A stretch of 64,000 nt of DNA from Gammaproteobacteria bacterium (GTDB taxonomy: Bacteria; Pseudomonadota; Gammaproteobacteria; Steroidobacterales; Steroidobacteraceae). The stretch's first letter is position 1. Each line of letters starts with the position of its first letter. The DNA is taken from NCBI GenBank assembly GCA_003164785.1, contig PLUE01000050.1:124001-188000 (forward strand), read 5' to 3'. The notes under the pieces are model-generated. The model did no database searches. It saw only the letters and a program-made list of their open reading frames with translations, and was not told the origin of the DNA. Shown one piece after another: positions 1 through 64,000 of the stretch. Position numbers and translations under genes: made by a program.

Positions 1-1293
1 CCCGAACTGGTGGAACGCGCGCAGCGCACGCCCGATCCGGCCGCCCTCGGTTCACTCACCATTCATACCCGCGAATTTCTCCCCGACGATCTCGAGGGGG
101 CCCGCCTCGTCATCGTCGCGACCTCCCGCCGGGCGGTGAACCGCTGGATCGCCAACCTGAGCGATGCCCGCGGGATTCCGGTGAACGTGGTCGACGATCG
201 CGAGACCTCACGCTTCATCGTGCCCGCCATCATCGATCGCGATCCCGTCATGGTGACGATCTCCACCGGCGGCACCTCGCCGGTGCTGGCGCGGCGCCTG
301 CGCGAACGGCTCGAAGCCTTCATCCCGAAACGTGTCGGCGACTTCGCCCTATGGCTGCGCGGCTTGCGTCAGACCAGCATGGATCGGCTGCGCGACACCC
401 AGGAGCGGCGGCGCTTCTTCGAGACCCTGGTCGACGGCCCGGCGGCCCAGCGTTTCATCGACGGCGACGCGCGCGGCGCGGCGCGCCTCGCGCAGCAGCT
501 GCTCGCGACCACGGCCACTGCTCCCCGGGCGCTCGGCAACGTGACGCTGGTGGGCGCGGGCCCCGGCGATCCAGAACTGCTCACCCTGAAAGGACTGCGC
601 GCCTTGCAGGACGCGGACATCATCTTCCACGATCGACTGGTTTCGTCCGCCATTCTCGACTATGCGCGACGCGACGCCTCCCTCGTCAGCGTCGGCAAGT
701 CCGCCGGCGGCACCAGCACCTCGCAGGCCCAGATCAACGCGCTGCTGATCGAGCACGCGTCGCAGGGCAAGCGCGTCGTGCGCTTGAAGGGCGGCGATCC
801 CTTCGTCTTCGGCCGCGGCGGCGAGGAACTCGAGGCGCTCGCGAAGGCCGGCATCGCGTTCTCGGTGGTGCCCGGCATCACCGCCGCCCTCGGCATCGGC
901 GCCTACGCCGGCATTCCGCTCACCCACCGCGATCACTCGCACAGCGTCACGTTCGTGACCGGACACGCGGGCAAGGACGGCAAGGAACCGGACTGGCGCG
1001 CGCTCGCGGCGCCGGGCGCCACCGCGGTGTTTTACATGGGCCTCGCCCGCCTCGAGCAGATCGTGGCAAAGCTGCTCGAGCACGGCGCGCCGGCCGACCG
1101 ACCCGCGGCCCTCGTGGCGCACGGCACGCTGCCGAATCAACGCGTCGCGACCGCCACCATCGCCACCATCGCCGCCACCGCCGCCGCCCTGGAATCACCC
1201 ACATTGTTCATCGTCGGCGAGGTCGTGGGGCTGCAAGCCACCTTGGGCTGGTTCAATGCCGAGAGCGGCGCGGACATGTCCCGGTCGGCTTGA
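1..1293 (+). CDS. cysG: Siroheme synthase CysG, 5' end outside the window
   Basis: This multifunctional enzyme makes sirohaem from uroporphyrinogen III by SAM-dependent methylation, NAD-dependent oxidation and iron chelation. Sirohaem serves sulfite and nitrite reductases. The reading frame is open from base 1, so roughly the first 45 residues lie outside the window. What remains is the rest of the precorrin-2 dehydrogenase/ferrochelatase domain (IIDRDPVMVTISTGGTSPVL), the dimerisation segment, then the uroporphyrinogen-III methyltransferase domain with VGAGPGDPELLTLKG and VRLKGGDPFVFGRGGEE. Order and length match fused CysG. The GTG at base 10 is internal. The gene is convergent with the following methyltransferase. 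The nearby cysteine synthase fits a sulfur-assimilation context. Confidence 0.95.
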   Translation, partial: PELVERAQRTPDPAALGSLTIHTREFLPDDLEGARLVIVATSRRAVNRWIANLSDARGIPVNVVDDRETSRFIVPAIIDRDPVMVTISTGGTSPVLARRLRERLEAFIPKRVGDFALWLRGLRQTSMDRLRDTQERRRFFETLVDGPAAQRFIDGDARGAARLAQQLLATTATAPRALGNVTLVGAGPGDPELLTLKGLRALQDADIIFHDRLVSSAILDYARRDASLVSVGKSAGGTSTSQAQINALLIEHASQGKRVVRLKGGDPFVFGRGGEELEALAKAGIAFSVVPGITAALGIGAYAGIPLTHRDHSHSVTFVTGHAGKDGKEPDWRALAAPGATAVFYMGLARLEQIVAKLLEHGAPADRPAALVAHGTLPNQRVATATIATIAATAAALESPTLFIVGEVVGLQATLGWFNAESGADMSRSA

Positions 1294-1317
1294 GAGGCCG
1301 GCTCCGGAAGGCGGCGT

Positions 1318-2121
1318 TCAGACCGCCTGCGCCCGCGTCAGCAAAAAGTGCTGGTGCACCAGATTGTCGAAGTAATACGGCGCCACCAGGGCGTCGAACG
1401 CGGCCCGCACCTCATCCAGGGTCGCCGGCTCGCCCGCCAGCCGCTCGACGAGCTTTTGCATGGGGCCCACCGAACTTTCCATGAAAAGCCGGAAATGCTC
1501 GATACTGAGCGCCGGCACGTCCATCACCCCTCGGCCAAAAAACGGCGCCATGAATCGGCCGTTCAAGCGCTCGCCGATCACCGACGTGCTGCCCCATTGC
1601 GGCGGCGGGCTCGAGCCCGGAGGCGCAGGCGGCGAGTGGCGCGCCACGAACGCGAAGATGCGTCCGACCAGGTGCTCGGGCGGCCAGGTCACGAACGCGA
1701 CGCGCCCGTGCGGCTTCAACACGCGACGCATCTCGGCAATGGCCACCTCCGGGCGCGGCGCAAAAATGTGCCCGAACTGGCTCAACACCACGTCGAACGA
1801 CGCATCCGGATACGGCAACCGCTCAACGTCCCCCTCGGTCCAAACGATTTCCTCGTGCCGCGCGATGCGCGCGTTCTCGCGCGCCACGTCGAGCAATGCC
1901 GGCGTCAGATCGAGTCCCGTGACCCGGGCCCCGGCCCGCGCCGCCGTCACGGCCACGACGCCGGTACCCGTGCCCACGTCGAGCACCGCCTCGCCGGCCT
2001 TGAGCTGCGCGAACTTCACCAGATGGGCCGCCACCGGGGTGGTGAATAGGGCCGTGGGCGCGAAGGACGCCCACATCTCACGCTGATGCCTCTTCAATTC
2101 GACAAAGGGATCCTCGGTCAT
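1318..2121 (-). CDS. Class I SAM-dependent methyltransferase (UbiE/Methyltransf_11 type)
   Basis: The 267-residue cytosolic protein has the Rossmann methyltransferase signature VLDVGTGTG at about residues 46-54, an acidic residue at the end of strand 2 (VTGLDLTP), and a motif IV-like segment (SFDVVLSQFGHIFAPRP). This supports SAM binding. The acceptor substrate cannot be read from the sequence. Ubiquinone/menaquinone C-methylation is less likely because family-specific residues are not obvious. It lies 88 bp downstream of the cysteine synthase gene on the same strand and could be co-transcribed with it. It is convergent with cysG, 24 bp away. Confidence 0.85.
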   Translation of the reverse strand: MTEDPFVELKRHQREMWASFAPTALFTTPVAAHLVKFAQLKAGEAVLDVGTGTGVVAVTAARAGARVTGLDLTPALLDVARENARIARHEEIVWTEGDVERLPYPDASFDVVLSQFGHIFAPRPEVAIAEMRRVLKPHGRVAFVTWPPEHLVGRIFAFVARHSPPAPPGSSPPPQWGSTSVIGERLNGRFMAPFFGRGVMDVPALSIEHFRLFMESSVGPMQKLVERLAGEPATLDEVRAAFDALVAPYYFDNLVHQHFLLTRAQAV

Positions 2122-2209
2122 CGCGTCCTTCCTTGGGCTTTCAGCCAGCAGTGTGGATAGTCAGCCATCTATACGGGTCATCGGCCGCCGCAGCCAGTCC
2201 TTCAGCGTG

Positions 2210-3193
2210 TCAACCCACGGCATCGGCGAACCCCTTCTCGGCGATCCAGGTCTTGTTGAACAAGCGCGACTGATACTTGGCGCCGCCGTCGCACAGAATG
2301 GTCACGATGGTGTGGCCCGGCCCCATCTGCTTCGCCAGCCGGACCGCGCCGGCCACGTTGATCCCCGCCGTGCTGCCGAGAAGCAACCCTTCTTCGCGCA
2401 GCAACCTGTACACGAAGTGCATGGTCTCCGAATCCGGAATCCGCATGGCATCGTCGACGGGCGCGCCCGCGAGATTGGCGGTGATGCGCCCCGTGCCAAT
2501 CCCCTCGGTGATGGACGATCCCCCATCGGATTTGAGTTCGCCATCCTTGAAGTAGTGATACAGCGCGCTGCCCGGCGGGTCGATCAACACCGTACGGACG
2601 GCCGCGGACTTCGACTTCAGAAAGCTCGCGACCCCGGCAAAGGTGCCGCCGGTGCCCGTGGCGGCGCAAAACGCGTCGATCCTGCCGCCGGTGTCGGCCC
2701 AGATCTCCGGACCGGTCGATTCGAAATGCGCGGTGCGGTTGGCGACGTTGTCGAATTGATTGGCCCAGATGGCGTTGGGCAGCTCGTCCGCCAGGCGTCC
2801 CGCCACCTTTTGATATTGGTTCGGATTGCTGTACGGCACCGCCGGCACCTTGCGCAATTCCGCGCCCAAGGCCTCGATGATCTGGTACTTCTCGGCGGCC
2901 TGGTTGTCCGGCATCACGATCACGCACCGGTAGCCGCGCGCGTTGCACACGTGGGCAATGCCGATCCCGGTGTTACCGGCCGTGCCTTCGACCACCGTGC
3001 CGCCGGGCTTCAAGACACCGCGCTGTTCCGCATCCAAGACGATCCATTTCGCCGCGCGGTCCTTCACCGACCCACCCGGGTTCATGAACTCCGCCTTGCC
3101 CAGGATCTCGCAGCCCGTCTCCTCGCTCAAATGCCGCAGGCGGATCAAGGGGGTGTTGCCAATCGCGCCGACGAAACCATCACTCAAGCTCAT
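2210..3193 (-). CDS. cysK: Cysteine synthase A-type PLP enzyme
   Basis: The 327-residue fold-type II PLP enzyme is expected to convert O-acetylserine and sulfide into cysteine. The Schiff-base lysine is K44 in NPGGSVKDRA. The substrate loop reads GTAGNTG (residues 70-76) instead of the classical TSGNTG, and the phosphate-binding loop is ATGTGGTFAG. This pattern belongs to a CysK side branch, so cystathionine beta-synthase-like or O-phosphoserine activity cannot be excluded. The start is an ATG with AAAGGAAC upstream, 24 bp after the dctA stop, suggesting a dctA-cysK transcript. The cysG sirohaem gene nearby supports a sulfur role. Confidence 0.88.
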   Translation of the reverse strand: MSLSDGFVGAIGNTPLIRLRHLSEETGCEILGKAEFMNPGGSVKDRAAKWIVLDAEQRGVLKPGGTVVEGTAGNTGIGIAHVCNARGYRCVIVMPDNQAAEKYQIIEALGAELRKVPAVPYSNPNQYQKVAGRLADELPNAIWANQFDNVANRTAHFESTGPEIWADTGGRIDAFCAATGTGGTFAGVASFLKSKSAAVRTVLIDPPGSALYHYFKDGELKSDGGSSITEGIGTGRITANLAGAPVDDAMRIPDSETMHFVYRLLREEGLLLGSTAGINVAGAVRLAKQMGPGHTIVTILCDGGAKYQSRLFNKTWIAEKGFADAVG

Positions 3194-3217
3194 CGATGTT
3201 CCTTTGTCGTTTATTGT

Positions 3218-4552
3218 TCATGGGGGACCGCTGCCGCCACCGGCGGCGATGCCACCATGGGCAGCGATGCCTCCTAGCTCTGCCGCCAGCTCGCCGGGCA
3301 CGGCCCCCGCCTCGAGTTCCCGGTGCATTGTGGCGATATCCAGTTCGCCGGTCCATTTCGCGACCACCAAGGTCGCCACCCCATTGCCGATCACGTTGGT
3401 GAGCGCCCGCGCCTCGGACATGAACCGGTCGATGCCGAGAATGAGCGCAAGCCCGGCCACCGGCAAGGTCCCGATGGTCGACAAGGTCGCGGCGAGCACG
3501 ATGAAGCCGCTGCCCGTCACGCCGGCAGCCCCCTTGGAGGTCAACAACAGCACGGCCAGCAACGTGAGCTGCTGGAACACGTCCAAGGGCGTATTGGTTG
3601 ATTGCGCGATGAACAAGGTGGCCATGGTCAGATAGATCGACGTGCCGTCCAGGTTGAACGAATACCCGGCCGGAATGACGAGCCCCACGACCTGCTTGCT
3701 GGCACCCAACCGCTGCAGTTTCGCGATCATCCGCGGCAATGCCGACTCCGACGATGACGTGCCCAGCACGACGAACAGTTCCTCGCGAATGTAGCGGAGG
3801 AACTTCCAGATGCTGAACCCATGCAGACGGGCCACCAACCCTAAGGCGCCGAAGATGAAGAACAGGCACGTCAAATAGAAGCTGCCCATCAACTTGCCGA
3901 GCGACAGCAGCGAGCCGAAGCCGTACTTGCCGATGGTGAACGCCATGGCGCCGAAGGCCCCGATGGGCGCGAGGCGCATGACGATGCCGACGATCCCGAA
4001 CAGCACCTGGGACAGGCCCTCGATGAACGCCAGCATGGGAGCGCCGCGCGCCTTCAGCCGCTGGAGCGCGAAGCCGAATAGCACCGCGAACAACAGGACT
4101 TGGAGAATGTCGCCCTTGGCAAACGCGTCCACCACCGTCGTCGGAATCACGTTGAGAAAGAAGTCCGGGACGGTCTGAAGCTTGCCGGTCCCCGTATAGG
4201 CATTGAGCGAACTCGTGTTCAGCGTCGTCGGATCGACATTCATGCCGCTGCCGGGGTGCAGCACATTGGCCACGAGCAGACCGATGACCAGGGCGACGGT
4301 GCTCATGACCTCGAAGTAGGCCAGCGCCAACCCACCCGCTTTGCCGACCTTCTTGACGTCCTCGACACTGGCGATGCCGGTCACCACGGTGCAGAAAATC
4401 ACCGGCGCGATCAGCATTTTGATGAGTTTGATGAAACCCTCGCCCAAGGGCTGCATCTTCGCCCCCCAGACCGGCGACAGGGCGCCCAGCAGCACGCCGA
4501 GCGCGATGGCGACGATCACCTGGAAGTAGAGCGAACGGAACAGGCGTTTCAC
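3218..4552 (-). CDS. dctA: C4-dicarboxylate/H+ symporter DctA
   Basis: This inner-membrane secondary transporter of the DAACS family imports succinate, fumarate and malate with protons or sodium. The protein starts [19 protein letters not shown] and has the family's multiple hydrophobic helices. Family-like segments include the serine-rich re-entrant loop [12 protein letters not shown], the [17 protein letters not shown] motif and the C-terminal [15 protein letters not shown] chose the GTG at 4552 (444 residues, the normal DctA length) because a longer frame to 4684 adds non-homologous sequence and would run through a hairpin in the leader. The C-terminus is glycine/alanine-rich. The gene sits directly upstream of cysK. 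Confidence 0.93.
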
Positions 4553-4591
4553 GGCGCGAACTGTAAGCGATTCGGCATTTGGGCGGGGCAC

Positions 4592-4623
4592 ATAAAAGAA
4601 TCCCCGGACGTGCCGGGGAATTC
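4592..4623 (-). terminator. Terminator-like hairpin in the dctA leader
   Basis: An inverted repeat with arms CCCCGG/CCGGGG extended by GAAT/ATTC (one-base bulge) and a 5-base loop is followed on the minus strand by TTTT. It lies about 40-70 bp upstream of the dctA start and about 225 bp downstream of the VOC gene stop. It could terminate the VOC transcript or act as an attenuator in the dctA leader. No T-run follows it on the plus strand. Confidence 0.5.
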
Positions 4624-4848
4624 GAGGGGAACAGGTGCAAGGTAAAAACCCCACACGTCCGTCTTTGGAGGATACGCGGCACATACCGTGTCCTGCGTTC
4701 GACCTTCTATCAGTTGTCTACCGAGGAGTGACGACTAAAAACAACGTCTTTACTCCGATGGACATAAGATTATCAGTTAACGCAACAATATCCAATGGTT
4801 AAGCGCGCCGAAAACTGTGACATGTTCGCAACATTTGGAGGAAAGCAC

Positions 4849-5244
4849 CTATATCCCGCGCTCTCCCCATATGCTGGCCTGGCGCTCGAAGTAGGCCGAA
4901 GTCGCCTGCACCACACAGAAGTGCTGACCCGTCGGCGCTTCCATGACCCACCAGGACTGGACCTGCTGCACTCGTCTGGCCCCCAACGTTTCCAGTCGGG
5001 CCACTTCCGCGTCGATGTCGTCGGTCTCGATGTCCAGATGCACCCGGCTCGCATGATCGACCTTCTGCACCTCGATGTTCAGCGACAAGTGCTCGTCGTG
5101 GAGCTGTCGGTACAGATCGCCGTCGGTCGATTCCGCCGGCTCACGAATCGGCATTCCGAGGGCGCCGCTCCAAAAATCGGCCGCCCGGCTCAGATCGTTC
5201 GTCTGGCAGTCGATGATGAAACCGCCGAGTTTGCTTTTATGCAT
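4849..5244 (-). CDS. VOC (glyoxalase/bleomycin-resistance) family protein
   Basis: The protein of about 131 residues has the beta-alpha-beta-beta-beta fold pattern of VOC proteins: an N-terminal GGFIIDCQTNDLSRAADFW strand-helix, a central HLDIETDDIDAEVARLETLG repeat and a C-terminal MEAPTGQHFCVVQ strand. Metal-ligand positions look histidine/glutamate-like (HLDIE, QHFCV), but the substrate is unknown. The start is the ATG at 5244, preceded by GGAGG with good spacing, rather than an upstream in-frame codon. It is divergent from the gloA-like gene across a 40-bp gap, so both promoters must overlap neighbouring coding or leader sequence. Confidence 0.8.
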   Translation of the reverse strand: MHKSKLGGFIIDCQTNDLSRAADFWSGALGMPIREPAESTDGDLYRQLHDEHLSLNIEVQKVDHASRVHLDIETDDIDAEVARLETLGARRVQQVQSWWVMEAPTGQHFCVVQATSAYFERQASIWGERGI

Positions 5245-5284
5245 GGGTTCCTCCAAATTTGCGTCACTTTACGAGGGTCTACAC

Positions 5285-5704
5285 ATGAAATACTTGCATA
5301 CGATGGTACGGGTGAGCGACATCGAGCAATCGCTGGGGTTTTACCGGGATGCGTTGGGATTGGTCGAGATCAAGCGCCACGAAAGCACCAAGGGCCGTTT
5401 TACGCTGGTCTATCTCGCCGCCCCCGGCGATGAAGAGGCGCAGGTCGAACTCACCTACAACTGGGATCCGGAAGTCTATGCCGGCGGCCGCAACTTCGGG
5501 CATCTGGCCTATGCGGTGGACGACATCTATGCCACCTGCCAGCGCCTGATGGACCACGGCGTCACGATCAATCGGCCGCCCCGCGACGGTCATATGGCAT
5601 TCGTCCGATCACCGGACAATATCTCGGTGGAATTACTCCAGAAAGACGGCTCGTTGCCGCCCCAGGAACCCTGGGCCAGCATGCCGAACACCGGCGTCTG
5701 GTAA
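5285..5704 (+). CDS. gloA: Lactoylglutathione lyase (glyoxalase I)
   Basis: The 139-residue VOC metalloenzyme converts the methylglyoxal-glutathione hemithioacetal into S-lactoylglutathione in the cytosol. It opens MKYLHTMVRVSDIEQSLGFY, contains QVELTYNWD and GHLAYAVDDIYATC, and ends with the SPDNISVELLQ strand. H6, E57-region, H-A-Y and E-L-L positions match the usual His/Glu/His/Glu nickel or zinc ligands of GloA. The start is the ATG at 5285 after GAGGGT. The C-terminal extension rich in proline (PPQEPWASMP) is seen in several gammaproteobacterial and xanthomonad-like GloA proteins. Glutathione is supplied by GshA encoded at 22-23.6 kb. Confidence 0.9.
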   Translation: MKYLHTMVRVSDIEQSLGFYRDALGLVEIKRHESTKGRFTLVYLAAPGDEEAQVELTYNWDPEVYAGGRNFGHLAYAVDDIYATCQRLMDHGVTINRPPRDGHMAFVRSPDNISVELLQKDGSLPPQEPWASMPNTGVW

Positions 5705-5772
5705 GGCTGCCCGGGCCACCCCTACGGGCGGCCCGCCCGCACCCTCCGCGTCACTCGGGTGGCGCCAGGACT

Positions 5773-7608
5773 TTAGAACATCTCGGACGGATTGGGCGCC
5801 TTGACCGGCACCTTGCTGCGCGACGGGATGTGGTCACCCGTAATCATGTCCTCATAGGGCTGGCCGGGTCCCACCATCGGATAGACGCCGGCGTCCTGAT
5901 CGATCATGACCTCGAGGAACGCGGCCCCCTTGAAGTTGATGAATTCCTCGACCACGCGCGCGACATCGGCCTTCTTGTCGAGCCGGACCGCGTATTTGAA
6001 GCCGTCGGCCTGCGCGGCCTTGACGAAATCCTTGGTGTGCAAGCTCTTGTCGCTGCCGCTTAGGCGGCCCTTGTGGAACAGCTTCTGCCATTGCTTGACC
6101 ATGCCGTCGCCGCAATTGTTGAGCAGCACCACTTTGACCGGCAGGTCGTAGGTCGTGACGGTTTCCATCTCGCCGATGTTCATGCGGATGCTGCCGTCGC
6201 CATCGATGTCGATGACCAACCGGTTGCGCTGCGCAAATTGCGCGCCGATGGCCGCCGGCAGACCGAAGCCCATCGTGCCCATGCTGCCCGAGCTCAGCCA
6301 CAGCCGCGGACTGCGGAAATCGAAATACTGCGCGGCCCACATTTGATGTTGACCGACGCCGGTCGAGATGATGGCCTCGCCCCGGGTCAGGCGATTGATC
6401 TCTTCGATGACGTAATACGGTTGAATCGTCTCGCTGGCGCGGTCGTAGTTCATCGCATAGGTCAAACGCAGCTCCTCGCAATGCCTCAACCACTCGGACC
6501 ACTCGCGCGAGAATCCCTCGCGCCGGCCGTACTCCAGCAGCGCCTGCAGCGCATCCGTCATCAAACCCACGTGGCTCCAATCGACGCGCTTGACCTTGTT
6601 GATCTCCGACGCGTCGATATCGAAGTGGGCGATGAATTTGGCGTTGCCGGCGAAGCGCTGCGGATTCCCGGCAACCCGGTCGTCGAACCGCGCCCCCAAC
6701 GTCATCAGGAAATCGCAATCATCGACCGCATAGTTGGCGAAGGCTGCGCCGTGCATGCCCAGCATGCGCATGGCCAGCGGCGACGTGGTGTCGACGACGC
6801 CGATGCCCATCAAGGTCGTCACCACCGGGATCTGGAATTCCTTCGCGAACTCGCGCAGGGCATGCGACGCGCTGGCGTTGACGACACCGCCGCCCGCGTA
6901 GATGAGCGGTCGCTTGGCCGCGCTCAAGGCGGTGAAGAAGTCGGCGCAGGCCGCTTCCGGCAATTTGCTGGCCTCGAGCCGGTTCATGCGCTGGCGATAG
7001 CCCGGAATCGGCAGCCGGCCCGAGCCATGGAACACGCCCTTCCAATTCTGCACGTCCTTGGGCACGTCCAGCACCACGGGGCCGGGACGACCCGTCCGCG
7101 CGATCTCGAACGCCGTGCGCACCGTGGCCTCGAGCTTGGTCGGATCGGTGATGAGGAACACGTGCTTGGCCACCGCGCCCATGATGGTCGGCACGGGCGC
7201 CTCCTGAAACGCATCCGTGCCGATGGCCGTGGTCGGCACCTGGCCGCAAATGACCACGATCGGGACGGAATCGGCCATGCTGTCACGCACGGGAGTGACC
7301 ATGTTCGTGGCCCCCGGCCCCGACGTGACCAACGCCACGCCCACCCGGCCGCTGGCACGCGCGAATCCCGCCGCCATGAATCCGGCACCCTGCTCATTGG
7401 CGGGCACGATCAACGGCATTTGGGACTGGTGCTCCTCGTTGAAGCGAAATACGGCGTCGTAGATCGGCAGAATCGCACCGCCGCTATAACCGAAAATCGT
7501 GTCCACACCCTCGTCCGCAAGCACTTGCACGAGGATGTCTGCGCCCGTCATGCTGGCGCCGGCCAGCGGGTGGGTCCCTTGATTCAACATGTCGTAACGG
7601 TCTTTCAC
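5773..7608 (-). CDS. ilvB: Acetolactate synthase large (catalytic) subunit
   Basis: This thiamine-diphosphate enzyme condenses two pyruvates, or pyruvate and 2-ketobutyrate, in branched-chain amino acid synthesis. The N-terminal Pyr domain has FGYSGGAILPIYDAVF and the catalytic glutamate (about E72, PANEQGAGF). The central domain is FAD-binding, and the C-terminal PP domain has IDGDGSIRMN followed by NN about 25 residues later. Length is about 611 residues. Two starts are possible: GTG at 7608 and ATG at 7590, neither with a strong ribosome-binding site. The regulatory subunit is encoded divergently next door, an unusual arrangement because these subunits normally form one operon. Confidence 0.95.
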   Translation of the reverse strand: MKDRYDMLNQGTHPLAGASMTGADILVQVLADEGVDTIFGYSGGAILPIYDAVFRFNEEHQSQMPLIVPANEQGAGFMAAGFARASGRVGVALVTSGPGATNMVTPVRDSMADSVPIVVICGQVPTTAIGTDAFQEAPVPTIMGAVAKHVFLITDPTKLEATVRTAFEIARTGRPGPVVLDVPKDVQNWKGVFHGSGRLPIPGYRQRMNRLEASKLPEAACADFFTALSAAKRPLIYAGGGVVNASASHALREFAKEFQIPVVTTLMGIGVVDTTSPLAMRMLGMHGAAFANYAVDDCDFLMTLGARFDDRVAGNPQRFAGNAKFIAHFDIDASEINKVKRVDWSHVGLMTDALQALLEYGRREGFSREWSEWLRHCEELRLTYAMNYDRASETIQPYYVIEEINRLTRGEAIISTGVGQHQMWAAQYFDFRSPRLWLSSGSMGTMGFGLPAAIGAQFAQRNRLVIDIDGDGSIRMNIGEMETVTTYDLPVKVVLLNNCGDGMVKQWQKLFHKGRLSGSDKSLHTKDFVKAAQADGFKYAVRLDKKADVARVVEEFINFKGAAFLEVMIDQDAGVYPMVGPGQPYEDMITGDHIPSRSKVPVKAPNPSEMF

Positions 7609-7672
7609 CCATAAAGCCTAGCATTTCTGGCCCTAGCGCCCAAGTACCATGGTCCCGTATCCTTACCGGCCC

Positions 7673-8173
7673 ATGCGACACCTCATAGCGATCCACCTAC
7701 AGAACGAAGCCGGCGCCCTGACGCGGGTCACGGGACTGATTTCGACCCGCGGTTACAACATCGAGTCGCTGTCCGTCGCCCCGACCAACGACCCCACGGT
7801 CTCCCGCATCACCCTCGTGACCATCGGCTCGGACCAAGTCATTTCCCAGATCAACGCCCAATTGCTCAAATTGGTCGACGTCGTGGCGGTCGAGGACATG
7901 ACCAGCGGCGACCACCTCGCGCGCGAACTCATGCTCATCAAGCTCCAGATCCCCGCCGAGCACGTGGAATCCGTCAACACCCTCACACGCCGCGTGGGCG
8001 GCAAGATTCTGTCGGCCAAGCCGTCGAGCTATGTCGTGGAACTCACCAGCACCGAGGCGGAAATCAGTGAATTCATCGCCAATCTCGGTGCTTTCGGCGA
8101 CATCGTCGAGGTGGTCCGCAGCGGTGTCCTGGGAATTTCCCGCGCCAATCCGCGCATGCATCTCGTCAAATGA
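7673..8173 (+). CDS. ilvH: Acetolactate synthase small (regulatory) subunit
   Basis: The 166-residue regulatory partner of IlvB/IlvI confers valine feedback inhibition and raises activity. An N-terminal ACT domain starts MRHLIAIHLQNEAGALTRV and continues through GYNIESLSVAPTNDP, followed by the C-terminal ALS_ss_C domain (LMLIKLQIPAEHVESVNTLT) that contacts the catalytic subunit. I use the ATG at 7673; an upstream in-frame ATG at 7649 would add eight non-conserved residues. It is divergent from ilvB, with about 64 bp between the genes. Confidence 0.94.
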   Translation: MRHLIAIHLQNEAGALTRVTGLISTRGYNIESLSVAPTNDPTVSRITLVTIGSDQVISQINAQLLKLVDVVAVEDMTSGDHLARELMLIKLQIPAEHVESVNTLTRRVGGKILSAKPSSYVVELTSTEAEISEFIANLGAFGDIVEVVRSGVLGISRANPRMHLVK

Positions 8174-8188
8174 GGATGGTTTTACGTA

Positions 8189-8710
8189 ATGCCTGAAATC
8201 GAAGTCAAGCCGGAACACGCGGACGATCCGATGACCCGCACCGTCGGCATCCTGGTCGGGGTGGTCGGCATCCTGCTGTCCGTGGTGACCATCGCCTCGC
8301 ATCGCGCCCACACCGAGGCGGTCATTCATCGCACCGAATCGAACGATCAATGGGCTTTCTATCAAGCCAAGAAGATACGCGAGAGTTCCAGCGATATCGC
8401 GCTGGCGCTGCTCGCGGCGCTGCAACCCGACGCCGCCAAGGCGGAGGCGACGGCGCAAAAACTCCAGGCGGCGCGCGACAAGTATGCCGACGAGGCCAAA
8501 GAGATCATGAAGGAAGCCCAAGCCAAGGACGTCGAACAGAAAGTCGAGGAAAAGCGCGCCCTGCGCTTCGATATCGGCGAAGGCCTGCTCGAACTCGGCC
8601 TCGTACTGTGTTCGCTGTTTTTCCTGGCACGCAAGCGCTTTTTCCCGATTTTCGGCGTGATCGCCAGCATCGCCGGCACCACGATGGGCATTTGGGGCTG
8701 GGTGCTTTGA
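8189..8710 (+). CDS. DUF4337 family membrane protein
   Basis: The 173-residue protein has one N-terminal transmembrane helix (TVGILVGVVGILLSVVTIAS), a long charged, probably coiled-coil middle section with the SNDQWAFYQAKKIRE motif characteristic of DUF4337, and two C-terminal hydrophobic segments (LELGLVLCSLFFLA and a glycine-rich stretch). The family has no established biochemical function. It lies 15 bp after ilvH on the same strand and overlaps the next small membrane gene, so it may be co-transcribed with ilvH, though no functional link is evident. Confidence 0.8.
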   Translation: MPEIEVKPEHADDPMTRTVGILVGVVGILLSVVTIASHRAHTEAVIHRTESNDQWAFYQAKKIRESSSDIALALLAALQPDAAKAEATAQKLQAARDKYADEAKEIMKEAQAKDVEQKVEEKRALRFDIGEGLLELGLVLCSLFFLARKRFFPIFGVIASIAGTTMGIWGWVL

Positions 8711-9249
8711 GCGCCCCCCCACGGGCGCAATCCTGCGCCAGCGCGGCACGGCGCGCAGGCGCCCGCGCCTTGGTGTTGATTGCGGCCGGCGCGTTTCCGC
8801 TGCTGGTCGGTGCCGAGGCAGGCACCCCGCCACCCGTGACGCGCGTCGAAGCACGGTCGGGCGACCTGCTGGCCGTGGGCATCGTTCACGATGACCGGAT
8901 GGCGATTCATTTGAGCCGACTGATCGACAACGCCCCGGTGCGCGATGCCGCCCTCTCCGTGCTGCTGCGCGGCAATTTACATCCGACGATGGCCGAGGCG
9001 GACGGCAGCTACACCCTGCAGTCGAAGGATCTCACCCTGCCCGGATCCGCGGCCGTGGTGTTTCAGATCGTTCAGGGCGATGTCCATGAGGACCTCAAAG
9101 GCGCTCTCGACGTCGCCGCGAACACCGCCAAACCCACCGAAGACAAGAACAGCGCCCGTCAAATCGGCTGGTGGGTGCTCAATTTCGCGGTGTGCATCGG
9201 CTTTCTGATGCTCTGGTCCCGACGCCGCAAGGCGGCCGAACCGGACTGA
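8707..9249 (+). CDS. Hypothetical exported protein with C-terminal membrane anchor
   Basis: I do not recognise the family. The product of about 180 residues starts at a TTG (8707) that overlaps the DUF4337 stop by 2 bases, or at TTG/GTG codons near 8770. It has a signal-like hydrophobic segment (ARALVLIAAGAFPLLVGAEA), a mainly beta-strand-like extracytoplasmic domain (residues about 45-145), and one C-terminal transmembrane helix (WWVLNFAVCIGFLMLW) followed by basic residues. This predicts a periplasmic domain anchored at its C-terminus. The tight coupling to the DUF4337 gene suggests that the two membrane proteins act together. Confidence 0.65.
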   Translation: MSAPPRAQSCASAARRAGARALVLIAAGAFPLLVGAEAGTPPPVTRVEARSGDLLAVGIVHDDRMAIHLSRLIDNAPVRDAALSVLLRGNLHPTMAEADGSYTLQSKDLTLPGSAAVVFQIVQGDVHEDLKGALDVAANTAKPTEDKNSARQIGWWVLNFAVCIGFLMLWSRRRKAAEPD

Positions 9250-9291
9250 CGCCCGGCCCCATCGCCGGCGGGGGACGCCGACGTGCGGCGC

Positions 9292-9654
<363 letters not shown>

Positions 9655-9702
9655 TTAGGTCAATCCTATTACTATTCTACGCAACCGGCAGCATCATGTG
9701 CG

Positions 9703-9734
9703 TTACTGCGATGGTCAACATCGCTAAAATAGCG
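9703..9734 (+). promoter_or_regulatory. Candidate promoter with overlapping inverted repeats upstream of the ferredoxin reductase gene
   Basis: TTACTG (9703-9708) and TAAAAT (9725-9730) separated by 16 bp resemble a sigma-70 promoter. The spacer carries a perfect inverted repeat GCGATG-N5-CATCGC (9708-9724). It overlaps a second one, CGCTA-AAA-TAGCG (9722-9734), that covers the -10 box. Operators placed like this would act as repressor sites. The regulator is unknown. Confidence 0.45.
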
Positions 9735-9757
9735 CATTGCCCATCTCAAGGAAGCCC

Positions 9758-10972
9758 ATGATTTCGACGATCCTCATCATCGGCGGCGGCCAGGCCGGCG
9801 CGCAGGCCATCGACACCCTGCGACGCGAGGGCTTTAAAGGCCGCCTCATTTTGGTGAGCGACGAACCCCAACTGCCCTACCAACGTCCACCGCTGTCCAA
9901 GAAGTTCCTTTCCGGGGAGTTGGCCGCCGAGCGACTGCTGTTCCGGCACCAGTCCTTCTATGACGACCATGGGATCGAACTCAAACTCGGCGTGCGCGCG
10001 ACCCAATTGGATGCGGCCGTCCGCAAGGTCGTGTTGTCCAACGGCGAGGAAGTCGTCTACGACCGCCTGCTCCTGTGCCTCGGCGCCATGTCGCGGCAGC
10101 TAACCTGTCCCGGCGCCGATCTGCCCGGCGTCCACTACTTGCGCACCATCGCGGACGTTCCCCAGATTCAATCGGCACTGAAGCCCGGCACGCGCGCCGT
10201 CATCATCGGCGGCGGCTACATCGGCCTCGAAACCGCCGCCACCGCCCGCAAGATGGGCTGCCTCGTCACCGTGCTCGAAATGGCCGACCGCGTCATGAAT
10301 CGCGTGGTCGCCTCGAACGTGTCCGAGTACTTCGCTCACGAACACCGCACCCAGGGCGTCAACATCATCTGCAACACCCGGGTCGTGCATTTGGACGGCA
10401 CCACGAAAGTCGAGCGCGTGGTGTGCGCCGACGGGACCTCGTATGAGGCCGACCTGCTCGTCGTCGGCGTCGGCGCCGTGGCCAATATGCAGCTCGCCAG
10501 CGACGCCGGACTCAAATGCGAGAACGGCATCGTCGTCGATGAATACTGCCAGACCAGCGACCCCGCCATTTATGCGGCCGGCGACTGCACTTATCACCCC
10601 TCGCTGCGCTTCGACATGCGCGTACGGCTCGAGTCCGTCGACAACGCCTTCGAGCAAGCCAAGACCGCCGCGCTCAACATACTGGAACGCCCGACCATTC
10701 ATGACCGCGTGCCCTGGTTCTGGTCCGACCAGTTCGACAACAAATTGCTCATCGTCGGGCTGTCCCAGGGACACGACCTCCAGGTCACGCGCGGCGACCC
10801 GGCCACGCGCAGCTTCACCGTCTGCTACCTGAAAGGCGGCGAATTGATGGCCGTCGAGGCCATCAACCATTCGAAGGACTACATGGCCGCCCGCAAGCTG
10901 ATCGCGGATCGCGCGCGGCCGAACATCGATAAATTGGCCGACCCACAGGTTGCCCTCAAAGAAGCCTTCTGA
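9758..10972 (+). CDS. FAD-dependent ferredoxin reductase (AlkT/CamA/ThcD type)
   Basis: The 404-residue flavoprotein moves electrons from NAD(P)H to a [2Fe-2S] ferredoxin. It has an N-terminal FAD-binding dinucleotide fold (IIGGGQAGAQAI), the PYQRPPLSKKFLSGE signature of the rubredoxin/putidaredoxin reductase class, and a second NAD-binding fold (AVIIGGGYIGLETAA). The FAD motif IYAAGDCTYHP and a C-terminal reductase domain follow. The ATG at 9758 has AAGGA at good spacing. The ferredoxin gene starts inside its stop codon (TGATG), so the two are translationally coupled. Its oxygenase partner is not adjacent; cytochrome P450s or the Rieske oxygenases at 35.8-39.1 kb are candidates. Confidence 0.9.
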   Translation: MISTILIIGGGQAGAQAIDTLRREGFKGRLILVSDEPQLPYQRPPLSKKFLSGELAAERLLFRHQSFYDDHGIELKLGVRATQLDAAVRKVVLSNGEEVVYDRLLLCLGAMSRQLTCPGADLPGVHYLRTIADVPQIQSALKPGTRAVIIGGGYIGLETAATARKMGCLVTVLEMADRVMNRVVASNVSEYFAHEHRTQGVNIICNTRVVHLDGTTKVERVVCADGTSYEADLLVVGVGAVANMQLASDAGLKCENGIVVDEYCQTSDPAIYAAGDCTYHPSLRFDMRVRLESVDNAFEQAKTAALNILERPTIHDRVPWFWSDQFDNKLLIVGLSQGHDLQVTRGDPATRSFTVCYLKGGELMAVEAINHSKDYMAARKLIADRARPNIDKLADPQVALKEAF

Positions 10973-11298
10973 TGGCGCAGGTCACCGTGGTGTTCGTGCA
11001 GCCCGACGGCTCGCGGCGCGAAATCGTCGCGCCCGTCGGCATCACCCTGATGGAAGCCGCGCGCCAAAACAACGTCTCCGGCATCGTCGCCCAATGCGGT
11101 GGCGCCTGCGCCTGCGCGACCTGCCATGTCTACGTGAAGGAATCCTGGCTGCCCAAACTCCAACCACCCGAGGACATGGAAGAAGGCATGCTCGAAACCG
11201 CCTGGGAGCCGCGCGCCAACAGCCGGCTCAGCTGTCAGGTGCAAATAACCGCGGCGCTCGACGGACTCGAGGTCACCGTGCCGGAACACCAAGCCTAG
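10972..11298 (+). CDS. [2Fe-2S] ferredoxin, adrenodoxin/putidaredoxin type
   Basis: The 108-residue electron carrier has cluster ligands C42, C48, C51 and C88 in the adrenodoxin pattern C-x5-C-x2-C...C (QCGGACACATCHVYV and RLSCQV). An extra cysteine, C46, sits within the cluster loop. The acidic helix PPEDMEEGMLE is the usual partner-binding surface in this class. It is translationally coupled to the upstream reductase gene and forms a complete two-component electron-transfer chain lacking only its terminal oxygenase. Confidence 0.92.
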   Translation: MAQVTVVFVQPDGSRREIVAPVGITLMEAARQNNVSGIVAQCGGACACATCHVYVKESWLPKLQPPEDMEEGMLETAWEPRANSRLSCQVQITAALDGLEVTVPEHQA

Positions 11299-11576
11299 GA
11301 ACGGACGGGCTTGCCCGGGTTGCCGTCGACCAGCGCCTCGTTCACGATATCCGCAGGGAACCCCATTCGTTCAAGAACCCGGATGGCGTTCCTCTCGGTG
11401 CTCATGCCGGATCGCAGCTCGAAGTCGAAGAACCCCGTGACGGTCGGATTTTCCTGAAAGTGAAACAGCTCGAATCTGTCCGCCAGGAGCTCCTGAAGCT
11501 CGATAGGGGGACGCGGAATCAGGACGATCGAAGTTTCAGCGGAAACTCGGAAATCCTTCGTGGGAGGATGCGTCAA
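11295..11576 (-). pseudogene. C-terminal remnant of a MutS-family (domain V) ATPase gene
   Basis: The 93-residue reading frame matches, from memory of the family, the end of MutS-like ATPases: IELQELLADRFELFHFQENP, then FFDFELRSGMSTERNAIRVL and MGFPADIVNEAL. This is the post-Walker-B region (…ATHDIEL.ELL…YHF…TRNAI.IL…GYP.EI). The Walker A, Walker B and ABC signature regions and the whole N-terminus are absent. The same frame continues open upstream to a stop near 11676 but without homologous sequence. I read it as a fragment left by deletion. It overlaps the end of the ferredoxin gene by 4 bases. Confidence 0.65.
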
Positions 11577-11818
11577 CGGATGGTTGCGCCAGATCCGCCA
11601 CCGACTCAGATCGACCCGGTGCTGCCAGTGGCGAGTGGCCGGTCTGGAGAAAGCTAATCGCGGGACTATCTGCCGTCAGATTCGGGTCGCCATCCTTCCA
11701 CTATTCGTTCCACCAAGAATGTGTCGTTCCAAACTCCCCGAATTGATAGCTTTCGTTGGTCAGCAGAGAGTTGCCCTACCCGAACGGATTTGCTCCCGTG
11801 CGGACGAAGCGATGCACG

Positions 11819-12481
11819 CTACGCTTGCGTATACGCCCGAATATAGCCAGCTATCTCTTTCGGCGACTTTGCAACTGCGAAACGCGTCTCGTCGGCCTCA
11901 ATGCCCCAGCCATACGAGACACCCAGAAATGGGACATGAGCCATCTGCGCGGCCGCAAAGTCCCGTGGTTGATCGCCGATGTAGAGCGTTGTTTCAGGTT
12001 TCGCCCCATAATTGTGCGCGCATTCGCTGAGAGCCGCTGCTTTTGTGAGGCGCCGCGAGTCGTCGTCGGTAAATATGCAGCGCGCATCGAAGAATCTCAT
12101 TGCATCACCGAGCGCCGATGAGATGATCGCGCGTGTATTGGAAGTGGCGATGCCGAGTCCTACTCCTGTCGCGGCCACTTCTGCGAGCATGTCGAGTACG
12201 CCAGGGAACGGCCGGACGGGATATTTCTGTGCAAACTCCCGCCGGTAGTGTTCATTCGCGAGTTCCGCCAGCTGTCCTGGAAATCCGACGGCACGGAAGA
12301 ACTCCACCATTGGGCTAACGACGGCACCGTGAGCGACGAGACTCTGAAACTCCTCAATGGTTGGGAGCTTAATACTTAGACCGAACCTACGCGCCTCGTC
12401 GCGGCAAATCTGCAAATGTGCATCAAGGGAATCGAGCAGCACACCATCTACGTCAAATATAGCAATGCTAATGTCCGTCAT
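11819..12481 (-). CDS. HAD-superfamily hydrolase (phosphoglycolate phosphatase-like)
   Basis: The 220-residue phosphatase has HAD motif I FDVDGVLLDS (nucleophile D10, acid/base D12), a C1-type alpha-helical cap, motif II threonine/serine in GIATSNTR, a lysine for motif III (LTKAAAL) and motif IV YIGDQPRDFAAA. The cap type and length resemble phosphoglycolate phosphatase or beta-phosphoglucomutase relatives. The substrate cannot be stated. Its start overlaps the stop of the upstream membrane protein gene by 14 bases, so it belongs to a three-gene operon (13416 to 11819). G+C looks lower here than in surrounding genes. Confidence 0.88.
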   Translation of the reverse strand: MTDISIAIFDVDGVLLDSLDAHLQICRDEARRFGLSIKLPTIEEFQSLVAHGAVVSPMVEFFRAVGFPGQLAELANEHYRREFAQKYPVRPFPGVLDMLAEVAATGVGLGIATSNTRAIISSALGDAMRFFDARCIFTDDDSRRLTKAAALSECAHNYGAKPETTLYIGDQPRDFAAAQMAHVPFLGVSYGWGIEADETRFAVAKSPKEIAGYIRAYTQA

Positions 12482-13169
12482 TCATGTTCGCCGGTGATAC
12501 GGGTGGGGCTGCGTTGCCTGATGCCGGTTTAGACACGCCGGCGCCTTGCAGGGAGCTTGCGTTTGCGATTCGATCGGTCATGGCCATCAGCGAGGCGTTT
12601 AGTCGCGCAACCTGATCAGAAAGAATTTTAACGTTTTCCGCGACAGGAGGTTCCCTCAATTGAAAGGCATCCGGCGTCCATATCGAGACAAACGCACCGC
12701 AAAGAAACGCAACACAGAAAATGAGTTCAATCAAGCGCAAATGGATGCGGTGCGTGCCACGGAAATACTGCACTACGGTATTATCCTTGGCGGTGGTCCT
12801 GACGCCCTTTTCATCGACGATCAGGATGCCGCCTGGCATGGGATGCGCCGCGTCGCTTGCCGGCGCCTGGGTGATGTTGGGGAAATCCGTCCACTCGAAG
12901 GCCTTTAGCACACGTTCTCCTCGTCGCACTAGTTTGTCGTTGCGTCCGTCGATCAAAAAGAAAGACCAAGTGACCAGTGCGCCGACAAATCCGATTGTCG
13001 CTGCCAGATGCGGGTGCTTATCGATCGCAGCACCGAATCCGGCAGCTAGCAGAGAGGCCGCTGCTAACGAGTAGTTGAACATGCTGGTGCGCTGTTCGGC
13101 GTGGTAGTTAAACCAGTTCCACCCGTATTCCCGCAGGTGCTCCAGATTCTTGTCAGCCGGCTTGTTCAT
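12468..13169 (-). CDS. Membrane protein of unknown function, 3 TM helices
   Basis: The protein of about 233 residues starts [20 protein letters not shown]. It has paired N-terminal helices (SLAAASLLAAGFGAAI and LAATIGFVGALVTWSFFLI), a cytosolic stretch with RNDKLVRRGERVLKAFE, a third helix (LIELIFCVAFLCGAFVSIW), and a C-terminal coiled-coil-like tail (NVKILSDQVARLNASLMAM) ending in a proline/alanine-rich segment. I do not recognise a named domain. The ATG at 13169 has GGATC upstream and is preferred over a codon at 13247. The gene overlaps its neighbours on both sides (17 and 14 bases), implying coordinated translation with the HAD phosphatase. Confidence 0.75.
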   Translation of the reverse strand: MNKPADKNLEHLREYGWNWFNYHAEQRTSMFNYSLAAASLLAAGFGAAIDKHPHLAATIGFVGALVTWSFFLIDGRNDKLVRRGERVLKAFEWTDFPNITQAPASDAAHPMPGGILIVDEKGVRTTAKDNTVVQYFRGTHRIHLRLIELIFCVAFLCGAFVSIWTPDAFQLREPPVAENVKILSDQVARLNASLMAMTDRIANASSLQGAGVSKPASGNAAPPVSPANMNDGH

Positions 13170-13416
13170 GGTGGATCCATTGCATGTAGATTGTTCGCAC
13201 ATACGACCGCACTCCTTCTGAACGGATGCTCTCGAAAACGACCGCAACCGGACGGATGCTACACCACGCCATGAATGTCCGCTTCACGGCGGTCAGATCA
13301 CTAATGCCCCACACTGCCGTCCAGACTGCGTACGCCGCCCAACCCCGCCAATTCAGGGCGGGCCTCTGTCCGAATAAGGTTTTCGCTCCAAACCAATACC
13401 GATGCCTATCGTCCAT
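13153..13416 (-). CDS. Small membrane-associated hypothetical protein
   Basis: The 87-residue product opens [20 protein letters not shown], followed by [17 protein letters not shown], a tryptophan-rich hydrophobic helix. The RYWFGAK...W-G-W pattern recalls a family of tiny bacterial inner-membrane proteins starting with a YWFP-K-YGWGWG motif, from which this is divergent. The C-terminal half is not recognisable and may have diverged or been frameshifted. Its end overlaps the start of the next gene by 17 bases, which favours a real translated unit. Function unknown. Confidence 0.5.
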
Positions 13417-13424
13417 CGTGTTCC

Positions 13425-13802
13425 GTGTGGCGAGCTAACTTGCCTTTGCAGTGCGGGACCGGCAACCAGCGCAGATACGGTCGGGACATTCTCCGGCACG
13501 TTGCGATTATCAAGGTTGCGCAGCGCCTGGGCTTGCCATTGGCGATGATTAAACAGGCCATTGATTCCCTGCCGGGAGGCCGCACGCCCACCGCCAACAA
13601 TTGGAAGCGACTATCGGTGGAGTGGCGAAGGGAATTGGACCGACGAATCGCCTTGTTACAGAGACTTCGCGGTCAGCTTGATAGCTGCATCGGTTGCGGG
13701 TGCTTGTCGCTGAAAGTGTGCCACCTGCGAAATCCGGACGATGTTGTGTCGGATCAGGGATCCGGGCCGCGACTGATGGAGGAAGATCTCATGGAGAGTT
13801 GA
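13425..13802 (+). pseudogene. soxR: SoxR redox regulator lacking its DNA-binding domain
   Basis: From about residue 11 the 125-residue frame matches Sox[21 protein letters not shown], the long dimerisation helix ([20 protein letters not shown]), and the [2Fe-2S] motif C88-x2-C91-x-C93-x5-C99 ([12 protein letters not shown]), then [11 protein letters not shown]. The N-terminal winged helix-turn-helix (about 40 residues) is absent. The first dozen residues are unrelated sequence, so a deletion or rearrangement near 13455 removed the promoter and 5' end. Without the helix-turn-helix it cannot bind a sox operator. It is most likely a pseudogene. Confidence 0.75.
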
Positions 13803-14099
13803 AGGCCGCCGTGTGACGGCCCACCGCGGCGAGGTATGTATGACCGCTGCGGGCAATCCAATCAGTGGGTGGCACGCTCACCCCCTCCGATGGCGTTTCG
13901 AATGGCAATGGCCGCCTCTGCTCCAATAGTTTTCGATCCGTTCGCCGTAGGCGACAAAGGTGCCGCACCCCGATACGGCGATCAGGGTTCGTCATTCCGG
14001 GATCAAGGCATCGATAACATTCCGTGTTGCTCGGCATCAGAATAGATCGTTTTTCGCTATATTGGGCATTCGATATGTTGAGCACATCGACCAAATAGG
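13803..14099 (+). other. Intergenic stretch without recognisable genes
   Basis: The roughly 300 bases between the truncated soxR and the VOC gene contain short frames on both strands, but none has a recognisable domain, a good ribosome-binding site or a codon pattern like neighbouring genes. The last 60 bases are AT-richer and probably carry the promoter of the gene at 14100. It looks like residual sequence of the decayed accessory segment. Confidence 0.4.
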
Positions 14100-14531
14100 A
14101 TGACGCCCATGACCGCACTTTGCCCCTTCCACCTCGCCTTTCCCGTCGATGACCTGACGGCCGCCCGGGTCTTCTACGGCGATCTTCTCGGCTGCTCCGA
14201 GGGACGCAGTTCGCCCGACTGGGTCGACTTTGACTTCTACGGCCATCAGATCGTCGCCCACCTCGCCCCGCACGAGACTGAAGCGGTCTCGGCGAACGCC
14301 GTGGATGGCCATGATGTACCCGTCCGGCACTTCGGTGTCATCTTGTCGATGGAAGCATGGCAGGTCGCGGCCGACAAGCTGACGGCGGCGGGCATCGACT
14401 TTGTCATCAAACCCTACGTTCGCTTCAAAGGCGAGCCGGGTGAGCAGGCCACGATGTTCTTCAAGGATCCGAGCGGCAACGCGATCGAGATGAAGGCCTT
14501 CGCCGACATCGGCAAGCTGTTCGCAAAGTAG
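14100..14531 (+). CDS. VOC family (glyoxalase-like) protein
   Basis: The 143-residue VOC protein contains [20 protein letters not shown] at the N-terminus, the [16 protein letters not shown] strand pair, the second repeat [20 protein letters not shown] and a C-terminal [17 protein letters not shown]. Histidine and glutamate ligand positions (H in PFHLAF and HFGVIL, E in AIEMKAF) are present, so a metal site is plausible. Whole proteins of this type are annotated only as glyoxalase-like. The ATG at 14100 is used; a second in-frame ATG lies at 14109. Confidence 0.82.
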
Positions 14532-14602
14532 CAGCGGCTGCGTCGATTCCAATGCAGGTAGTCACGTCCGACGCCGTTCTTTCCTGCCTCTATAAACCCA
14601 GT

Positions 14603-16006
14603 CTATTTGCTGTTCGCGTAGGCTTGGATCAGCTCGAAGAGATAATCGCGTTCCTCGTAGAGGCCCTCGACCGACTTGCGTTCATTGAGCCCGTGAACGC
14701 CGTTGCCGTCGGGGTCGGAGAACCGCCCCGGAACGCCATAGGTGGGAATTCCTGCCGCGTTGAGGAAGCGGCCATCGGTGGCGCCCGTCGACATCGCCGG
14801 CAGCATCGGTACGCCCGGAAAATGCTTTTGGGCAACGGTCTTGGCGGTGCCGTAGACCAGCGGGGTCAGCGGCGGCGGGGCTGGAGTCGGGCTGATTTCG
14901 CCGGTTGGCGCGATGGTCAGCGACGGGTCGGCAGCGGCCTTGATCAACTGGGCGAGGACGTTGTCGATCGTGTCGCCGGGAAACATGCGGCAATTGATAT
15001 TCGCTTCCGCACGCTGCGCCAGCGCATTGTTGGCATGGCCACCACTCAGCCTCGTCGCAACGCAGGTGGTGCGCAGCATCGAGTGATAGGTCGGATCCTT
15101 CGACACAATGGCGCTGGCGTCGAGATCGTTCGGATTGGCGATCAGCCGGATCATCGCGGCACCCGCTTCGCCCCCGGACAATTTTGCCGTCTCGGTGAAG
15201 TAAGCACGCGTGGTGTCGGTGAACTGCACGGGAAACTCATATTGACCGATGCGAATGAGCGCCGCGGCCAGGCTGTAAATGGCGTTGTCGGGGCGCGGGC
15301 GACTGCTGTGGCCACCGGGGTTGCTCGCCTCCATGCGGAAATCCTGGTAGACCTTCTCTCCCGCTTGAATACCGAGCGACAGCTTCTTGCCGCTGGCATC
15401 GCGCATGCCGACGCTTCCTTCGTTCAGTGCGAATTGAGCATCGATCCAATCCTTGTGCTCCGTCACCAGCCAGTTGGCGCCGTTGAACGCCCCGCCGGTC
15501 TCCTCGCCACACGTCAACGCCAGTTTCAATGGCCGCCGCAGCTTGGTCCCCGCCTGTTTCAAACGAACCAGCGTATCCGTAAAGATCGCGGCCTGAGCCT
15601 TGTCGTCGGACGAGCCACGGCCATAGAAATAGCCATTCTCTTCGACCAGCACGAACGGATCGCGAGTCCAGTCCTCGCGCTTCGCCTCCACGACATCGAT
15701 GTGGGCGAGCAACAGGATCGCTTTGGCCTTGGGGTCCGTACCACTCAATGTCGCGACCAACCCGCCTTCTTTGGGGTGGTCGGATACGCCGAACAGTCGG
15801 ATATCCCCCTCTTTGTATCCGGCGGCCTGCAGTCGCGCCGCCATGCGCTCTGCCGCCAGTGTGCAACTTCCGGCCGACAGCGTCGTATCGGTCTCGACGA
15901 GTTCCTTGTACAACTCCCGGAACTTCACCTGATCCGGACGGATTTCGGCGGTCACGGGTCCGGCGAGGCTCGCGACAAGCACGGTCGCGGTCAGCAATAG
16001 GCGCAC
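14603..16006 (-). CDS. Exported M20-family metallopeptidase
   Basis: The 467-residue zinc hydrolase is of the ArgE/DapE/carboxypeptidase G2 clan. A Sec signal peptide (MRLLLTATVLVASLAGPVTA) places it in the periplasm. Zinc ligands and catalytic residues are visible in LLAHIDVVEAKREDW, RGSSDDKAQAAIF, CGEETGG (catalytic and bridging Glu) and the C-terminal HGLNERKSVEG. The lid/dimerisation domain includes GGHSSRPRPDNAIYSLA. It probably cleaves peptides or N-acyl amino acids. The start is GTG at 16006 with AGGGAG seven bases upstream. A small overlapping frame separates it from the pyruvate carboxylase gene. Confidence 0.9.
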   Translation of the reverse strand: MRLLLTATVLVASLAGPVTAEIRPDQVKFRELYKELVETDTTLSAGSCTLAAERMAARLQAAGYKEGDIRLFGVSDHPKEGGLVATLSGTDPKAKAILLLAHIDVVEAKREDWTRDPFVLVEENGYFYGRGSSDDKAQAAIFTDTLVRLKQAGTKLRRPLKLALTCGEETGGAFNGANWLVTEHKDWIDAQFALNEGSVGMRDASGKKLSLGIQAGEKVYQDFRMEASNPGGHSSRPRPDNAIYSLAAALIRIGQYEFPVQFTDTTRAYFTETAKLSGGEAGAAMIRLIANPNDLDASAIVSKDPTYHSMLRTTCVATRLSGGHANNALAQRAEANINCRMFPGDTIDNVLAQLIKAAADPSLTIAPTGEISPTPAPPPLTPLVYGTAKTVAQKHFPGVPMLPAMSTGATDGRFLNAAGIPTYGVPGRFSDPDGNGVHGLNERKSVEGLYEERDYLFELIQAYANSK

Positions 16007-16237
16007 TCATGATCTCCCTGGCAGACACGACAGACTACGTCCACTCACGGGGACAGGCAAGATCGTTTCAGAGAGCACGGAGTGCAGGTCAGCGCTGCGG
16101 CGCCGGGCACGCAAGGACTTCGCCGACGTCGACATCGCGACAGCCGGGGTCGTCATCAGCAAAGAATTGATGCGGTGAATATCTCCGCTGTCGAACTGCG
16201 GTCCAAGGAGTTCGTGGTCATCGCGGTCCGCGCTCAT
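16007..16237 (-). CDS. Small hypothetical ORF coupled to pyruvate carboxylase
   Basis: A 76-codon frame starts at an ATG overlapping the pyruvate carboxylase stop (ATGA) and ends immediately before the GTG start of the M20 peptidase gene. The product starts MSADRDDHELLGPQF and has no recognisable domain or membrane segment. The position is suggestive of translational coupling, but such overlaps arise easily by chance in GC-rich DNA, so it may not be a gene. Confidence 0.25.
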   Translation of the reverse strand: MSADRDDHELLGPQFDSGDIHRINSLLMTTPAVAMSTSAKSLRARRRSADLHSVLSETILPVPVSGRSLSCLPGRS

Positions 16238-19200
16238 TCGAAAACCACCAACAAATCCTTGGCATCCACCTGCAGTCCGGGTCGCGCCAGGATCTCCTTG
16301 ACGACCCCGTCCCGCTCGGCTCGCACCGTCGTCTCCATCTTCATGGCCTCGAGGGTCAACAGCACGTCGCCGCGAACCAGCTTCTGCCCGACGTGCACCG
16401 GCACGGTGGCGATGGTTCCCGGCATGGGCGCTCCCACGTGCGCGGGATTGCCGTGCTCCACCTTGCGCTGCGCGGGGCGCTTCGCGACCTGGCTGCAATC
16501 CGCGACGCGGATGTGCCGCGGCTCACCATTCAACTCGAAGAACACGGTCCGGGTGCCATCCTCGTTCGGATCGCTGGTGGTGATGAAGCGCACGATCAGC
16601 GTCTTGCCGCGCTCGATGTCGATGTTGATCTCCTGGCCAGCCTGCATGCCGTACCAGAACACGGCGCTCGGCAGGTTGCTCACGTCGCCGTAGGCCGCAC
16701 GATCGGCCGCGTAATCCGCGAATACCTTCGGATACATCAGATAGGACGCGAGTTCGAACTCCGTGATGGCTCGGCCGATCTTCGCCTCGGCGGCCGCGCG
16801 TTCCGCCTCCAGATCCGCGCGGGGCAGCAACTCGCCGGGCCGGACGGTGAGCGGGACCTGTCCGCCCAGCACCTTTTTCTGCAGCTCCGGGGGAAACCCA
16901 CCCAACGGCTGCCCCAAATCGCCATGGAAGAACTGCACCACCGACTCCGGAAAGGCGATTTCGACCGCGGGATCGAGCACGGACTCGCGCGTGAGGCCGC
17001 TGGTCACCATCATGATGGCCATGTCGCCGACCACCTTGGAGGTGGGCGTGACCTTGACGATGTCGCCGAACATCTCGTTGACCTGGGCGTAGCTGTTGGC
17101 CACCTCCGGCCAGCGATGATCGTCGATGCCGAGCGAGCGCGCCTGTTCGCGCAGATTTGTGTACTGACCGCCGGGCATGCCGTGCACATAGACTTCGGAA
17201 GCACCGGCGCGGATGTCGCTCTCGAAGGCCACGTACCCGTGCCGGACCTGTTCCCAGTAGGTCGAGATCGACCGCAGCTTCTCCGGATCCAGCAGCGAAT
17301 CCCGCGGGCCGAAGCGCAGTGCTTCGACGATGGACCCCAAATTCGGCTGCGACGTGAGGCCCGACATGGCATCGATGGCGCCGTCGATTGCGTCCGCACC
17401 CGCCTCGATGGCGGCGAGCACGCTGGCCGCCGCAATGCCGCTCGTGTCGTGCGTATGGAAGTGGATCGGCAACCCCACCTCCTCCTTGAGCGCCCGGACC
17501 AAGGCGCTGGCCGCGTGGGGCTGGCACAGGCCGGCCATGTCCTTGATGCCGAGCACATGGGCGCCCATGGCCTTCAATTCCTTGGCGAGCTTCACGTAGT
17601 ACTTCAGGTCGTACTTGGTCTCGTGGGGGTTCGACAGGTTGCCGGTATAGCAGATGGCGGCTTCGCAGAGACGATCGGTGGCGCGCACCGCCTCGATCGC
17701 CACCTTCATGTTGTCCACCCAGTTGAGGCAGTCGAAGACGCGGAACACGTCGATGCCGCCGGCCGCGGCCTGTGCCACGAAATGCCGCACGACGTTGTCG
17801 GGATAATTGGTGTAGCCCACTGCGTTGGCCGAACGCAGCAGCATTTGCAGCAAGAGATTCGGCATGCGCTCGCGAAACACCGCGAGCCGCGACCAAGGGT
17901 CCTCCTTGAGAAACCGCATGGCCACGTCGAATGTGGCGCCGCCCCAGCACTCGACGGAGAACAGCTGCGGCAGCAGGCCGGCGTAGTGCGGCGCGATCAA
18001 CGCCAGGTCATGCGTCCGGAAGCGCGTGGCCAGCAGCGACTGATGGGCGTCGCGCATGCTGGTGTCGGTGATGAGCACGCGCGTCTGCGCCAGCATCCAG
18101 GCCGCGAACTTGTCGGGGCCGAGCTCGTCGAGCAGCTGCTTGGTGCCGGCGGGCGCCGCTGCCGGCAACGCGACGCGCGGCGGGCGCGGGAACACGGGCG
18201 CCTTCGGCTTCGCCCGCCCCTTGACCTCCGGATTGCCGTTGACGACGACGTCGCCGATGAAGCTCAACAGCCGCGTCGCCCGGTCGCGCTTGCGCGGGAT
18301 GTCGAACAACTCGGGTGTTTGATCGATGAACGTCGTCGTGTAGTCCGCCGACGCGAAGCGCGGATGCATGATGAGCTGGTCGAGGAAGCGCAGATTCGTC
18401 ACCACGCCACGGATGCGGAACTCCCACAACGCACGGTGCATGCGCGCGATGGTCTCTTCCGGGGTCGGCGACCACGCGGTCACCTTCACCAACAAGGAGT
18501 CGTAGAAACGCGTGATGATGGCGCCCGCGTAGGCGGTGCCCGCGTCCAGACGAATGCCGAAGCCCGCCGGGCTGCGGTACGCCGTGATGCGTCCGTAATC
18601 GGGCACGAAATTATTTTCTGGATCCTCGGTCGTGACGCGGCACTGCAGGGCATGTGCCGTGACATGGATGTCCTCCTGCTTCGGCATGCCGCTTTCCGGG
18701 GTGCCGATGCGCGCACCGCCCGCGATCCGCAGCTGCGCCTTGACCAGGTCGATCCCGGTCACGCACTCGGTGACGGTATGCTCGACCTGAATGCGCGGGT
18801 TCACCTCGATGAAATAGAATTTGCCCGTATCGGCATCCTGCAGGAACTCCACCGTGCCGGCCGCCCGATAACTGACCGCGCGGCCGATCTTCAGCGCCGC
18901 TTCGCACAGGTCGCTGCGCTGCTGATCGGTCAAAAAGGCGGCGGGGGCGCGCTCCACCACTTTCTGGTTGCGCCGCTGCACCGAGCAATCGCGCTCGTAC
19001 AGATGCACCAGATTGCCGTGCATGTCGCCCACGATCTGCACTTCCACGTGACGCGCACGCCGGATCAGTTTCTCGAGATAGACCTCGTCCTTGCCGAAGG
19101 CCGCTTTCGCTTCGCGCCGGGCGGCGGCCACCGTTTCGATCAGCTGGCTGTCATCCTCGACCACCCGCATGCCGCGCCCGCCGCCGCCCCAGCTGGCTTT

Positions 19201-19698
19201 GAGCATGACCGGGAAGCCCACGTCGTGCGCCATGCGCAGGACCTCGGCATCGTTCGCCGGCAGCGGCGGCGTCGCCGGCATCACCGGCACGCCCGCGCCG
19301 GCCGCGAGATTGCGCGCTTCCACCTTGTTGCCGAGACGACGCATCGTGTCGGGCAAGGGGCCGACGAAAATGATGTTGGCCGCCGCACACGCCTCGGCGA
19401 ACTCCGGGCTCTCCGACAGGAATCCATAACCTGGATGAATAGCATCGACGCGCGCTTCCGTGGCGATGCGGATGATGTCCGCGATGTCCAGATAGGAGTC
19501 GATGGGCCCCTTGCCGTCACCCACCAAGTAGCTCTCGTCGGCCTTGGTTCGATGCAGCGAAAAGCGATCTTCGCGCGAATGGATGGCGACCGTCCGCAAG
19601 CCCAGCTCGGCCGCGGCACGCATCACACGAATGGCGATCTCGCCGCGATTGGCGATGAGGAGGCCTTTGATGGCGCCCTGCTTGCGAAATGGATTCAT
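16234..19698 (-). CDS. pyc: Pyruvate carboxylase (single-chain)
   Basis: The 1154-residue biotin enzyme makes oxaloacetate from pyruvate, bicarbonate and ATP. The biotin carboxylase domain covers about residues 10-460 (LLIANRGEIAIRVMRAA, the KASWGGGGRGMRVV ATP-grasp loop and EVNPRIQVEHTVTE). The carboxyltransferase domain follows (TDTSMRDAHQSLLATR, SVECWGGATFDVAMRFL) with the HFHTHDTSG metal site, then the tetramerisation region. The biotin carrier domain has K1120 in EAMKMET. Length and order are those of single-chain (alpha4) pyruvate carboxylase. This gives the cell an anaplerotic route alongside the acetate activation encoded at 43.5-45.7 kb. Confidence 0.97.
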   Translation of the reverse strand: MNPFRKQGAIKGLLIANRGEIAIRVMRAAAELGLRTVAIHSREDRFSLHRTKADESYLVGDGKGPIDSYLDIADIIRIATEARVDAIHPGYGFLSESPEFAEACAAANIIFVGPLPDTMRRLGNKVEARNLAAGAGVPVMPATPPLPANDAEVLRMAHDVGFPVMLKASWGGGGRGMRVVEDDSQLIETVAAARREAKAAFGKDEVYLEKLIRRARHVEVQIVGDMHGNLVHLYERDCSVQRRNQKVVERAPAAFLTDQQRSDLCEAALKIGRAVSYRAAGTVEFLQDADTGKFYFIEVNPRIQVEHTVTECVTGIDLVKAQLRIAGGARIGTPESGMPKQEDIHVTAHALQCRVTTEDPENNFVPDYGRITAYRSPAGFGIRLDAGTAYAGAIITRFYDSLLVKVTAWSPTPEETIARMHRALWEFRIRGVVTNLRFLDQLIMHPRFASADYTTTFIDQTPELFDIPRKRDRATRLLSFIGDVVVNGNPEVKGRAKPKAPVFPRPPRVALPAAAPAGTKQLLDELGPDKFAAWMLAQTRVLITDTSMRDAHQSLLATRFRTHDLALIAPHYAGLLPQLFSVECWGGATFDVAMRFLKEDPWSRLAVFRERMPNLLLQMLLRSANAVGYTNYPDNVVRHFVAQAAAGGIDVFRVFDCLNWVDNMKVAIEAVRATDRLCEAAICYTGNLSNPHETKYDLKYYVKLAKELKAMGAHVLGIKDMAGLCQPHAASALVRALKEEVGLPIHFHTHDTSGIAAASVLAAIEAGADAIDGAIDAMSGLTSQPNLGSIVEALRFGPRDSLLDPEKLRSISTYWEQVRHGYVAFESDIRAGASEVYVHGMPGGQYTNLREQARSLGIDDHRWPEVANSYAQVNEMFGDIVKVTPTSKVVGDMAIMMVTSGLTRESVLDPAVEIAFPESVVQFFHGDLGQPLGGFPPELQKKVLGGQVPLTVRPGELLPRADLEAERAAAEAKIGRAITEFELASYLMYPKVFADYAADRAAYGDVSNLPSAVFWYGMQAGQEINIDIERGKTLIVRFITTSDPNEDGTRTVFFELNGEPRHIRVADCSQVAKRPAQRKVEHGNPAHVGAPMPGTIATVPVHVGQKLVRGDVLLTLEAMKMETTVRAERDGVVKEILARPGLQVDAKDLLVVFE

Positions 19699-19753
19699 CT
19701 ACGAATGATGATAGCCTTGCCGCGGGTCACCGACCAGGGGAACGGCAAAACGG

Positions 19754-20674
19754 ATGTACGGGTTAGCAATTCACGGCGGAGCTGGAACGCTCCCGCGCGC
19801 CGACATGAGCGCCGCGCACGAGCACGCCTACCGGGCAGGCTTGGAGCAGGCGTTGGGCGCCGGTTACGCCATTTTGGAGTGCGGCGGGACCAGCCTGGAC
19901 GCCGTGACCGCGGCCGTGGTGCGCCTGGAGGACAATCCGCTGTTCAATGCGGGACACGGCGCCGTGTTCACGCTCGATGGACACAACGAACTCGACGCCT
20001 CGATCATGGAGGGCAGTTCGCTGAAGGCCGGCGCGGTTTGCGGCCTGAGCCACATCAAGAACCCCGTTCAGCTGGCACGTGCCGTCATGGAACAATCCGA
20101 CTACGTGCTGCTGAGCGGGGCCGGAGCCGAAGACTTTGCCCTGACCTGCGGCTTCGAATTCGTCCCGCAAAGCTACTTTTTCACCCCGGCACGCTGGCGG
20201 CAACTCGAGCGGATCCAAAGCGGCGACCCGAACCTGTCGGGACTGACCATCTCGCATATCGGCACGGTGGGCGCCGTGGCCTTGGACGACCAGGGCTGTC
20301 TGGCCGCCGCCACGTCGACCGGCGGGATGACGGGCAAACGGTTTCATCGCATCGGTGACTCGCCCATCATCGGTGCCGGCACCTACGCGGACAACCGCTC
20401 CTGCGCCGTCTCGGCGACCGGTCACGGTGAGATGTTCATTCGCGCCGCCGTTGCCCACGACATCAGCGCGCGCATGCGCTATGGCAACCGTACCCTGGAG
20501 GAAGCCGTCCGCGAAGTCGTGCTCGGGGTACTGCCTGCGATGCATGGCGAAGGCGGCGTCGTCGCCATCGACGCGCACGGCGAGATCGCGATGGAATTCA
20601 ATTCCGAGGGGATGTTCCGCGCCTGCCGCAAGGCCGGCGAAGGCCCGCAGGTCCACATCTATCGTCAGGCCTGA
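19754..20674 (+). CDS. iaaA: Isoaspartyl peptidase/L-asparaginase (N-terminal nucleophile hydrolase)
   Basis: The 306-residue Ntn hydrolase is synthesised as a precursor that cleaves itself before T171 in SHIGTVGAVALD, making T171 the catalytic N-terminal nucleophile. The alpha chain starts YGLAIHGGAGTLPR and has NPLFNAGHGAVFT. The beta chain has ATSTGGMTGKR, GDSPIIGAGTYAD and TGHGE. It degrades beta-aspartyl dipeptides and asparagine. The gene diverges from pyc and overlaps the diguanylate cyclase gene tail-to-tail by 10 bases, leaving no room for a separate terminator. Confidence 0.93.
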   Translation: MYGLAIHGGAGTLPRADMSAAHEHAYRAGLEQALGAGYAILECGGTSLDAVTAAVVRLEDNPLFNAGHGAVFTLDGHNELDASIMEGSSLKAGAVCGLSHIKNPVQLARAVMEQSDYVLLSGAGAEDFALTCGFEFVPQSYFFTPARWRQLERIQSGDPNLSGLTISHIGTVGAVALDDQGCLAAATSTGGMTGKRFHRIGDSPIIGAGTYADNRSCAVSATGHGEMFIRAAVAHDISARMRYGNRTLEEAVREVVLGVLPAMHGEGGVVAIDAHGEIAMEFNSEGMFRACRKAGEGPQVHIYRQA

Positions 20675-21909
20675 GGTTCGGGCACGCGTTGCGCGCGGCG
20701 CTTGTCGAAGGTACCGGTGCGCAGCGTCTGATACTCGGCTTCCATCGACACCACGCAATTGCGGCCCTGCTCCTTCGCGCTGTACAGCGCTTCGTCGGCC
20801 AGCTGAATCAGTCCTTGGTACGTACGCCCGGCCGACGGCTGGACGAATGCCGCGCCCACGCTCACCGTGAGGCGGCTGGCGACCGTTGACGCCTCGTGCG
20901 GAATGTTGAGCTCCGCGATCGAGCGCTGAATGCGCGTGAGCACCTCGGCGACGTACTCCCGGCTGGCTTCGTACAGCACGATCGCAAATTCCTCTCCGCC
21001 ATACCGTGCGACGAAATCCAGCGGACGCCTCGCACACTGGCTCAGGGAGATCGCGACTGCGCGCAGGCACTCGTCGCCCGCTTGATGCCCATAGCGATCG
21101 TTGTAGTCCTTGAAACAATCGATGTCGATCAGCAGCACGGCGACTCGGGCCGCGTCGCGCGCGGCTTGGTGCCAGACCCGCGTGATGTGCTGATCGAACA
21201 TGCGTCGGTTCTGGATGCCCGTCAGGCCGTCGCGTGCGACCAGTTCGCGCAGCAGTCCGGTCTCGAGAAAGCGCGACCGGCTGATCTTTTCATGCATGTA
21301 TCCGACCGAGATACAAATCAGGTTCACGGCGATCAGCGCCGTGGCATCGTAGCCGAAATCCGGGCCCGGCAATCTCAGGATGCTGCCCGCGCCCAGGTAA
21401 ACGAACGTTACGAGCAGATTGGCGGTGAGCGCGCGGTAGAAGATGAGTCCGCCCATGAAATAGATGAAAATGCACGACAACAGCACGCACGGGAAAAGGA
21501 GAGGCAATCCGTTGGGCGACGCGACAAGTTGGGTGCCCGTCACGCTCAAACCCAGCAGGATTGCCGCCGCCAGCGCCAGCGGCGGATAGATCCGATCGCG
21601 ACGCGGCGAAAACGTGACGGCCAGACACAGAGCCAGCACGGGCACCATCAAAAACATGTGCACGATGCTCGGGATGCGGTTGAGCGCATCGCCCAGCAAC
21701 GTCGCCTCCACACCCGAGAACACGAGAACGAGCGTGATAGCCATCGCCAGATTGATGCGCAGATGACGCAGGTTTTCGGACAGATTGCGGTGGCGAAACT
21801 CGGCTTCCAGAGCGGTCGAGAAGGTCAGCCAGGGGAAGCCGGCCTTCAATTGACGGGAGTGCGGCGACTCCGGCAGGTCTTCGAGGGTGTAGCGATTCGA
21901 ATTCGTCAT
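20665..21909 (-). CDS. Membrane-bound diguanylate cyclase (GGDEF domain)
   Basis: The 414-residue protein synthesises cyclic di-GMP. The N-terminal half has about six hydrophobic segments (for example LRINLAMAITLVLVFSGVEA and MFLMVPVLALCLAVTFS), forming a membrane sensor region. The C-terminal GGDEF domain starts near LVARDGLTGIQNRRMFDQH, has the active loop GGEEF at residues 304-308, and keeps the inhibitory RxxD site (RPLD, 295-298) exactly five residues before it. It should therefore be catalytically active and product-inhibited. The ATG at 21909 removes a non-conserved extension. The stimulus is unknown. Confidence 0.92.
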   Translation of the reverse strand: MTNSNRYTLEDLPESPHSRQLKAGFPWLTFSTALEAEFRHRNLSENLRHLRINLAMAITLVLVFSGVEATLLGDALNRIPSIVHMFLMVPVLALCLAVTFSPRRDRIYPPLALAAAILLGLSVTGTQLVASPNGLPLLFPCVLLSCIFIYFMGGLIFYRALTANLLVTFVYLGAGSILRLPGPDFGYDATALIAVNLICISVGYMHEKISRSRFLETGLLRELVARDGLTGIQNRRMFDQHITRVWHQAARDAARVAVLLIDIDCFKDYNDRYGHQAGDECLRAVAISLSQCARRPLDFVARYGGEEFAIVLYEASREYVAEVLTRIQRSIAELNIPHEASTVASRLTVSVGAAFVQPSAGRTYQGLIQLADEALYSAKEQGRNCVVSMEAEYQTLRTGTFDKRRAQRVPEPQA

Positions 21910-22051
21910 TGCAGCACGGTATCGACCATCGCCGGCGCCCACCGCGACCTGCAGCACACGTTGCCGCCATAAAATGTGCGCTGCTCTCAAAAAGTTATGT
22001 CAAACGGCATAAACACCGTAGATTGCTGCGTCGCGGCAGCTGGTCGACGTC

Positions 22052-23638
22052 TCAATCAGCGGCGTATGCCGCCAGATAGGCGTCCAAATCCACCTTGTCG
22101 CTCGCTTCGATCCGCTCCTGCGCTTCGTGGGACTCCTGCGCCGCGGAGGCGAATTCCGCCAAGCGGCGTTCGTTCGGCGGATACAGCCCCAGGAAGTAAT
22201 CCTTGTGCAGTTTCGACATCCGTTGCGACAGCTGGAAGAACGATTCGCCGGTGTTGCGCATTTCGGTGAGCAAGCGCGCCGACGGCGTGCGCTCCACGTC
22301 GTCGAGCTTGGACCGCTGTTGGTCGAGGGCGGCCGCATAGGGCTTGCCCGGCTCGCCTTGATCCAGCATTTCGCAGATCCCCTGCATCGCGTCGAGCAGT
22401 TCGCGCGCCCAGTCCACCATCGGGTAACTCCGCCCTTCGCGATTCAGCGTGAGGCCGGGTTCGCGTCCGCGCCGCGCCACTTTCAAATGGTTCGCATCCA
22501 AGGCTTCCTGCTCATTGCGACCGATCGGCTCGCTCTCGCGCAGCAAGCACAGGCCGAGGAATGCCTCGAGAAATCGCAGCTTGTTCTGATTGACGCCCAC
22601 CGGATCGAAGGCGCTGACATCGAGCGCCCGCACTTCGACGTACTCGACGCCCGCACGCTGCAGCGCCTTGCTGGGCCGCTCACCGGAGCGCGCAACCCGC
22701 TTCGGCCGGATATAGCTGTAGTACTCGTTCTCGATCTGCAGGATGTTGGCATTGAGCTGGCGATACTCGCCGTCGACCTTCACACCGATCTTTTCGTACG
22801 GCGGATACGGCGTGCTGATGGCGCGCGACAGGTCGCGCACGTACTCATCCAGGCTGTTGACCGAGACGCTGACGGTGGCCTGGTTCTTGTTGCGATAGCC
22901 CACGTCGCTCATGCGCAGCGACGTGCCGAACGGTTCGTACAGAGTATCCTGATCCAAGGACGGCAGCTCGCTGTCGCGGCCCGCGAAGAAGCTCTTCGAC
23001 ACGGCCGGCGACGTGCCGAACAGGTACAGGATCAGCCAACCATGGCGCCGGTAGTTCCTGAGCACCGAGAAGTACTGCGCGGACGTGAAGTCCTGGAGAG
23101 GCAGGGTCGATTCGTTCACGTGTCCCAGCACGTTCCACAAGGCGGGGGAGAACGAGTAATTGAAGTGCACCCCGGAGATGGCTTGCATGATGCGTCCATA
23201 ACGCACCCCCAGGCCGTGCCGATAGATCGTCTTCATGCGGCCGATGTTGGACTTGCCGAACTGGGCGAGCGGAATGCTCGCATCGTTCGCGATCGACGCC
23301 GGCATGCTGGTCGACCACAACAACTCGTCGCCCAGATGCTGGTAGACGAACTGATGGATGTCGCACAGATATTGCAGCAATTCCCAGGTCTCGCCGAACG
23401 GCGGGGTCACCAGTTCGATCAGGGACTCGGAAAAGTCCGTGGTGATGTGCTCGTTGGTCAGAGGTGCCCCGAGAGCGCGGGGATGCGGCGTCTGGACGAT
23501 TTCGCCGTCCGGTGTGACCCGCAGCGACTCGCGCTCCACCCCTTTGCGGCCGCCGCGCAACACGCCGCGCTCGCCGGAGTTGATGAGCCCCGCGAGCCGA
23601 CGCTCAAATTTCCTGTCGATGACGTTACGCAACACCAA
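22052..23638 (-). CDS. gshA: Glutamate-cysteine ligase (class I, gammaproteobacterial type)
   Basis: This enzyme performs the first step of glutathione synthesis, joining glutamate and cysteine with ATP. The 528-residue protein has GGRKGVERESLRVTPDG near the N-terminus (metal/ATP-binding glutamates), HITTDFSESLIELVTPP, the VHFNYSFSP signature and VEVRALDVSAFDPVGVN. Length matches E. coli-type GshA. No gshB is seen in the window. Glutathione would feed the glyoxalase system at 5.3 kb. The gene follows the RidA-like lipoprotein gene by about 80 bp on the same strand. Confidence 0.95.
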   Translation of the reverse strand: MVLRNVIDRKFERRLAGLINSGERGVLRGGRKGVERESLRVTPDGEIVQTPHPRALGAPLTNEHITTDFSESLIELVTPPFGETWELLQYLCDIHQFVYQHLGDELLWSTSMPASIANDASIPLAQFGKSNIGRMKTIYRHGLGVRYGRIMQAISGVHFNYSFSPALWNVLGHVNESTLPLQDFTSAQYFSVLRNYRRHGWLILYLFGTSPAVSKSFFAGRDSELPSLDQDTLYEPFGTSLRMSDVGYRNKNQATVSVSVNSLDEYVRDLSRAISTPYPPYEKIGVKVDGEYRQLNANILQIENEYYSYIRPKRVARSGERPSKALQRAGVEYVEVRALDVSAFDPVGVNQNKLRFLEAFLGLCLLRESEPIGRNEQEALDANHLKVARRGREPGLTLNREGRSYPMVDWARELLDAMQGICEMLDQGEPGKPYAAALDQQRSKLDDVERTPSARLLTEMRNTGESFFQLSQRMSKLHKDYFLGLYPPNERRLAEFASAAQESHEAQERIEASDKVDLDAYLAAYAAD

Positions 23639-23719
23639 ATTCCTGAAAGACGCGAATCAGCGCCAGTCGGTTAGGATACTTGAAGTCGCCGCTGTTTTTC
23701 TGGGCACGCGCAGCCGTCC

Positions 23720-24184
23720 CTACGGCAGTTCGGCGACAACCTCGATTTCCACCAGGAACCCCGGGTCCACCAGGCGCTGTACCTGCACCCAAGTCGTGGT
23801 TGGCAGCAGGTCCCTGTTGTAATACTCGAACCGCAGATCGGAGGCCTTGAGCAGGGCATCCATATTCGTGGTGTAGATCGTTTCCTTCACGACCTCCTCG
23901 AAGTCGGCGCCGTGCGCGGCGAGCGTGCGCTGAATGTTGGAATACGCGGCGCGCATTTGGCCCGCCATGTCCCCTGGTGCAACCAGACGGCCGGTCTCGT
24001 CGGCCGCGACCGATCCGGAGATGTACAGCGTTTTGTCGATCATCACCGCCTGCGAGTACCCGAAATCCTTCTCGTAGGGATTGAGGTGGAACACCCGCTT
24101 CACGCGCGGCGGCGGCGCGTCGGGCTCGGGCTCCTTTTCATGCGAGCACGCGACGAGACCCATCATCGCCAGGACACCCAGCAT
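23720..24184 (-). CDS. RidA-family lipoprotein without the catalytic arginine
   Basis: The protein of about 154 residues starts MLGVLAMMGLVACSHEKEPE, with a clear lipobox (GLVAC), so it should be a lipid-anchored envelope protein. The remainder is a YjgF/YER057c/UK114 (Rid) domain: SQAVMIDKTLYISGSVA, QMRAAYSNIQRTLAAHGADF and VEIEVVAEL. The arginine that RidA uses for imine hydrolysis (in P-A-R-S) is replaced: the segment here reads LLPTTTWVQVQRL. A canonical 2-aminoacrylate deaminase role is therefore unlikely. The start at 24184 was chosen for the lipoprotein signal. It follows an SRPBCC gene by 49 bp. Confidence 0.8.
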   Translation of the reverse strand: MLGVLAMMGLVACSHEKEPEPDAPPPRVKRVFHLNPYEKDFGYSQAVMIDKTLYISGSVAADETGRLVAPGDMAGQMRAAYSNIQRTLAAHGADFEEVVKETIYTTNMDALLKASDLRFEYYNRDLLPTTTWVQVQRLVDPGFLVEIEVVAELP

Positions 24185-24233
24185 CAATGTCCCCCGCCGG
24201 ATCCCGGTTGCGGGCGCCCCCCCGCTTCCGGGG

Positions 24234-24803
24234 CTACGGACGCTGCGCAGTTTCGGCGCGGGCACGCAATGCACGCAGCATTTTCGGTAGATCGCGCTTG
24301 AGCGCGACACGTACCATCCAATGAGGCACCCAGAAGCCGGGCGCAAGATCCACCGCATACTCGGCCACCGTGGAATCGCCTTCGGAATGCAGGATCCAGG
24401 ACACTTTCAACGTCTTCAGGTCACCGCTGGTGCGCTCCATCAGCACGCTCGTGGGCTCGTTGTACGTCGCGAGAAGATCGTAGGTCAGTTTCGGCACGTA
24501 CCAAGAATAGTTCAAGATGTGTCTGATGCGCTGCCACGACGCGTCCGGAGCCGTTTCGAGCACATCGCACGCCACCAATCCCGGAACCAAGTTCAGCGCC
24601 TCCGTACAGCTCGTGATGAGCTTCCAGACCAGATCCCGTCCCGCATGGATCCGCACGGTCGCCCGCGCCTTGCCGCTCTGCTCGGCGGCATCGAGCGTGA
24701 CCCCCACCTCGATGTCTCCGTGCTGCTCCGACTCCTTGGCAAGATCCGCCCGGGCGGAAACGGCGAACAACAGGCATGACGCAAGCAACATGGATAGACG
24801 CAT
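24234..24803 (-). CDS. Exported START/SRPBCC-fold protein
   Basis: The 189-residue protein has a signal peptide (MRLSMLLASCLLFAVSARA). The rest is an SRPBCC-like helix-grip domain: ARATVRIHAGRDLVWKLITS, CDVLETAPDASWQRIRHILN, TYNEPTSVLMERTSGDLKTL and WVPHWMVRVALKRDLPKML. Such domains bind hydrophobic ligands. Periplasmic members are poorly characterised. It is the first gene of a short minus-strand run with the RidA-like lipoprotein and gshA. Confidence 0.8.
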   Translation of the reverse strand: MRLSMLLASCLLFAVSARADLAKESEQHGDIEVGVTLDAAEQSGKARATVRIHAGRDLVWKLITSCTEALNLVPGLVACDVLETAPDASWQRIRHILNYSWYVPKLTYDLLATYNEPTSVLMERTSGDLKTLKVSWILHSEGDSTVAEYAVDLAPGFWVPHWMVRVALKRDLPKMLRALRARAETAQRP

Positions 24804-24871
24804 GACATGATAAGACCCCGATCCGTCTCGGCTGTTCAGTTCGCTTTACTCCGCTGGACGGACTTCGCAGG

Positions 24872-26833
24872 CTAGTCTACTTTCGGCGCAGCCGCCATGG
24901 CTGTTTCGGTCCACTGCTTGACGTTCGCGTCCAGCAAATCAAGCGGCACTGCGCCATTCTTGAGAACTTCCTCGTGGAAGGCTTGCAGATCGAAGCGCGG
25001 GCCGAGCGCCTGTTGGGCCCGCGCACGCAGCGCCTGGAACTTCACGAAACCCACGGTGCAGGAGAGCGCCTCACCGGGAATCGCGATGACCCGGTCGACC
25101 ACGTTGGCGACGGCCGCATCGTCCAAGGGCAGATGCGTGTGCACGTAGTCGATCGCTTGTGGGCGCGTCCAATGTTGGCCGTGGATGCCGGTGTCGATCA
25201 CCAGGCCGACCGCGCATTGCAATTGCGCCAGCAGTGAGCCGAATTTGGCTTCCGGATCGTGGTACATGCCCAGCTCCTCTCCGAGCGCAGCCGCATACAA
25301 TCCCCAACCGGCGACGAAGGCGGGCGCCCCGCCAAAGCGCCTGAATGTCGGCAGGTCGGCGCGCGCCTGCTGAAGCGCGAGTTGGTAGTGATGTCCCGGC
25401 ACGGCCTCGCGCAGATACTGCGACGTCAGGCCGATCGCCGGCGACGTGTCCAATCCCGCGGTATTCACGTACAAGATCGCCGGGATCTTGCCGTACGCCA
25501 TGGCCCGCTGATAGGACAGCGGCGGCGCAGTGGCCTGTCGAAAGACCTCGACGCCGTGAATCTCGACATCGGCGTGCGGCATCGGGGCAAACAACGACGG
25601 CGCGGCAGCGCCCACCCGCGTCTTCAGGTCCGCATACGCGCTCATCAGCTCATCGACACTCCGGTACGAATAGCGCGGATCGTGCCGCAGATACTCGGCG
25701 AAGCCAACGGCATTGCCGGCGAACGCGGTTTCGGCCAGCAATGCCTGAAGACGTGCGCGCGAACGCTCGACTTCCGTGAGTCCGACGATGTGCAGCTCCG
25801 CCACCGTCGATGTGCCCCCGGTGGCTCTTTTCGCGAGATAGGCGTACCAAGTCTCGCCGAGCGGCAACGCCGACAATGCCACGCTGCCACGCGAGCGCGG
25901 CAGGTATTCGCGTTGCAGAAAATCATGCAGCGTGCGATACGCAGGCAGGATCTTGTCCCGGACCACTCCATTCAGCGCGGCGGCCAATCGCGCCCGCTCC
26001 TCATCGGTGAGCCGGGACATCGGAGGCGCGGCGCCGGCAGCCTCGGCGCCGCTCGTGGCCTCGGCCGCGCTGCTTGCCTCCGCGCTTCTCAGGGCCCCGG
26101 CGCTCGCGGCATCGGGGGTCTCGGCGCCGGTGCTTAGGGCCGCCGCCGCGGGCGCAACTCGAGGATACGCAGGCTGAAAAAACACATTGGTCGGGGAGTC
26201 CTCGCCGAGCGCCGCGAGCACCGGGAGCGCCCTCTCGACCACCACCCGCGGCAGGGTGTACCCCCGGCGCATCCCCTCGCGCAGGTTGGCAATGGCCTGA
26301 TTCGTCCACCGCTCGTAATTGGCGGCACGAAGCCGCCAATTTTCCAGATCCCGCTCGCTCGCCAGCGCATATCGCTCGGCGGCCGACGCCATCAACGCGA
26401 AGCGTTGCGGCACGCCCTCGTACGCGTTGACCGGCATGAGTTCGGCCGGGTACGTGAAGCTCTCGATCGCCAATGCCCGTTCGCGCCAGAAGATGTCGTA
26501 GCTCACTCTCGAATCAGGGTCCAATGGCGCTCGCGGCACCAGCAGCACTTGCGCCAGATAACGCCGCTCCGTGGCCAGCGCATCGGCCAATTCCTGCGCG
26601 GAGAGCCGGTCGGCCGGCGCTTCGCCATAGCGCGACTCGGCACCCCCCCAGGAATACCACGGACTCGAGGTCGCGGTCTGGTTCCAATAGGCCTCGACCA
26701 AGCGGCTCAACTGTTCGCGCGGCGCGACGGCGTCTTCGGCGCGTGCCGCGGGAGGTGGCGCGGACTTGGCGCAGGCAAGCAGGGTCAAGGTGGCGAGGCT
26801 GAGCCACGCCTGGCGATAAAAGCGACTCATCAT
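24872..26833 (-). CDS. DUF885 family lipoprotein (metallopeptidase-like)
   Basis: The 653-residue protein starts MMSRFYRQAWLSLATLTLLACAKS, a lipoprotein signal with lipobox LLAC. It has the DUF885 fold with the E-x-x-P-G-H-H motif (EAVPGHH, residues 476-482) and a later H (DTGIHGQHW) consistent with a gluzincin-like zinc site. Many family members are annotated as uncharacterised peptidases. An insert near residues 230-270 is rich in alanine, serine and glutamate and is probably a flexible linker. Substrate unknown. Confidence 0.87.
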   Translation of the reverse strand: MMSRFYRQAWLSLATLTLLACAKSAPPPAARAEDAVAPREQLSRLVEAYWNQTATSSPWYSWGGAESRYGEAPADRLSAQELADALATERRYLAQVLLVPRAPLDPDSRVSYDIFWRERALAIESFTYPAELMPVNAYEGVPQRFALMASAAERYALASERDLENWRLRAANYERWTNQAIANLREGMRRGYTLPRVVVERALPVLAALGEDSPTNVFFQPAYPRVAPAAAALSTGAETPDAASAGALRSAEASSAAEATSGAEAAGAAPPMSRLTDEERARLAAALNGVVRDKILPAYRTLHDFLQREYLPRSRGSVALSALPLGETWYAYLAKRATGGTSTVAELHIVGLTEVERSRARLQALLAETAFAGNAVGFAEYLRHDPRYSYRSVDELMSAYADLKTRVGAAAPSLFAPMPHADVEIHGVEVFRQATAPPLSYQRAMAYGKIPAILYVNTAGLDTSPAIGLTSQYLREAVPGHHYQLALQQARADLPTFRRFGGAPAFVAGWGLYAAALGEELGMYHDPEAKFGSLLAQLQCAVGLVIDTGIHGQHWTRPQAIDYVHTHLPLDDAAVANVVDRVIAIPGEALSCTVGFVKFQALRARAQQALGPRFDLQAFHEEVLKNGAVPLDLLDANVKQWTETAMAAAPKVD

Positions 26834-26908
26834 TGATTATAGGCCGGCAGCTAGGATCATAATTCGGTGGTTGGGGCTGTTCGACGATGGATTCATGAGG
26901 GGATGACT

Positions 26909-28195
26909 ATGTTGGTCGGAAAAACTGCGCGGCGTGTGGCGATCGTAGGCGGCGTCCGCATTCCGTTCGCCCGCGGCAACGGAGCCTACGCGCAAGTCGG
27001 AAATCAGGAAATGCTGACCGCGGCATTGCGCGGCATCGTCGAACGCTTCGGGCTGCAGGGTCAACGGATCGACGACGTCGCGGCAGGCGCGGTGCTGAAA
27101 CATTCCAGCCAATGGAACCTGACCCGTGAATCGGTGCTCGGTTCCGGGTTGGCCGCCGAAACGCCCGGCCTCGATCTGCAGCGCGCCTGCGGCACCAGCC
27201 TCGAAGCCGCCATTTTGCTCGGCAACAAGATCGCACTGGGCCAGATCGATTCCGGCATCGCCGGCGGCGTCGACACGGTCAGCGACCCCGCGGTGGTGTT
27301 TCCCCGGAGCTTTCAGCAACTCCTGCTCAAGAGCTTCCGCGGCAAATCCGCTGCGCAGCGTGTCATGCCCTGGCTCGGGCTGCGCATGAATCATCTCAAA
27401 CCCGTTTTGCCGGGCATCGCCGAGCCACGCACCGGCTTGTCCATGGGTGAAAGCACCGAACTGATGGTCAAAACTTGGGGCATCAGTCGGGCGGAACAGG
27501 ACGGACTCGCGCTCGAAAGCCATCAAAAGGCCGCCGCGGCCTATGCGGCCGGCTTTTACGCGGATCTAGTGCACCCTTATATGGGCCTCGCCCAAGACAA
27601 CAACATTCGAGCGGATACGAGTCTCGACAAACTGGCAAAACTTCGCCCGGCGTTCGATACCTCGGGCAGCGGAACGCTGACGGCGGGAAACTCCACGCCC
27701 ATGACCGACGGCGCATCCGCCGTACTGCTGGCGTCCGAGCACTGGGCGCAACAGCGCGACTTGCCGGTATTGGCCTATCTCACCTATGGCAAGGTAGCCG
27801 CCATCAACTATATCGACAAGAAGGAAGACCTGTTGATGGCGCCCGCGTACGCCATACCGCGGATGCTGGCCGATGCCGAGCTCACGCTGCAGGACTTTGA
27901 TTTCTACGAAATTCACGAGGCTTTTGCCGGACAAGTGCTATGTACGCTCAGAGCTTGGACCGACCCGGCGTTTTGCCGGGACAAGCTGGGACTTCCGGGA
28001 ACTCTCGGCAGCATCGATCGATTCAAGCTGAACGTGAAGGGTGGCAGCATCGCGATCGGACATCCGTTCGCCGCGACCGGAGCCCGCATCGTCGCGTCGC
28101 TTGCCAAAATCCTCGACGAAAACAAGGCAAAACGCGGGTTGATTTCCGTCTGCACGGCCGGCGGCATGGGCGTCACCGCCATTCTGGAGCGATGA
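26909..28195 (+). CDS. Acetyl-CoA C-acyltransferase (FadI-like thiolase)
   Basis: The 428-residue thiolase cleaves or forms beta-ketoacyl-CoA. Active-site residues are the nucleophile C94 (LQRACGTSLEAA), the histidines in YEIHEAFAGQ and GHPFAATGARI, and the second cysteine in CTAGGMGVTA. The extra helix segment between the loops (VMPWLGLRMNHLKPVL) resembles FadI-type long-chain thiolases. I chose the ATG at 26909 because GAGGGG lies six bases upstream; an ATG at 26903 is too close to it. The dienelactone hydrolase and succinate-semialdehyde dehydrogenase genes follow on the same strand. Confidence 0.92.
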   Translation: MLVGKTARRVAIVGGVRIPFARGNGAYAQVGNQEMLTAALRGIVERFGLQGQRIDDVAAGAVLKHSSQWNLTRESVLGSGLAAETPGLDLQRACGTSLEAAILLGNKIALGQIDSGIAGGVDTVSDPAVVFPRSFQQLLLKSFRGKSAAQRVMPWLGLRMNHLKPVLPGIAEPRTGLSMGESTELMVKTWGISRAEQDGLALESHQKAAAAYAAGFYADLVHPYMGLAQDNNIRADTSLDKLAKLRPAFDTSGSGTLTAGNSTPMTDGASAVLLASEHWAQQRDLPVLAYLTYGKVAAINYIDKKEDLLMAPAYAIPRMLADAELTLQDFDFYEIHEAFAGQVLCTLRAWTDPAFCRDKLGLPGTLGSIDRFKLNVKGGSIAIGHPFAATGARIVASLAKILDENKAKRGLISVCTAGGMGVTAILER

Positions 28196-28245
28196 GGTAT
28201 CCTGCTCCCCTCAATTTTGGATCATTTTTTGAAGGACTCTCTCCC

Positions 28246-28905
28246 ATGGGACATATTGTTGACCTGACCGCCGCGGACGGTCACCGCCTTGGCGCGTACC
28301 TCGCCGAACCCGCCGGGACACCGCGCGGCGGCATCGTCGTCATCCAGGAAGTTTTCGGCGTCACGCGCCACATCCGCGCCGTCGCGGACCAATACGCCAC
28401 CGCCGGATACCTGGCGATCGCACCCGCGCTGTTCGACCGCATGGAACCCAATGTCGACGTGCCGTACACCGACATGTCGCGCGCCATGGGCTATCTGAAA
28501 GCCGTGGATACCGACAAGGCCATTCTGGACGTGCAGGCGGCGGCCGAGCACGTCGGCAGCGCCGGCAAGGTCGGCGTCGTCGGCTTTTGCTGGGGCGGCA
28601 CCATCGCCTATTTCGCGGCCGCTCGCCTGAAGATCGACGCCGCGGTCGCCTACTATGGTGGCGGCATCCATCATCATCTCTCGGAGAAGCCACGCGCCCC
28701 GGTCATGTTCCACTTCGGTGAGAAGGACACGCACATTCCGTTGAGCGCGATCGACGAGATCAAGGCGGCTTACCCGGAGGGCATCTACCATCTGTACCCC
28801 GCGGAGCATGGCTTCAACTGCACCGACCGCGCGAGCTACGAACCCACCTGCTCCAAGCTGGCATTCGAGCGCAGCCTGGAATTCTTACGCAAGCACGTCG
28901 GCTGA
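28246..28905 (+). CDS. Dienelactone hydrolase family protein
   Basis: The 219-residue alpha/beta hydrolase has its catalytic triad in the classical dienelactone hydrolase positions: C115 (GFCWGG), D160 (HFGEKDTHIP) and H187 (AEHGFN). The early VIQEVFGVTRHIR segment carries the glutamate that activates the thiol. Carboxymethylenebutenolidase activity in aromatic degradation is the reference function, but many paralogues act on other esters. No other aromatic-cleavage genes are nearby. It lies 50 bp after the thiolase gene and 18 bp before the aldehyde dehydrogenase gene. Confidence 0.9.
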   Translation: MGHIVDLTAADGHRLGAYLAEPAGTPRGGIVVIQEVFGVTRHIRAVADQYATAGYLAIAPALFDRMEPNVDVPYTDMSRAMGYLKAVDTDKAILDVQAAAEHVGSAGKVGVVGFCWGGTIAYFAAARLKIDAAVAYYGGGIHHHLSEKPRAPVMFHFGEKDTHIPLSAIDEIKAAYPEGIYHLYPAEHGFNCTDRASYEPTCSKLAFERSLEFLRKHVG

Positions 28906-28923
28906 AGCCCAAGCGAGATCGCC

Positions 28924-30420
28924 ATGACACCCAAAGAGGCAAACTTGAAACTCAGCGAATCGGCCTTGAAACTCAAGGATCCTGCGCTGTTTCGACAGCT
29001 CGGTTTCATCGACGGCGGCTGGGTGGGCGCCGATGGCGGCGCGACGCTGGCGGTGAACAACCCCGCCACGGGCGACGAGCTGGGCCACATCCCCAACATG
29101 GGCGCGGACGAGACGCGGCGCGCCATCGCGGCGGCCGCGAAGGCCCTGCCGTCGTGGAACGCCCGCACGGCGAAGGACCGCTCTCTCATCATGCGCCGCT
29201 GGTTCGACTCGATGCTCGCGAATCAAGACGATCTCGCGATGTTGATGACGGCCGAACAAGGCAAACCGCTGGCCGAGTCGAAGGGCGAGATCGCCTATGC
29301 CGCTTCGTTCATCGAATGGTTCGCGGAGGAAGGCAAGCGCCTGTACGGCGACATCATCCCCGGCCATCAAGCCGACAAGCGCATCATGGTGATCCGTCAG
29401 CCCGTCGGCGTAGTGGCGGCCATCACACCGTGGAACTTCCCCTCGGCGATGATTACCCGCAAGGCGGGCCCTGCCCTCGCGGCAGGCTGCACGATGGTGC
29501 TGAAGCCCGCGACGCAGACCCCCTACTCGGCGTTGGCCCTCGCGGAGCTGGCGACTCGGGCGGGAATTCCGCCGGGCGTGTTCAACGTCGTCACCGGCTC
29601 GGCGACGGCCATCGGCGGCGAGATGACGTCGAATCCGATCGTGCGCAAACTCACCTTCACCGGCTCGACCCAGGTCGGCAAGAAACTCATGGTCCAGTGC
29701 GCGCCCACGATGAAGAAGCTGTCTCTGGAACTCGGCGGCAATGCGCCCTTCATCGTGTTCGACGATGCCGACCTGGATGCCGCCGTGCAGGGCGCCATCG
29801 CCAGCAAATACCGCAATACCGGACAAACCTGCGTATGCGCCAATCGCCTGCTCGTGCAGGCCGGCGTGTACGACGAGTTCGCGCGCAAGCTCAAGGAAGC
29901 CGTGAGCAACCTGCGCGTCGGCGACGGGCTCGCCGGTGTGACTGACCAGGGCCCCCTGATCGACGCCAACGCCGTCGCCAAGGTCGAAGAGCACATCGCC
30001 GACGCGTTGTCTAAGGGCGCCAAGGTTGCCCTGGGCGGCAAGCGTCATTCCCTGGGGGGCACGTTCTTCCAGCCCACCATCCTCACGGACGTGACGCCGC
30101 AGATGATGATCGCACGGGAGGAAACTTTCGGGCCGATCGCGCCGCTGTTCAAATTCGACACCGAGGCCGAAGCCATCGCAATGGCCAACGACACCGAGTT
30201 CGGACTGGCCGCGTACCTGTACACCCGCGACCTCGCCCGCAGCTGGCGCGTCACCGAGGCCATCGAGTACGGCATCGTCGGCTTGAACACCGGCATCATC
30301 TCCACCGAAGTGGCGCCGTTCGGCGGCGTGAAGGAATCCGGCAGCGGCCGGGAAGGCTCCAAGTATGGAATCCTGGATTACACCGAAATGAAGTACATCT
30401 GCGTGGGCGGCGTGAGCTGA
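28924..30420 (+). CDS. gabD: Succinate-semialdehyde dehydrogenase (GabD-type aldehyde dehydrogenase)
   Basis: The 498-residue NAD(P)-dependent aldehyde dehydrogenase has nucleophile C303 in RNTGQTCVCANR with a second cysteine two residues later, as in redox-regulated SSADH enzymes. The general base is E269 (LSLELGGNAPF), and the cofactor loops are ITPWNFPSAMITRK and FTGSTQVGKKL. The family signature EETFGPIAPLF and C-terminal FGGVKESGSGREGS favour GabD over other aldehyde dehydrogenases. It likely feeds gamma-aminobutyrate or related carbon into succinate. No gabT is adjacent. Confidence 0.92.
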   Translation: MTPKEANLKLSESALKLKDPALFRQLGFIDGGWVGADGGATLAVNNPATGDELGHIPNMGADETRRAIAAAAKALPSWNARTAKDRSLIMRRWFDSMLANQDDLAMLMTAEQGKPLAESKGEIAYAASFIEWFAEEGKRLYGDIIPGHQADKRIMVIRQPVGVVAAITPWNFPSAMITRKAGPALAAGCTMVLKPATQTPYSALALAELATRAGIPPGVFNVVTGSATAIGGEMTSNPIVRKLTFTGSTQVGKKLMVQCAPTMKKLSLELGGNAPFIVFDDADLDAAVQGAIASKYRNTGQTCVCANRLLVQAGVYDEFARKLKEAVSNLRVGDGLAGVTDQGPLIDANAVAKVEEHIADALSKGAKVALGGKRHSLGGTFFQPTILTDVTPQMMIAREETFGPIAPLFKFDTEAEAIAMANDTEFGLAAYLYTRDLARSWRVTEAIEYGIVGLNTGIISTEVAPFGGVKESGSGREGSKYGILDYTEMKYICVGGVS

Positions 30421-30427
30421 CACCGGC

Positions 30428-30737
30428 GTGCTCGGCCGGTTTCTCGAGCTGTCGATCGTCACACCGGATATCCGCGCGTCGTATGGACGAACCCGACGCG
30501 CCGTTGCCGCGCGTCTCCTGCACCAGCGACACGGTCGAGATCGGCTTGGTTGACCCGGCGCATCTGCACGAGCCCACCCTGATTTTCGAGGTCGACGACA
30601 TCGACGCGACACTGGCGAATCTCGACGCCGCCGGCGTCACGCCGACCGGGCGCGTGCCGCCGCCGCTGCGTGCCTTGCGCGCCCTCATGCTCAGGGCGCC
30701 CGAAGGCACGCCCACGAACTCTCCGCTGAATTGCTAG
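30428..30737 (+). pseudogene. Decayed VOC-family gene (frame change between halves)
   Basis: Two pieces of a VOC protein lie in different frames. The first, from a GTG at 30428, reads GRFLELSIVTPDIRASY and then loses homology. The second, from about 30483, reads EPDAPLPRVSC, then HEPTLIFEVDDIDATLANLD and LMLRAPEGTP. In intact relatives these would be joined by a longer beta-hairpin segment, so an internal deletion with frameshift is likely. No single frame codes for a complete VOC domain. Confidence 0.55.
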
Positions 30738-30774
30738 ACTACGCGCCAGTGCAGTCTGCACGTGGAGCTTCTCG

Positions 30775-31335
30775 ATGCCAAATGGAACCCCGACGCGATA
30801 CACCGCGGTTGCCCAATTATTGCATTGGGTGGTCGCCGCCTTGATTGTCACGCAATTCACCCTGGCTTGGCTGGCGGAGGATCTGCCGTTGGGGATGCAC
30901 AAGCTGGCGCTGCTGGCGCGGCACAAGAGCTTCGGCATGACCATCCTGATGCTCGCGGTCCTGCGGCTGCTGTGGCGCTTCTGGCATGCACCGCCGGCCC
31001 TGCCCGCCGACATGACGCCGCTCGAGCGGTTTGCGGCCAAGGGCACTCACATCGCGTTCTATGTGCTGCTCTTCGCCATGCCCCTCACCGGCTGGATGAT
31101 GTCCTCCGCCAAGAATTACTCGGTCAGTTGGTTTGGCCTGTTCACCTGGCCCAACCTCATCTCGCAGAGCGACGACGCCTTCGCGTTCTTGCGGGCCACG
31201 CACTTCTATCTGAGCGATGCGTTGTTCGCGATCGCCGTGTTGCACGTCCTCGCCGCTCTCAAACATCATTTCTGGAACAAGGACGACGTGTTGCGGCGCA
31301 TGCTGCCATTCAACAAATTGGAGAAACGTTCATGA
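30775..31335 (+). CDS. Cytochrome b561 family protein
   Basis: The 186-residue, four-helix di-haem membrane cytochrome moves electrons between quinol or superoxide and periplasmic partners. Helices contain the haem-ligand histidines: AQLLHWVVAALIV, LARHKSFGMTILML, KGTHIAFYVLLFAMP and IAVLHVLAALKHHFW. The stop codon overlaps the ATG of the following YceI gene (ATGA). This pairing with YceI is common in proteobacteria and suggests a joint role in isoprenoid quinone handling at the membrane. Confidence 0.93.
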   Translation: MPNGTPTRYTAVAQLLHWVVAALIVTQFTLAWLAEDLPLGMHKLALLARHKSFGMTILMLAVLRLLWRFWHAPPALPADMTPLERFAAKGTHIAFYVLLFAMPLTGWMMSSAKNYSVSWFGLFTWPNLISQSDDAFAFLRATHFYLSDALFAIAVLHVLAALKHHFWNKDDVLRRMLPFNKLEKRS

Positions 31336-31892
31336 TGAAACATGCCGCACTGTCGGTGCTCATGCTGTCCGCCACCGCCCTGGCGCAGGCCGCCGCACCG
31401 GCGAGCTACGTCGCGGACCCGTCCGCCAGCCACCTGGATTTTACGGGCGTTCAGGCCGGCGCGGAATTCAAGGGGACGTTTCACAAGTTCACCGCCGCGA
31501 TCGATTTCGCGCCGGAGGATCTGGCCACCGCGCATTTCGACGTGCAGATCGATCTGAATTCGATCGACACCAAGGACAACGATCGCGACAAGACCATGCG
31601 CGGGCCCGACATCTTCGATGTCGCGCACAATCCGACGGCTCACTATGTAACCAAGAGCTTCACCAAGACCGCGACCGGCTACGCCGCGGTGGGCGCGCTG
31701 ACCTTGCACGGCGTCACCAAGGAAGTGCCGATCAATTTCACGTTCGCGCCGGGCGCCGCCGCGAAGCTCGACGGCACCGCCAGCCTGAAGCGATTGGACT
31801 TCGGGGTGGGACAGGGCGATTGGAAGAGCACCGAATGGATCGCCGACGCCGTCAAGGTGTCGTTCTCGCTCGCGCTTAAACCCAGGCCCTGA
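31332..31892 (+). CDS. YceI family periplasmic protein
   Basis: The 186-residue protein has a signal peptide (MMKHAALSVLMLSATALAQA) and a lipocalin-like YceI beta-barrel: YVADPSASHLDFTGVQAGAE, FKGTFHKFTAAIDFAPEDL, RDKTMRGPDIFDVAHNPTA and LDFGVGQGDWKSTEW. Family members bind polyisoprenoid or ubiquinone-like lipids. It is translationally coupled to the cytochrome b561 gene. Eight bases separate its stop from that of the convergent Lrp-type regulator. Confidence 0.92.
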   Translation: MMKHAALSVLMLSATALAQAAAPASYVADPSASHLDFTGVQAGAEFKGTFHKFTAAIDFAPEDLATAHFDVQIDLNSIDTKDNDRDKTMRGPDIFDVAHNPTAHYVTKSFTKTATGYAAVGALTLHGVTKEVPINFTFAPGAAAKLDGTASLKRLDFGVGQGDWKSTEWIADAVKVSFSLALKPRP

Positions 31893-31900
31893 GGGCGCCG

Positions 31901-32380
31901 TCAGCGCACCGGCAGCTCGCGCGACTTCTGCACCGTGCGCAGGGCGAAACTCGACTGCACGCGCGCCACATTCGGCAGCCGCGTCAGATGTTGGCTGTGC
32001 AAGCGCTCGAAATCTGCGGTGTCGGCCAGCACCACCCGCAGCAGATAGTCGTACTCGCCGGACATCAAATAGCACTCCATCACTTCAGGTACCTTGCGGG
32101 CGGCTTCCTCGAAGGCGCGCAGATGCGCCTGCTCCTGCCGCTCGAGCGTGATGTTCACGAACACGCTGACCGGGCAGCCGGCTTTCTGCTGGTTGATGAG
32201 CGCGGTATAGCCTTCGATGAAGCCTGCCACTTCGAGGGCGCGCACGCGCCGCAGGCACGCGGACTCCGACAGGCTCACGCTCTCGGCCAACTGGCTGTTG
32301 GTGATGCGGCCGTCGAGCTGCAAGGCTCGCACGATGGCGCGGTCATAGCGATCCAGTTTCATGCGTTGATCCAATTCCAT
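31901..32380 (-). CDS. Lrp/AsnC family transcriptional regulator
   Basis: The 159-residue feast/famine regulator has an N-terminal helix-turn-helix (DRYDRAIVRALQLDGRITNS and LSESACLRRVRALEVAGFIEG) and a C-terminal RAM/ACT-like domain (VPEVMECYLMSGEYDYLLRV) that binds amino acids and forms octamers. It is divergent from the alanine dehydrogenase gene across a 169-bp region holding two inverted repeats. The arrangement matches known Lrp-type activators of ald genes, so alanine is the likely effector. Confidence 0.92.
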   Translation of the reverse strand: MELDQRMKLDRYDRAIVRALQLDGRITNSQLAESVSLSESACLRRVRALEVAGFIEGYTALINQQKAGCPVSVFVNITLERQEQAHLRAFEEAARKVPEVMECYLMSGEYDYLLRVVLADTADFERLHSQHLTRLPNVARVQSSFALRTVQKSRELPVR

Positions 32381-32412
32381 CGGCGTCTCCTGTTGTCGGC
32401 TCGGCCGCCCAC

Positions 32413-32449
32413 GGCGCAGATTCTTGCGCCTAGTGACGATAATTCACTA
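32413..32449. promoter_or_regulatory. Two adjacent inverted repeats, candidate Lrp-type operators at the ald promoter
   Basis: GGCGCA-N6-TGCGCC (32413-32430) is directly followed by TAGTGA-N7-TCACTA (32431-32449). Both arms are perfect in each. TATATT-like sequence follows at about 32449, suggesting an ald -10 region. Back-to-back sites of this kind suit the multimeric binding of Lrp/AsnC proteins, and the divergent regulator gene starts only 33 bp away. Confidence 0.5.
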
Positions 32450-32549
32450 TATTCTGCCACTTTCTGGCGCCTTTGAACCAGGTTTTGCAAAGTTCCGCCG
32501 AAGGGGGAGCCTAGACTTGAACTCCCATCATTCCTCCCGGAACTTTTCC

Positions 32550-33653
32550 ATGAAAATCGGCGTCCCCAAAGAGATCAAGGTTCATGAGTATCGGGTGGGA
32601 TTGGTGCCGGCGGGAGTTCGGGAACTGGTCGATGCCGGACACGAGGTGCTGGTTCAGACCGGCGCCGGCGCCGGCATCGGCTTCGATGATTCGCATTACC
32701 AGGCCGCGGGAGCCAACATCGCCGCCGCCGCCGCCGAAGTTTTCGCCGCCTCCGACCTCGTCGTCAAGGTCAAGGAACCGCAAATCGCCGAGTGCCGGCA
32801 GCTTCGCCAGGGACAGGTGCTGTTCACGTACCTGCATCTCGCCGCCGACCGCGAACAAACCGACGCGCTGCTCGCCTCGAACGCCACCGCCATCGCCTAT
32901 GAAACCGTGACCGCGATCGACGGCTCCCTGCCCCTGCTCACCCCGATGAGCGAAGTCGCGGGACGCATGTCCGTACAGGTCGGCGCCAACTGCCTGCAGA
33001 AGGCCAACGGCGGCTTCGGCGTGCTGCTCGGCGGCGTGCCGGGCGTCGCGCCGGCCAAGGTCGTGATACTCGGCGGCGGCGTCTCGGGCACGCATGCCGC
33101 CGAGATGGCGGTGGGACTGCGCGCCGACGTCACCATCGTGGATCGCTCGGTGAAGCGGTTGCGCGAACTCTCCTCGCTATTCGGCAGCCAGCTGAAGACC
33201 GTGTATTCGACAGCCCAGGCCATCGAAGAGCGGGTGCGGGACGCGGATCTCGTCATCGGTGCGGTGTTGATCGCCGGCGCCGCCGCCCCGAAGCTCGTGA
33301 CCCGGACGATGGTCAAGACCATGAAGCCGGGCACGGTTCTGGTCGACATCGCCATCGACCAGGGCGGCTGTTTCGAAACCAGCCGCCCGACCACCCACGC
33401 CGAGCCCACATTCCTGCTGGATGGCGTGATCCACTACTGCGTGACCAACATGCCGGGCGCGGTGCCCCGCACCTCGACCTTCGCGTTGACCAACGCGACG
33501 CTTCCCTACGTCAAGTCGCTCGCCGACGGCTGGGAGCAAGCGATCGCACGGGACCCCGGATTGGCGTGCGGCCTCAACGTGCACGCGGGAAAACTCACCC
33601 ACGAAGCCGTGGCGAACGCCCTGAGCCTCGGGTTCCACGCGTACCGCGTCTAG
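32550..33653 (+). CDS. ald: Alanine dehydrogenase
   Basis: The 367-residue NAD-dependent enzyme interconverts L-alanine with pyruvate and ammonium. The N-terminus MKIGVPKEIKVHEYRVGLVP is typical. K75 (VVKVKEP) and H96 (FTYLHLA) are the catalytic pair. The NAD site is VVILGGGVSGTHAAEMA, and MPGAVPRTSTFALTNATLPY is a family signature. The ATG at 32550 was chosen over upstream in-frame codons because it matches the conserved N-terminus. It is divergent from an Lrp-type regulator, implying induction by alanine. Confidence 0.95.
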   Translation: MKIGVPKEIKVHEYRVGLVPAGVRELVDAGHEVLVQTGAGAGIGFDDSHYQAAGANIAAAAAEVFAASDLVVKVKEPQIAECRQLRQGQVLFTYLHLAADREQTDALLASNATAIAYETVTAIDGSLPLLTPMSEVAGRMSVQVGANCLQKANGGFGVLLGGVPGVAPAKVVILGGGVSGTHAAEMAVGLRADVTIVDRSVKRLRELSSLFGSQLKTVYSTAQAIEERVRDADLVIGAVLIAGAAAPKLVTRTMVKTMKPGTVLVDIAIDQGGCFETSRPTTHAEPTFLLDGVIHYCVTNMPGAVPRTSTFALTNATLPYVKSLADGWEQAIARDPGLACGLNVHAGKLTHEAVANALSLGFHAYRV

Positions 33654-33794
33654 AATCCGAACGCGGACCGGGCGCGGACCGTGAGCCCGCAGGACGCGCC
33701 CCGGTGCGGCCCGGCGCGCTGCGCCCAGGTTGCTACTGTACGATCGATCAATTACTCTCGCCTCCCTCACCGGCCGCAACCTTGAGGATGTGCA

Positions 33795-35855
33795 ATGGCG
33801 CGAAATCCACGTTTCAACATACTGTTCGAGCCGGTGCGCATCGGCCCGGTGACCGCTCCCAACCGCTTTTATCAGGTCCCGCACGCCAGCGGCATGACGA
33901 ATGCCCTGCCGCAGGTGCGCGCCAAATTTCGTGGCGTGAAGGCCGAAGGGGGCTGGGGCGTGGTGTGCACCGGGGCGGTGTCGATCCATCCAAGCTCCGA
34001 TGATTCGCCGCTGCCGTTCGCATCGCTCTGGGACGACAAGGACATTCGCGCGCATGCCCTGATGACGGACGCCGTGCACGAACACGGTTCGCTCGCCGGC
34101 GTCGAACTCTGGCACGGGGGCGCCTGCACCTTGAATCGCACCAGCCGGCTCGCGCCCATCTCGCCGTCGGGCATGCCGTGGTTGTCCACGCACCTGGGCT
34201 TCATGGGTAATCTACGGCCGCGCAGCATGGATGCCGCGGACATCCAGGATCTGCTCAAGTGGCAGGCGGCGGGCGCGCGGCGCGCCATGCAGGCGGGTTT
34301 CGACATCGTCTACGTCTACGCCGGCATGGGTTACCTGCCCTACGAGTTCCTGCTGCCGGAATACAATCACCGTACCGACGCGTACGGCGGCTCGATCGAG
34401 AATCGCGTACGCCTGGTGCGCGAACTGCTGGAGGTCACCCGCGATGCCGTCGGCGACAAATGCGGCGTCGCGCTGCGCATCAGCCTGGAGGAATTGCGCG
34501 GCAAGCCGGGCCGCGATGCGCCGTCCGAAGCGCACGAAGTCGTGGCCTTGCTGGCCGACATTCCCGATCTGTGGGATGTGAAGATGGATTCGAGCCCCAC
34601 CGACTGCGCGCCGTCGCGCTTCGCGTCCGAAGGCAGCCACGAACCGGTCATCAACTTCGTCAAGTCGCTCACCACGAAGCCCGTGGTCGGCGTCGGCCGC
34701 TTCACGTCGCCCGATGTCATGGTGTCGCAGGTGAAGCGCGGCATCCTGGACCTCATCGGCGGTGCGCGTCCGTCCATCGCCGATCCGTTCCTGCCACGCA
34801 AGATCGACGAAGGGCGCGAGCATGAGATCCGCGAGTGCATCGGCTGCAACATCTGCATTTCGAGCTGGCATGACGGCGTGCCGGTGCGCTGCACGCAAAA
34901 TCCGACGGCGGGCGAGGAATGGCGCCGCGATTGGCATCCCGAGCGCTTCGCGCCCCCCACGAGCGACGCCAATGTCCTCATCGTCGGCGGCGGCCCGGCC
35001 GGTCTCGAGTGCGCGGTGACGCTGGCGCGTCGAGGCTACCAAGTGACGCTCGCCGATGCAGCCAAGGAATTCGGCGGCCGGCTGCGTTTCGAGACGCGGC
35101 TGCCAGGGTTGGCAACCTGGGGACGCGTGTCCGATTGGCGCCTGAGCCAGCTGCGCGAGCGGCCGAACGTGAATCTGTATCCCGGCAGCGAGCTGGGCGT
35201 GGACGACATCCTCGGCTTGGAACATAGTCACGTGGTCATCGCCACAGGGGCGCGTTGGACCAAAATGCTGTTTTCGACTCTGGAGTTCCCGGTGGGCGAG
35301 CTCGACATTCCCTGCGTCTATACGCCGGATGATATCGCCGCTGGCGTCGTACCCCGGGGCCCGGTGGTCGTGTTCGACTTCGACAACTACTACATGGCTG
35401 GCGCCATTGCCGAGCAGCTCGCCCCGCAGGTCGGGGACGTGACCTACGTAACCACCGCCGGCAATGCCTCGGCTTGGACTTTCATGACCAACGAATTGCC
35501 GTTGGTGCATCGCGCCCTGGGCAACGCGGGCGTGCCCATTCACACCCTGCAGCGGGTAACGGCCTTCGATGGCGAATCGGTCACCTTGTCCGACGTCTAC
35601 AGCGGCGCCGAGAAGCGCCTGCCATGCCGCTCGCTCGTCATCGTCGGCATGCGCAAGCCCCGCGCGGAGCTCCACGACGCCCTCCTGCACCGGGCTGCGG
35701 ACCTACAGGCAGCCGGCATCGGCTCCGTCACCCGCATCGGGGATTCGCTGGCGCCGGGTGCGATCGTGCACGCAGTACACAGCGGCCACCGCTTCGCCCG
35801 CGAGTTCCAGGCCCCGCCCCAGGAACTGCCGTACAACCGAGATTTTCCGATATGA
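33795..35855 (+). CDS. DgcA/trimethylamine dehydrogenase-like iron-sulfur flavoprotein
   Basis: The 686-residue fusion has an Old Yellow Enzyme FMN barrel (residues about 5-345, starting FNILFEPVRIGPVTAPNRF), a [4Fe-4S] site with C348, C351, C354 and C366 (CIGCNICIS), and FAD/NAD-binding domains (VLIVGGGPAGLE, 394-405). The architecture is that of trimethylamine and dimethylamine dehydrogenases and of DgcA, the dimethylglycine demethylase component, whose length is almost identical. It probably removes N-methyl groups oxidatively from a methylated amine. Stachydrine/N-methylproline relatives are an alternative. Its stop overlaps the Rieske gene start (ATGA). Confidence 0.88.
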   Translation: MARNPRFNILFEPVRIGPVTAPNRFYQVPHASGMTNALPQVRAKFRGVKAEGGWGVVCTGAVSIHPSSDDSPLPFASLWDDKDIRAHALMTDAVHEHGSLAGVELWHGGACTLNRTSRLAPISPSGMPWLSTHLGFMGNLRPRSMDAADIQDLLKWQAAGARRAMQAGFDIVYVYAGMGYLPYEFLLPEYNHRTDAYGGSIENRVRLVRELLEVTRDAVGDKCGVALRISLEELRGKPGRDAPSEAHEVVALLADIPDLWDVKMDSSPTDCAPSRFASEGSHEPVINFVKSLTTKPVVGVGRFTSPDVMVSQVKRGILDLIGGARPSIADPFLPRKIDEGREHEIRECIGCNICISSWHDGVPVRCTQNPTAGEEWRRDWHPERFAPPTSDANVLIVGGGPAGLECAVTLARRGYQVTLADAAKEFGGRLRFETRLPGLATWGRVSDWRLSQLRERPNVNLYPGSELGVDDILGLEHSHVVIATGARWTKMLFSTLEFPVGELDIPCVYTPDDIAAGVVPRGPVVVFDFDNYYMAGAIAEQLAPQVGDVTYVTTAGNASAWTFMTNELPLVHRALGNAGVPIHTLQRVTAFDGESVTLSDVYSGAEKRLPCRSLVIVGMRKPRAELHDALLHRAADLQAAGIGSVTRIGDSLAPGAIVHAVHSGHRFAREFQAPPQELPYNRDFPI

Positions 35856-37000
35856 GCGAGCAACTCGAGCGCACCCTGCCGACCAGTTGGTACCGCAGCG
35901 CCGACATATTCCGCATCGAGAAAGAGCGCATATTTTGCCGCGAATGGTTCGCTGTCTGCCGCGACGAGGAGCTGCCGAAGCCGGGCGATCACCGGGTGCT
36001 CGATATCCTGGGCGAGAGCGTTCTGCTGGTGCGCAACCGCGAGGGATCGCTCAAGGCCTTCTACAACGTGTGCCGGCACCGGGGCGCAAAGCTGTGCCGT
36101 AGCGCCGACGACACGGTCGCGGCGGGGCGCGTGGCGCTGCCCGGTGGCATGACCGCAGGCCGCCTGATCGTCTGCCCATACCACCAGTGGTCCTATGATT
36201 TGAACGGGGCGCTGGTCGCGGCTCCGCATCTGGGCCCGGGCACCGGCTTCGACAAGAGCGAGTTTCACCTGTATCCCGTGGGCGTGGAGACCTGGGGCGG
36301 ATTCGTGTTCCTGCACCTGACGCCGGCCGATGCCAGCCCGCTCGCCGCGCAATTGGGCGGCATCCCGGAGCGCCTGCAACGCTACCCGCTCGCGGGTCTG
36401 CGCATCGGCGCGACGATCCAGTACGAGGTTCGGGCGAACTGGAAGATCATCTGCGAGAACTACAACGAGTGCTATCACTGCGGCGGCGTGCACCCGGAAT
36501 TGTGCGCGGTGGTGCCCTCCTTCCGCGACGCCGGCGGCGCGAACTTGGACTGGAACCGCGGCGTGCCGCATCGGGACGGCGCCTACACGTTCACGCACAG
36601 CGGCACGACCGCGCGCCGCGCCTTTCCCGGACTGGACGCCGACGAGCAGATCCGGCACAAGGGCGAACTGCTGTATCCCAACGTATTTCTGAGTGTGGCC
36701 TGTGATCACGTGGCGGCTTTCATTCTTCGCCCCCGCTCGGCGGAACGGACCGACATCACCTGCCACTTCCTGTTCGAAACCCATGAAATCGACAAGCCCA
36801 CGTTCGATCCATCGGATGCGGTCAGGTTCTGGGACCTGGTCAATCGCCAGGACTGGACGGTGTGCGAGTCGGTCCAGGAAGGTATTCGCGCACGAGTCCA
36901 CGCACACGGCTATTACGCCCCCATGGAAGACTGGAATCTCGACATCAGGCGCTACGTGACCGATCGAATCGCCGCACATGTACCGCGCGAGACCGTCTGA
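35852..37000 (+). CDS. Rieske non-haem iron oxygenase, alpha subunit (GbcA/carnitine-type)
   Basis: The 382-residue oxygenase has Rieske [2Fe-2S] ligands C74, H76, C108 and H111 (VCRHRGAKLC and VCPYHQWSYDL). Its mononuclear iron site has H209 and H214 (CENYNECYHCGGVHPELC), with a third ligand expected near FWDLVNRQD. The ENYNECYHC...HPELC context is shared with oxygenases of quaternary amines such as GbcA (glycine betaine) and Stc2 (stachydrine). That suggests N-demethylation of a betaine upstream of the DgcA-like enzyme. Translation is coupled to that gene. No dedicated reductase gene is adjacent. Confidence 0.88.
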   Translation: MSEQLERTLPTSWYRSADIFRIEKERIFCREWFAVCRDEELPKPGDHRVLDILGESVLLVRNREGSLKAFYNVCRHRGAKLCRSADDTVAAGRVALPGGMTAGRLIVCPYHQWSYDLNGALVAAPHLGPGTGFDKSEFHLYPVGVETWGGFVFLHLTPADASPLAAQLGGIPERLQRYPLAGLRIGATIQYEVRANWKIICENYNECYHCGGVHPELCAVVPSFRDAGGANLDWNRGVPHRDGAYTFTHSGTTARRAFPGLDADEQIRHKGELLYPNVFLSVACDHVAAFILRPRSAERTDITCHFLFETHEIDKPTFDPSDAVRFWDLVNRQDWTVCESVQEGIRARVHAHGYYAPMEDWNLDIRRYVTDRIAAHVPRETV

Positions 37001-37065
37001 CCGCGGCCGCGGAATGCGGTAGATCGCTCTGGCGCCCAAGGGAGGCAGGCGTTCGGCTATGCTCC

Positions 37066-37089
37066 GTTATAATTAAACCAGCAAGGGAA
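37066..37089. promoter_or_regulatory. Candidate promoter/operator of the TetR gene
   Basis: TATAAT at 37068-37073 is a consensus -10 element just upstream of the TetR-type gene. It sits inside CCGTTATAATTAAACCAGC, which resembles CCGTTCAATAAGATAGC at 37849-37865 before the second Rieske gene. The shared core could be the operator of the regulator, making it autoregulated. No good -35 hexamer is visible. Confidence 0.35.
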
Positions 37090-37093
37090 TGGC

Positions 37094-37774
37094 ATGGCAG
37101 GCAAACGAACGATTCCAAAATTTCACCGCGAGACTCCCGCGGTTCGTCGCGAGGCATTGGTGGAAGCAACCCTGCGGTGCCTGAAGGAATATGGACATGA
37201 GGGCGTGTCGGTACGCCGCATCAGCGCGGCGGCGGGGGTATCGATCGGGCTGATCAACCATCATTTTCCCAGCAAGGCTGGCCTCGTGGCCGAAGCCTAC
37301 GAGACGCTGGCGTTGTCGCTGCAGGATTCGACCCGGCTCCAGGCCGAGAACCGCGCGTTATCGCCGCGCGACCGGCTGAGCGGATTCTTCCGCGCCTCAT
37401 TCGCTCCGGAAATCATCGATCCGGCGCTGTTCAACGTGTGGTTGGTCTTCTGGAGCATGGTGGCCCATTCGCCGGAAATGCGCGCCGTCCACGACCGCAC
37501 CTATGGCAAGTACCGCTCGATGTTGGAGTCTCTGCTGGGCCATCTCTCGCAGTCCGATGGTGCGCCGCAATTCAAGCTGCGGCCCGCGGGCATCGCCCTG
37601 TCCGCCTTGCTCGACGGGCTGTGGGTGGAATTGAGTTTGAGTCCGGGCGTATTCAAGCCTCGCGAGGCGATCGCGTTGTGCGAGGACTGGGTCAACGCGC
37701 TGTGCAACGGCGCATTTCCGCGCTTGCTGCGCAAGCCTGCCGCCGTCAAGGGCCCCGGCCGCCGCAAGCCATAG
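37094..37774 (+). CDS. TetR-family regulator, BetI-like
   Basis: The 226-residue repressor has an N-terminal helix-turn-helix: TPAVRREALVEATLRCLKEY and VSVRRISAAAGVSIGLINHH followed by FPSKAGLVAEAYETL. The C-terminal ligand domain (FNVWLVFWSMVAHSPEMRAV and LDGLWVELSLSPGVF) matches BetI-type proteins that respond to choline or related quaternary amines. The start is an ATG at 37094 with AAGGGA upstream. It sits between two Rieske oxygenase genes, so it probably controls this catabolic cluster in response to the amine substrate. Confidence 0.87.
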   Translation: MAGKRTIPKFHRETPAVRREALVEATLRCLKEYGHEGVSVRRISAAAGVSIGLINHHFPSKAGLVAEAYETLALSLQDSTRLQAENRALSPRDRLSGFFRASFAPEIIDPALFNVWLVFWSMVAHSPEMRAVHDRTYGKYRSMLESLLGHLSQSDGAPQFKLRPAGIALSALLDGLWVELSLSPGVFKPREAIALCEDWVNALCNGAFPRLLRKPAAVKGPGRRKP

Positions 37775-37840
37775 CCGGCCCATGACCGGCTCGCGGGTCC
37801 GGCGCCGGTCGGGCGAGGTGCATCGCGCCCGCCCTCTTGT

Positions 37841-37865
37841 TATACTACCGTTCAATAAGATAGCA
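37841..37865. promoter_or_regulatory. Candidate promoter/operator of the second Rieske gene
   Basis: TATACT (37841-37846) preceded by TTGT is a plausible -10 region, followed by CCGTTCAATAAGATAGC (37849-37865). That sequence shares its CCGTT...AATAA core with the segment before the TetR gene. It lies 14-38 bp upstream of the oxygenase start. Confidence 0.35.
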
Positions 37866-37878
37866 GGACACACCGCTC

Positions 37879-39075
37879 ATGGATGCAAGGCGCTCACAAC
37901 ATGCCCCGACGACCTCATCCGGTCTCGACGACTTCAGCCTTCCTGGATGGATCTATCGGGATGCCGAGTTTCTCGAGGCGGAGAAGGAACGGGTATTCGC
38001 CACCTCGTGGCAGATCATGTGTCATCTCAGCGACATTCCGAAGCCCGGCGACTACCACACCCTGGATTTTCTCGGCGAGCCGTTGGTTGCGGTGCGCGGC
38101 CAGGAGGGCGGGGTCAAGGCCTTCTTCAATGTCTGCAGGCATCGCGCGGCGCGAATCCTCGATGGAAGCAGCGGGCGCTGCGCCGGCCGGATTGTCTGCC
38201 CCTACCACGCATGGACTTACGATCTCGACGGGCGGCTCACCGCCGTGCCGCATCGCAAGGAGTTCAACGATTTTTCGCTGGGCGACTACGGGCTCAAGCC
38301 GGTCGAGACCGAGATCTACAAGGGCTTCGTGTTCGTTCGCTTGAAGCCGGGCTTGCCCAGCGTCGCCGAGATGCTCGCGCCCTATGAGCATGAAATCGCC
38401 GACTACCGTCTCGAGGAACTGCAGCCCATCGGCCGGGTGACGCTGCGCATCCGCCACGTGAACTGGAAGAACGTCACCGACAATTACTCCGACGGCATGC
38501 ACATCAACGTCGCTCACCCCGGGTTGACCCGCTTGTTTGGCACCAGCTACGGCATCGAGGCGCAGCCGTGGGTGGACAAGATGTTCGGCTACCTGCGCGA
38601 TGTACCGTCCTCCCAGCGCTCGGAGCGGATGTACCAGGCGATTCTGCCGCGCGCTGAACATCTCCCGGACGCGCGCCAACGCCTGTGGATCTACTTCAAG
38701 CTCTGGCCGAACGTGGCATTCGACATCTATCCGGATCAGGTCGATTTCATGCAGATGATTCCGATCTCCCCCACCGAAACGTTGATCCGCGAGATCGCCT
38801 ATGCCCACCCCGACGGGCGACGGGAAATGCGCGCGGCGCGCTACCTCAACTGGCGCATCAATCGCGCGGTGAGCGTGGAGGACAAGGGACTGATCGACCG
38901 CGTGCAGACCGGCATGGGCTCCCGCAGCTTCAGTCCCGGCCCGCTGGGTCGCAACGAGGTTTCTCTGCGCAGTTTTGCGCATCGCATGCGCGAACTGATA
39001 CCGGAAAGCCGGCTCGATCGCGCGCCCCCACCCGGCTGGCTGCAGCGTCATGACATGAGGATTCCACGTGGCTGA
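37879..39075 (+). CDS. Second Rieske non-haem iron oxygenase, alpha subunit
   Basis: The 398-residue oxygenase has Rieske ligands C86, H88, C107 and H110 (VCRHRAARIL and VCPYHAWTYDLDGRL). The mononuclear site H208/H213 is in DNYSDGMHINVAHPGL. The active-site motif differs clearly from that of the first Rieske enzyme (no ENYNECYHC), so it probably acts on a different intermediate or substrate. It resembles aromatic-ring and general Rieske oxygenase alpha subunits, and no beta subunit is encoded nearby. Its stop overlaps the start of the following flavoprotein gene by 8 bases. Confidence 0.87.
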   Translation: MDARRSQHAPTTSSGLDDFSLPGWIYRDAEFLEAEKERVFATSWQIMCHLSDIPKPGDYHTLDFLGEPLVAVRGQEGGVKAFFNVCRHRAARILDGSSGRCAGRIVCPYHAWTYDLDGRLTAVPHRKEFNDFSLGDYGLKPVETEIYKGFVFVRLKPGLPSVAEMLAPYEHEIADYRLEELQPIGRVTLRIRHVNWKNVTDNYSDGMHINVAHPGLTRLFGTSYGIEAQPWVDKMFGYLRDVPSSQRSERMYQAILPRAEHLPDARQRLWIYFKLWPNVAFDIYPDQVDFMQMIPISPTETLIREIAYAHPDGRREMRAARYLNWRINRAVSVEDKGLIDRVQTGMGSRSFSPGPLGRNEVSLRSFAHRMRELIPESRLDRAPPPGWLQRHDMRIPRG

Positions 39076-40693
39076 TTCATCCCTGCGCGATGTCGTCATC
39101 ATTGGCGGCGGACACAACGGCCTGGTGTGCGCGGCCTATCTTGCCTCGGCCGGCCTGAAGGTCACGGTGCTCGAACGCCGCTGCGTCGTCGGCGGCGCCG
39201 CCGTCACCGAGGAATTCCACCCCGGGTTCCGCAACTCGGTCGCCGCCTACACCGTCTCGCTGCTCAATCCGAAGGTCATACGGGATCTCGATCTGCCGCG
39301 ACATGGATTGCGCGTGGTGGAGCGCAAACTGTCGAACTTCCTGCCGCTGGATGACGGCCAATACCTGAAGGTGGGCGGCGGCAAGACCGAGCAGGAGGTC
39401 GGCAAGTTCTCCCAACGCGATGCTGCGCGGCTCGCCGAATATGGCGAGCGGCTGGACCTCATCGCCGACGTATTGCGCGATCTCGTCCTCGAGACACCTC
39501 CCAATGTCACCGCCGGCAGCTGGCTCGAAGCGCTGCCCGAACTGCTGAAAAGCGCCAAGCTCGGCAAGCGAATCGCCAAGCTCGACATGGCCATGCGCCG
39601 GGAACTGTTGGATCTGTTCGTCAAATCGGCCGGCGACTATCTCGACACGTGGTTCGAGAGCGCGCCCATCAAGGCCGCCTATGGGTTCGACGGCATCGTC
39701 GGCAATTATGCGAGTCCGTATGCGGCGGGTTCCGCGTACGTGCTGCTGCACCATGTGTTCGGCGAGGTGAACGGCAAGAAGGGCGCGTGGGGCCACGCCA
39801 TCGGCGGCATGGGTGCGATCTCACAGGCCATGTCGAAGGCGGCTGCCGAGCGCGGCGTCGAGATCCGCGTGTCGAGCCCCGTGCGCGAAGTCATCGTGGA
39901 ATCCGGTCGCGCCGTCGGCGTGGTGCTGGAAAGCGGCGAGGCGATCCGCGCGCGCAGCGTGGTGTCGAACCTCAATCCCAAGTTGCTGTATGGCAAGCTG
40001 ATCGATGCATCGGTACTCGAGCGCAATTTTCGCGAACGCATGCAGAACTGGCGCTGCGGATCGGGCACCTTCCGCATGAACGTGGCGCTGTCGGAGCTGC
40101 CGGATTTCACCGTGCTTCCCGGCAAGACGCTGGCGGAGCATCACACCTCCGGCATCATCATGGCGCCCAGCCTCGCCTACATGGATCAAGCCTGCCTGGA
40201 TGCGAAGGCCGGCGGCTGGTCGAAGCGGCCCATCGTCGAAGTGCTGATCCCCTCGACGCTGGACGACAGCCTCGCACCCGCGGGCCAGCATGTCGCGAGC
40301 CTGTTCTGTCAGCACGTCGCACCGGTGCTTCCCGATGGCGCGTCCTGGGACGACCATCGCGAGCAGGTCGCCGACGTCATGATCGATCTCGTGAACAGTC
40401 ATGCGCCGAATTTCAAGGCCTCGGTGCTGGGGCGGCAGATCATGAGCCCGCTCGATCTCGAGCGCACCTTCGGACTCATCGGCGGCGATATTTTCCATGG
40501 GGCGCTGAGTCTGGATCAGCTGTTTTCCGCGCGGCCCATGCTGGGCCACGGCGATTATCGTGGGCCGCTGAAAGGTCTGTACATGTGCGGCTCGGGGACG
40601 CACCCCGGCGGCGGCGTCACCGGCGCACCAGGACACAACGCCGCGCGCGAAATCGTCGCCGACTTTCGGCGCGGCCGGTTGAAGCAGGCCTGA
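39068..40693 (+). CDS. PYROXD2/phytoene-desaturase-like FAD oxidoreductase
   Basis: The 541-residue flavoprotein is of the amine oxidase/CrtI superfamily. It has a FAD-binding fold near the N-terminus (DVVIIGGGHNGLVCAAYLA, residues 8-26), CVVGGAAVTEEFHPGFRNS, a substrate domain and the C-terminal FAD motif LYMCGSGTHPGGGVTG. It matches the bacterial relatives of human PYROXD2 more closely than carotenoid desaturases. No carotenoid genes are present. The GTG at 39068 lies within the end of the upstream Rieske gene. An oxidation or desaturation step on the amine-derived carbon skeleton is plausible but unproven. Confidence 0.85.
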   Translation: MADSSLRDVVIIGGGHNGLVCAAYLASAGLKVTVLERRCVVGGAAVTEEFHPGFRNSVAAYTVSLLNPKVIRDLDLPRHGLRVVERKLSNFLPLDDGQYLKVGGGKTEQEVGKFSQRDAARLAEYGERLDLIADVLRDLVLETPPNVTAGSWLEALPELLKSAKLGKRIAKLDMAMRRELLDLFVKSAGDYLDTWFESAPIKAAYGFDGIVGNYASPYAAGSAYVLLHHVFGEVNGKKGAWGHAIGGMGAISQAMSKAAAERGVEIRVSSPVREVIVESGRAVGVVLESGEAIRARSVVSNLNPKLLYGKLIDASVLERNFRERMQNWRCGSGTFRMNVALSELPDFTVLPGKTLAEHHTSGIIMAPSLAYMDQACLDAKAGGWSKRPIVEVLIPSTLDDSLAPAGQHVASLFCQHVAPVLPDGASWDDHREQVADVMIDLVNSHAPNFKASVLGRQIMSPLDLERTFGLIGGDIFHGALSLDQLFSARPMLGHGDYRGPLKGLYMCGSGTHPGGGVTGAPGHNAAREIVADFRRGRLKQA

Positions 40694-40713
40694 GCAGGTT
40701 TGGCTGAGGGGAG

Positions 40714-40736
40714 CCCCGGGGCTAAATTGCCCGGGG
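40714..40736 (+). terminator. Hairpin between convergent genes
   Basis: CCCCGGGGC and GCCCGGGG form a stem (one bulged base) around the loop TAAATT. It lies between the PYROXD2-like gene and the convergent outer-membrane protein gene. There is no T-run on either side, so it could be a Rho-independent terminator only in a loose sense. Confidence 0.35.
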
Positions 40737-40765
40737 TCATCGACGATTGCTCGCTCGGGGCGTCG

Positions 40766-41392
40766 CTAGAACGTCCAGGTCGCGCTCACCATGAAGGCAT
40801 CCGGGTCGCCGAAGCTCGAACTGATGCGCTCGTACTCGCCGCGCACCGCCAACCCGAAGAAGTGCGCCTGCACGCCGGCGCCGTAGGCGGCCTTGGTTTC
40901 CCAGGCCTGTTGACGTGACAACACCGGTTCTCCGCAAGGCGGAAGAGGGAGAGAGGCCGAACATTCACTGTAGCTGTAACTGTTCAAATTCGTTTCCAGC
41001 CGCGCCACGCCGGCCTTCACGAACACATCAAGGTACGGCAGGGGCAGATACCCAACGGCAGACAGCACGCCAGCCTTGGGGTGCGAGTCCTCACTGTTCC
41101 CGTTTCCGTCGTAATAGCCGTCCGCGCTGGTGTCATGACCGAAGTCGATATATTCCGCTTCCGCGCCCACGAAGGGGATCGGCCGGATGCCCACGATGCC
41201 CTTGAATGCCGTGTGATGAGGATGCGAGTCCGTCGGATAATCCGGATCGAACCCTTCGTCGCTGCGCACGGTCGATTCACCGATGCCTGCTCCGGCATAC
41301 AGTCCCAGCACATTCCAATCCGATGCCGAAGCCCCCGCGGCCCATAGGCCCAAGGTCCCCGCGGCCAAAGTCATTGTCGCAATTCGATTCAT
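40766..41392 (-). CDS. Outer-membrane beta-barrel protein
   Basis: The 208-residue protein has a signal peptide (MNRIATMTLAAGTLGLWAAG, cleavage after ASA), alternating amphipathic strands rich in Gly and aromatic residues (LGLYAGAGIGESTV, IPFVGAEAEYIDFG, YLDVFVKAGVARLET, LAVRGEYERISSSFG), and a C-terminal phenylalanine (FMVSATWTF) recognised by the BAM machinery. It resembles the OmpA/OmpW-like OMP_b-brl group. The two cysteines in CSASLPLPPC lie in a surface loop and could form a disulfide. Function unknown. Confidence 0.85.
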   Translation of the reverse strand: MNRIATMTLAAGTLGLWAAGASASDWNVLGLYAGAGIGESTVRSDEGFDPDYPTDSHPHHTAFKGIVGIRPIPFVGAEAEYIDFGHDTSADGYYDGNGNSEDSHPKAGVLSAVGYLPLPYLDVFVKAGVARLETNLNSYSYSECSASLPLPPCGEPVLSRQQAWETKAAYGAGVQAHFFGLAVRGEYERISSSFGDPDAFMVSATWTF

Positions 41393-41553
41393 TTAATGCT
41401 CCACGATAGCGTTGCTATAGGGACCTAGGTAGCCCGTAAAAGTTCACCGATCCCGTGTAGCCTGCAGCAAAGCGGCCAGCAGAGGCTCCGGTTGGTAATG
41501 TTCACGCGAGGGCATCAGGCCCAGGCGCACGACCACCAAGCGGAAACGTGTGC

Positions 41554-41937
41554 CTACTTGCGCTTGCGCGCGGTCACCTCGATTTCGATCTTCATGCGCG
41601 GCTCCGCAAGGCCGGCGGAGATCATCGTCGCAGCGGGACGGACTTCCCCGAAGTATTGACGCAGCACCGGCCAGCATTGTTCGAAGTCACCGCGATTCGG
41701 CACCACGTAGGTCACCCGGACGACATCCTCGAGGCTCGAATCTGCCTGTGCCAGCGCTGCCGAGATGTTCTTGAGACATTGTTCCGCCTGCTCGAGAACG
41801 TTGCTCGAGATGGTCATGGTCGAATAATCGAAGCCGGTCGTCCCGGAAACGAACACCCATTCGTCATCCACCACCGCGCGGGAATAGCCGATGAGCTCCT
41901 CGAACGAGGAGCCGGAGCCGATCAATTTTCTGGTCAT
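41554..41937 (-). CDS. RidA/YjgF-family protein without the catalytic arginine
   Basis: The 127-residue cytosolic Rid protein has the family trimer elements VFVSGTTGFDY, QAEQCLKNISAALAQADSSL and MKIEIEVTARK. The RidA residue R105 (P-A-R-S) is replaced by alanine (RPAATMISAGL), as in Rid subgroups not known to deaminate 2-aminoacrylate. It starts 10 bp after a threonine dehydratase gene, the enzyme whose enamine product RidA normally clears. That genetic link makes the missing residue notable. The ATG at 41937 follows an in-frame upstream codon at 41958. Confidence 0.85.
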   Translation of the reverse strand: MTRKLIGSGSSFEELIGYSRAVVDDEWVFVSGTTGFDYSTMTISSNVLEQAEQCLKNISAALAQADSSLEDVVRVTYVVPNRGDFEQCWPVLRQYFGEVRPAATMISAGLAEPRMKIEIEVTARKRK

Positions 41938-41947
41938 GGCCCTTACC

Positions 41948-42907
41948 TTACACGTCAAACAGATCGGTCAGGCGCCGATCGTCCACATTGCCGCCGCTGA
42001 TGATGATGCCCACCCGCCGGCCCGCCAAGGACCTGCCAAGCCCGCGCGCGCCGGCAAACCCCAGGCAGCCGGTCGGTTCGACGACGATTTTCATGCGCGT
42101 GACGAAAAATCGCATGCAATCGATCAACTCCGCGTCCGAGGCGGTGAAAATGTCCGCCACATCGCGGCGAATGATGTCGAAAGTGTGCTGCCCCAACGCC
42201 TGCGTCTGCGCACCGTCGGCGATGGTCGTGGGAACCTCGATGCGCACGATCGAGCCCTGTCTAAATGATAGCTGCCCGTCGTTGCCCGCCGCGGGTTCGA
42301 CTCCGTACACCTTGCAGCCGGGCGACAACGCTTTGGCGGCGAGCGCCGATCCGCTCAACAGGCCGCCGCCGCCCAGGCAGACGAACAGGGCGTCCAACGA
42401 TCCGGCCTCTCCGATCAACTCCGCCGCCGCGGTGCCCTGACCGGCGATCACAGCCGGATGATCGAAGGGCGGGATCACAGTGGCGCCACGCTCGTCCGCC
42501 AGCCGCCGCGCGATGTCCTCGCGGTTTTCACGATAACGATCGTAGGTGACGACGCGCGCTCCGTAGCCGAGCGTCGCCGCCATTTTGGACGCCGGCGCAT
42601 CGGTGGGCATGACGATGGTGGCGTCGGTCCCGAGCAGGCGCGCCGCAAGGGCGACCGCCTGTGCATGATTGCCCGACGAGAACGCAATGACGCCGCGGGC
42701 GCGCGACTCGGGTTCCAGGCTCGACACCGCGTTCAACGCGCCGCGGAACTTGAACGATCCGGTGCGCTGGAAGTTCTCGCACTTGAAAAACACCGCCGCG
42801 CCCAAAGCCTCGTCCACCGTTCGCGAGGTCATGACCGGCGTCCGCCGAGCATGGCCGTCGATTCGTCGGGCCGCGGCCTCGATGTCCGCATGAGTGGGTG
42901 AGTCCAT
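41948..42907 (-). CDS. Threonine/serine dehydratase (threonine ammonia-lyase)
   Basis: The 319-residue PLP enzyme lacks a C-terminal ACT domain, so it is of the catabolic (TdcB) or serine-racemase-like type rather than feedback-regulated IlvA. The Schiff-base lysine is K53 (RTGSFKFRGALNA). The substrate loop is SSGNHAQAVALAA, and the phosphate-binding loop is CLGGGGLLSG. It makes 2-ketobutyrate or pyruvate plus ammonia through enamine intermediates. It starts 10 bp after the NnrU gene stop and is followed 10 bp later by a RidA-family gene. Confidence 0.92.
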   Translation of the reverse strand: MDSPTHADIEAAARRIDGHARRTPVMTSRTVDEALGAAVFFKCENFQRTGSFKFRGALNAVSSLEPESRARGVIAFSSGNHAQAVALAARLLGTDATIVMPTDAPASKMAATLGYGARVVTYDRYRENREDIARRLADERGATVIPPFDHPAVIAGQGTAAAELIGEAGSLDALFVCLGGGGLLSGSALAAKALSPGCKVYGVEPAAGNDGQLSFRQGSIVRIEVPTTIADGAQTQALGQHTFDIIRRDVADIFTASDAELIDCMRFFVTRMKIVVEPTGCLGFAGARGLGRSLAGRRVGIIISGGNVDDRRLTDLFDV

Positions 42908-42917
42908 CGGTGCGGCC

Positions 42918-43496
42918 TTAAGCCAGGGGCGACACGCCGAACAATTCCAGATGAGCCCACGCGATGAAAAAGGCATACAGCGCCAGCCCGAGGAGCACCG
43001 CGATCACGTCGTTGAATCGGCCCGGAGGCGCGCCGGGCGGGGTCGCCGATGAAGCCGGCCGGCGCTTCAAGGAAATGCGATCCACCACGGCCCAGGCGAG
43101 AAATCCGCCGAACAGCAACACATCCGCCAACAGGCCGTTGGCCAGCAGGTGCGCGAGAGCCCAGAATTTCACCGCCGCCAGCATGGGCTGCTTCGCCGCA
43201 GTCTTGATGCGCCCCGGAAGATACGCGGCGAGCAGCAACGGAAATACCGGCAGCATGAGGAGAAACGCGATGTGCCGCAGCCAACGCGGGGCTGTGTACA
43301 CGACGATGGGCGCCTGTCGTGCCAAGCCGAACCCATAGACCATCATCACGAAGCCGATCAGTGCGATCACACCATAGAGCCCCTTCCAACCGCCGTCGCC
43401 CAGCCGCTCGCGCAGGCGCGCCCGCGTCGCGGGCGCCACGATGGCGATCGAATGCACGCCGAGTAATATGGCCAAACCCGCGATCAATAGACCCAT
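42918..43496 (-). CDS. NnrU family membrane protein
   Basis: The 192-residue integral membrane protein has about five hydrophobic helices: LLIAGLAILLGVHSIAI, GLYGVIALIGFVMMVYGFGL, HIAFLLMLPVFPLLLAAYL, LLANGLLADVLLFGGFLAWA and FNDVIAVLLGLALYAFFIAW. The NnrU signature region LPGRIKTAAKQPMLAAVKFW and ALAHLLANG is intact. NnrU was first linked to nitrite/nitric oxide reduction, and relatives share the fold of isoprenoid-modifying proteins. No denitrification genes are in this window. It is embedded in a compact operon 12 bp after acs. Confidence 0.88.
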   Translation of the reverse strand: MGLLIAGLAILLGVHSIAIVAPATRARLRERLGDGGWKGLYGVIALIGFVMMVYGFGLARQAPIVVYTAPRWLRHIAFLLMLPVFPLLLAAYLPGRIKTAAKQPMLAAVKFWALAHLLANGLLADVLLFGGFLAWAVVDRISLKRRPASSATPPGAPPGRFNDVIAVLLGLALYAFFIAWAHLELFGVSPLA

Positions 43497-43508
43497 GTGT
43501 TTTCCGCC

Positions 43509-45737
<2,229 letters not shown>

Positions 45738-45765
45738 TCCCCCACCTGATGTATGGGGGTGCAGT

Positions 45766-46686
45766 TTAGAGGGTTGTGCGGGCGCCTGCGATACGCCGAG
45801 CCTGTTGGCGCAAAATATTGCCGAATCCATGCAGGTCGAAGAACGCGTCGAGACGCGCCGTATCCGGCGCCCGCGGCTTCAACTCGTCCAAGGTGACCAC
45901 GATGGGCAGGTCGCAGACGATTCCGGTGAGCCGCCTGGCCAGGTAGGCGGCCTCCTTGTGAGCCAGCAGCCGGGCCGCCGCCGCCGTCGCACCCCGGAAT
46001 TTAAGCGCCGGCACTCGTTCAAGGTTGGCATAGAGTTCGTCGAGCGAGCCGAAAATCGCGAACAATTCCGCCGCGGTCTTCTTGCCGATCCCGGGCACAC
46101 CCGGGATGTTGTCCACCGAATCGCCGGTCAAGGCCAGAAAATCGGCGATCGACTCCGGTATGGCGCCGAATCGCGGGCCGATGTGATGATACTCGTAGCG
46201 CGTATTCGCGCTGTAATCCCAGAACACATCACCATCGCGGATCAACTGCGACAGGTCCTTGTCCCGGGTGACGAGCACATTGCGCAGCCCCGCCGCGCGC
46301 GAACGCGTGACCAACGTGCCGATGATGTCGTCGGCTTCGTATTCCGAGCTCGCGAACTCCGCGAGGCCCATGTGGCGGCAGAACTCGCGGCACAGCGTAA
46401 ATTGCCGCGCCAGATCGACCGGCGGCGCTTCGCGGTTGGCCTTGTATGCCGGATAGATGCCGTTGCGATACGACACTTCGCTCCCGAGGCTGATGTCGAA
46501 GGCCACGCCGACCCGTTCGGGCCGCACCTGTTCCAGGAGATCGCCGATGAACCGCGCGAACCCATACAGGGCGTGCGTCGGATTGCCGTCCGCATCCATC
46601 ATGTCCGGCGGCATGGAATGATAAGCCCGGAATATGAAATAGCTGGCGTCGATATGATAGACGATGCCGGAAGGGTTGCCGCTCAC
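45766..46686 (-). CDS. 5'-3' exonuclease (PolA N-terminal/flap endonuclease type)
   Basis: The 306-residue stand-alone FEN-family nuclease has acidic metal-binding residues in [47 protein letters not shown] and [11 protein letters not shown]. The DNA-binding helix-hairpin-helix [20 protein letters not shown] follows. It resembles the 5'-nuclease domain of DNA polymerase I and ExoIX/Xni. The GTG at 46686 overlaps the HNH endonuclease stop (GTGA), so the two nuclease genes are translationally coupled. It may act in RNA primer or flap processing. Confidence 0.9.
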
Positions 46687-47348
46687 ATGGGCCAGCGTTG
46701 CATGCGCTCGTGCAGCGGGCTGTAACGCGGGAAGTGGGCGATCAGATACTGCATCTGATCCGCCAGCACCCGGCGCCCCTTCAAGAAGATGTATTCCGCG
46801 TAAGTCGGCGTGAACGGCACGGCGAGCAGTTCCATGCCCGCCTGCTCCGGCGTGCGCGACGCCTTGGCATTGTTGCAGCGGCGGCAGGCCGAGACCACGT
46901 TGCTCCACGTATCCTGACCGCCCCGGCTGAACGGCGTCACATGGTCACGCGACAGCAGCCCATAGGGAAAACGCGCGCCGCAGTACAGACACAGGTAGGC
47001 ATCGCGGCGAAACAGCGTTTGGTTGTTGAGCGGCGGCGTATAGGCGGCTCCGCGCAGGTTTCCTGGATTGCCCGTATGCCCGTGCGTCGCGATGATGGAG
47101 TTCACGTCGACGATGGTGCGCAGGCCGGTCCGGGCGCAGGTTCCGCCGTACAGCCGATACAGCAAAGAGCCGCAGGTGTAGGCCACTTGCTCGGTGTGAT
47201 AGAGCCGCGCGGCCTCCCGGTAGTCGACCCACTCCAAGGGCATGCCGGAGATGTCGGTGCGCAGGATTTGCTGGGACAAAGGGTGCCCGTGCGCCACGAC
47301 CGCCAGGTCATCCGCCCAATCCAATGAATGAAGTTTGTCTTGCAGCAT
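46683..47348 (-). CDS. HNH endonuclease family protein
   Basis: The 221-residue protein has an HNH nuclease module with zinc-binding cysteine pairs (CLYCGARFPYG and CRRCNN) around the catalytic SRDHVTPFSRGGQDTWSNVV. The N-terminal half (PLSQQILRTDISGMPLEWVD, RLYHTEQVAYTCG) is conserved in a widespread proteobacterial HNH family of unknown physiological substrate. A longer form from GTG at 47360 adds four residues. It is the first gene of a six-gene run, followed by a coupled 5'-3' exonuclease gene. It is divergent from pntAA across about 70 bp. Confidence 0.87.
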   Translation of the reverse strand: MLQDKLHSLDWADDLAVVAHGHPLSQQILRTDISGMPLEWVDYREAARLYHTEQVAYTCGSLLYRLYGGTCARTGLRTIVDVNSIIATHGHTGNPGNLRGAAYTPPLNNQTLFRRDAYLCLYCGARFPYGLLSRDHVTPFSRGGQDTWSNVVSACRRCNNAKASRTPEQAGMELLAVPFTPTYAEYIFLKGRRVLADQMQYLIAHFPRYSPLHERMQRWPM

Positions 47349-47416
47349 TGGCTCGATCACAATACTAAAGATAATAGACCCTTATGCCATAATTCAACGT
47401 CCGGGGAGATAACTTC

Positions 47417-48547
47417 ATGGCTGTCGTCATCGGCGTCCTCCGGGAGACGGCTGCGAATGAAACTCGTGTCGCCGTCGTCCCCGAAATCGCCACCAAATTG
47501 AGGGCGCTCGGCGTCCGCGTTCTCGTCGAGCAAGGCGCCGGCGTCGCCGCCCATTTCCCCGATGCAGCCTATGGCGATGCCGAGATCAGCGACGCCGCCA
47601 CCATCTTGGGCACCGCCGACGTGCTTTTGACGGTCCAGCCGCCCAACCTGGCCCAGGTGAACGCCCTCAAGGAGAGTGCGGTCATCATCGGGTACATGCA
47701 AGCCTACGCGCGGCCGGAACTGGTGAGGGCGCTGCAAGGGCGCCGCCTGACGAGTTTTTCCATGGAACTGGTGCCGCGCATCTCGCGCGCGCAATCGATG
47801 GACGCCCTGTCTTCCCAGGCCGCCGTGTCCGGCTACAAGGCCGTGCTCATCGCGGCCAACACGCTGGAAAAGTTCCTGCCCATGCTGACTACTGCCGCCG
47901 GCACCATCCGCCCGGCGACCGTGCTGGTGATCGGCGCGGGCGTCGCCGGACTCCAGGCCATCGCCACGGCCCGGCGCCTGGGTGCCGTCGTCGAAGCGTA
48001 CGACGTTCGTAGCGCGACCAAGGAGCAGGTGAAGTCCCTGGGCGCCAAATTCGTCGAGACGGGCGTGTCCGCGGAAGGGACGGGCGGCTACGCGCGGGAA
48101 TTGACCGCCGATGAAAAGCTCAAGCAGCAGGAGATCCTGGACGCGCGCATCGCCGCCAGCGATGCCGTCATCAGCACCGCCTCGGTGCCCGGCAGAGCCG
48201 CGCCGCGCATCATCAGCCAGGCCGCGGTCGAGCGCATGAAGCCCGGCTCCGTCGTGGTCGACATCGCCGCCGAGCAGGGCGGAAACTGCGAACTGACGAA
48301 GCCAGGAGAGACCGTCCTGCACGGCGGGGTCAAGATTTTGGGCCCGCTCAACCTGCCCGCCTCGTTGCCGTATCACGCCAGCGAGATGTACTCGCGCAAC
48401 CTGTTCAATTTTTTGAAGCCTGCGTTGTCGAAGGGCGAGCTCAGCATCGACTGGGCCGATGAAGTATTTGCCGGCGCCGTCCTCACCCACGACGGCCAGA
48501 TCAAACATGAAGCTACCCGCAAGATTCTAGAAGGAAAACCCACATGA
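47417..48547 (+). CDS. pntAA: NAD(P) transhydrogenase subunit alpha part 1
   Basis: The 376-residue cytosolic NAD(H)-binding domain I belongs to proton-translocating transhydrogenase. It has VVIGVLRETAANETRVAVVP at the N-terminus, the dinucleotide fold VLVIGAGVAGLQAIATARRL, YDVRSATKEQVKSLGAKFVE and the mobile-loop region. It lacks the membrane helices, which are encoded separately downstream as in alphaproteobacterial-type three-gene systems. SD GGGGAG lies before the ATG. Its stop overlaps the pntAB start (ATGA). Confidence 0.95.
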   Translation: MAVVIGVLRETAANETRVAVVPEIATKLRALGVRVLVEQGAGVAAHFPDAAYGDAEISDAATILGTADVLLTVQPPNLAQVNALKESAVIIGYMQAYARPELVRALQGRRLTSFSMELVPRISRAQSMDALSSQAAVSGYKAVLIAANTLEKFLPMLTTAAGTIRPATVLVIGAGVAGLQAIATARRLGAVVEAYDVRSATKEQVKSLGAKFVETGVSAEGTGGYARELTADEKLKQQEILDARIAASDAVISTASVPGRAAPRIISQAAVERMKPGSVVVDIAAEQGGNCELTKPGETVLHGGVKILGPLNLPASLPYHASEMYSRNLFNFLKPALSKGELSIDWADEVFAGAVLTHDGQIKHEATRKILEGKPT

Positions 48548-48836
48548 TCGATGGCGTCATCGCGCTCTACATATTCATGTTGGCCGCGTTCACCGGCTAC
48601 GAAGTCATTTCGCGCGTGCCGGTGATCCTGCACACGCCATTGATGTCGGGATCGAACTTCGTTCACGGCATCGTGTTGGTGGGGGCGATGGTGGCGCTGG
48701 CGGCCGCGGACAACACGCTGCTGCGCGTCATCGGATTCATCGGCGTCGTTCTCGCGGCCGGCAACGCCGTCGGCGGCTACGTGGTCACCGAGCGCATGCT
48801 GAAGATGTTCGTCACCGCCGCCCGCAGGAAGGGACC

Positions 48837-48840
<4 letters not shown>
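48544..48840 (+). CDS. pntAB: NAD(P) transhydrogenase subunit alpha part 2 (membrane)
   Basis: The 98-residue membrane portion of the alpha subunit has three hydrophobic helices: VIALYIFMLAAFTGYEVI, FVHGIVLVGAMVALAAADN and VIGFIGVVLAAGNAVGGYVV. The VTERMLKMF segment is typical of PntAB. It overlaps both neighbouring genes by 4 bases, which fits stoichiometric synthesis of the proton-translocating complex. Confidence 0.93.
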
Positions 48841-50237
<1,397 letters not shown>

Positions 50238-50244
50238 CCTCGAC

Positions 50245-50279
50245 CATGCGGCATGCGGCATGCGGCATGCGGCATGCGG
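50245..50279. repeat. Five tandem copies of CATGCGG
   Basis: Five perfect head-to-tail copies of the heptamer CATGCGG lie just after pntB and 60 bp before the tricorn-type gene. The overlapping sequence GCATGC makes each junction partly palindromic. This is a short slippage-prone microsatellite, not a CRISPR. Confidence 0.9.
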
Positions 50280-50339
50280 CTCGGCTAACATACATGGGAT
50301 GCCACGCCAGGCTGGCCTCCGCATAGACAGGAGCGTGAC

Positions 50340-53300
50340 TTGCGACTCACATTACTGTGGATGATCTCCGGGTTGTGGTGCCTGGCCCTCGGCGGCGCCA
50401 GCGCCGCACCGGCCGCCGACAAACCTCACCTCTTCCAAACACCGGCGCTCAGCCGGGATCTGATCGCCTTCGGTTACGCCGGAGATCTGTGGACCGTGGC
50501 GCGGACCGGCGGCCGTGCCTCGCGATTGACGAACGGCGTGGGACTCGAGGCCATGCCGATCTTCTCGCCCGATGGCGGCACGATTGCCTTCACCGGCGAA
50601 TACGATGGCAACGTCGACGTATTCACCATTCCAGCATCCGGCGGTATTCCGCACCGGGTGACCTATCATCCCGCCCCCGACGTTGCGGTGGGATGGACGC
50701 CCGATGGTAAGCGGATCGTGTTCCGCTCCACGCGCGAAGCCGCGAGCCGCTACACCCAGCTCTACTCCGTCCCTGCGGAGGGCGGCGAACCCACCCGCCT
50801 GCCGCTCCCCATGGCCTACGATGGCCAGCTATCCCCGGATGGATCGCACATCGCCTATTCGCCCCTCGCGCCCGCGTTTGGATTCGACTACACCTCCTTC
50901 GTCGCCTGGGGCAACTATCGCGGAGGCCGCGCCAGCACCATTTGGTTGACCTCCCTGCCGGGTCTGGAGTCCGTCGAGATTCCCCATGAACTAGCCTCGG
51001 ACTTCTTTCCGGTCTATGTCGGACAGCAAATTTATTTTCTCTCGGCCCGCGCCGGCCATACGGGCATCTTCCGCTATGACCCCGCCGCGAAGCACGTGAG
51101 CGAAGCGCTGCACAACGAGGGGCCCGACATCCGCAGCCTCTCCGGTGACGGCAGCACCCTCATCTACGATCAGCTGGGCGAGATCCATCTGTATGACACC
51201 AGCAGCGGTCAATCCCGGCTCGTTGCCATCCAGATCGCGGCCGACCTGCCGGAAGTACGCCCCACCATCAAGTACGTGGGCGGCGAGATCGATCACGTCG
51301 CCATCTCGCCCACCGGACTGCGCGCCGCGCTGGAAGCCCATGGCGAGATCCTGACCGTTCCGGTGAAAACCGGCCCGACCCGCAACATCACCAGCACGCC
51401 GGGGATCATGGAACGTTCGCCGGCCTGGTCTCCCGACGGCCAATCGATCGCCTATTTCTCCGACGAGTCCGGCCTGTATGCCTTGCATATCGCCTCGCAG
51501 CTCGGTGCCTCGCTGCCGGGCGGCACGCCGGTGAAGAAATTCGCGCTCGCGCCCGACCCCGCCTACTACTTCGATCCGATGTGGTCGCCCGACTCCAGGC
51601 GCATCGCCTTTCACGACAACCGTCTGAACATCTACGTGCTTGACACGCAGACCGGCAGGCTCAGCGTAATCAACGGCAAGGACACGTACGGCGGGTTCTC
51701 CGAGGCCAGCTACGATCTTGCATGGTCGCCGGACTCCAAATGGATCGCCTATCCCCGCTCGATGCCGAATCACCTGCACGTGCTGTTTCTATACTCGGTC
51801 GACACGGGACGATCGACCCAGGTCACCGATCCCATGGCGGACTCGCGGTTGCCGGCTTTCGATCGCGGCGGCAAGTATCTGTTCTTCGCCGCCAGCACCA
51901 ACGCGGGAGCCACCTCCGACGGCCTCGACATGAGCAGCGATCTCTACGAGGTGCGCTCGAACCTCTACGCCATTGTGCTCGACGGCGCCCAACCCTCGCC
52001 CATCGCGCCGGAGCTGGACGATGAAAAGACCCCGGCGCAGGCGCGCGCCAAGCCCAAACCCGGCGACGACGCGCAGGGCAACGACGAAGCCAAACGGCCT
52101 GATGATGCCAAGCGTCCCGATGACGCGAAGCCGGCCACCACCGACGCCCAACACTCCGCTGCCAAGCCGCGGCGCGGCGACCACGGCGCATCGTCCGCCG
52201 GCGCCCCGGTGTCCCCGGCGGCTGCCCATGTCCCTGCCACCAAGGTGGACCTGAACGGCATCGCCGACCGGACGGTGGCGCTGCCGCTGCCGACCGCGGC
52301 CTATGTCGGCCTGAAGGCGGGCACCCATGGCAGTTTGTATTTCCTGGTGCGCGCCGAGACCGGTCGGTACGAGGATGCCGCGGCCACCTTGAGCCGCTGG
52401 ACCCTCGAGGACAAGAAGACGGAAAAGCTCGCCGATCGCATCGAAAGCGTCGAGCTGTCCGCGGATGGCGAGAAAATGCTGCTGGTGGTGTCCAATCGCA
52501 AGCCCGACGCGCCGCCCGACGCGCGCGACGATCAGAAACCGAGCTATGTCATCGTTCCCGCGAACGCGCCGGTCAAGGCGGGAGAGGGATCGCTGTCCCT
52601 GGCCGGCATGCAGGTGCATGTCGATCCCGCGCTCGAATGGGCCCAGATGTACCACGAGGTCTGGCGCATCGAGCGCAGCTATTTTTATGACCCGCACTTT
52701 CACGGCACCTCGACCGTGGCGGACGAAAAGCGCTTCGAACCCTACGTCGCGTCCATCGCCTCGCGTGCTGATCTGAACTATATCTTCCAGGAGATGCTGG
52801 GGGCGTTTTCCGTCGGACATCTGCGCGGCAACGGCGGCGCGATCCCCCGCGCCCGGCACCTACCCGGCGGCCTGCTGGGTGCCGACTACCTGGTTCGGGG
52901 CGGCCGCTACTGCCTCGCGAAGATCTATACCGGCGGCGAGTTCAATCCGCGAGACAAGGCGCCTTTGGCCCAGCCGGGACTCAACCTGCACGTGGGCGAT
53001 TGCATTCTCGCGATCAACGGCACCGAGGTCACCGCAGACATGGACATCCAGCAGGCGCTCGAGGGCACTGCGGACCACGCGATTCCACTGCGCATCGCAA
53101 CCGGGAAGGGCGGCAACGACCGCGACGTCACGGTGGTGCCCGTCGCCAGCGACAGCGCATTGCGCTATATCGATTGGATCGATTCCAACCGGCGCAAAGT
53201 CGGGGAACTCTCGGGCGGCAAACTCGCCTACGTTTATCTGCCGAACACCGGCGCAGACGGATTCGCGAGCTTCAACCGCTATTATTTTGCGCAGACCCAG

Positions 53301-53825
53301 AAACAGGGCGCGATCATCGACGAGCGCTTCAACGCGGGTGGCCAGGTGGCCGACTACATCGTCGAAGTCATGAGCCGGCGCATCGAGTCGTACTGGGCGC
53401 CCCGGTACGGCACCATCGAGCACACGCCGAACGCCGCGATCTATGGTCCGAAAGTCATGATCGCCAACGAGGTCTCAGGTTCCGGCGGCGACGCGCTGCC
53501 ATGGCTGTTCAAGCAAGCGAAGCTGGGACCTGTCGTCGGCAAGCGCACGTGGGGCGGCTTGGTCGGCATCGGCGAGATCCCCGTGCTGATGGATGGCGGT
53601 CACGTCACCAGCCCGAGCGTCGCGTTCTTCTCGCCAAAGGGTGAATGGGACGTCGAAAATCACGGTGTCGACCCCGACTATGTGGTCGAGCAAGACCCCA
53701 AAGCGGTCAGCGAGGGGCACGATCCCCAGCTCGAAGCCGCCGTGTCGATCGCGCTGCGCGCACTCGGCGAGCATCCCCCCGTCGAGCCCACGCGGCCGGC
53801 CTACCCGGACTACAGCCATCGATAG
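50340..53825 (+). CDS. Tricorn-type S41 protease with beta-propellers and PDZ domain
   Basis: The 1161-residue exported protein has a signal peptide (MRLTLLWMISGLWCLALGGA). Two TolB/WD40-like propellers follow with repeated FSPDGGTIAF, WSPDGQSIAYFSD and WSPDSKWIAYP motifs, then a PDZ domain near LGADYLVRGGRYCL and a C-terminal S41 serine protease (IDERFNAGGQVADYIVEVM, SGSGGDALPWLFKQ at 1046). This is the tricorn order; bacterial homologues are large periplasmic peptide-degrading enzymes. A charged low-complexity linker with repeated KRPDD lies between the propellers (about residues 560-640). The TTG start has AGGAG six bases upstream. Confidence 0.9.
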   Translation: MRLTLLWMISGLWCLALGGASAAPAADKPHLFQTPALSRDLIAFGYAGDLWTVARTGGRASRLTNGVGLEAMPIFSPDGGTIAFTGEYDGNVDVFTIPASGGIPHRVTYHPAPDVAVGWTPDGKRIVFRSTREAASRYTQLYSVPAEGGEPTRLPLPMAYDGQLSPDGSHIAYSPLAPAFGFDYTSFVAWGNYRGGRASTIWLTSLPGLESVEIPHELASDFFPVYVGQQIYFLSARAGHTGIFRYDPAAKHVSEALHNEGPDIRSLSGDGSTLIYDQLGEIHLYDTSSGQSRLVAIQIAADLPEVRPTIKYVGGEIDHVAISPTGLRAALEAHGEILTVPVKTGPTRNITSTPGIMERSPAWSPDGQSIAYFSDESGLYALHIASQLGASLPGGTPVKKFALAPDPAYYFDPMWSPDSRRIAFHDNRLNIYVLDTQTGRLSVINGKDTYGGFSEASYDLAWSPDSKWIAYPRSMPNHLHVLFLYSVDTGRSTQVTDPMADSRLPAFDRGGKYLFFAASTNAGATSDGLDMSSDLYEVRSNLYAIVLDGAQPSPIAPELDDEKTPAQARAKPKPGDDAQGNDEAKRPDDAKRPDDAKPATTDAQHSAAKPRRGDHGASSAGAPVSPAAAHVPATKVDLNGIADRTVALPLPTAAYVGLKAGTHGSLYFLVRAETGRYEDAAATLSRWTLEDKKTEKLADRIESVELSADGEKMLLVVSNRKPDAPPDARDDQKPSYVIVPANAPVKAGEGSLSLAGMQVHVDPALEWAQMYHEVWRIERSYFYDPHFHGTSTVADEKRFEPYVASIASRADLNYIFQEMLGAFSVGHLRGNGGAIPRARHLPGGLLGADYLVRGGRYCLAKIYTGGEFNPRDKAPLAQPGLNLHVGDCILAINGTEVTADMDIQQALEGTADHAIPLRIATGKGGNDRDVTVVPVASDSALRYIDWIDSNRRKVGELSGGKLAYVYLPNTGADGFASFNRYYFAQTQKQGAIIDERFNAGGQVADYIVEVMSRRIESYWAPRYGTIEHTPNAAIYGPKVMIANEVSGSGGDALPWLFKQAKLGPVVGKRTWGGLVGIGEIPVLMDGGHVTSPSVAFFSPKGEWDVENHGVDPDYVVEQDPKAVSEGHDPQLEAAVSIALRALGEHPPVEPTRPAYPDYSHR

Positions 53826-53845
53826 GCCGCCGGGCCGCGCCTCAT

Positions 53846-54361
53846 TCAATGGTGCGGCGGGGAGCCGTGCGGCGCGGACCCGTGTTGCTGGATCACGCTG
53901 CGGCGCTGCTCGGGGCTCATCTGATGCCATTGCCGCCGCAGCTCGTTGCGCCGTTCCGGGGGCATCTCGCGAAAGCGCTGAAAGTTTTGGCGCACCCGCT
54001 GCTGTTCCTCGGGCGGCAAGCTATTGAACTGCTGCCAGCGCTGACGCAGGGCCTGGCGCTGATCCGGCGGCATGGCACGCCATTGATTGAAGCGCTGCTG
54101 CGCGCCCGCGCGCTGCTCCGGCGTCATGGACAGCCATCGTTGGCTACCCCGCGCCAACGATTGCTGACGGTCCGCCGGCAACGAGTTCCACTGCGCCTGA
54201 TATTTCTGCAGCAGCTGCTGCTGGGCCGGTGAGAGCGTCGCCCACGGCTGGGGACCCGAGACTTGTGCCGCATCGCGGGGAGCCGGCGGCATCTCTTGGG
54301 CAAACGACAGGTTCGCCGTCGCGACGAGGAGACTGACGGTGATTAAACAGGCCCTGATCAT
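53846..54361 (-). CDS. DUF3106 domain exported protein
   Basis: The 171-residue protein has a signal peptide (MIRACLITVSLLVATANLSFA) and then a Gln/Arg/Pro-rich region of degenerate repeats of the form L-P-x-x-x-x-Q-x-x-x-x-x-x-x-x-W (WATLSPAQQQLLQKYQAQWN, WRAMPPDQRQALRQRWQQFN, FREMPPERRNELRRQWHQM) typical of DUF3106. It ends in a His/Pro tail. Its start overlaps the upstream Pro-rich protein gene (ATGA). The function is unknown, but its place as the last gene of a sigma-factor operon suggests envelope stress. Confidence 0.85.
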   Translation of the reverse strand: MIRACLITVSLLVATANLSFAQEMPPAPRDAAQVSGPQPWATLSPAQQQLLQKYQAQWNSLPADRQQSLARGSQRWLSMTPEQRAGAQQRFNQWRAMPPDQRQALRQRWQQFNSLPPEEQQRVRQNFQRFREMPPERRNELRRQWHQMSPEQRRSVIQQHGSAPHGSPPHH

Positions 54362-54666
54362 GGTTTTGCATCCTGCGACGTCGGCCCCGGCGGCGGTGGG
54401 ACTTTGCGCGGCGGCGATTTCTTCAAGAATTCCCACCACGCAACATCTCCCACATCGTCGGCACCCAAAAATTCGATGAGTTCATCGTCGGCCGCAGCGG
54501 CGTCCGCCGCTGGAGCAGCTCCCGGCGACTGCGGCTGCGTCGGCTGAGACTTCGGCTGCGATGCGCCCGGCGGCGGTTGGGGTTCCGGTGGCGGCGGCGT
54601 CGCGGCAAATGCCGCCGAACACAAAAACGCACTCAACACTCGCCCATACCTCGCCGCCATTAACAT
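54358..54666 (-). CDS. Proline-rich exported hypothetical protein
   Basis: The protein of about 102 residues has a signal peptide (RYGRVLSAFLCSAAFAA), a Pro/Gln-rich segment (PPPPEPQPPPGASQPKSQP) and a short acidic/aromatic core (DDELIEFLGADDVGDVAWWE). Starts at 54666 or 54660 are both possible. It is coupled to the DUF3106 gene and follows the DUF3619-like gene by 9 bp, so it is part of the sigma operon. The FLGADDVGDVAWWEFL core is the only part likely to be conserved. Confidence 0.65.
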   Translation of the reverse strand: MLMAARYGRVLSAFLCSAAFAATPPPPEPQPPPGASQPKSQPTQPQSPGAAPAADAAAADDELIEFLGADDVGDVAWWEFLKKSPPRKVPPPPGPTSQDAKP

Positions 54667-54675
54667 CACGGCAAC

Positions 54676-55086
54676 TCAGGCTGCCGGCTCTGAGCTCGCC
54701 GCTTTATCCGCAAAGTCGTAGAAATCGATATCATCCTGCAACAGATCGAGCGCATCGACGGAGCCGCCGTCGCTGGCGGCGACGATGTCCAAATCATCCA
54801 GATTGGCCTGATCGCCCGTCATGACGTGGCTGCCCATCGGCGTCCCCATCCACAGTGTCACGCCCAGCGCCAGGGCGGCCGCCAGCCCTGCCGCGGGCGT
54901 CAACACCGTCATTCGAAAAAACCACGGCCGGCGGCTCGATGCGGCAGCGGCATCGAGCGCAGCATGGCGAGCCTGAGTCAGCCGCGAACGCACTCTCAGA
55001 TCGACGCTACCGACGCTTTCCTCGAACAATGCGCGGCTGCGCTGCTCCAAGAGATCCTGCGGCGCGCCCCCGGCGTTCTCGTTCAT
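54676..55086 (-). CDS. DUF3619-like membrane protein, probable anti-sigma partner
   Basis: The 136-residue protein has a cytosolic N-terminal domain (LLEQRSRALFEESVGSVDLR and VRSRLTQARHAALDAA), one transmembrane helix (VLTPAAGLAAALALGVTLW) and an acidic C-terminus (LDLLQDDIDFYDF). The gene follows the sigma-factor gene with a one-base overlap (TGATG). By position and topology it could be the membrane anti-sigma factor, though DUF3619 has not been shown to have this role. Confidence 0.75.
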   Translation of the reverse strand: MNENAGGAPQDLLEQRSRALFEESVGSVDLRVRSRLTQARHAALDAAAASSRRPWFFRMTVLTPAAGLAAALALGVTLWMGTPMGSHVMTGDQANLDDLDIVAASDGGSVDALDLLQDDIDFYDFADKAASSEPAA

Positions 55087-55703
55087 CACCACACCTCACC
55101 GAGTTGTTCACGCAGGGTATGCACGGCGCGCGAGTAATGCGTCTTGACGCTACCCTGCGAGCAACCCATCGCATTCGCGGTTTCAGCCACATCCAAGCCC
55201 TCGAAGTTACGCAACATGAATGCTTCCCGCTGCCGGGCCGGCAACGCACGCAGCGAACCCTCGAGCTTCCGCATGGCCTGGTCCCGCATCAGCAGTTCCG
55301 GAACATCCGGACCCCCGGCCGCCACGGTGTCGAGCGGGTCCTGGCTTTCGTTGTCCGGATCTTCCTTGACGCCTGGCAGCCACACCATGAATTTCTTGCG
55401 CACGGTGCGACGACGCTGCAGATCGCGAATTCCGTTTTCCAGGATTCGATAGAACAATGGACGCCACTCGGCGCTCGGCTTGGCCGCATAATTGCGCGCG
55501 AGCTTGAGCATGGCGTCTTGAACCACATCCAGGGCGTCGTCAGGATCGCGTAGCGCGACCTGCGCAATACGAAATGCACGGCGCTCGACCTCGGCCAAGA
55601 ATTTATCCAGCTCGCGCGTTTGCTCCAGAACCACTCCCCTCGGCGCTGGGGCTGGAACATCCCAGGCCATCCAAGCGGTGGGGAGCGTATCAAAATGGGG
55701 CAT
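55086..55703 (-). CDS. ECF-type RNA polymerase sigma factor
   Basis: The 205-residue sigma-70 group 4 factor has region 2 in RRAFRIAQVALRDPDDALDV, VQDAMLKLARNYAAKPSAEW and FYRILENGIRDLQRRRTV. Its region 4 helix-turn-helix is in LPARQREAFMLRNFEGLDVA and AMGCSQGSVKTHYSRAVHTL. The ATG at 55703 has GGAGG seven bases upstream. It heads a four-gene operon with DUF3619-like, Pro-rich and DUF3106 proteins, all translationally coupled or nearly so. The acidic insert between regions 2 and 4 (EDPDNESQDPLDTVAAG) is typical of this RNA polymerase sigma-factor subgroup. Confidence 0.9.
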   Translation of the reverse strand: MPHFDTLPTAWMAWDVPAPAPRGVVLEQTRELDKFLAEVERRAFRIAQVALRDPDDALDVVQDAMLKLARNYAAKPSAEWRPLFYRILENGIRDLQRRRTVRKKFMVWLPGVKEDPDNESQDPLDTVAAGGPDVPELLMRDQAMRKLEGSLRALPARQREAFMLRNFEGLDVAETANAMGCSQGSVKTHYSRAVHTLREQLGEVW

Positions 55704-55846
55704 ACCTCGTCCTCCGGACATCGACGACCTAGTCCATTCACTGTATAAACGCTGCATCGAAGCTCCGGTTGACCGCACGCCGAGCGTTCTCCAAGCGCCG
55801 CGAGCTGCGCAAGATCAGAGACTTACGCACATACCGTGTGACATCC

Positions 55847-55920
55847 ATTGAAATCTTTTCAATCGCGACCTCCAGTTGAGATGCAGTCGGTCACGTAAGT
55901 CATTGAATTTGATTGAATCA
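55847..55920. promoter_or_regulatory. ATTGAA-repeat cluster between the sigma operon and priA
   Basis: This AT-rich stretch holds a perfect inverted repeat ATTGAAA-TCT-TTTCAAT (55847-55863). Two direct repeats, ATTGAATTTG and ATTGAATC, start at 55902 and 55912, the second inside the palindrome TGATT-G-AATCA. Three related motifs in about 75 bp of a divergent promoter region suggest binding of a regulator. Confidence 0.4.
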
Positions 55921-56009
55921 TTTGGATTTAGTGCAGTTTTCCACCATTTTGATTGCTACACGAAACAGAACGGGCACTTAGGGCTCATGATCCCGGCTTT
56001 TCAACAGAC

Positions 56010-56032
56010 TTATCCACAGGTTTTGTGGACAA
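56010..56032. promoter_or_regulatory. Perfect DnaA box with an inverted partner upstream of priA
   Basis: TTATCCACA (56010-56018) is identical to the strongest E. coli DnaA box. Four bases later TTGTGGACAA is a near-match in inverse orientation (56023-56032). The pair lies 10 bp before the priA start codon, within its leader. Confidence 0.6.
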
Positions 56033-56042
56033 GAGGCTCGGC

Positions 56043-58316
56043 ATGATCCTGCAGGTTGCGCTCGATACGCCGCTGCGCCGACTGTTCGATTACAAGGCCC
56101 CCGAGCCGGGTATTGGCGAAACGGCGCACGCAGTCGACGGGTTGACCGCCGGCCCAACGGCCACGGCGCTCACCCCCGGCATCCGGGTGCGGGTGCCGTT
56201 TGGGCGCCGACAGCTGGTGGGCGTCTTGATCGGCACCGTGGCCACCTCGTCCGTCGACCCCGCCAAGCTCAAAGCAGCCCTCGAGATCCTGGACGAGGTC
56301 CCGGTGTTCGACCCGGTCACCTTCGATCTGCTGCGTTGGGCCGCGGATTATTACCATCATCCCATCGGCGAAGTGATCGCCGCCGCACTGCCGGTCAGCC
56401 TGCGCGCCGGTCAGGCCGCCGACGACATCGTCGAGTCCTGGACCCTCACGGCGGCCGGAATCCAGGAGCTGGAAGCACCGGCGGCGCGGCGCGCGCCCCA
56501 GCAGCGCGCGCTTCTCCGGTGGCTGGCCGAGCATGCCGGCGCCGGTCCAACGCCGATCGCCCCAGGCGTCGGCCCGGCCGCCGGCCCCACCACCGACGAC
56601 ATCAACGCCGTGTTCAAGCCGGCGCTGCTGCGCACCGTCGCCACGCGCGGCTGGGTTGCCGCCTGCCGCGTGATGCCCCAGGCGACGCGCTTCGAGCTGC
56701 GGCCCAGCGAGGTCAGCCTCACGGACGCCCAGGGCCAGGTTGTGGACGCCATCACCACATCGCTCGGACGATTCGCCGCGCACATGCTCCATGGCGTGAC
56801 CGGCAGCGGTAAAACGGAGGTGTATCTACGGGTCATCGCGGCGGCCATTGCCGACGGCGGTCAAGCGCTGGTGCTGGTGCCGGAAATTGCCCTGACACCC
56901 CAATTGGTCGAGCGCTTTCGCCAGCGTTTCAGCGCGGGCGTCGCGGTCCTGCATTCGGCCCTGACCGGCTCCGATCGTCGCGACGCCTGGCGCGCGGCAC
57001 ATGGTGGTCAGGCGCGCATCGTCATCGGCACCCGCTCCGCCGTGTTCACCTCCATGCCGAATCTTGCCCTGATCGTGGTCGACGAAGAGCATGATGCCTC
57101 GTACAAGCAACACGAGGGCTTCCGCTACTCGGCGCGCGATCTGGCGGTCTGGAGAGCCCAGCGTGCCCAGGTACCCATCGTCCTGGGCTCGGCGACACCG
57201 TCGCTCGAAACCCTGGAGAACGTTGCGCAGGCGCGCTACTCGAGACTGTTGCTCCCGCAACGCCCCGGGGCCGCGCGGGCGCCGCGCATGTCGTTGATCG
57301 ACATGCGAAAACATGCCAGCGAGCAAGGGCTGTCGCAGCCCGCCATGCAGGCCATCAAGCAGCATTTGAGCGCCGGCGGCCAGGTGATCGTGTTTCTGAA
57401 CAGACGCGGCTATGCGCCCTCGTTGTTCTGCAACGCCTGCGGCTGGGTCGCGCCTTGCGCGCATTGCGACGCGCGCATGACCCTGCATCGACGCGCCGAC
57501 GAGCTTCGCTGCCACCACTGCGGCGCGCGTGGCCCCGTGCCGCTGATTTGCGGCGAGTGCGGGCAGCCACTCAATCCCGTGGGCCAGGGTACCGAGCGTG
57601 TGGAGGAGACGCTGACCCGCCTTTATCCCGACGCGCCCCTCGCGCGTCTCGACCGCGATACCGCTGCCGCGCGCGGCGCCATGGAAGCCGTGCTCGAGCG
57701 CGTGCACAGCGGCGAGGCGCGCATCCTGGTGGGTACGCAAATGCTCACGAAGGGTCATCATTTCCCCGATGTGACCCTGGTGGTGATCCTGGACGCGGAC
57801 CAGGGCCTGTTTGCCAGCGACTACCGCGCAACCGAAAGGCTGGCGCAAACGATAACCCAGGTTGCCGGGCGCGCCGGCCGCGCGGCTCGTGCGGGCGAGG
57901 TGCTGATTCAAACGGCCTTTCCCGAGCATCCCTTGCTGACCAAGCTCATCACCGAAGGCTATGAAGGATTCGCCGTCGGCGCGCTGGCGGAACGACGCGA
58001 GGCCGAATGGCCGCCCTATTCGCGGCTCGCCATGTTGCGCGCCGAAGCCAAGGACACGGCCCGCTTGGATGAGTTTCTGCGCGCGGCGGCGCATTGCGGC
58101 CAGCGCTTCGCCGCGCCCGACGTCAAGGTCCTGGGTCCCGCCCCCGCGCTCATCGCGCGCCGCGCCGACCATTTCCGTGCGCATCTGCTGATCGAGTCGG
58201 CGACCCGCGCCGTATTGCAGCGCTTCCTGGCCCGCTGGCTGCCGCAGGTCGAGGCATTGCCGGGGCCACCCGGCCTGCGCTGGTCCATCGACGTCGACCC
58301 GCTCGAAGTCGATTGA
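56043..58316 (+). CDS. priA: Primosomal protein N' (replication restart helicase PriA)
   Basis: The 757-residue 3'-5' helicase rebuilds stalled forks with PriB and DnaT or PriC. It has an N-terminal 3' DNA-binding domain (LQVALDTPLRRLFDYKAPEP), Walker A GVTGSGKTEVYLR, Walker B VVDEEHDASYKQ, and the zinc-binding cysteine array CNACGWVAPCAHC with CHHCGARGPVPLICGECGQP. The C-terminal helicase motifs include RLDRDTAAARG and QVAGRAGRAARAGEV. The ATG at 56043 follows AGAGG and matches the family start; a frame from 55953 adds non-conserved sequence. A DnaA box lies in its leader. Confidence 0.96.
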   Translation: MILQVALDTPLRRLFDYKAPEPGIGETAHAVDGLTAGPTATALTPGIRVRVPFGRRQLVGVLIGTVATSSVDPAKLKAALEILDEVPVFDPVTFDLLRWAADYYHHPIGEVIAAALPVSLRAGQAADDIVESWTLTAAGIQELEAPAARRAPQQRALLRWLAEHAGAGPTPIAPGVGPAAGPTTDDINAVFKPALLRTVATRGWVAACRVMPQATRFELRPSEVSLTDAQGQVVDAITTSLGRFAAHMLHGVTGSGKTEVYLRVIAAAIADGGQALVLVPEIALTPQLVERFRQRFSAGVAVLHSALTGSDRRDAWRAAHGGQARIVIGTRSAVFTSMPNLALIVVDEEHDASYKQHEGFRYSARDLAVWRAQRAQVPIVLGSATPSLETLENVAQARYSRLLLPQRPGAARAPRMSLIDMRKHASEQGLSQPAMQAIKQHLSAGGQVIVFLNRRGYAPSLFCNACGWVAPCAHCDARMTLHRRADELRCHHCGARGPVPLICGECGQPLNPVGQGTERVEETLTRLYPDAPLARLDRDTAAARGAMEAVLERVHSGEARILVGTQMLTKGHHFPDVTLVVILDADQGLFASDYRATERLAQTITQVAGRAGRAARAGEVLIQTAFPEHPLLTKLITEGYEGFAVGALAERREAEWPPYSRLAMLRAEAKDTARLDEFLRAAAHCGQRFAAPDVKVLGPAPALIARRADHFRAHLLIESATRAVLQRFLARWLPQVEALPGPPGLRWSIDVDPLEVD

Positions 58317-58402
58317 TGCCGGCGCCGTCATGCCGCGGCAGGTGATCGGCGACTTTGCGGTAAACTGCCGCCCCCGCGTCAATCACCCGCACGGACCTCG
58401 AA

Positions 58403-60163
58403 TTGAAGACTTTGATAGACAACTTGTTGCGTCAGGCTCTGGCATCGCTGCCCGAGACACTGATTCCCGCCGCTGCGCGCAGTCTCGACACCGAGATCGA
58501 ACGCACGCGCGACTCGCAGCACGGCGACTTCGCCAGCAACATCGCGATGCGGCTCGCCAAGACGGCGCGCCAGAACCCGCGCAAGCTGGCAGAGGCGCTG
58601 GTCGCCGGATTGCCGCCTGACCCCGCCATTGCCAAGGTCGAGATCGCGGGCGCCGGCTTCATCAATTTCTTCCTCAAGGACGACGCGTACCACACCGAAA
58701 TCGCCTCCATCCTCGCCAAGGGCGCCGACTACGGCAAATCGACCTTCGGCGGAGGTCATTCGGTACTGGTGGAATTCGTGTCGGCCAACCCCACCGGCCC
58801 GCTGCACGTCGGCCACGGGCGGCATGCCGCCTTCGGCGCGACGCTGGCGAACCTCCTCGAGACCGTCGGCTACCGCGTCGGGCGGGAGTACTACATCAAT
58901 GACGCCGGCCGCCAGATGGAAATTCTCGCGGCGAGCACCTGGCTGCGCTATCTGGAGCGCTGCGGCGAGCACTTCACATTCCCCGCCAATGGCTACCGCG
59001 GCGACTACGTCGTCGCCATCGCCGAGGCGCTTTATGTCGCACAGGGCGGGGCGCTGCGCCAGGCATCCGCGACGGTCTTCAACGACCTGCCGAAGGACGA
59101 GCCCGAAGGCGGCGACAAGGACATCTACATCGACGCACTGATCGTGCGCTCCCGCCAACTCATCGGAGACGACGCGTTTCGCCGCGTGTTGCAACACGCG
59201 GTCGACGGCATCCTCAGCGACATCCGCGAGGATCTCGCCGAGTTCGGCGTCACCTTCGACTCCTGGTATTCCGAGCGCTCGCTGAGCGATAGCGGCGCCA
59301 TCGATCGCGCCGTCAACCGACTGGAGGCGCAGGGGCATGCCTATCGCAAGGACGGCGCACTCTGGTTCAAGAGCACCGACTATGGCGACGAAAAGGACCG
59401 CGTCCTGGTCCGCGACAACGGCATCAAGACCTATTTCGCGTCTGACATCGCGTTCGTCCTGAACAAGCTCGAACGCGGCTTCGAGCATCTCCTGTACATC
59501 TGGGGCGCCGACCATCACGGCTACATCACGCGCCTGCGCGCCGGTTTGATCGCGCTCGGCGGCCGGCCCGAGGTGTTCGAAGTGCGGCTGGTGCAATTCG
59601 TCTCGCTGTTCCGCGGCGGCGAGAAGGCGCAGATGTCCACCCGCTCGGGCGAGTTCGTCACCCTGCGCGAACTGCGCAAGGAAGTCGGCAACGACGCCGC
59701 GCGCCTGTTCTACGTCATGCGCAGCAACGATCAACACCTGGACTTCGATCTGGAACTGGCCAAGGCCCGCTCCAACGACAACCCGGTGTATTACATCCAA
59801 TATGCGCATGCACGCGTGTCCAGCGTGAAGCGGCAGCTGCAGGAGCGCGGAATCGCTCCCGACATCTCGCAGGGTCTGGCATCGCTCGGCAAGCTCACGG
59901 AACCGCAGGAGCTGCAGCTCATCAAGCGCCTCGCGACCTATCCCGAGATCCTCCAGCAGTGCGCGGTACAACGGGCGCCCCACACGCTGGTGCACTATCT
60001 GCGCGACCTGGCCAACGACTTCCACACGTACTACAGCGCGCATCAGTTCATCGTCGACGACGTCGCGCTGCGCGATGCGCGACTGACACTGGCATTCGCG
60101 ACCCAGGTGGTGATTCACAACGCGCTCGGACTGTTGGGCGTCTCCGCGCCCGACACCATGTAG
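58403..60163 (+). CDS. argS: Arginyl-tRNA synthetase
   Basis: The 586-residue class I synthetase charges tRNA-Arg. It has an N-terminal tRNA D-loop-recognition domain (residues 1-110), the HIGH-like motif NPTGPLHVGHGRHAAFG, a KMSK-equivalent in KAQMSTRSGEFVTLRE (canonical lysine replaced), and a C-terminal DALR anticodon-binding domain (YAHARVSSVKRQLQERG and VVIHNALGLLGV). The best-matching start is a TTG at 58403 (product starting MKTLIDNLLRQALASL). The priA-argS-SPOR order is common in gammaproteobacteria. Confidence 0.96.
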   Translation: MKTLIDNLLRQALASLPETLIPAAARSLDTEIERTRDSQHGDFASNIAMRLAKTARQNPRKLAEALVAGLPPDPAIAKVEIAGAGFINFFLKDDAYHTEIASILAKGADYGKSTFGGGHSVLVEFVSANPTGPLHVGHGRHAAFGATLANLLETVGYRVGREYYINDAGRQMEILAASTWLRYLERCGEHFTFPANGYRGDYVVAIAEALYVAQGGALRQASATVFNDLPKDEPEGGDKDIYIDALIVRSRQLIGDDAFRRVLQHAVDGILSDIREDLAEFGVTFDSWYSERSLSDSGAIDRAVNRLEAQGHAYRKDGALWFKSTDYGDEKDRVLVRDNGIKTYFASDIAFVLNKLERGFEHLLYIWGADHHGYITRLRAGLIALGGRPEVFEVRLVQFVSLFRGGEKAQMSTRSGEFVTLRELRKEVGNDAARLFYVMRSNDQHLDFDLELAKARSNDNPVYYIQYAHARVSSVKRQLQERGIAPDISQGLASLGKLTEPQELQLIKRLATYPEILQQCAVQRAPHTLVHYLRDLANDFHTYYSAHQFIVDDVALRDARLTLAFATQVVIHNALGLLGVSAPDTM

Positions 60164-60178
60164 TCGGCGCACACCCTA

Positions 60179-60766
60179 GTGGCTGCCAAGCGCATTCAAC
60201 GCGGGGACTACAAGTCCAAGCGCAAGCAGCCCGCGCGGTTCTCCGGATTCATGGGGGTCGCCTGCGGCTTGGCGGTCGGATTGGGCATCGCCGGCTTCGT
60301 GTACTTCAAGGATCATCGAGCAGACTCGCCGGCGGTCGCCGCGGCCAAACCCGGCAAGCGCAGGCTGCGCAATACCGAGTCGCCCGACCCCGACGCCCGC
60401 GAATCCGGGGCCCCGGAAGAGCCCGCGAAGACCTACGACTTCTACGACCAGCTGCCGAAATTCGAAGTGGTCGTCCCGGAAAAGGAGAAGGACGTGAAGC
60501 GCGACATTCGCGACGTCCCCGAGACCCGGCGCGGCACGTACGTCCTGCAGGCCGGGTCGTACAAGAACTTCGCCGACGCCGACCGCATCCGCGCCCAACT
60601 CGCCCTGCAGGGCGTCGAGTCCAAGGTCCAGAAGGTCTCCGTCGACAACGACACCTGGCACCGCATCCGCATCGGGCCCATTTCCAAACTCGAAGAACTC
60701 AACCGGCTCCGCGCCATCCTGCGCAAAGCCGACGTCGACGTCCTGGTGATCAGGGTGGGCGACTAA
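60179..60766 (+). CDS. SPOR-domain cell-division protein (FtsN-like)
   Basis: The 195-residue bitopic inner-membrane protein has a short basic cytosolic tail (RGDYKSKRKQPARF), a transmembrane helix (GFMGVACGLAVGLGIAGFVY), a Lys/Glu/Pro-rich periplasmic linker, and a C-terminal SPOR domain (YVLQAGSYKNFADADRIRAQ and RIRIGPISKLEELNRL) that binds denuded septal peptidoglycan. Position after argS and overall layout match FtsN. The start is a GTG at 60179, 15 bp after argS, so it is likely co-transcribed. Confidence 0.88.
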   Translation: MAAKRIQRGDYKSKRKQPARFSGFMGVACGLAVGLGIAGFVYFKDHRADSPAVAAAKPGKRRLRNTESPDPDARESGAPEEPAKTYDFYDQLPKFEVVVPEKEKDVKRDIRDVPETRRGTYVLQAGSYKNFADADRIRAQLALQGVESKVQKVSVDNDTWHRIRIGPISKLEELNRLRAILRKADVDVLVIRVGD

Positions 60767-60935
60767 CCGTGGGCGAGTAATCCCGCCAAGCGGCTTACTT
60801 TAGGACACGGCGCATTCTCATGATCGTACTCGAAGACGGCGTCAACCACCCTGCGGACCGCCGCATTTCCTAGACGCGTCCGACCGCGACGCGCGTCACG
60901 CAACGCAACAGCCGCTGGCGATAGGCTTTCCAACC

Positions 60936-61262
60936 ATGACGATCAGCGACTACCTCAGGCGCCGTGTCCGATTTCTGCTCCTCGCGCTTCTCGGCGCCTG
61001 GCTGGCTATTCCACTGTCGATTGCTGCGTTCGGACCGGACGCGGAAACCAGCATCGGCTTGCCCTGGCCCCTCTTCTTGTGCCTGCCCGCCTTTGCCGGG
61101 ATCATGTTCCTGCTCGCGCGCACCCGATGTCCGATGTGTAAGGACTCGCTGTACGGCAGCGTCGGCGATATAGGCCTCAGCCGCCAGCAAGAACTGGCGC
61201 GCTATTGCCCAAGCTGCCGGGCGGACTTCCATCAACCCATGGAGGGGGTTTCTGGACCCTGA
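60936..61262 (+). CDS. Small membrane protein with a zinc-ribbon-like motif
   Basis: The 108-residue protein has two hydrophobic helices (FLLLALLGAWLAIPLSIAAF and LFLCLPAFAGIMFLLA) followed by a cytosolic CPMC...CPSC pair (RTRCPMCKDSLYG and YCPSCRADFHQ) that resembles a zinc ribbon. The family is unnamed to me. It has no obvious partner: the gene upstream ends 170 bp earlier and the downstream neighbours are on the opposite strand, overlapping its end. Confidence 0.65.
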   Translation: MTISDYLRRRVRFLLLALLGAWLAIPLSIAAFGPDAETSIGLPWPLFLCLPAFAGIMFLLARTRCPMCKDSLYGSVGDIGLSRQQELARYCPSCRADFHQPMEGVSGP

Positions 61263-61533
61263 CGGCAACAATTTGAGTTTGACCCAGTTCTAGGCCGCGC
61301 CGGCGCCGCCCCTCCCTGCGATAGCAGGTCGCGTTCGGCGGTCGCTCCGGTGCCTTGGGGCGCGTGACTGTCGCGGAGCTTACCTTGACGTCGGCGCGCC
61401 CTTCGGACGGCGACGCCGGCCCGTCGAGCACGCGGGTGAAGGCCTCCTGGAGCAGGTCGCTCCAACCGATCTCGGCCGGCAGTCCACGCGCATGCAGGCG
61501 TGCGATCACTTTGAGCCGCAAGAGGTCGGTCAC
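61177..61533 (-). pseudogene. Remnant of a sigma-70-family gene
   Basis: The first 38 codons of this frame (down to about 61420) read TDLLRLKVIARLHARGLPAE and IGWSDLLQEAFTRVLDG, matching the region-2 start of a sigma-70-family factor. After VLDG homology stops and the remaining residues are low-complexity Arg/Pro/Gly sequence without region 4. The same frame is also open upstream to a TAG at 61561, the stop of the next small ORF. I read it as a 3'-truncated gene remnant. Confidence 0.55.
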
Positions 61534-61560
61534 CGTGACGAGTTGGAGCTCCAGCGCTTT

Positions 61561-61770
61561 CTACGTGGTGCCTGGCCTAGGCGGAACGGGTGAGGTTTCC
61601 GTCATCGATGCAGGCGGCGTTTGCTTTGCGGCAAACTGGAATGCCGTGCGCAGCTTGCCGTGCAGGTACGCTTCCATCTGTTCCCGGTAATGCTGGCGGG
61701 CTTCCTCCGATTGACTGGGATCGTTCGCCAGCGTGACCCAACGGGCATAGTCCCTGTCGTCGGTGCTCAT
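61561..61770 (-). CDS. Small hypothetical protein upstream of the sigma remnant
   Basis: The 69-residue product starts MSTDDRDYARWVTLANDPSQ and continues EEARQHYREQMEAYLHGKLR, a charged, helix-rich segment with the look of a real conserved protein, then a Pro/Thr-rich tail. It is in the same reading frame as the sigma remnant, separated only by one TAG codon. It may be a genuine small gene accompanying the sigma gene, or an N-terminal part of a once longer protein. Function unknown. Confidence 0.5.
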   Translation of the reverse strand: MSTDDRDYARWVTLANDPSQSEEARQHYREQMEAYLHGKLRTAFQFAAKQTPPASMTETSPVPPRPGTT

Positions 61771-61826
61771 CAATGTTCTCCATGGTCGAGCGACCGTGCC
61801 ATCGGCACGGCCGCCGAATCTCCTCA

Positions 61827-64000
61827 TCAACCCTTGAGGCTGACGAGGCCCCCGAGCGCCGGATCCGAGAAGCTGTCCCGTCCGGTTTCGACGTGGCCCG
61901 CGAGGCGGTATCCGAACGTCGGATCGCCCGCGACCGTGACGATCAGGTCGTACCAGCCGTGGAACTGGTCGAGGGACCACTCGTCTTCGAAGGTCTCGTT
62001 GGACCGCAGAAGCCGCGTGACGTGATTCCCCGTGTAGGCATCGAGTACGTCGACCGCCGCGTTCTTGGCCGTGACATTGGTGATGCTCCACCCGATGGAG
62101 CAGCCATCGTCGATTGCGTGACGGGAGCGGACATCGAGAGCCGCAGCGCCGGCGCTGCCCTTGAAGTACCGCACGAAGCCGTTGGGCCCGTAAACCGACA
62201 GATCGTAGGCCGAGGCAATGTTCCACGTGCCGGCAAGCGTCTTGCCGGCCTCCACCGTGTAATTGCGCACGGGGTCCGCGGCATTCGTAGAGCGGACCTG
62301 GAACACCGCGCCCGCCTTGCCGGTGTTCGAGAACTTCAGCTCGATGGTGCTGTGCGACTGGACCGTCGCGTGAACCTGCAGCTCGTAGGGCAGGGCGCGC
62401 GCCGGGCGGATGCCTTTTTCCTGCTTCGGCACGCCGATGATCACGTCGCTCAGAGTGGGCGCGAAGGTGTTGACGTTTGCCCCCGCGAGCTCATCCTGCG
62501 GCGGCAGATAGCCATCCGTGGTCGGCAGGCTGACCGATGCCTCGTTCGGGGTGGCGAAGTTGAACACGCTCGTGAGGTCGCCGGTCACTGCACGGCGCCA
62601 CGGGGAGATATTGGACTCGGTGACGCCGAAACGCTTCTCGATGAACTGGATCACCGATGTGTGATCGAAGACCTGGGAATTGACGAAGCCGCCCTTGCTC
62701 CAGGGCGAGATCGCCAGGAACGGCACCCGCACGCCGAGGCCGATCGGGCCGGCGGGGGTCGAGGTGGTCACGATCTCGTTCTCGATGCTGACCGTCGAGG
62801 CGCCGTTGGCGCTGGTTTGCGGCGGTGTCGGCGATACGATGTGGTCGAAGCCGCCGTCGTTCTCGTCGTAGTTGACGATGAAGACGGTCTTGCTCCACAC
62901 GTCGGGGTTCGACACCAGGATGTCGAAGATCTGCGACATGTACCAGGCACCGTAGTTCGACGGATAGTCCGGATGTTCGGTATAGCCCGCGGGCGCCACG
63001 ATCCAGGACACCTGCGGCAACTTGCCGCTCTTCACGTCGCTGCGGAGGTCGTCGAACAGATGCTCGGCCCAGGCGAGCCAGGCCTGTTCGGGCGCCCCCG
63101 CGCCCGGAATCAGATTCGAAATTTGGGTGCCCGTGCAGGCATTGTTGAACAGCGGCGATCCCGTAGCGGCGGACGCGTACTGCTTGAAATACAGCACCGA
63201 ATTGTCGGTGTAGTTGCCGGCGAAGGAATTGTTGGTGCCGTCTCCGAAGTCGGGACTGAAGGTCGCTCCGGCGAGGTCCTGGTAGATCTTCCAGCTGACC
63301 CCGGCGGCCTGCAGCACCTCCGGGAACGTCTGCCACACCAGGTACGCATTGTTCACACTGAGGCCGTTGTAGGTGATCGGCCCGGCCCCTAAACCGTCGG
63401 TGCCGCCGCTGCCCAGGTAGTTCACGTTGCCGATGCAGCCGGTCCACAGGTAGCAGCGATTGGGATTGGTCGGACCGAAAATCGAACAGTGATACCCATC
63501 GCCCACCGTGAAGGCGTCGGCCAGCGCGTAATGATAGGGGATGTCCTGGCGCGTCAGGTAGGCCATGGTGACCGGACCCTTGGCGATCGGCCACGAATCC
63601 CATTGGCCCTGATTCCAGCCTTCGTGCTGGGTTTCCCAGCCATGATCCGTTCCCGGCAGGTAGGTGAGACCCAGACTGTTCAGACCCGTGCTGATGCTGG
63701 CAGGATTCACGCGGAACGGCGGCAGCACATAGGCCCCGTCGGAGGGGCCGCCCAAGGTTCCGTAGTTCGGCGGTATGGCGTATCCCGCCGCCGTATTGGC
63801 GGCGCCGGCCGGCTGCAAGAAGACCGGGACCGGCACGGTGCCGGCGCCGCTCTGCAGCGGGAGGTTGATGTTGACCGCGCGCGGATCGGAGAAGCCGCGC
63901 ACGCCGCGCAAGGTACCGAAATACTTGTCGAAGGAGTTGTTCTCCTGCATCAGGATGACGATGTGCTCGACATCGCGAATCGTGCCGGTGCGGTTGTTTG
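61827..64000 (-). CDS. Phospholipase C-type phosphoesterase, 5' end outside the window
   Basis: This large exported phosphoesterase (PF04185-type) reaches the right window edge; at least 724 residues are present and the N-terminus with its signal is missing. The catalytic domain has the start motif HIVILMQENNSFDKYFGTLR, YHCSIFGPTNPNRCYLWTGC and the D/H-rich VNYDENDGGFDHIVSP. The C-terminal part has two DUF756-like beta domains (LQVHATVQSHSTIELKFSN and YDLSVYGPNGFVRYFKGSAG) typical of phosphatidylcholine-type phospholipases C. These release phosphocholine, and a choline-derived betaine could feed the amine pathway at 33.8-40.7 kb. Confidence 0.9.
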   Translation of the reverse strand, partial: NNRTGTIRDVEHIVILMQENNSFDKYFGTLRGVRGFSDPRAVNINLPLQSGAGTVPVPVFLQPAGAANTAAGYAIPPNYGTLGGPSDGAYVLPPFRVNPASISTGLNSLGLTYLPGTDHGWETQHEGWNQGQWDSWPIAKGPVTMAYLTRQDIPYHYALADAFTVGDGYHCSIFGPTNPNRCYLWTGCIGNVNYLGSGGTDGLGAGPITYNGLSVNNAYLVWQTFPEVLQAAGVSWKIYQDLAGATFSPDFGDGTNNSFAGNYTDNSVLYFKQYASAATGSPLFNNACTGTQISNLIPGAGAPEQAWLAWAEHLFDDLRSDVKSGKLPQVSWIVAPAGYTEHPDYPSNYGAWYMSQIFDILVSNPDVWSKTVFIVNYDENDGGFDHIVSPTPPQTSANGASTVSIENEIVTTSTPAGPIGLGVRVPFLAISPWSKGGFVNSQVFDHTSVIQFIEKRFGVTESNISPWRRAVTGDLTSVFNFATPNEASVSLPTTDGYLPPQDELAGANVNTFAPTLSDVIIGVPKQEKGIRPARALPYELQVHATVQSHSTIELKFSNTGKAGAVFQVRSTNAADPVRNYTVEAGKTLAGTWNIASAYDLSVYGPNGFVRYFKGSAGAAALDVRSRHAIDDGCSIGWSITNVTAKNAAVDVLDAYTGNHVTRLLRSNETFEDEWSLDQFHGWYDLIVTVAGDPTFGYRLAGHVETGRDSFSDPALGGLVSLKG

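Follow-up and report, generated by a model that had tools for sequence, protein, structure and literature searches.

Some of the five enzyme and regulator genes described here, from an environmental bacterium, probably act in the demethylation of betaine-like nutrients. The genes lie together in the window, the whole 64,000-nucleotide stretch of DNA that was analysed. The best explanation, to which a probability of about 0.58 is given as a whole, is that recombination has joined two modules at this locus next to a single BetI-like regulator: a betaine-type two-step N-demethylation module and a separable Rieske/PYROXD2 pair, with electrons supplied in trans. For the chemistry, substrates, regulation and electron route of both modules we infer the following. 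The substrate of Rie1 would be a small trimethylammonium compound, with glycine betaine or something closely related as the first candidate, from which the enzyme would oxidatively take one methyl group as formaldehyde; the adjacent flavoprotein fpHDH would then dehydrogenate the dimethylamino product, yielding another formaldehyde and the monomethyl amine. In genomes without Rie1, the first step would fall to an MttB-family methyltransferase. Rie2 and the PYROXD2-like flavoprotein would form the separable pair, its substrate perhaps being an amine, and both Rieske proteins would be fed by a ferredoxin and reductase encoded elsewhere. What makes the locus worth testing is that, beside one flavoprotein and within two genera, an MttB-type methyltransferase and an oxygen-dependent Rieske demethylase seem to substitute for one another. 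It also brings to light a recurring Rieske/PYROXD2-like gene pair. Either would add to the routes by which betaines and methylated amines are known to be broken down.

Gene order and distribution

The gene order proposed in the first-pass annotation is borne out: the five genes are open reading frames on the plus strand, and their Pfam domains agree (Table 1). Oxidored_FMN and Pyr_redox_2 are found in fpHDH, Rieske and Ring_hydroxyl_A in both Rie1 and Rie2, TetR_N and a BetI-type C domain in the regulator, and Amino_oxidase/NAD_binding_8 in PYROXD2. Both overlaps are real as well, the ATG of Rie1 lying over the TGA stop of fpHDH (ATGA) and Rie2 sharing 8 bases with PYROXD2. The Rieske motifs quoted in that annotation read as it stated, and it was right that no reductase gene occurs among the ORFs of 33-41 kb.

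Table 1. Features of the locus and of the window, all on the plus strand
Feature	Position	Strand	Remarks
Ferredoxin reductase (9737-10972) and 2Fe-2S ferredoxin-like ORF (10972-11298, by eye)	9737..11298	+	reductase HcaD-like, 368.6 bits, cut-off 450
Alanine dehydrogenase, left-hand anchor of the variable site, outside the module	32550..33653	+	TIGR00518 over cut-off
fpHDH upstream block TTGCTACTGTACGATCGATCAATTACTCTC, candidate promoter/operator	33730..33759	+	aligns recognisably in 7 genomes, least clearly in L081
fpHDH, TMADH/histamine-dehydrogenase-family flavoprotein	33795..35855	+	686 aa; PF00724/PF07992
Rie1, group V-type quaternary-ammonium Rieske oxygenase	35852..37000	+	382 aa; ENYNECYHC
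BetI-like TetR regulator	37094..37774	+	PF13977, 89.5 bits
Rie2 upstream block TTGTTATACTACCGTTCAATAAG	37837..37859	+	4 aligned genomes
Rie2, Asp-bridge Rieske oxygenase without group V marks	37879..39075	+	DNYSDGMH
PYROXD2/CrtI-family flavoprotein	39068..40693	+	GTG start; PF01593, PF13450

Two other MAGs hold the five genes in the same order with 80-94% identity, and this synteny rules out an assembly error. The full set was found only in the window genome and these two close MAGs; the remaining 295 genomes sampled from the order lack it. Alanine dehydrogenase is syntenic in relatives, and at the site between it and PYROXD2 same-genus relatives hold other subsets. The neighbourhood search, in which neighbours were assigned mainly by tblastn with labelled proteins (the soxB, soxD and DMGDH-like labels partly by eye), found the parts distributed separately, and a single conserved pathway of five genes is not supported.

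Rie1 and its flavoprotein partner

Glycine betaine is catabolized by GbcAB and then by DgcA, a TMADH-family flavoprotein. The proposed module is similar in that Rieske N-demethylation would be followed by a TMADH-family flavoprotein. It differs in that Rie1 has Tyr203 instead of Asn203, no adjoining GbcB and a score of 203.4 bits with the NCBIfam GbcA model NF058607 (cut-off 670; Rie2 reaches 162.6). Score and residue 203 rule out Rie1 as GbcA, and of the previous label "GbcA/Stc2-like" the Rieske assignment stands while the rest was too precise.

Group V Rieske oxygenases have a bridging Glu205 and, in some members, a Cys206/Cys209 pair (PMC7948474, PMC10952381); residue 203 is aromatic in clade Va (carnitine, choline, benzalkonium) and Asn in clade Vb (glycine betaine, stachydrine). 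Rie1 carries this signature (pattern ENYNECYHC) with the clade Va mark and without that of clade Vb. The pattern or the same core is present in 23 of 23 Rie1-type sequences read, Rie1 included, to which one of 14 loci (L157) contributed no ORF by the filter. Rie1 thus shares Tyr203, Glu205 and Cys206-Cys209 with CntA/YeaW of group Va, CntA being its best PDB match; unlike them, it has no CntB neighbour, is 31% identical to YeaW and is partnered by a TMADH-family flavoprotein. One tree joined Rie1 to two Vb-type rows at 98/97, with YeaW on the opposite side on a long branch. In another, for which the tool warned of long branches, YeaW, CntA, Vb and Rie1 grouped at 100/99, and the aromatic HcaE, whose branch is very long, fell into the same group. 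Elsewhere in the same genome, a Rieske gene on contig C15 encodes Asn203, reaches 505.6 bits with the GbcA model (below 670) and is followed by sox-type genes; it is the better GbcA candidate.

Rie1 directly follows fpHDH in all six close orthologs, that of the window included. A class-wide search of 369 genomes found Rie1 in two, both of the order. On one Rhizobium plasmid, a 45% relative is clustered with an fpHDH of 70%, and a 55% relative (L131) adjoins soxB- and soxA-like genes.

The best PDB relatives of fpHDH are 6l6j, for which no describing paper was found, 3k30, 6de6 and TMADH. With full-length similarity to TMADH/histamine dehydrogenase, an OYE-type domain followed by a Rossmann-type domain and four Fe-S cysteines, the protein belongs to the TMADH family. 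It differs from TMADH in having Ala for Cys30, Met for His172, Ser for Trp264 and Ala for Tyr60, positions that we take to be functional in TMADH/histamine dehydrogenase; Trp355 is kept. The first two replacements are also found in 19 aligned fpHDH orthologs of at least 62%. TMADH or histamine dehydrogenase itself is ruled out by these residues, the TMADH cysteine and histidine being absent, and fpHDH is predicted to be the second-step demethylase.

Among 16 sampled genomes with fpHDH (at least 66% identity), six had Rie1, nine had MttB25 (at least 80%), none had both and one had neither. The Fisher value for this exclusion (p = 8.7e-4) overstates independence because the genomes are related. 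Both states occur in two genera, and the six Rie1 genomes have no close MttB25 ortholog (best 54-57%). In 5/9 genomes MttB25 is the gene immediately upstream of fpHDH, and in 3/9 it is on a different contig; genome G097 has an MttB25 (81%) but no close fpHDH. The MttB25 of L091 belongs to the MttB superfamily (PF06253, 701 bits, cut-off 25) and scores 266 against the pyrrolysine MttB model TIGR02369, whose cut-off is 525. PMC12478193 implicates a protein of the MttB family (pfam06253) in the demethylation of glycine betaine in an aerobe. Rie1 and an MttB-family methyltransferase apparently replace each other beside fpHDH, which points to methyl removal as the role of Rie1; the superfamily (MtgB and others) works by methyl transfer, and Rie1 would use oxygen chemistry.

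TmpA/TmpB-like genes adjoin some of the relatives' fpHDH modules. Among the fpHDH-Rie1 clusters, both are present in L088 and L089, TmpB only in L086 and L087, and neither in L085; the fpHDH-MttB cluster L092 has both. Since TmpA and TmpB make glycine betaine (PMC10574752), these neighbours point to glycine betaine. The window locus differs in having no such genes. Elsewhere in the window's genome there are Tmm, Tdm, SoxA-type and TmpA/TmpB-like genes, the last as a pair on contig C6 with scores below the curated cut-offs. On the idea of a homarine operon, no paper on its genes was found, judging by titles. The methylated-amine role assigned earlier to all five genes is thus upheld for fpHDH and Rie1, by the group V signature, the apparent MttB swap and the TmpA/TmpB-like neighbours, and not for the whole set.

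Regulation and electron supply

The regulator was rightly described as having a BetI-type domain, and it stays below both BetI cut-offs (TIGR03384, 114.2 against 201.3; PRK00767, 112.7 against 118). The blocks upstream of fpHDH and Rie2 have in common, in the window, the reverse-strand motif ATTGAWCGRT, with 2 matches against 0.52 expected, the motif being derived from these two. A promoter and terminator scan gave counts like those of shuffles.

The reductase of the ferredoxin pair in the window (Table 1) is found in 12/14 genomes, including some without Rie1 and Rie2, and the pair is a possible shared electron donor in trans. GbcB was over cut-off in none of 14 genomes, with weaker matches in all 14. 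Because of this, and because the C15 Rieske has no reductase gene beside it in the stretch read either, the missing reductase is not by itself the mark of a new substrate that it had been taken to be. The reductases of contigs C53 and C75 are unlikely partners of Rie1 or Rie2, judged from their neighbours; the C53 set is presumably a dimethylamine monooxygenase, and NCBIfam named no family for its first protein.

The Rie2/PYROXD2 pair and alternative explanations

All 32 distinct Rie2-type sequences, that of the window included, have Asp205, Y/F at 203 and no Cys pair; the group V marks (Glu205, Cys pair) are absent from Rie2. It adjoins PYROXD2 in 15 of the 20 genomes with Rie2. PYROXD2 stays below the NCBIfam cut-offs for CrtO (266.5, cut-off 1000) and CrtI (119.9, cut-off 238.1), and its AlphaFold2 model from five close sequences had a mean pLDDT of 40.9. 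Genes similar to it turn up next to Rieske genes of several kinds. A full-text search of open-access papers under the name PYROXD2 found none that mentions it together with Rieske.

Against the two-module reading count Tyr203, the better GbcA candidate on C15, MttB25 on other contigs, G097 and the PYROXD2 partners of distant Rie1-like genes. If Rie1 acted like CntA, it would act on a carnitine- or choline-like substrate and split its C-N bond to yield trimethylamine for Tmm and Tdm, and fpHDH would take another amine. The clade Va residues, the PDB match and the presence of Tmm and Tdm over cut-off on C53 agree with this, but the MttB exchange indicates methyl removal, the TmpA/TmpB-like neighbours indicate glycine betaine, no reductase adjoins Rie1, and the two YeaX-like reductases of the genome seem, by their neighbours, tied to other systems; the proposal is unlikely. 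Still less credit is given to one dedicated pathway of five genes for an uncharacterised quaternary amine. The order kept in three species, the presence of Rie2 in 6/6 sampled genomes with close Rie1 and the shared upstream motif would fit it, but only the window genome, out of the nine sampled in which fpHDH and Rie2 both occur, has the two on one contig, relatives hold fpHDH-TetR-PYROXD2 or TetR-Rie2-PYROXD2 alone, and the strict motif at Rie2 is found in one of four genomes, the window's.

A chance joining of two unrelated modules, in which Rie2-PYROXD2 would serve no amine pathway and act for example in lipid, isoprenoid or aromatic oxidation, deserves serious though lesser credence. Among matches listed down to about 40% identity, PYROXD2 of at least 73% occurs in 36/296 genomes, 12 of them having neither Rie2 nor fpHDH; its distant orthologs L128-L130 lie among apparent housekeeping genes (by eye), Sphingobium copies adjoin a bile acid:sodium symporter family gene, and Rie2 has no group V marks. 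This is opposed by the recurrence of PYROXD2-like genes near amine-type genes: beside soxA/soxG (L094), beside fpHDH in four same-genus genomes whose locus has no Rieske gene, beside a GcvT-like gene in 5/5 examined clusters with two PYROXD2-like genes, and beside group V genes in 10 of the 16 distant Rie1-like loci examined, where the partner is not fpHDH. That PYROXD2 itself serves the neighbouring Rieske proteins as their reductase is very improbable: it recurs with Rieske genes that have no adjoining reductase among the labelled genes, but its Pfam content (FAD/Rossmann families over one N-terminal motif, and Amino_oxidase) includes no ferredoxin domain, and the same 12 genomes hold it without Rie2 or fpHDH.

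A tentative idea, more doubtful than not, is that some members of the PYROXD2/CrtI family are amine-dealkylating dehydrogenases of an undescribed class, which diversified beside Rieske oxygenases: the window's clade beside Rie2, another beside group V Rie1-like proteins, and one more, accompanied by a second PYROXD2-like protein and a GcvT-like folate enzyme, mostly beside Rie2'-type proteins. In the Rie1-like loci, a PYROXD2-like protein holds the place of the window's TMADH-family flavoprotein.

Composition and distribution of the five-gene set

The five genes stand in the order, and with both overlaps, described in the first-pass annotation, and their domain content was confirmed: fpHDH (flavoprotein of the TMADH/histamine dehydrogenase family), Rie1 (Rieske oxygenase), TetR (BetI-like regulator), Rie2 (second Rieske oxygenase) and PYROXD2 (PYROXD2/CrtI-family flavoprotein). 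The observation was right; its interpretation as an amine cluster held for half of the set. The best explanation as a whole (probability roughly 0.6) is that two modules are joined. Rie1 followed by fpHDH would perform betaine-type N-demethylation, Rie2 and PYROXD2 would be a separable pair, and electrons would be supplied in trans. All functions given here are predicted from sequence and gene order. Two points are new: Rie1 and an MttB-family protein apparently swap, and Rieske genes recurrently pair with PYROXD2-like ones.

The window's genome comprises 5.85 Mb in 75 contigs, and most of its named relatives are MAGs labelled 'Gammaproteobacteria bacterium'. A survey of named genomes gave ten loci with Rie2. 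Two (L009, L011) carry all five genes with the order unchanged and identities of 80-94%, L010 has only TetR-Rie2-PYROXD2, the short contig L015 has Rie2-PYROXD2, and six have just a Rie2 relative at 53-56%. Among 296 sampled genomes of the order, the window's own included, orthologs were found in 20 for Rie2 (at least 62% identity), 16 for fpHDH (at least 66%), 6 for Rie1 (at least 70%) and 36 for PYROXD2 (at least 73%). Both fpHDH and Rie2 are present in nine, on separate contigs in eight and linked only in the window's genome. The five-gene set is a mosaic; gene orders after alanine dehydrogenase (AlaDH, the left-hand anchor) are listed in the table. In genome G079, just a C-terminal Rie2 piece (residues 299-392) remains beside PYROXD2, a sign of loss in place. 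PYROXD2 is kept there with only this remnant, so it can apparently outlast the loss of Rie2.

Positions of features and gene orders at the AlaDH site
Feature or gene order	Sequence or genome	Position (strand)
Ferredoxin reductase and ferredoxin-like ORF	window	9737-11298
Acetyl-CoA synthetase-like ORF; long lysine/alanine-rich C-terminal tail, histone H1 repeat-like (by eye)	window	43509-45737 (-)
Rie2 C-terminal piece between soxG-like and PYROXD2 genes	L121 (G079)	8202-8489
GbcA-like Rieske (Asn203) directly before soxB-, soxD-, soxA- and soxG-like genes (sox-type labels partly by eye)	L137 (own genome, contig C15)	2299-8564
AlaDH-PYROXD2, same genus	G269, G182	
AlaDH-TetR-Rie2-PYROXD2, same genus	G225	
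AlaDH-fpHDH-TetR-PYROXD2, same genus	G233, G058; G223 from fpHDH on	
fpHDH-PYROXD2, same genus	G287	
AlaDH-TetR-PYROXD2, sister genus	G097	

The Rie1-fpHDH module

Published CntA work describes group V Rieske enzymes as having a bridging Glu205, with Cys206/Cys209 in some members, and splits them at residue 203 into carnitine, choline and benzalkonium enzymes (Tyr/Phe) and glycine betaine and stachydrine enzymes (Asn) (PMC7948474, PMC10952381). The Rie1 motif ENYNECYHC contains Tyr203, Glu205 and the two cysteines, a pattern shared by all 23 Rie1-type sequences compared, own included; judged by its motif, Rie1 carries the group V marks with a Va residue at 203. E. coli YeaW has DNYLECYHC, and the GbcA-like protein of contig C15 in the same genome has ENNRECYHC, with Asn203 instead of Tyr203. 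Against the GbcA model (cut-off 670 bits) Rie1 scored 203.4 and the C15 protein 505.6. By this lower score and the Va-type residue, Rie1 was ruled out as a GbcA ortholog. In trees, Rie1 grouped with Vb-type rows at 98/97, a placement disturbed by long branches, with the position of YeaW/CntA differing between two trees.

The fpHDH protein retains Trp355 and the four Fe-S cysteines of the TMADH family. It differs at other positions: Cys30 is replaced by Ala, His172 by Met, Tyr60 by Ala and Trp264 by Ser. Ala30, Met172 and Trp355 are present in all 19 aligned orthologs of at least 62% identity, and Tyr60 is retained in some of them.

All six close Rie1 orthologs lie directly 3' of fpHDH. Ten of the 16 fpHDH genomes lack Rie1, and nine of these have MttB25, assigned to the MttB methyltransferase family by PF06253 (701 bits). 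It is directly 5' of fpHDH in five (G279, G106, G213, G164, G079), about 3 kb away in G243 and on a separate contig in G287, G233 and G058; G223 has neither gene. Rie1 and MttB25 occur together in none of the 16 (Fisher p = 8.7e-4, uncorrected for kinship), and the identity gaps are clear (fpHDH 66 vs 57%, Rie1 70 vs 58%, MttB25 80 vs 57%). Both states are present within two genera, g1 and g5. The MttB25 search covered 21 genomes, one of which (G097) has it at 81% without a close fpHDH. In this apparent swap, Rie1 and MttB25 would replace each other as first-step demethylases of different kinds.

TmpA- and TmpB-like genes are found in Rie1 clusters L088 and L089 and in MttB25 cluster L092, TmpB-like alone in Rie1 clusters L086 and L087, and neither in L085; the scores are under curated cut-offs (in L088, TmpA 361.5 of 400 and TmpB 189.9 of 300). 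TmpA/TmpB convert a trimethylated aminophosphonate to glycine betaine (PMC10574752), and MttB-family proteins of Ruegeria are implicated in demethylating glycine betaine (PMC12478193). Because of these neighbours and this MttB-family role, glycine betaine would be the leading substrate candidate of the Rie1 module; the main fact against it is Tyr203. L085-L090 each have a gene for a large M14-type zinc carboxypeptidase (Pfam assignment on L086) in head-to-head orientation with fpHDH, and L092 has one in the same arrangement with MttB25. In L091, L093, L094, L099 and L108, fpHDH has a CocE-type hydrolase nearby.

Rieske genes with PYROXD2-like neighbours

Position 203 is Tyr or Phe and position 205 Asp in each of the 32 different Rie2-type sequences, the window's own among them, and the Cys pair is missing throughout; by the marks used, they are not group V. 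Rie2 adjoins PYROXD2 in 15 of 20 genomes, among them G054, where the match is a 59% fragment at the end of a contig, and on one Sphingobium plasmid (59 and 61%). On three Sphingobium plasmids (L105, L106, L109), a gene of the bile acid:sodium symporter family is found near PYROXD2 (61-62%); on one of them a Rie2 relative lies between the two. Distant PYROXD2-like genes are paired and followed by a GcvT-like gene in all five clusters viewed: three Alphaproteobacterial plasmids, also bearing ABC transporter and aminotransferase genes, and two order members (L080, L093). The nearby Rieske gene is of the Rie2' kind in four and a 49% Rie2 relative in L080; Rie2' rows form no single clade in the tree. 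At 16 distant Rie1-like loci, drawn from 24 genomes at 44-58% identity, a PYROXD2-like gene adjoins the Rie1-like gene in ten, fpHDH and an MFS gene occur in two, soxB/soxA-like genes in one, and none of these in three. In a quick tree, the ten Rie1-linked PYROXD2-like proteins, most from one family, form one clade distinct from that of the window and from two clades of GcvT-linked pairs.

Since Rie2, Rie2'-type and Rie1-like loci all show PYROXD2-like neighbours, the pairing recurs across several Rieske kinds. Of the 36 genomes with close PYROXD2 orthologs, 12 lack both Rie2 and fpHDH, which argues against a fixed tie. It is rather unlikely that the PYROXD2/CrtI family includes a class of amine-dealkylating dehydrogenases diversified beside Rieske oxygenases. 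The odds of this reading and of the two-module explanation were slightly lowered by the upstream motif counts, G097 and the uneven Rie2' clade. In L012, L014, L016 and L017, from other families, the 53-55% Rie2 relative is followed by a gene belonging to one sequence cluster; that of L016 is dimethylargininase/arginine-deiminase-like, a hint of a possible guanidino or methylarginine substrate for those relatives.

Electron supply, control and genome background

No reductase gene lies inside the five-gene cluster, nor beside the GbcA-like Rieske gene of C15. A YeaX query against the window's genome found two reductases, which seem to serve other systems, judged by their neighbours. GbcB matches over the cut-off were found in none of 14 genomes, with weaker matches in all 14. 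The window's ferredoxin reductase occurs in 12 of 14 genomes tested, some without Rie1 and Rie2; being so widespread, it may, with the ferredoxin-like ORF, be a shared electron donor.

Upstream blocks of fpHDH (seven genomes) and Rie2 (four genomes) stand out within diverged sequence, and in the window they have ATTGAWCGRT in common. The window holds two sites against 0.52 expected, the motif being derived from the same two sites. In its strict form, the motif precedes fpHDH in 5/7 genomes and Rie2 in 1/4, and it was not found upstream of labelled genes in other scanned loci. With these counts, common control of fpHDH and Rie2 is a suggestion only.

Elsewhere in the genome, Tmm, Tdm and type III glutamine synthetase exceed their cut-offs, TmpA/TmpB-like genes are present, and two SoxA-type proteins are over and one just under the cut-off; with such genes, the organism is equipped for methylated amines in general.
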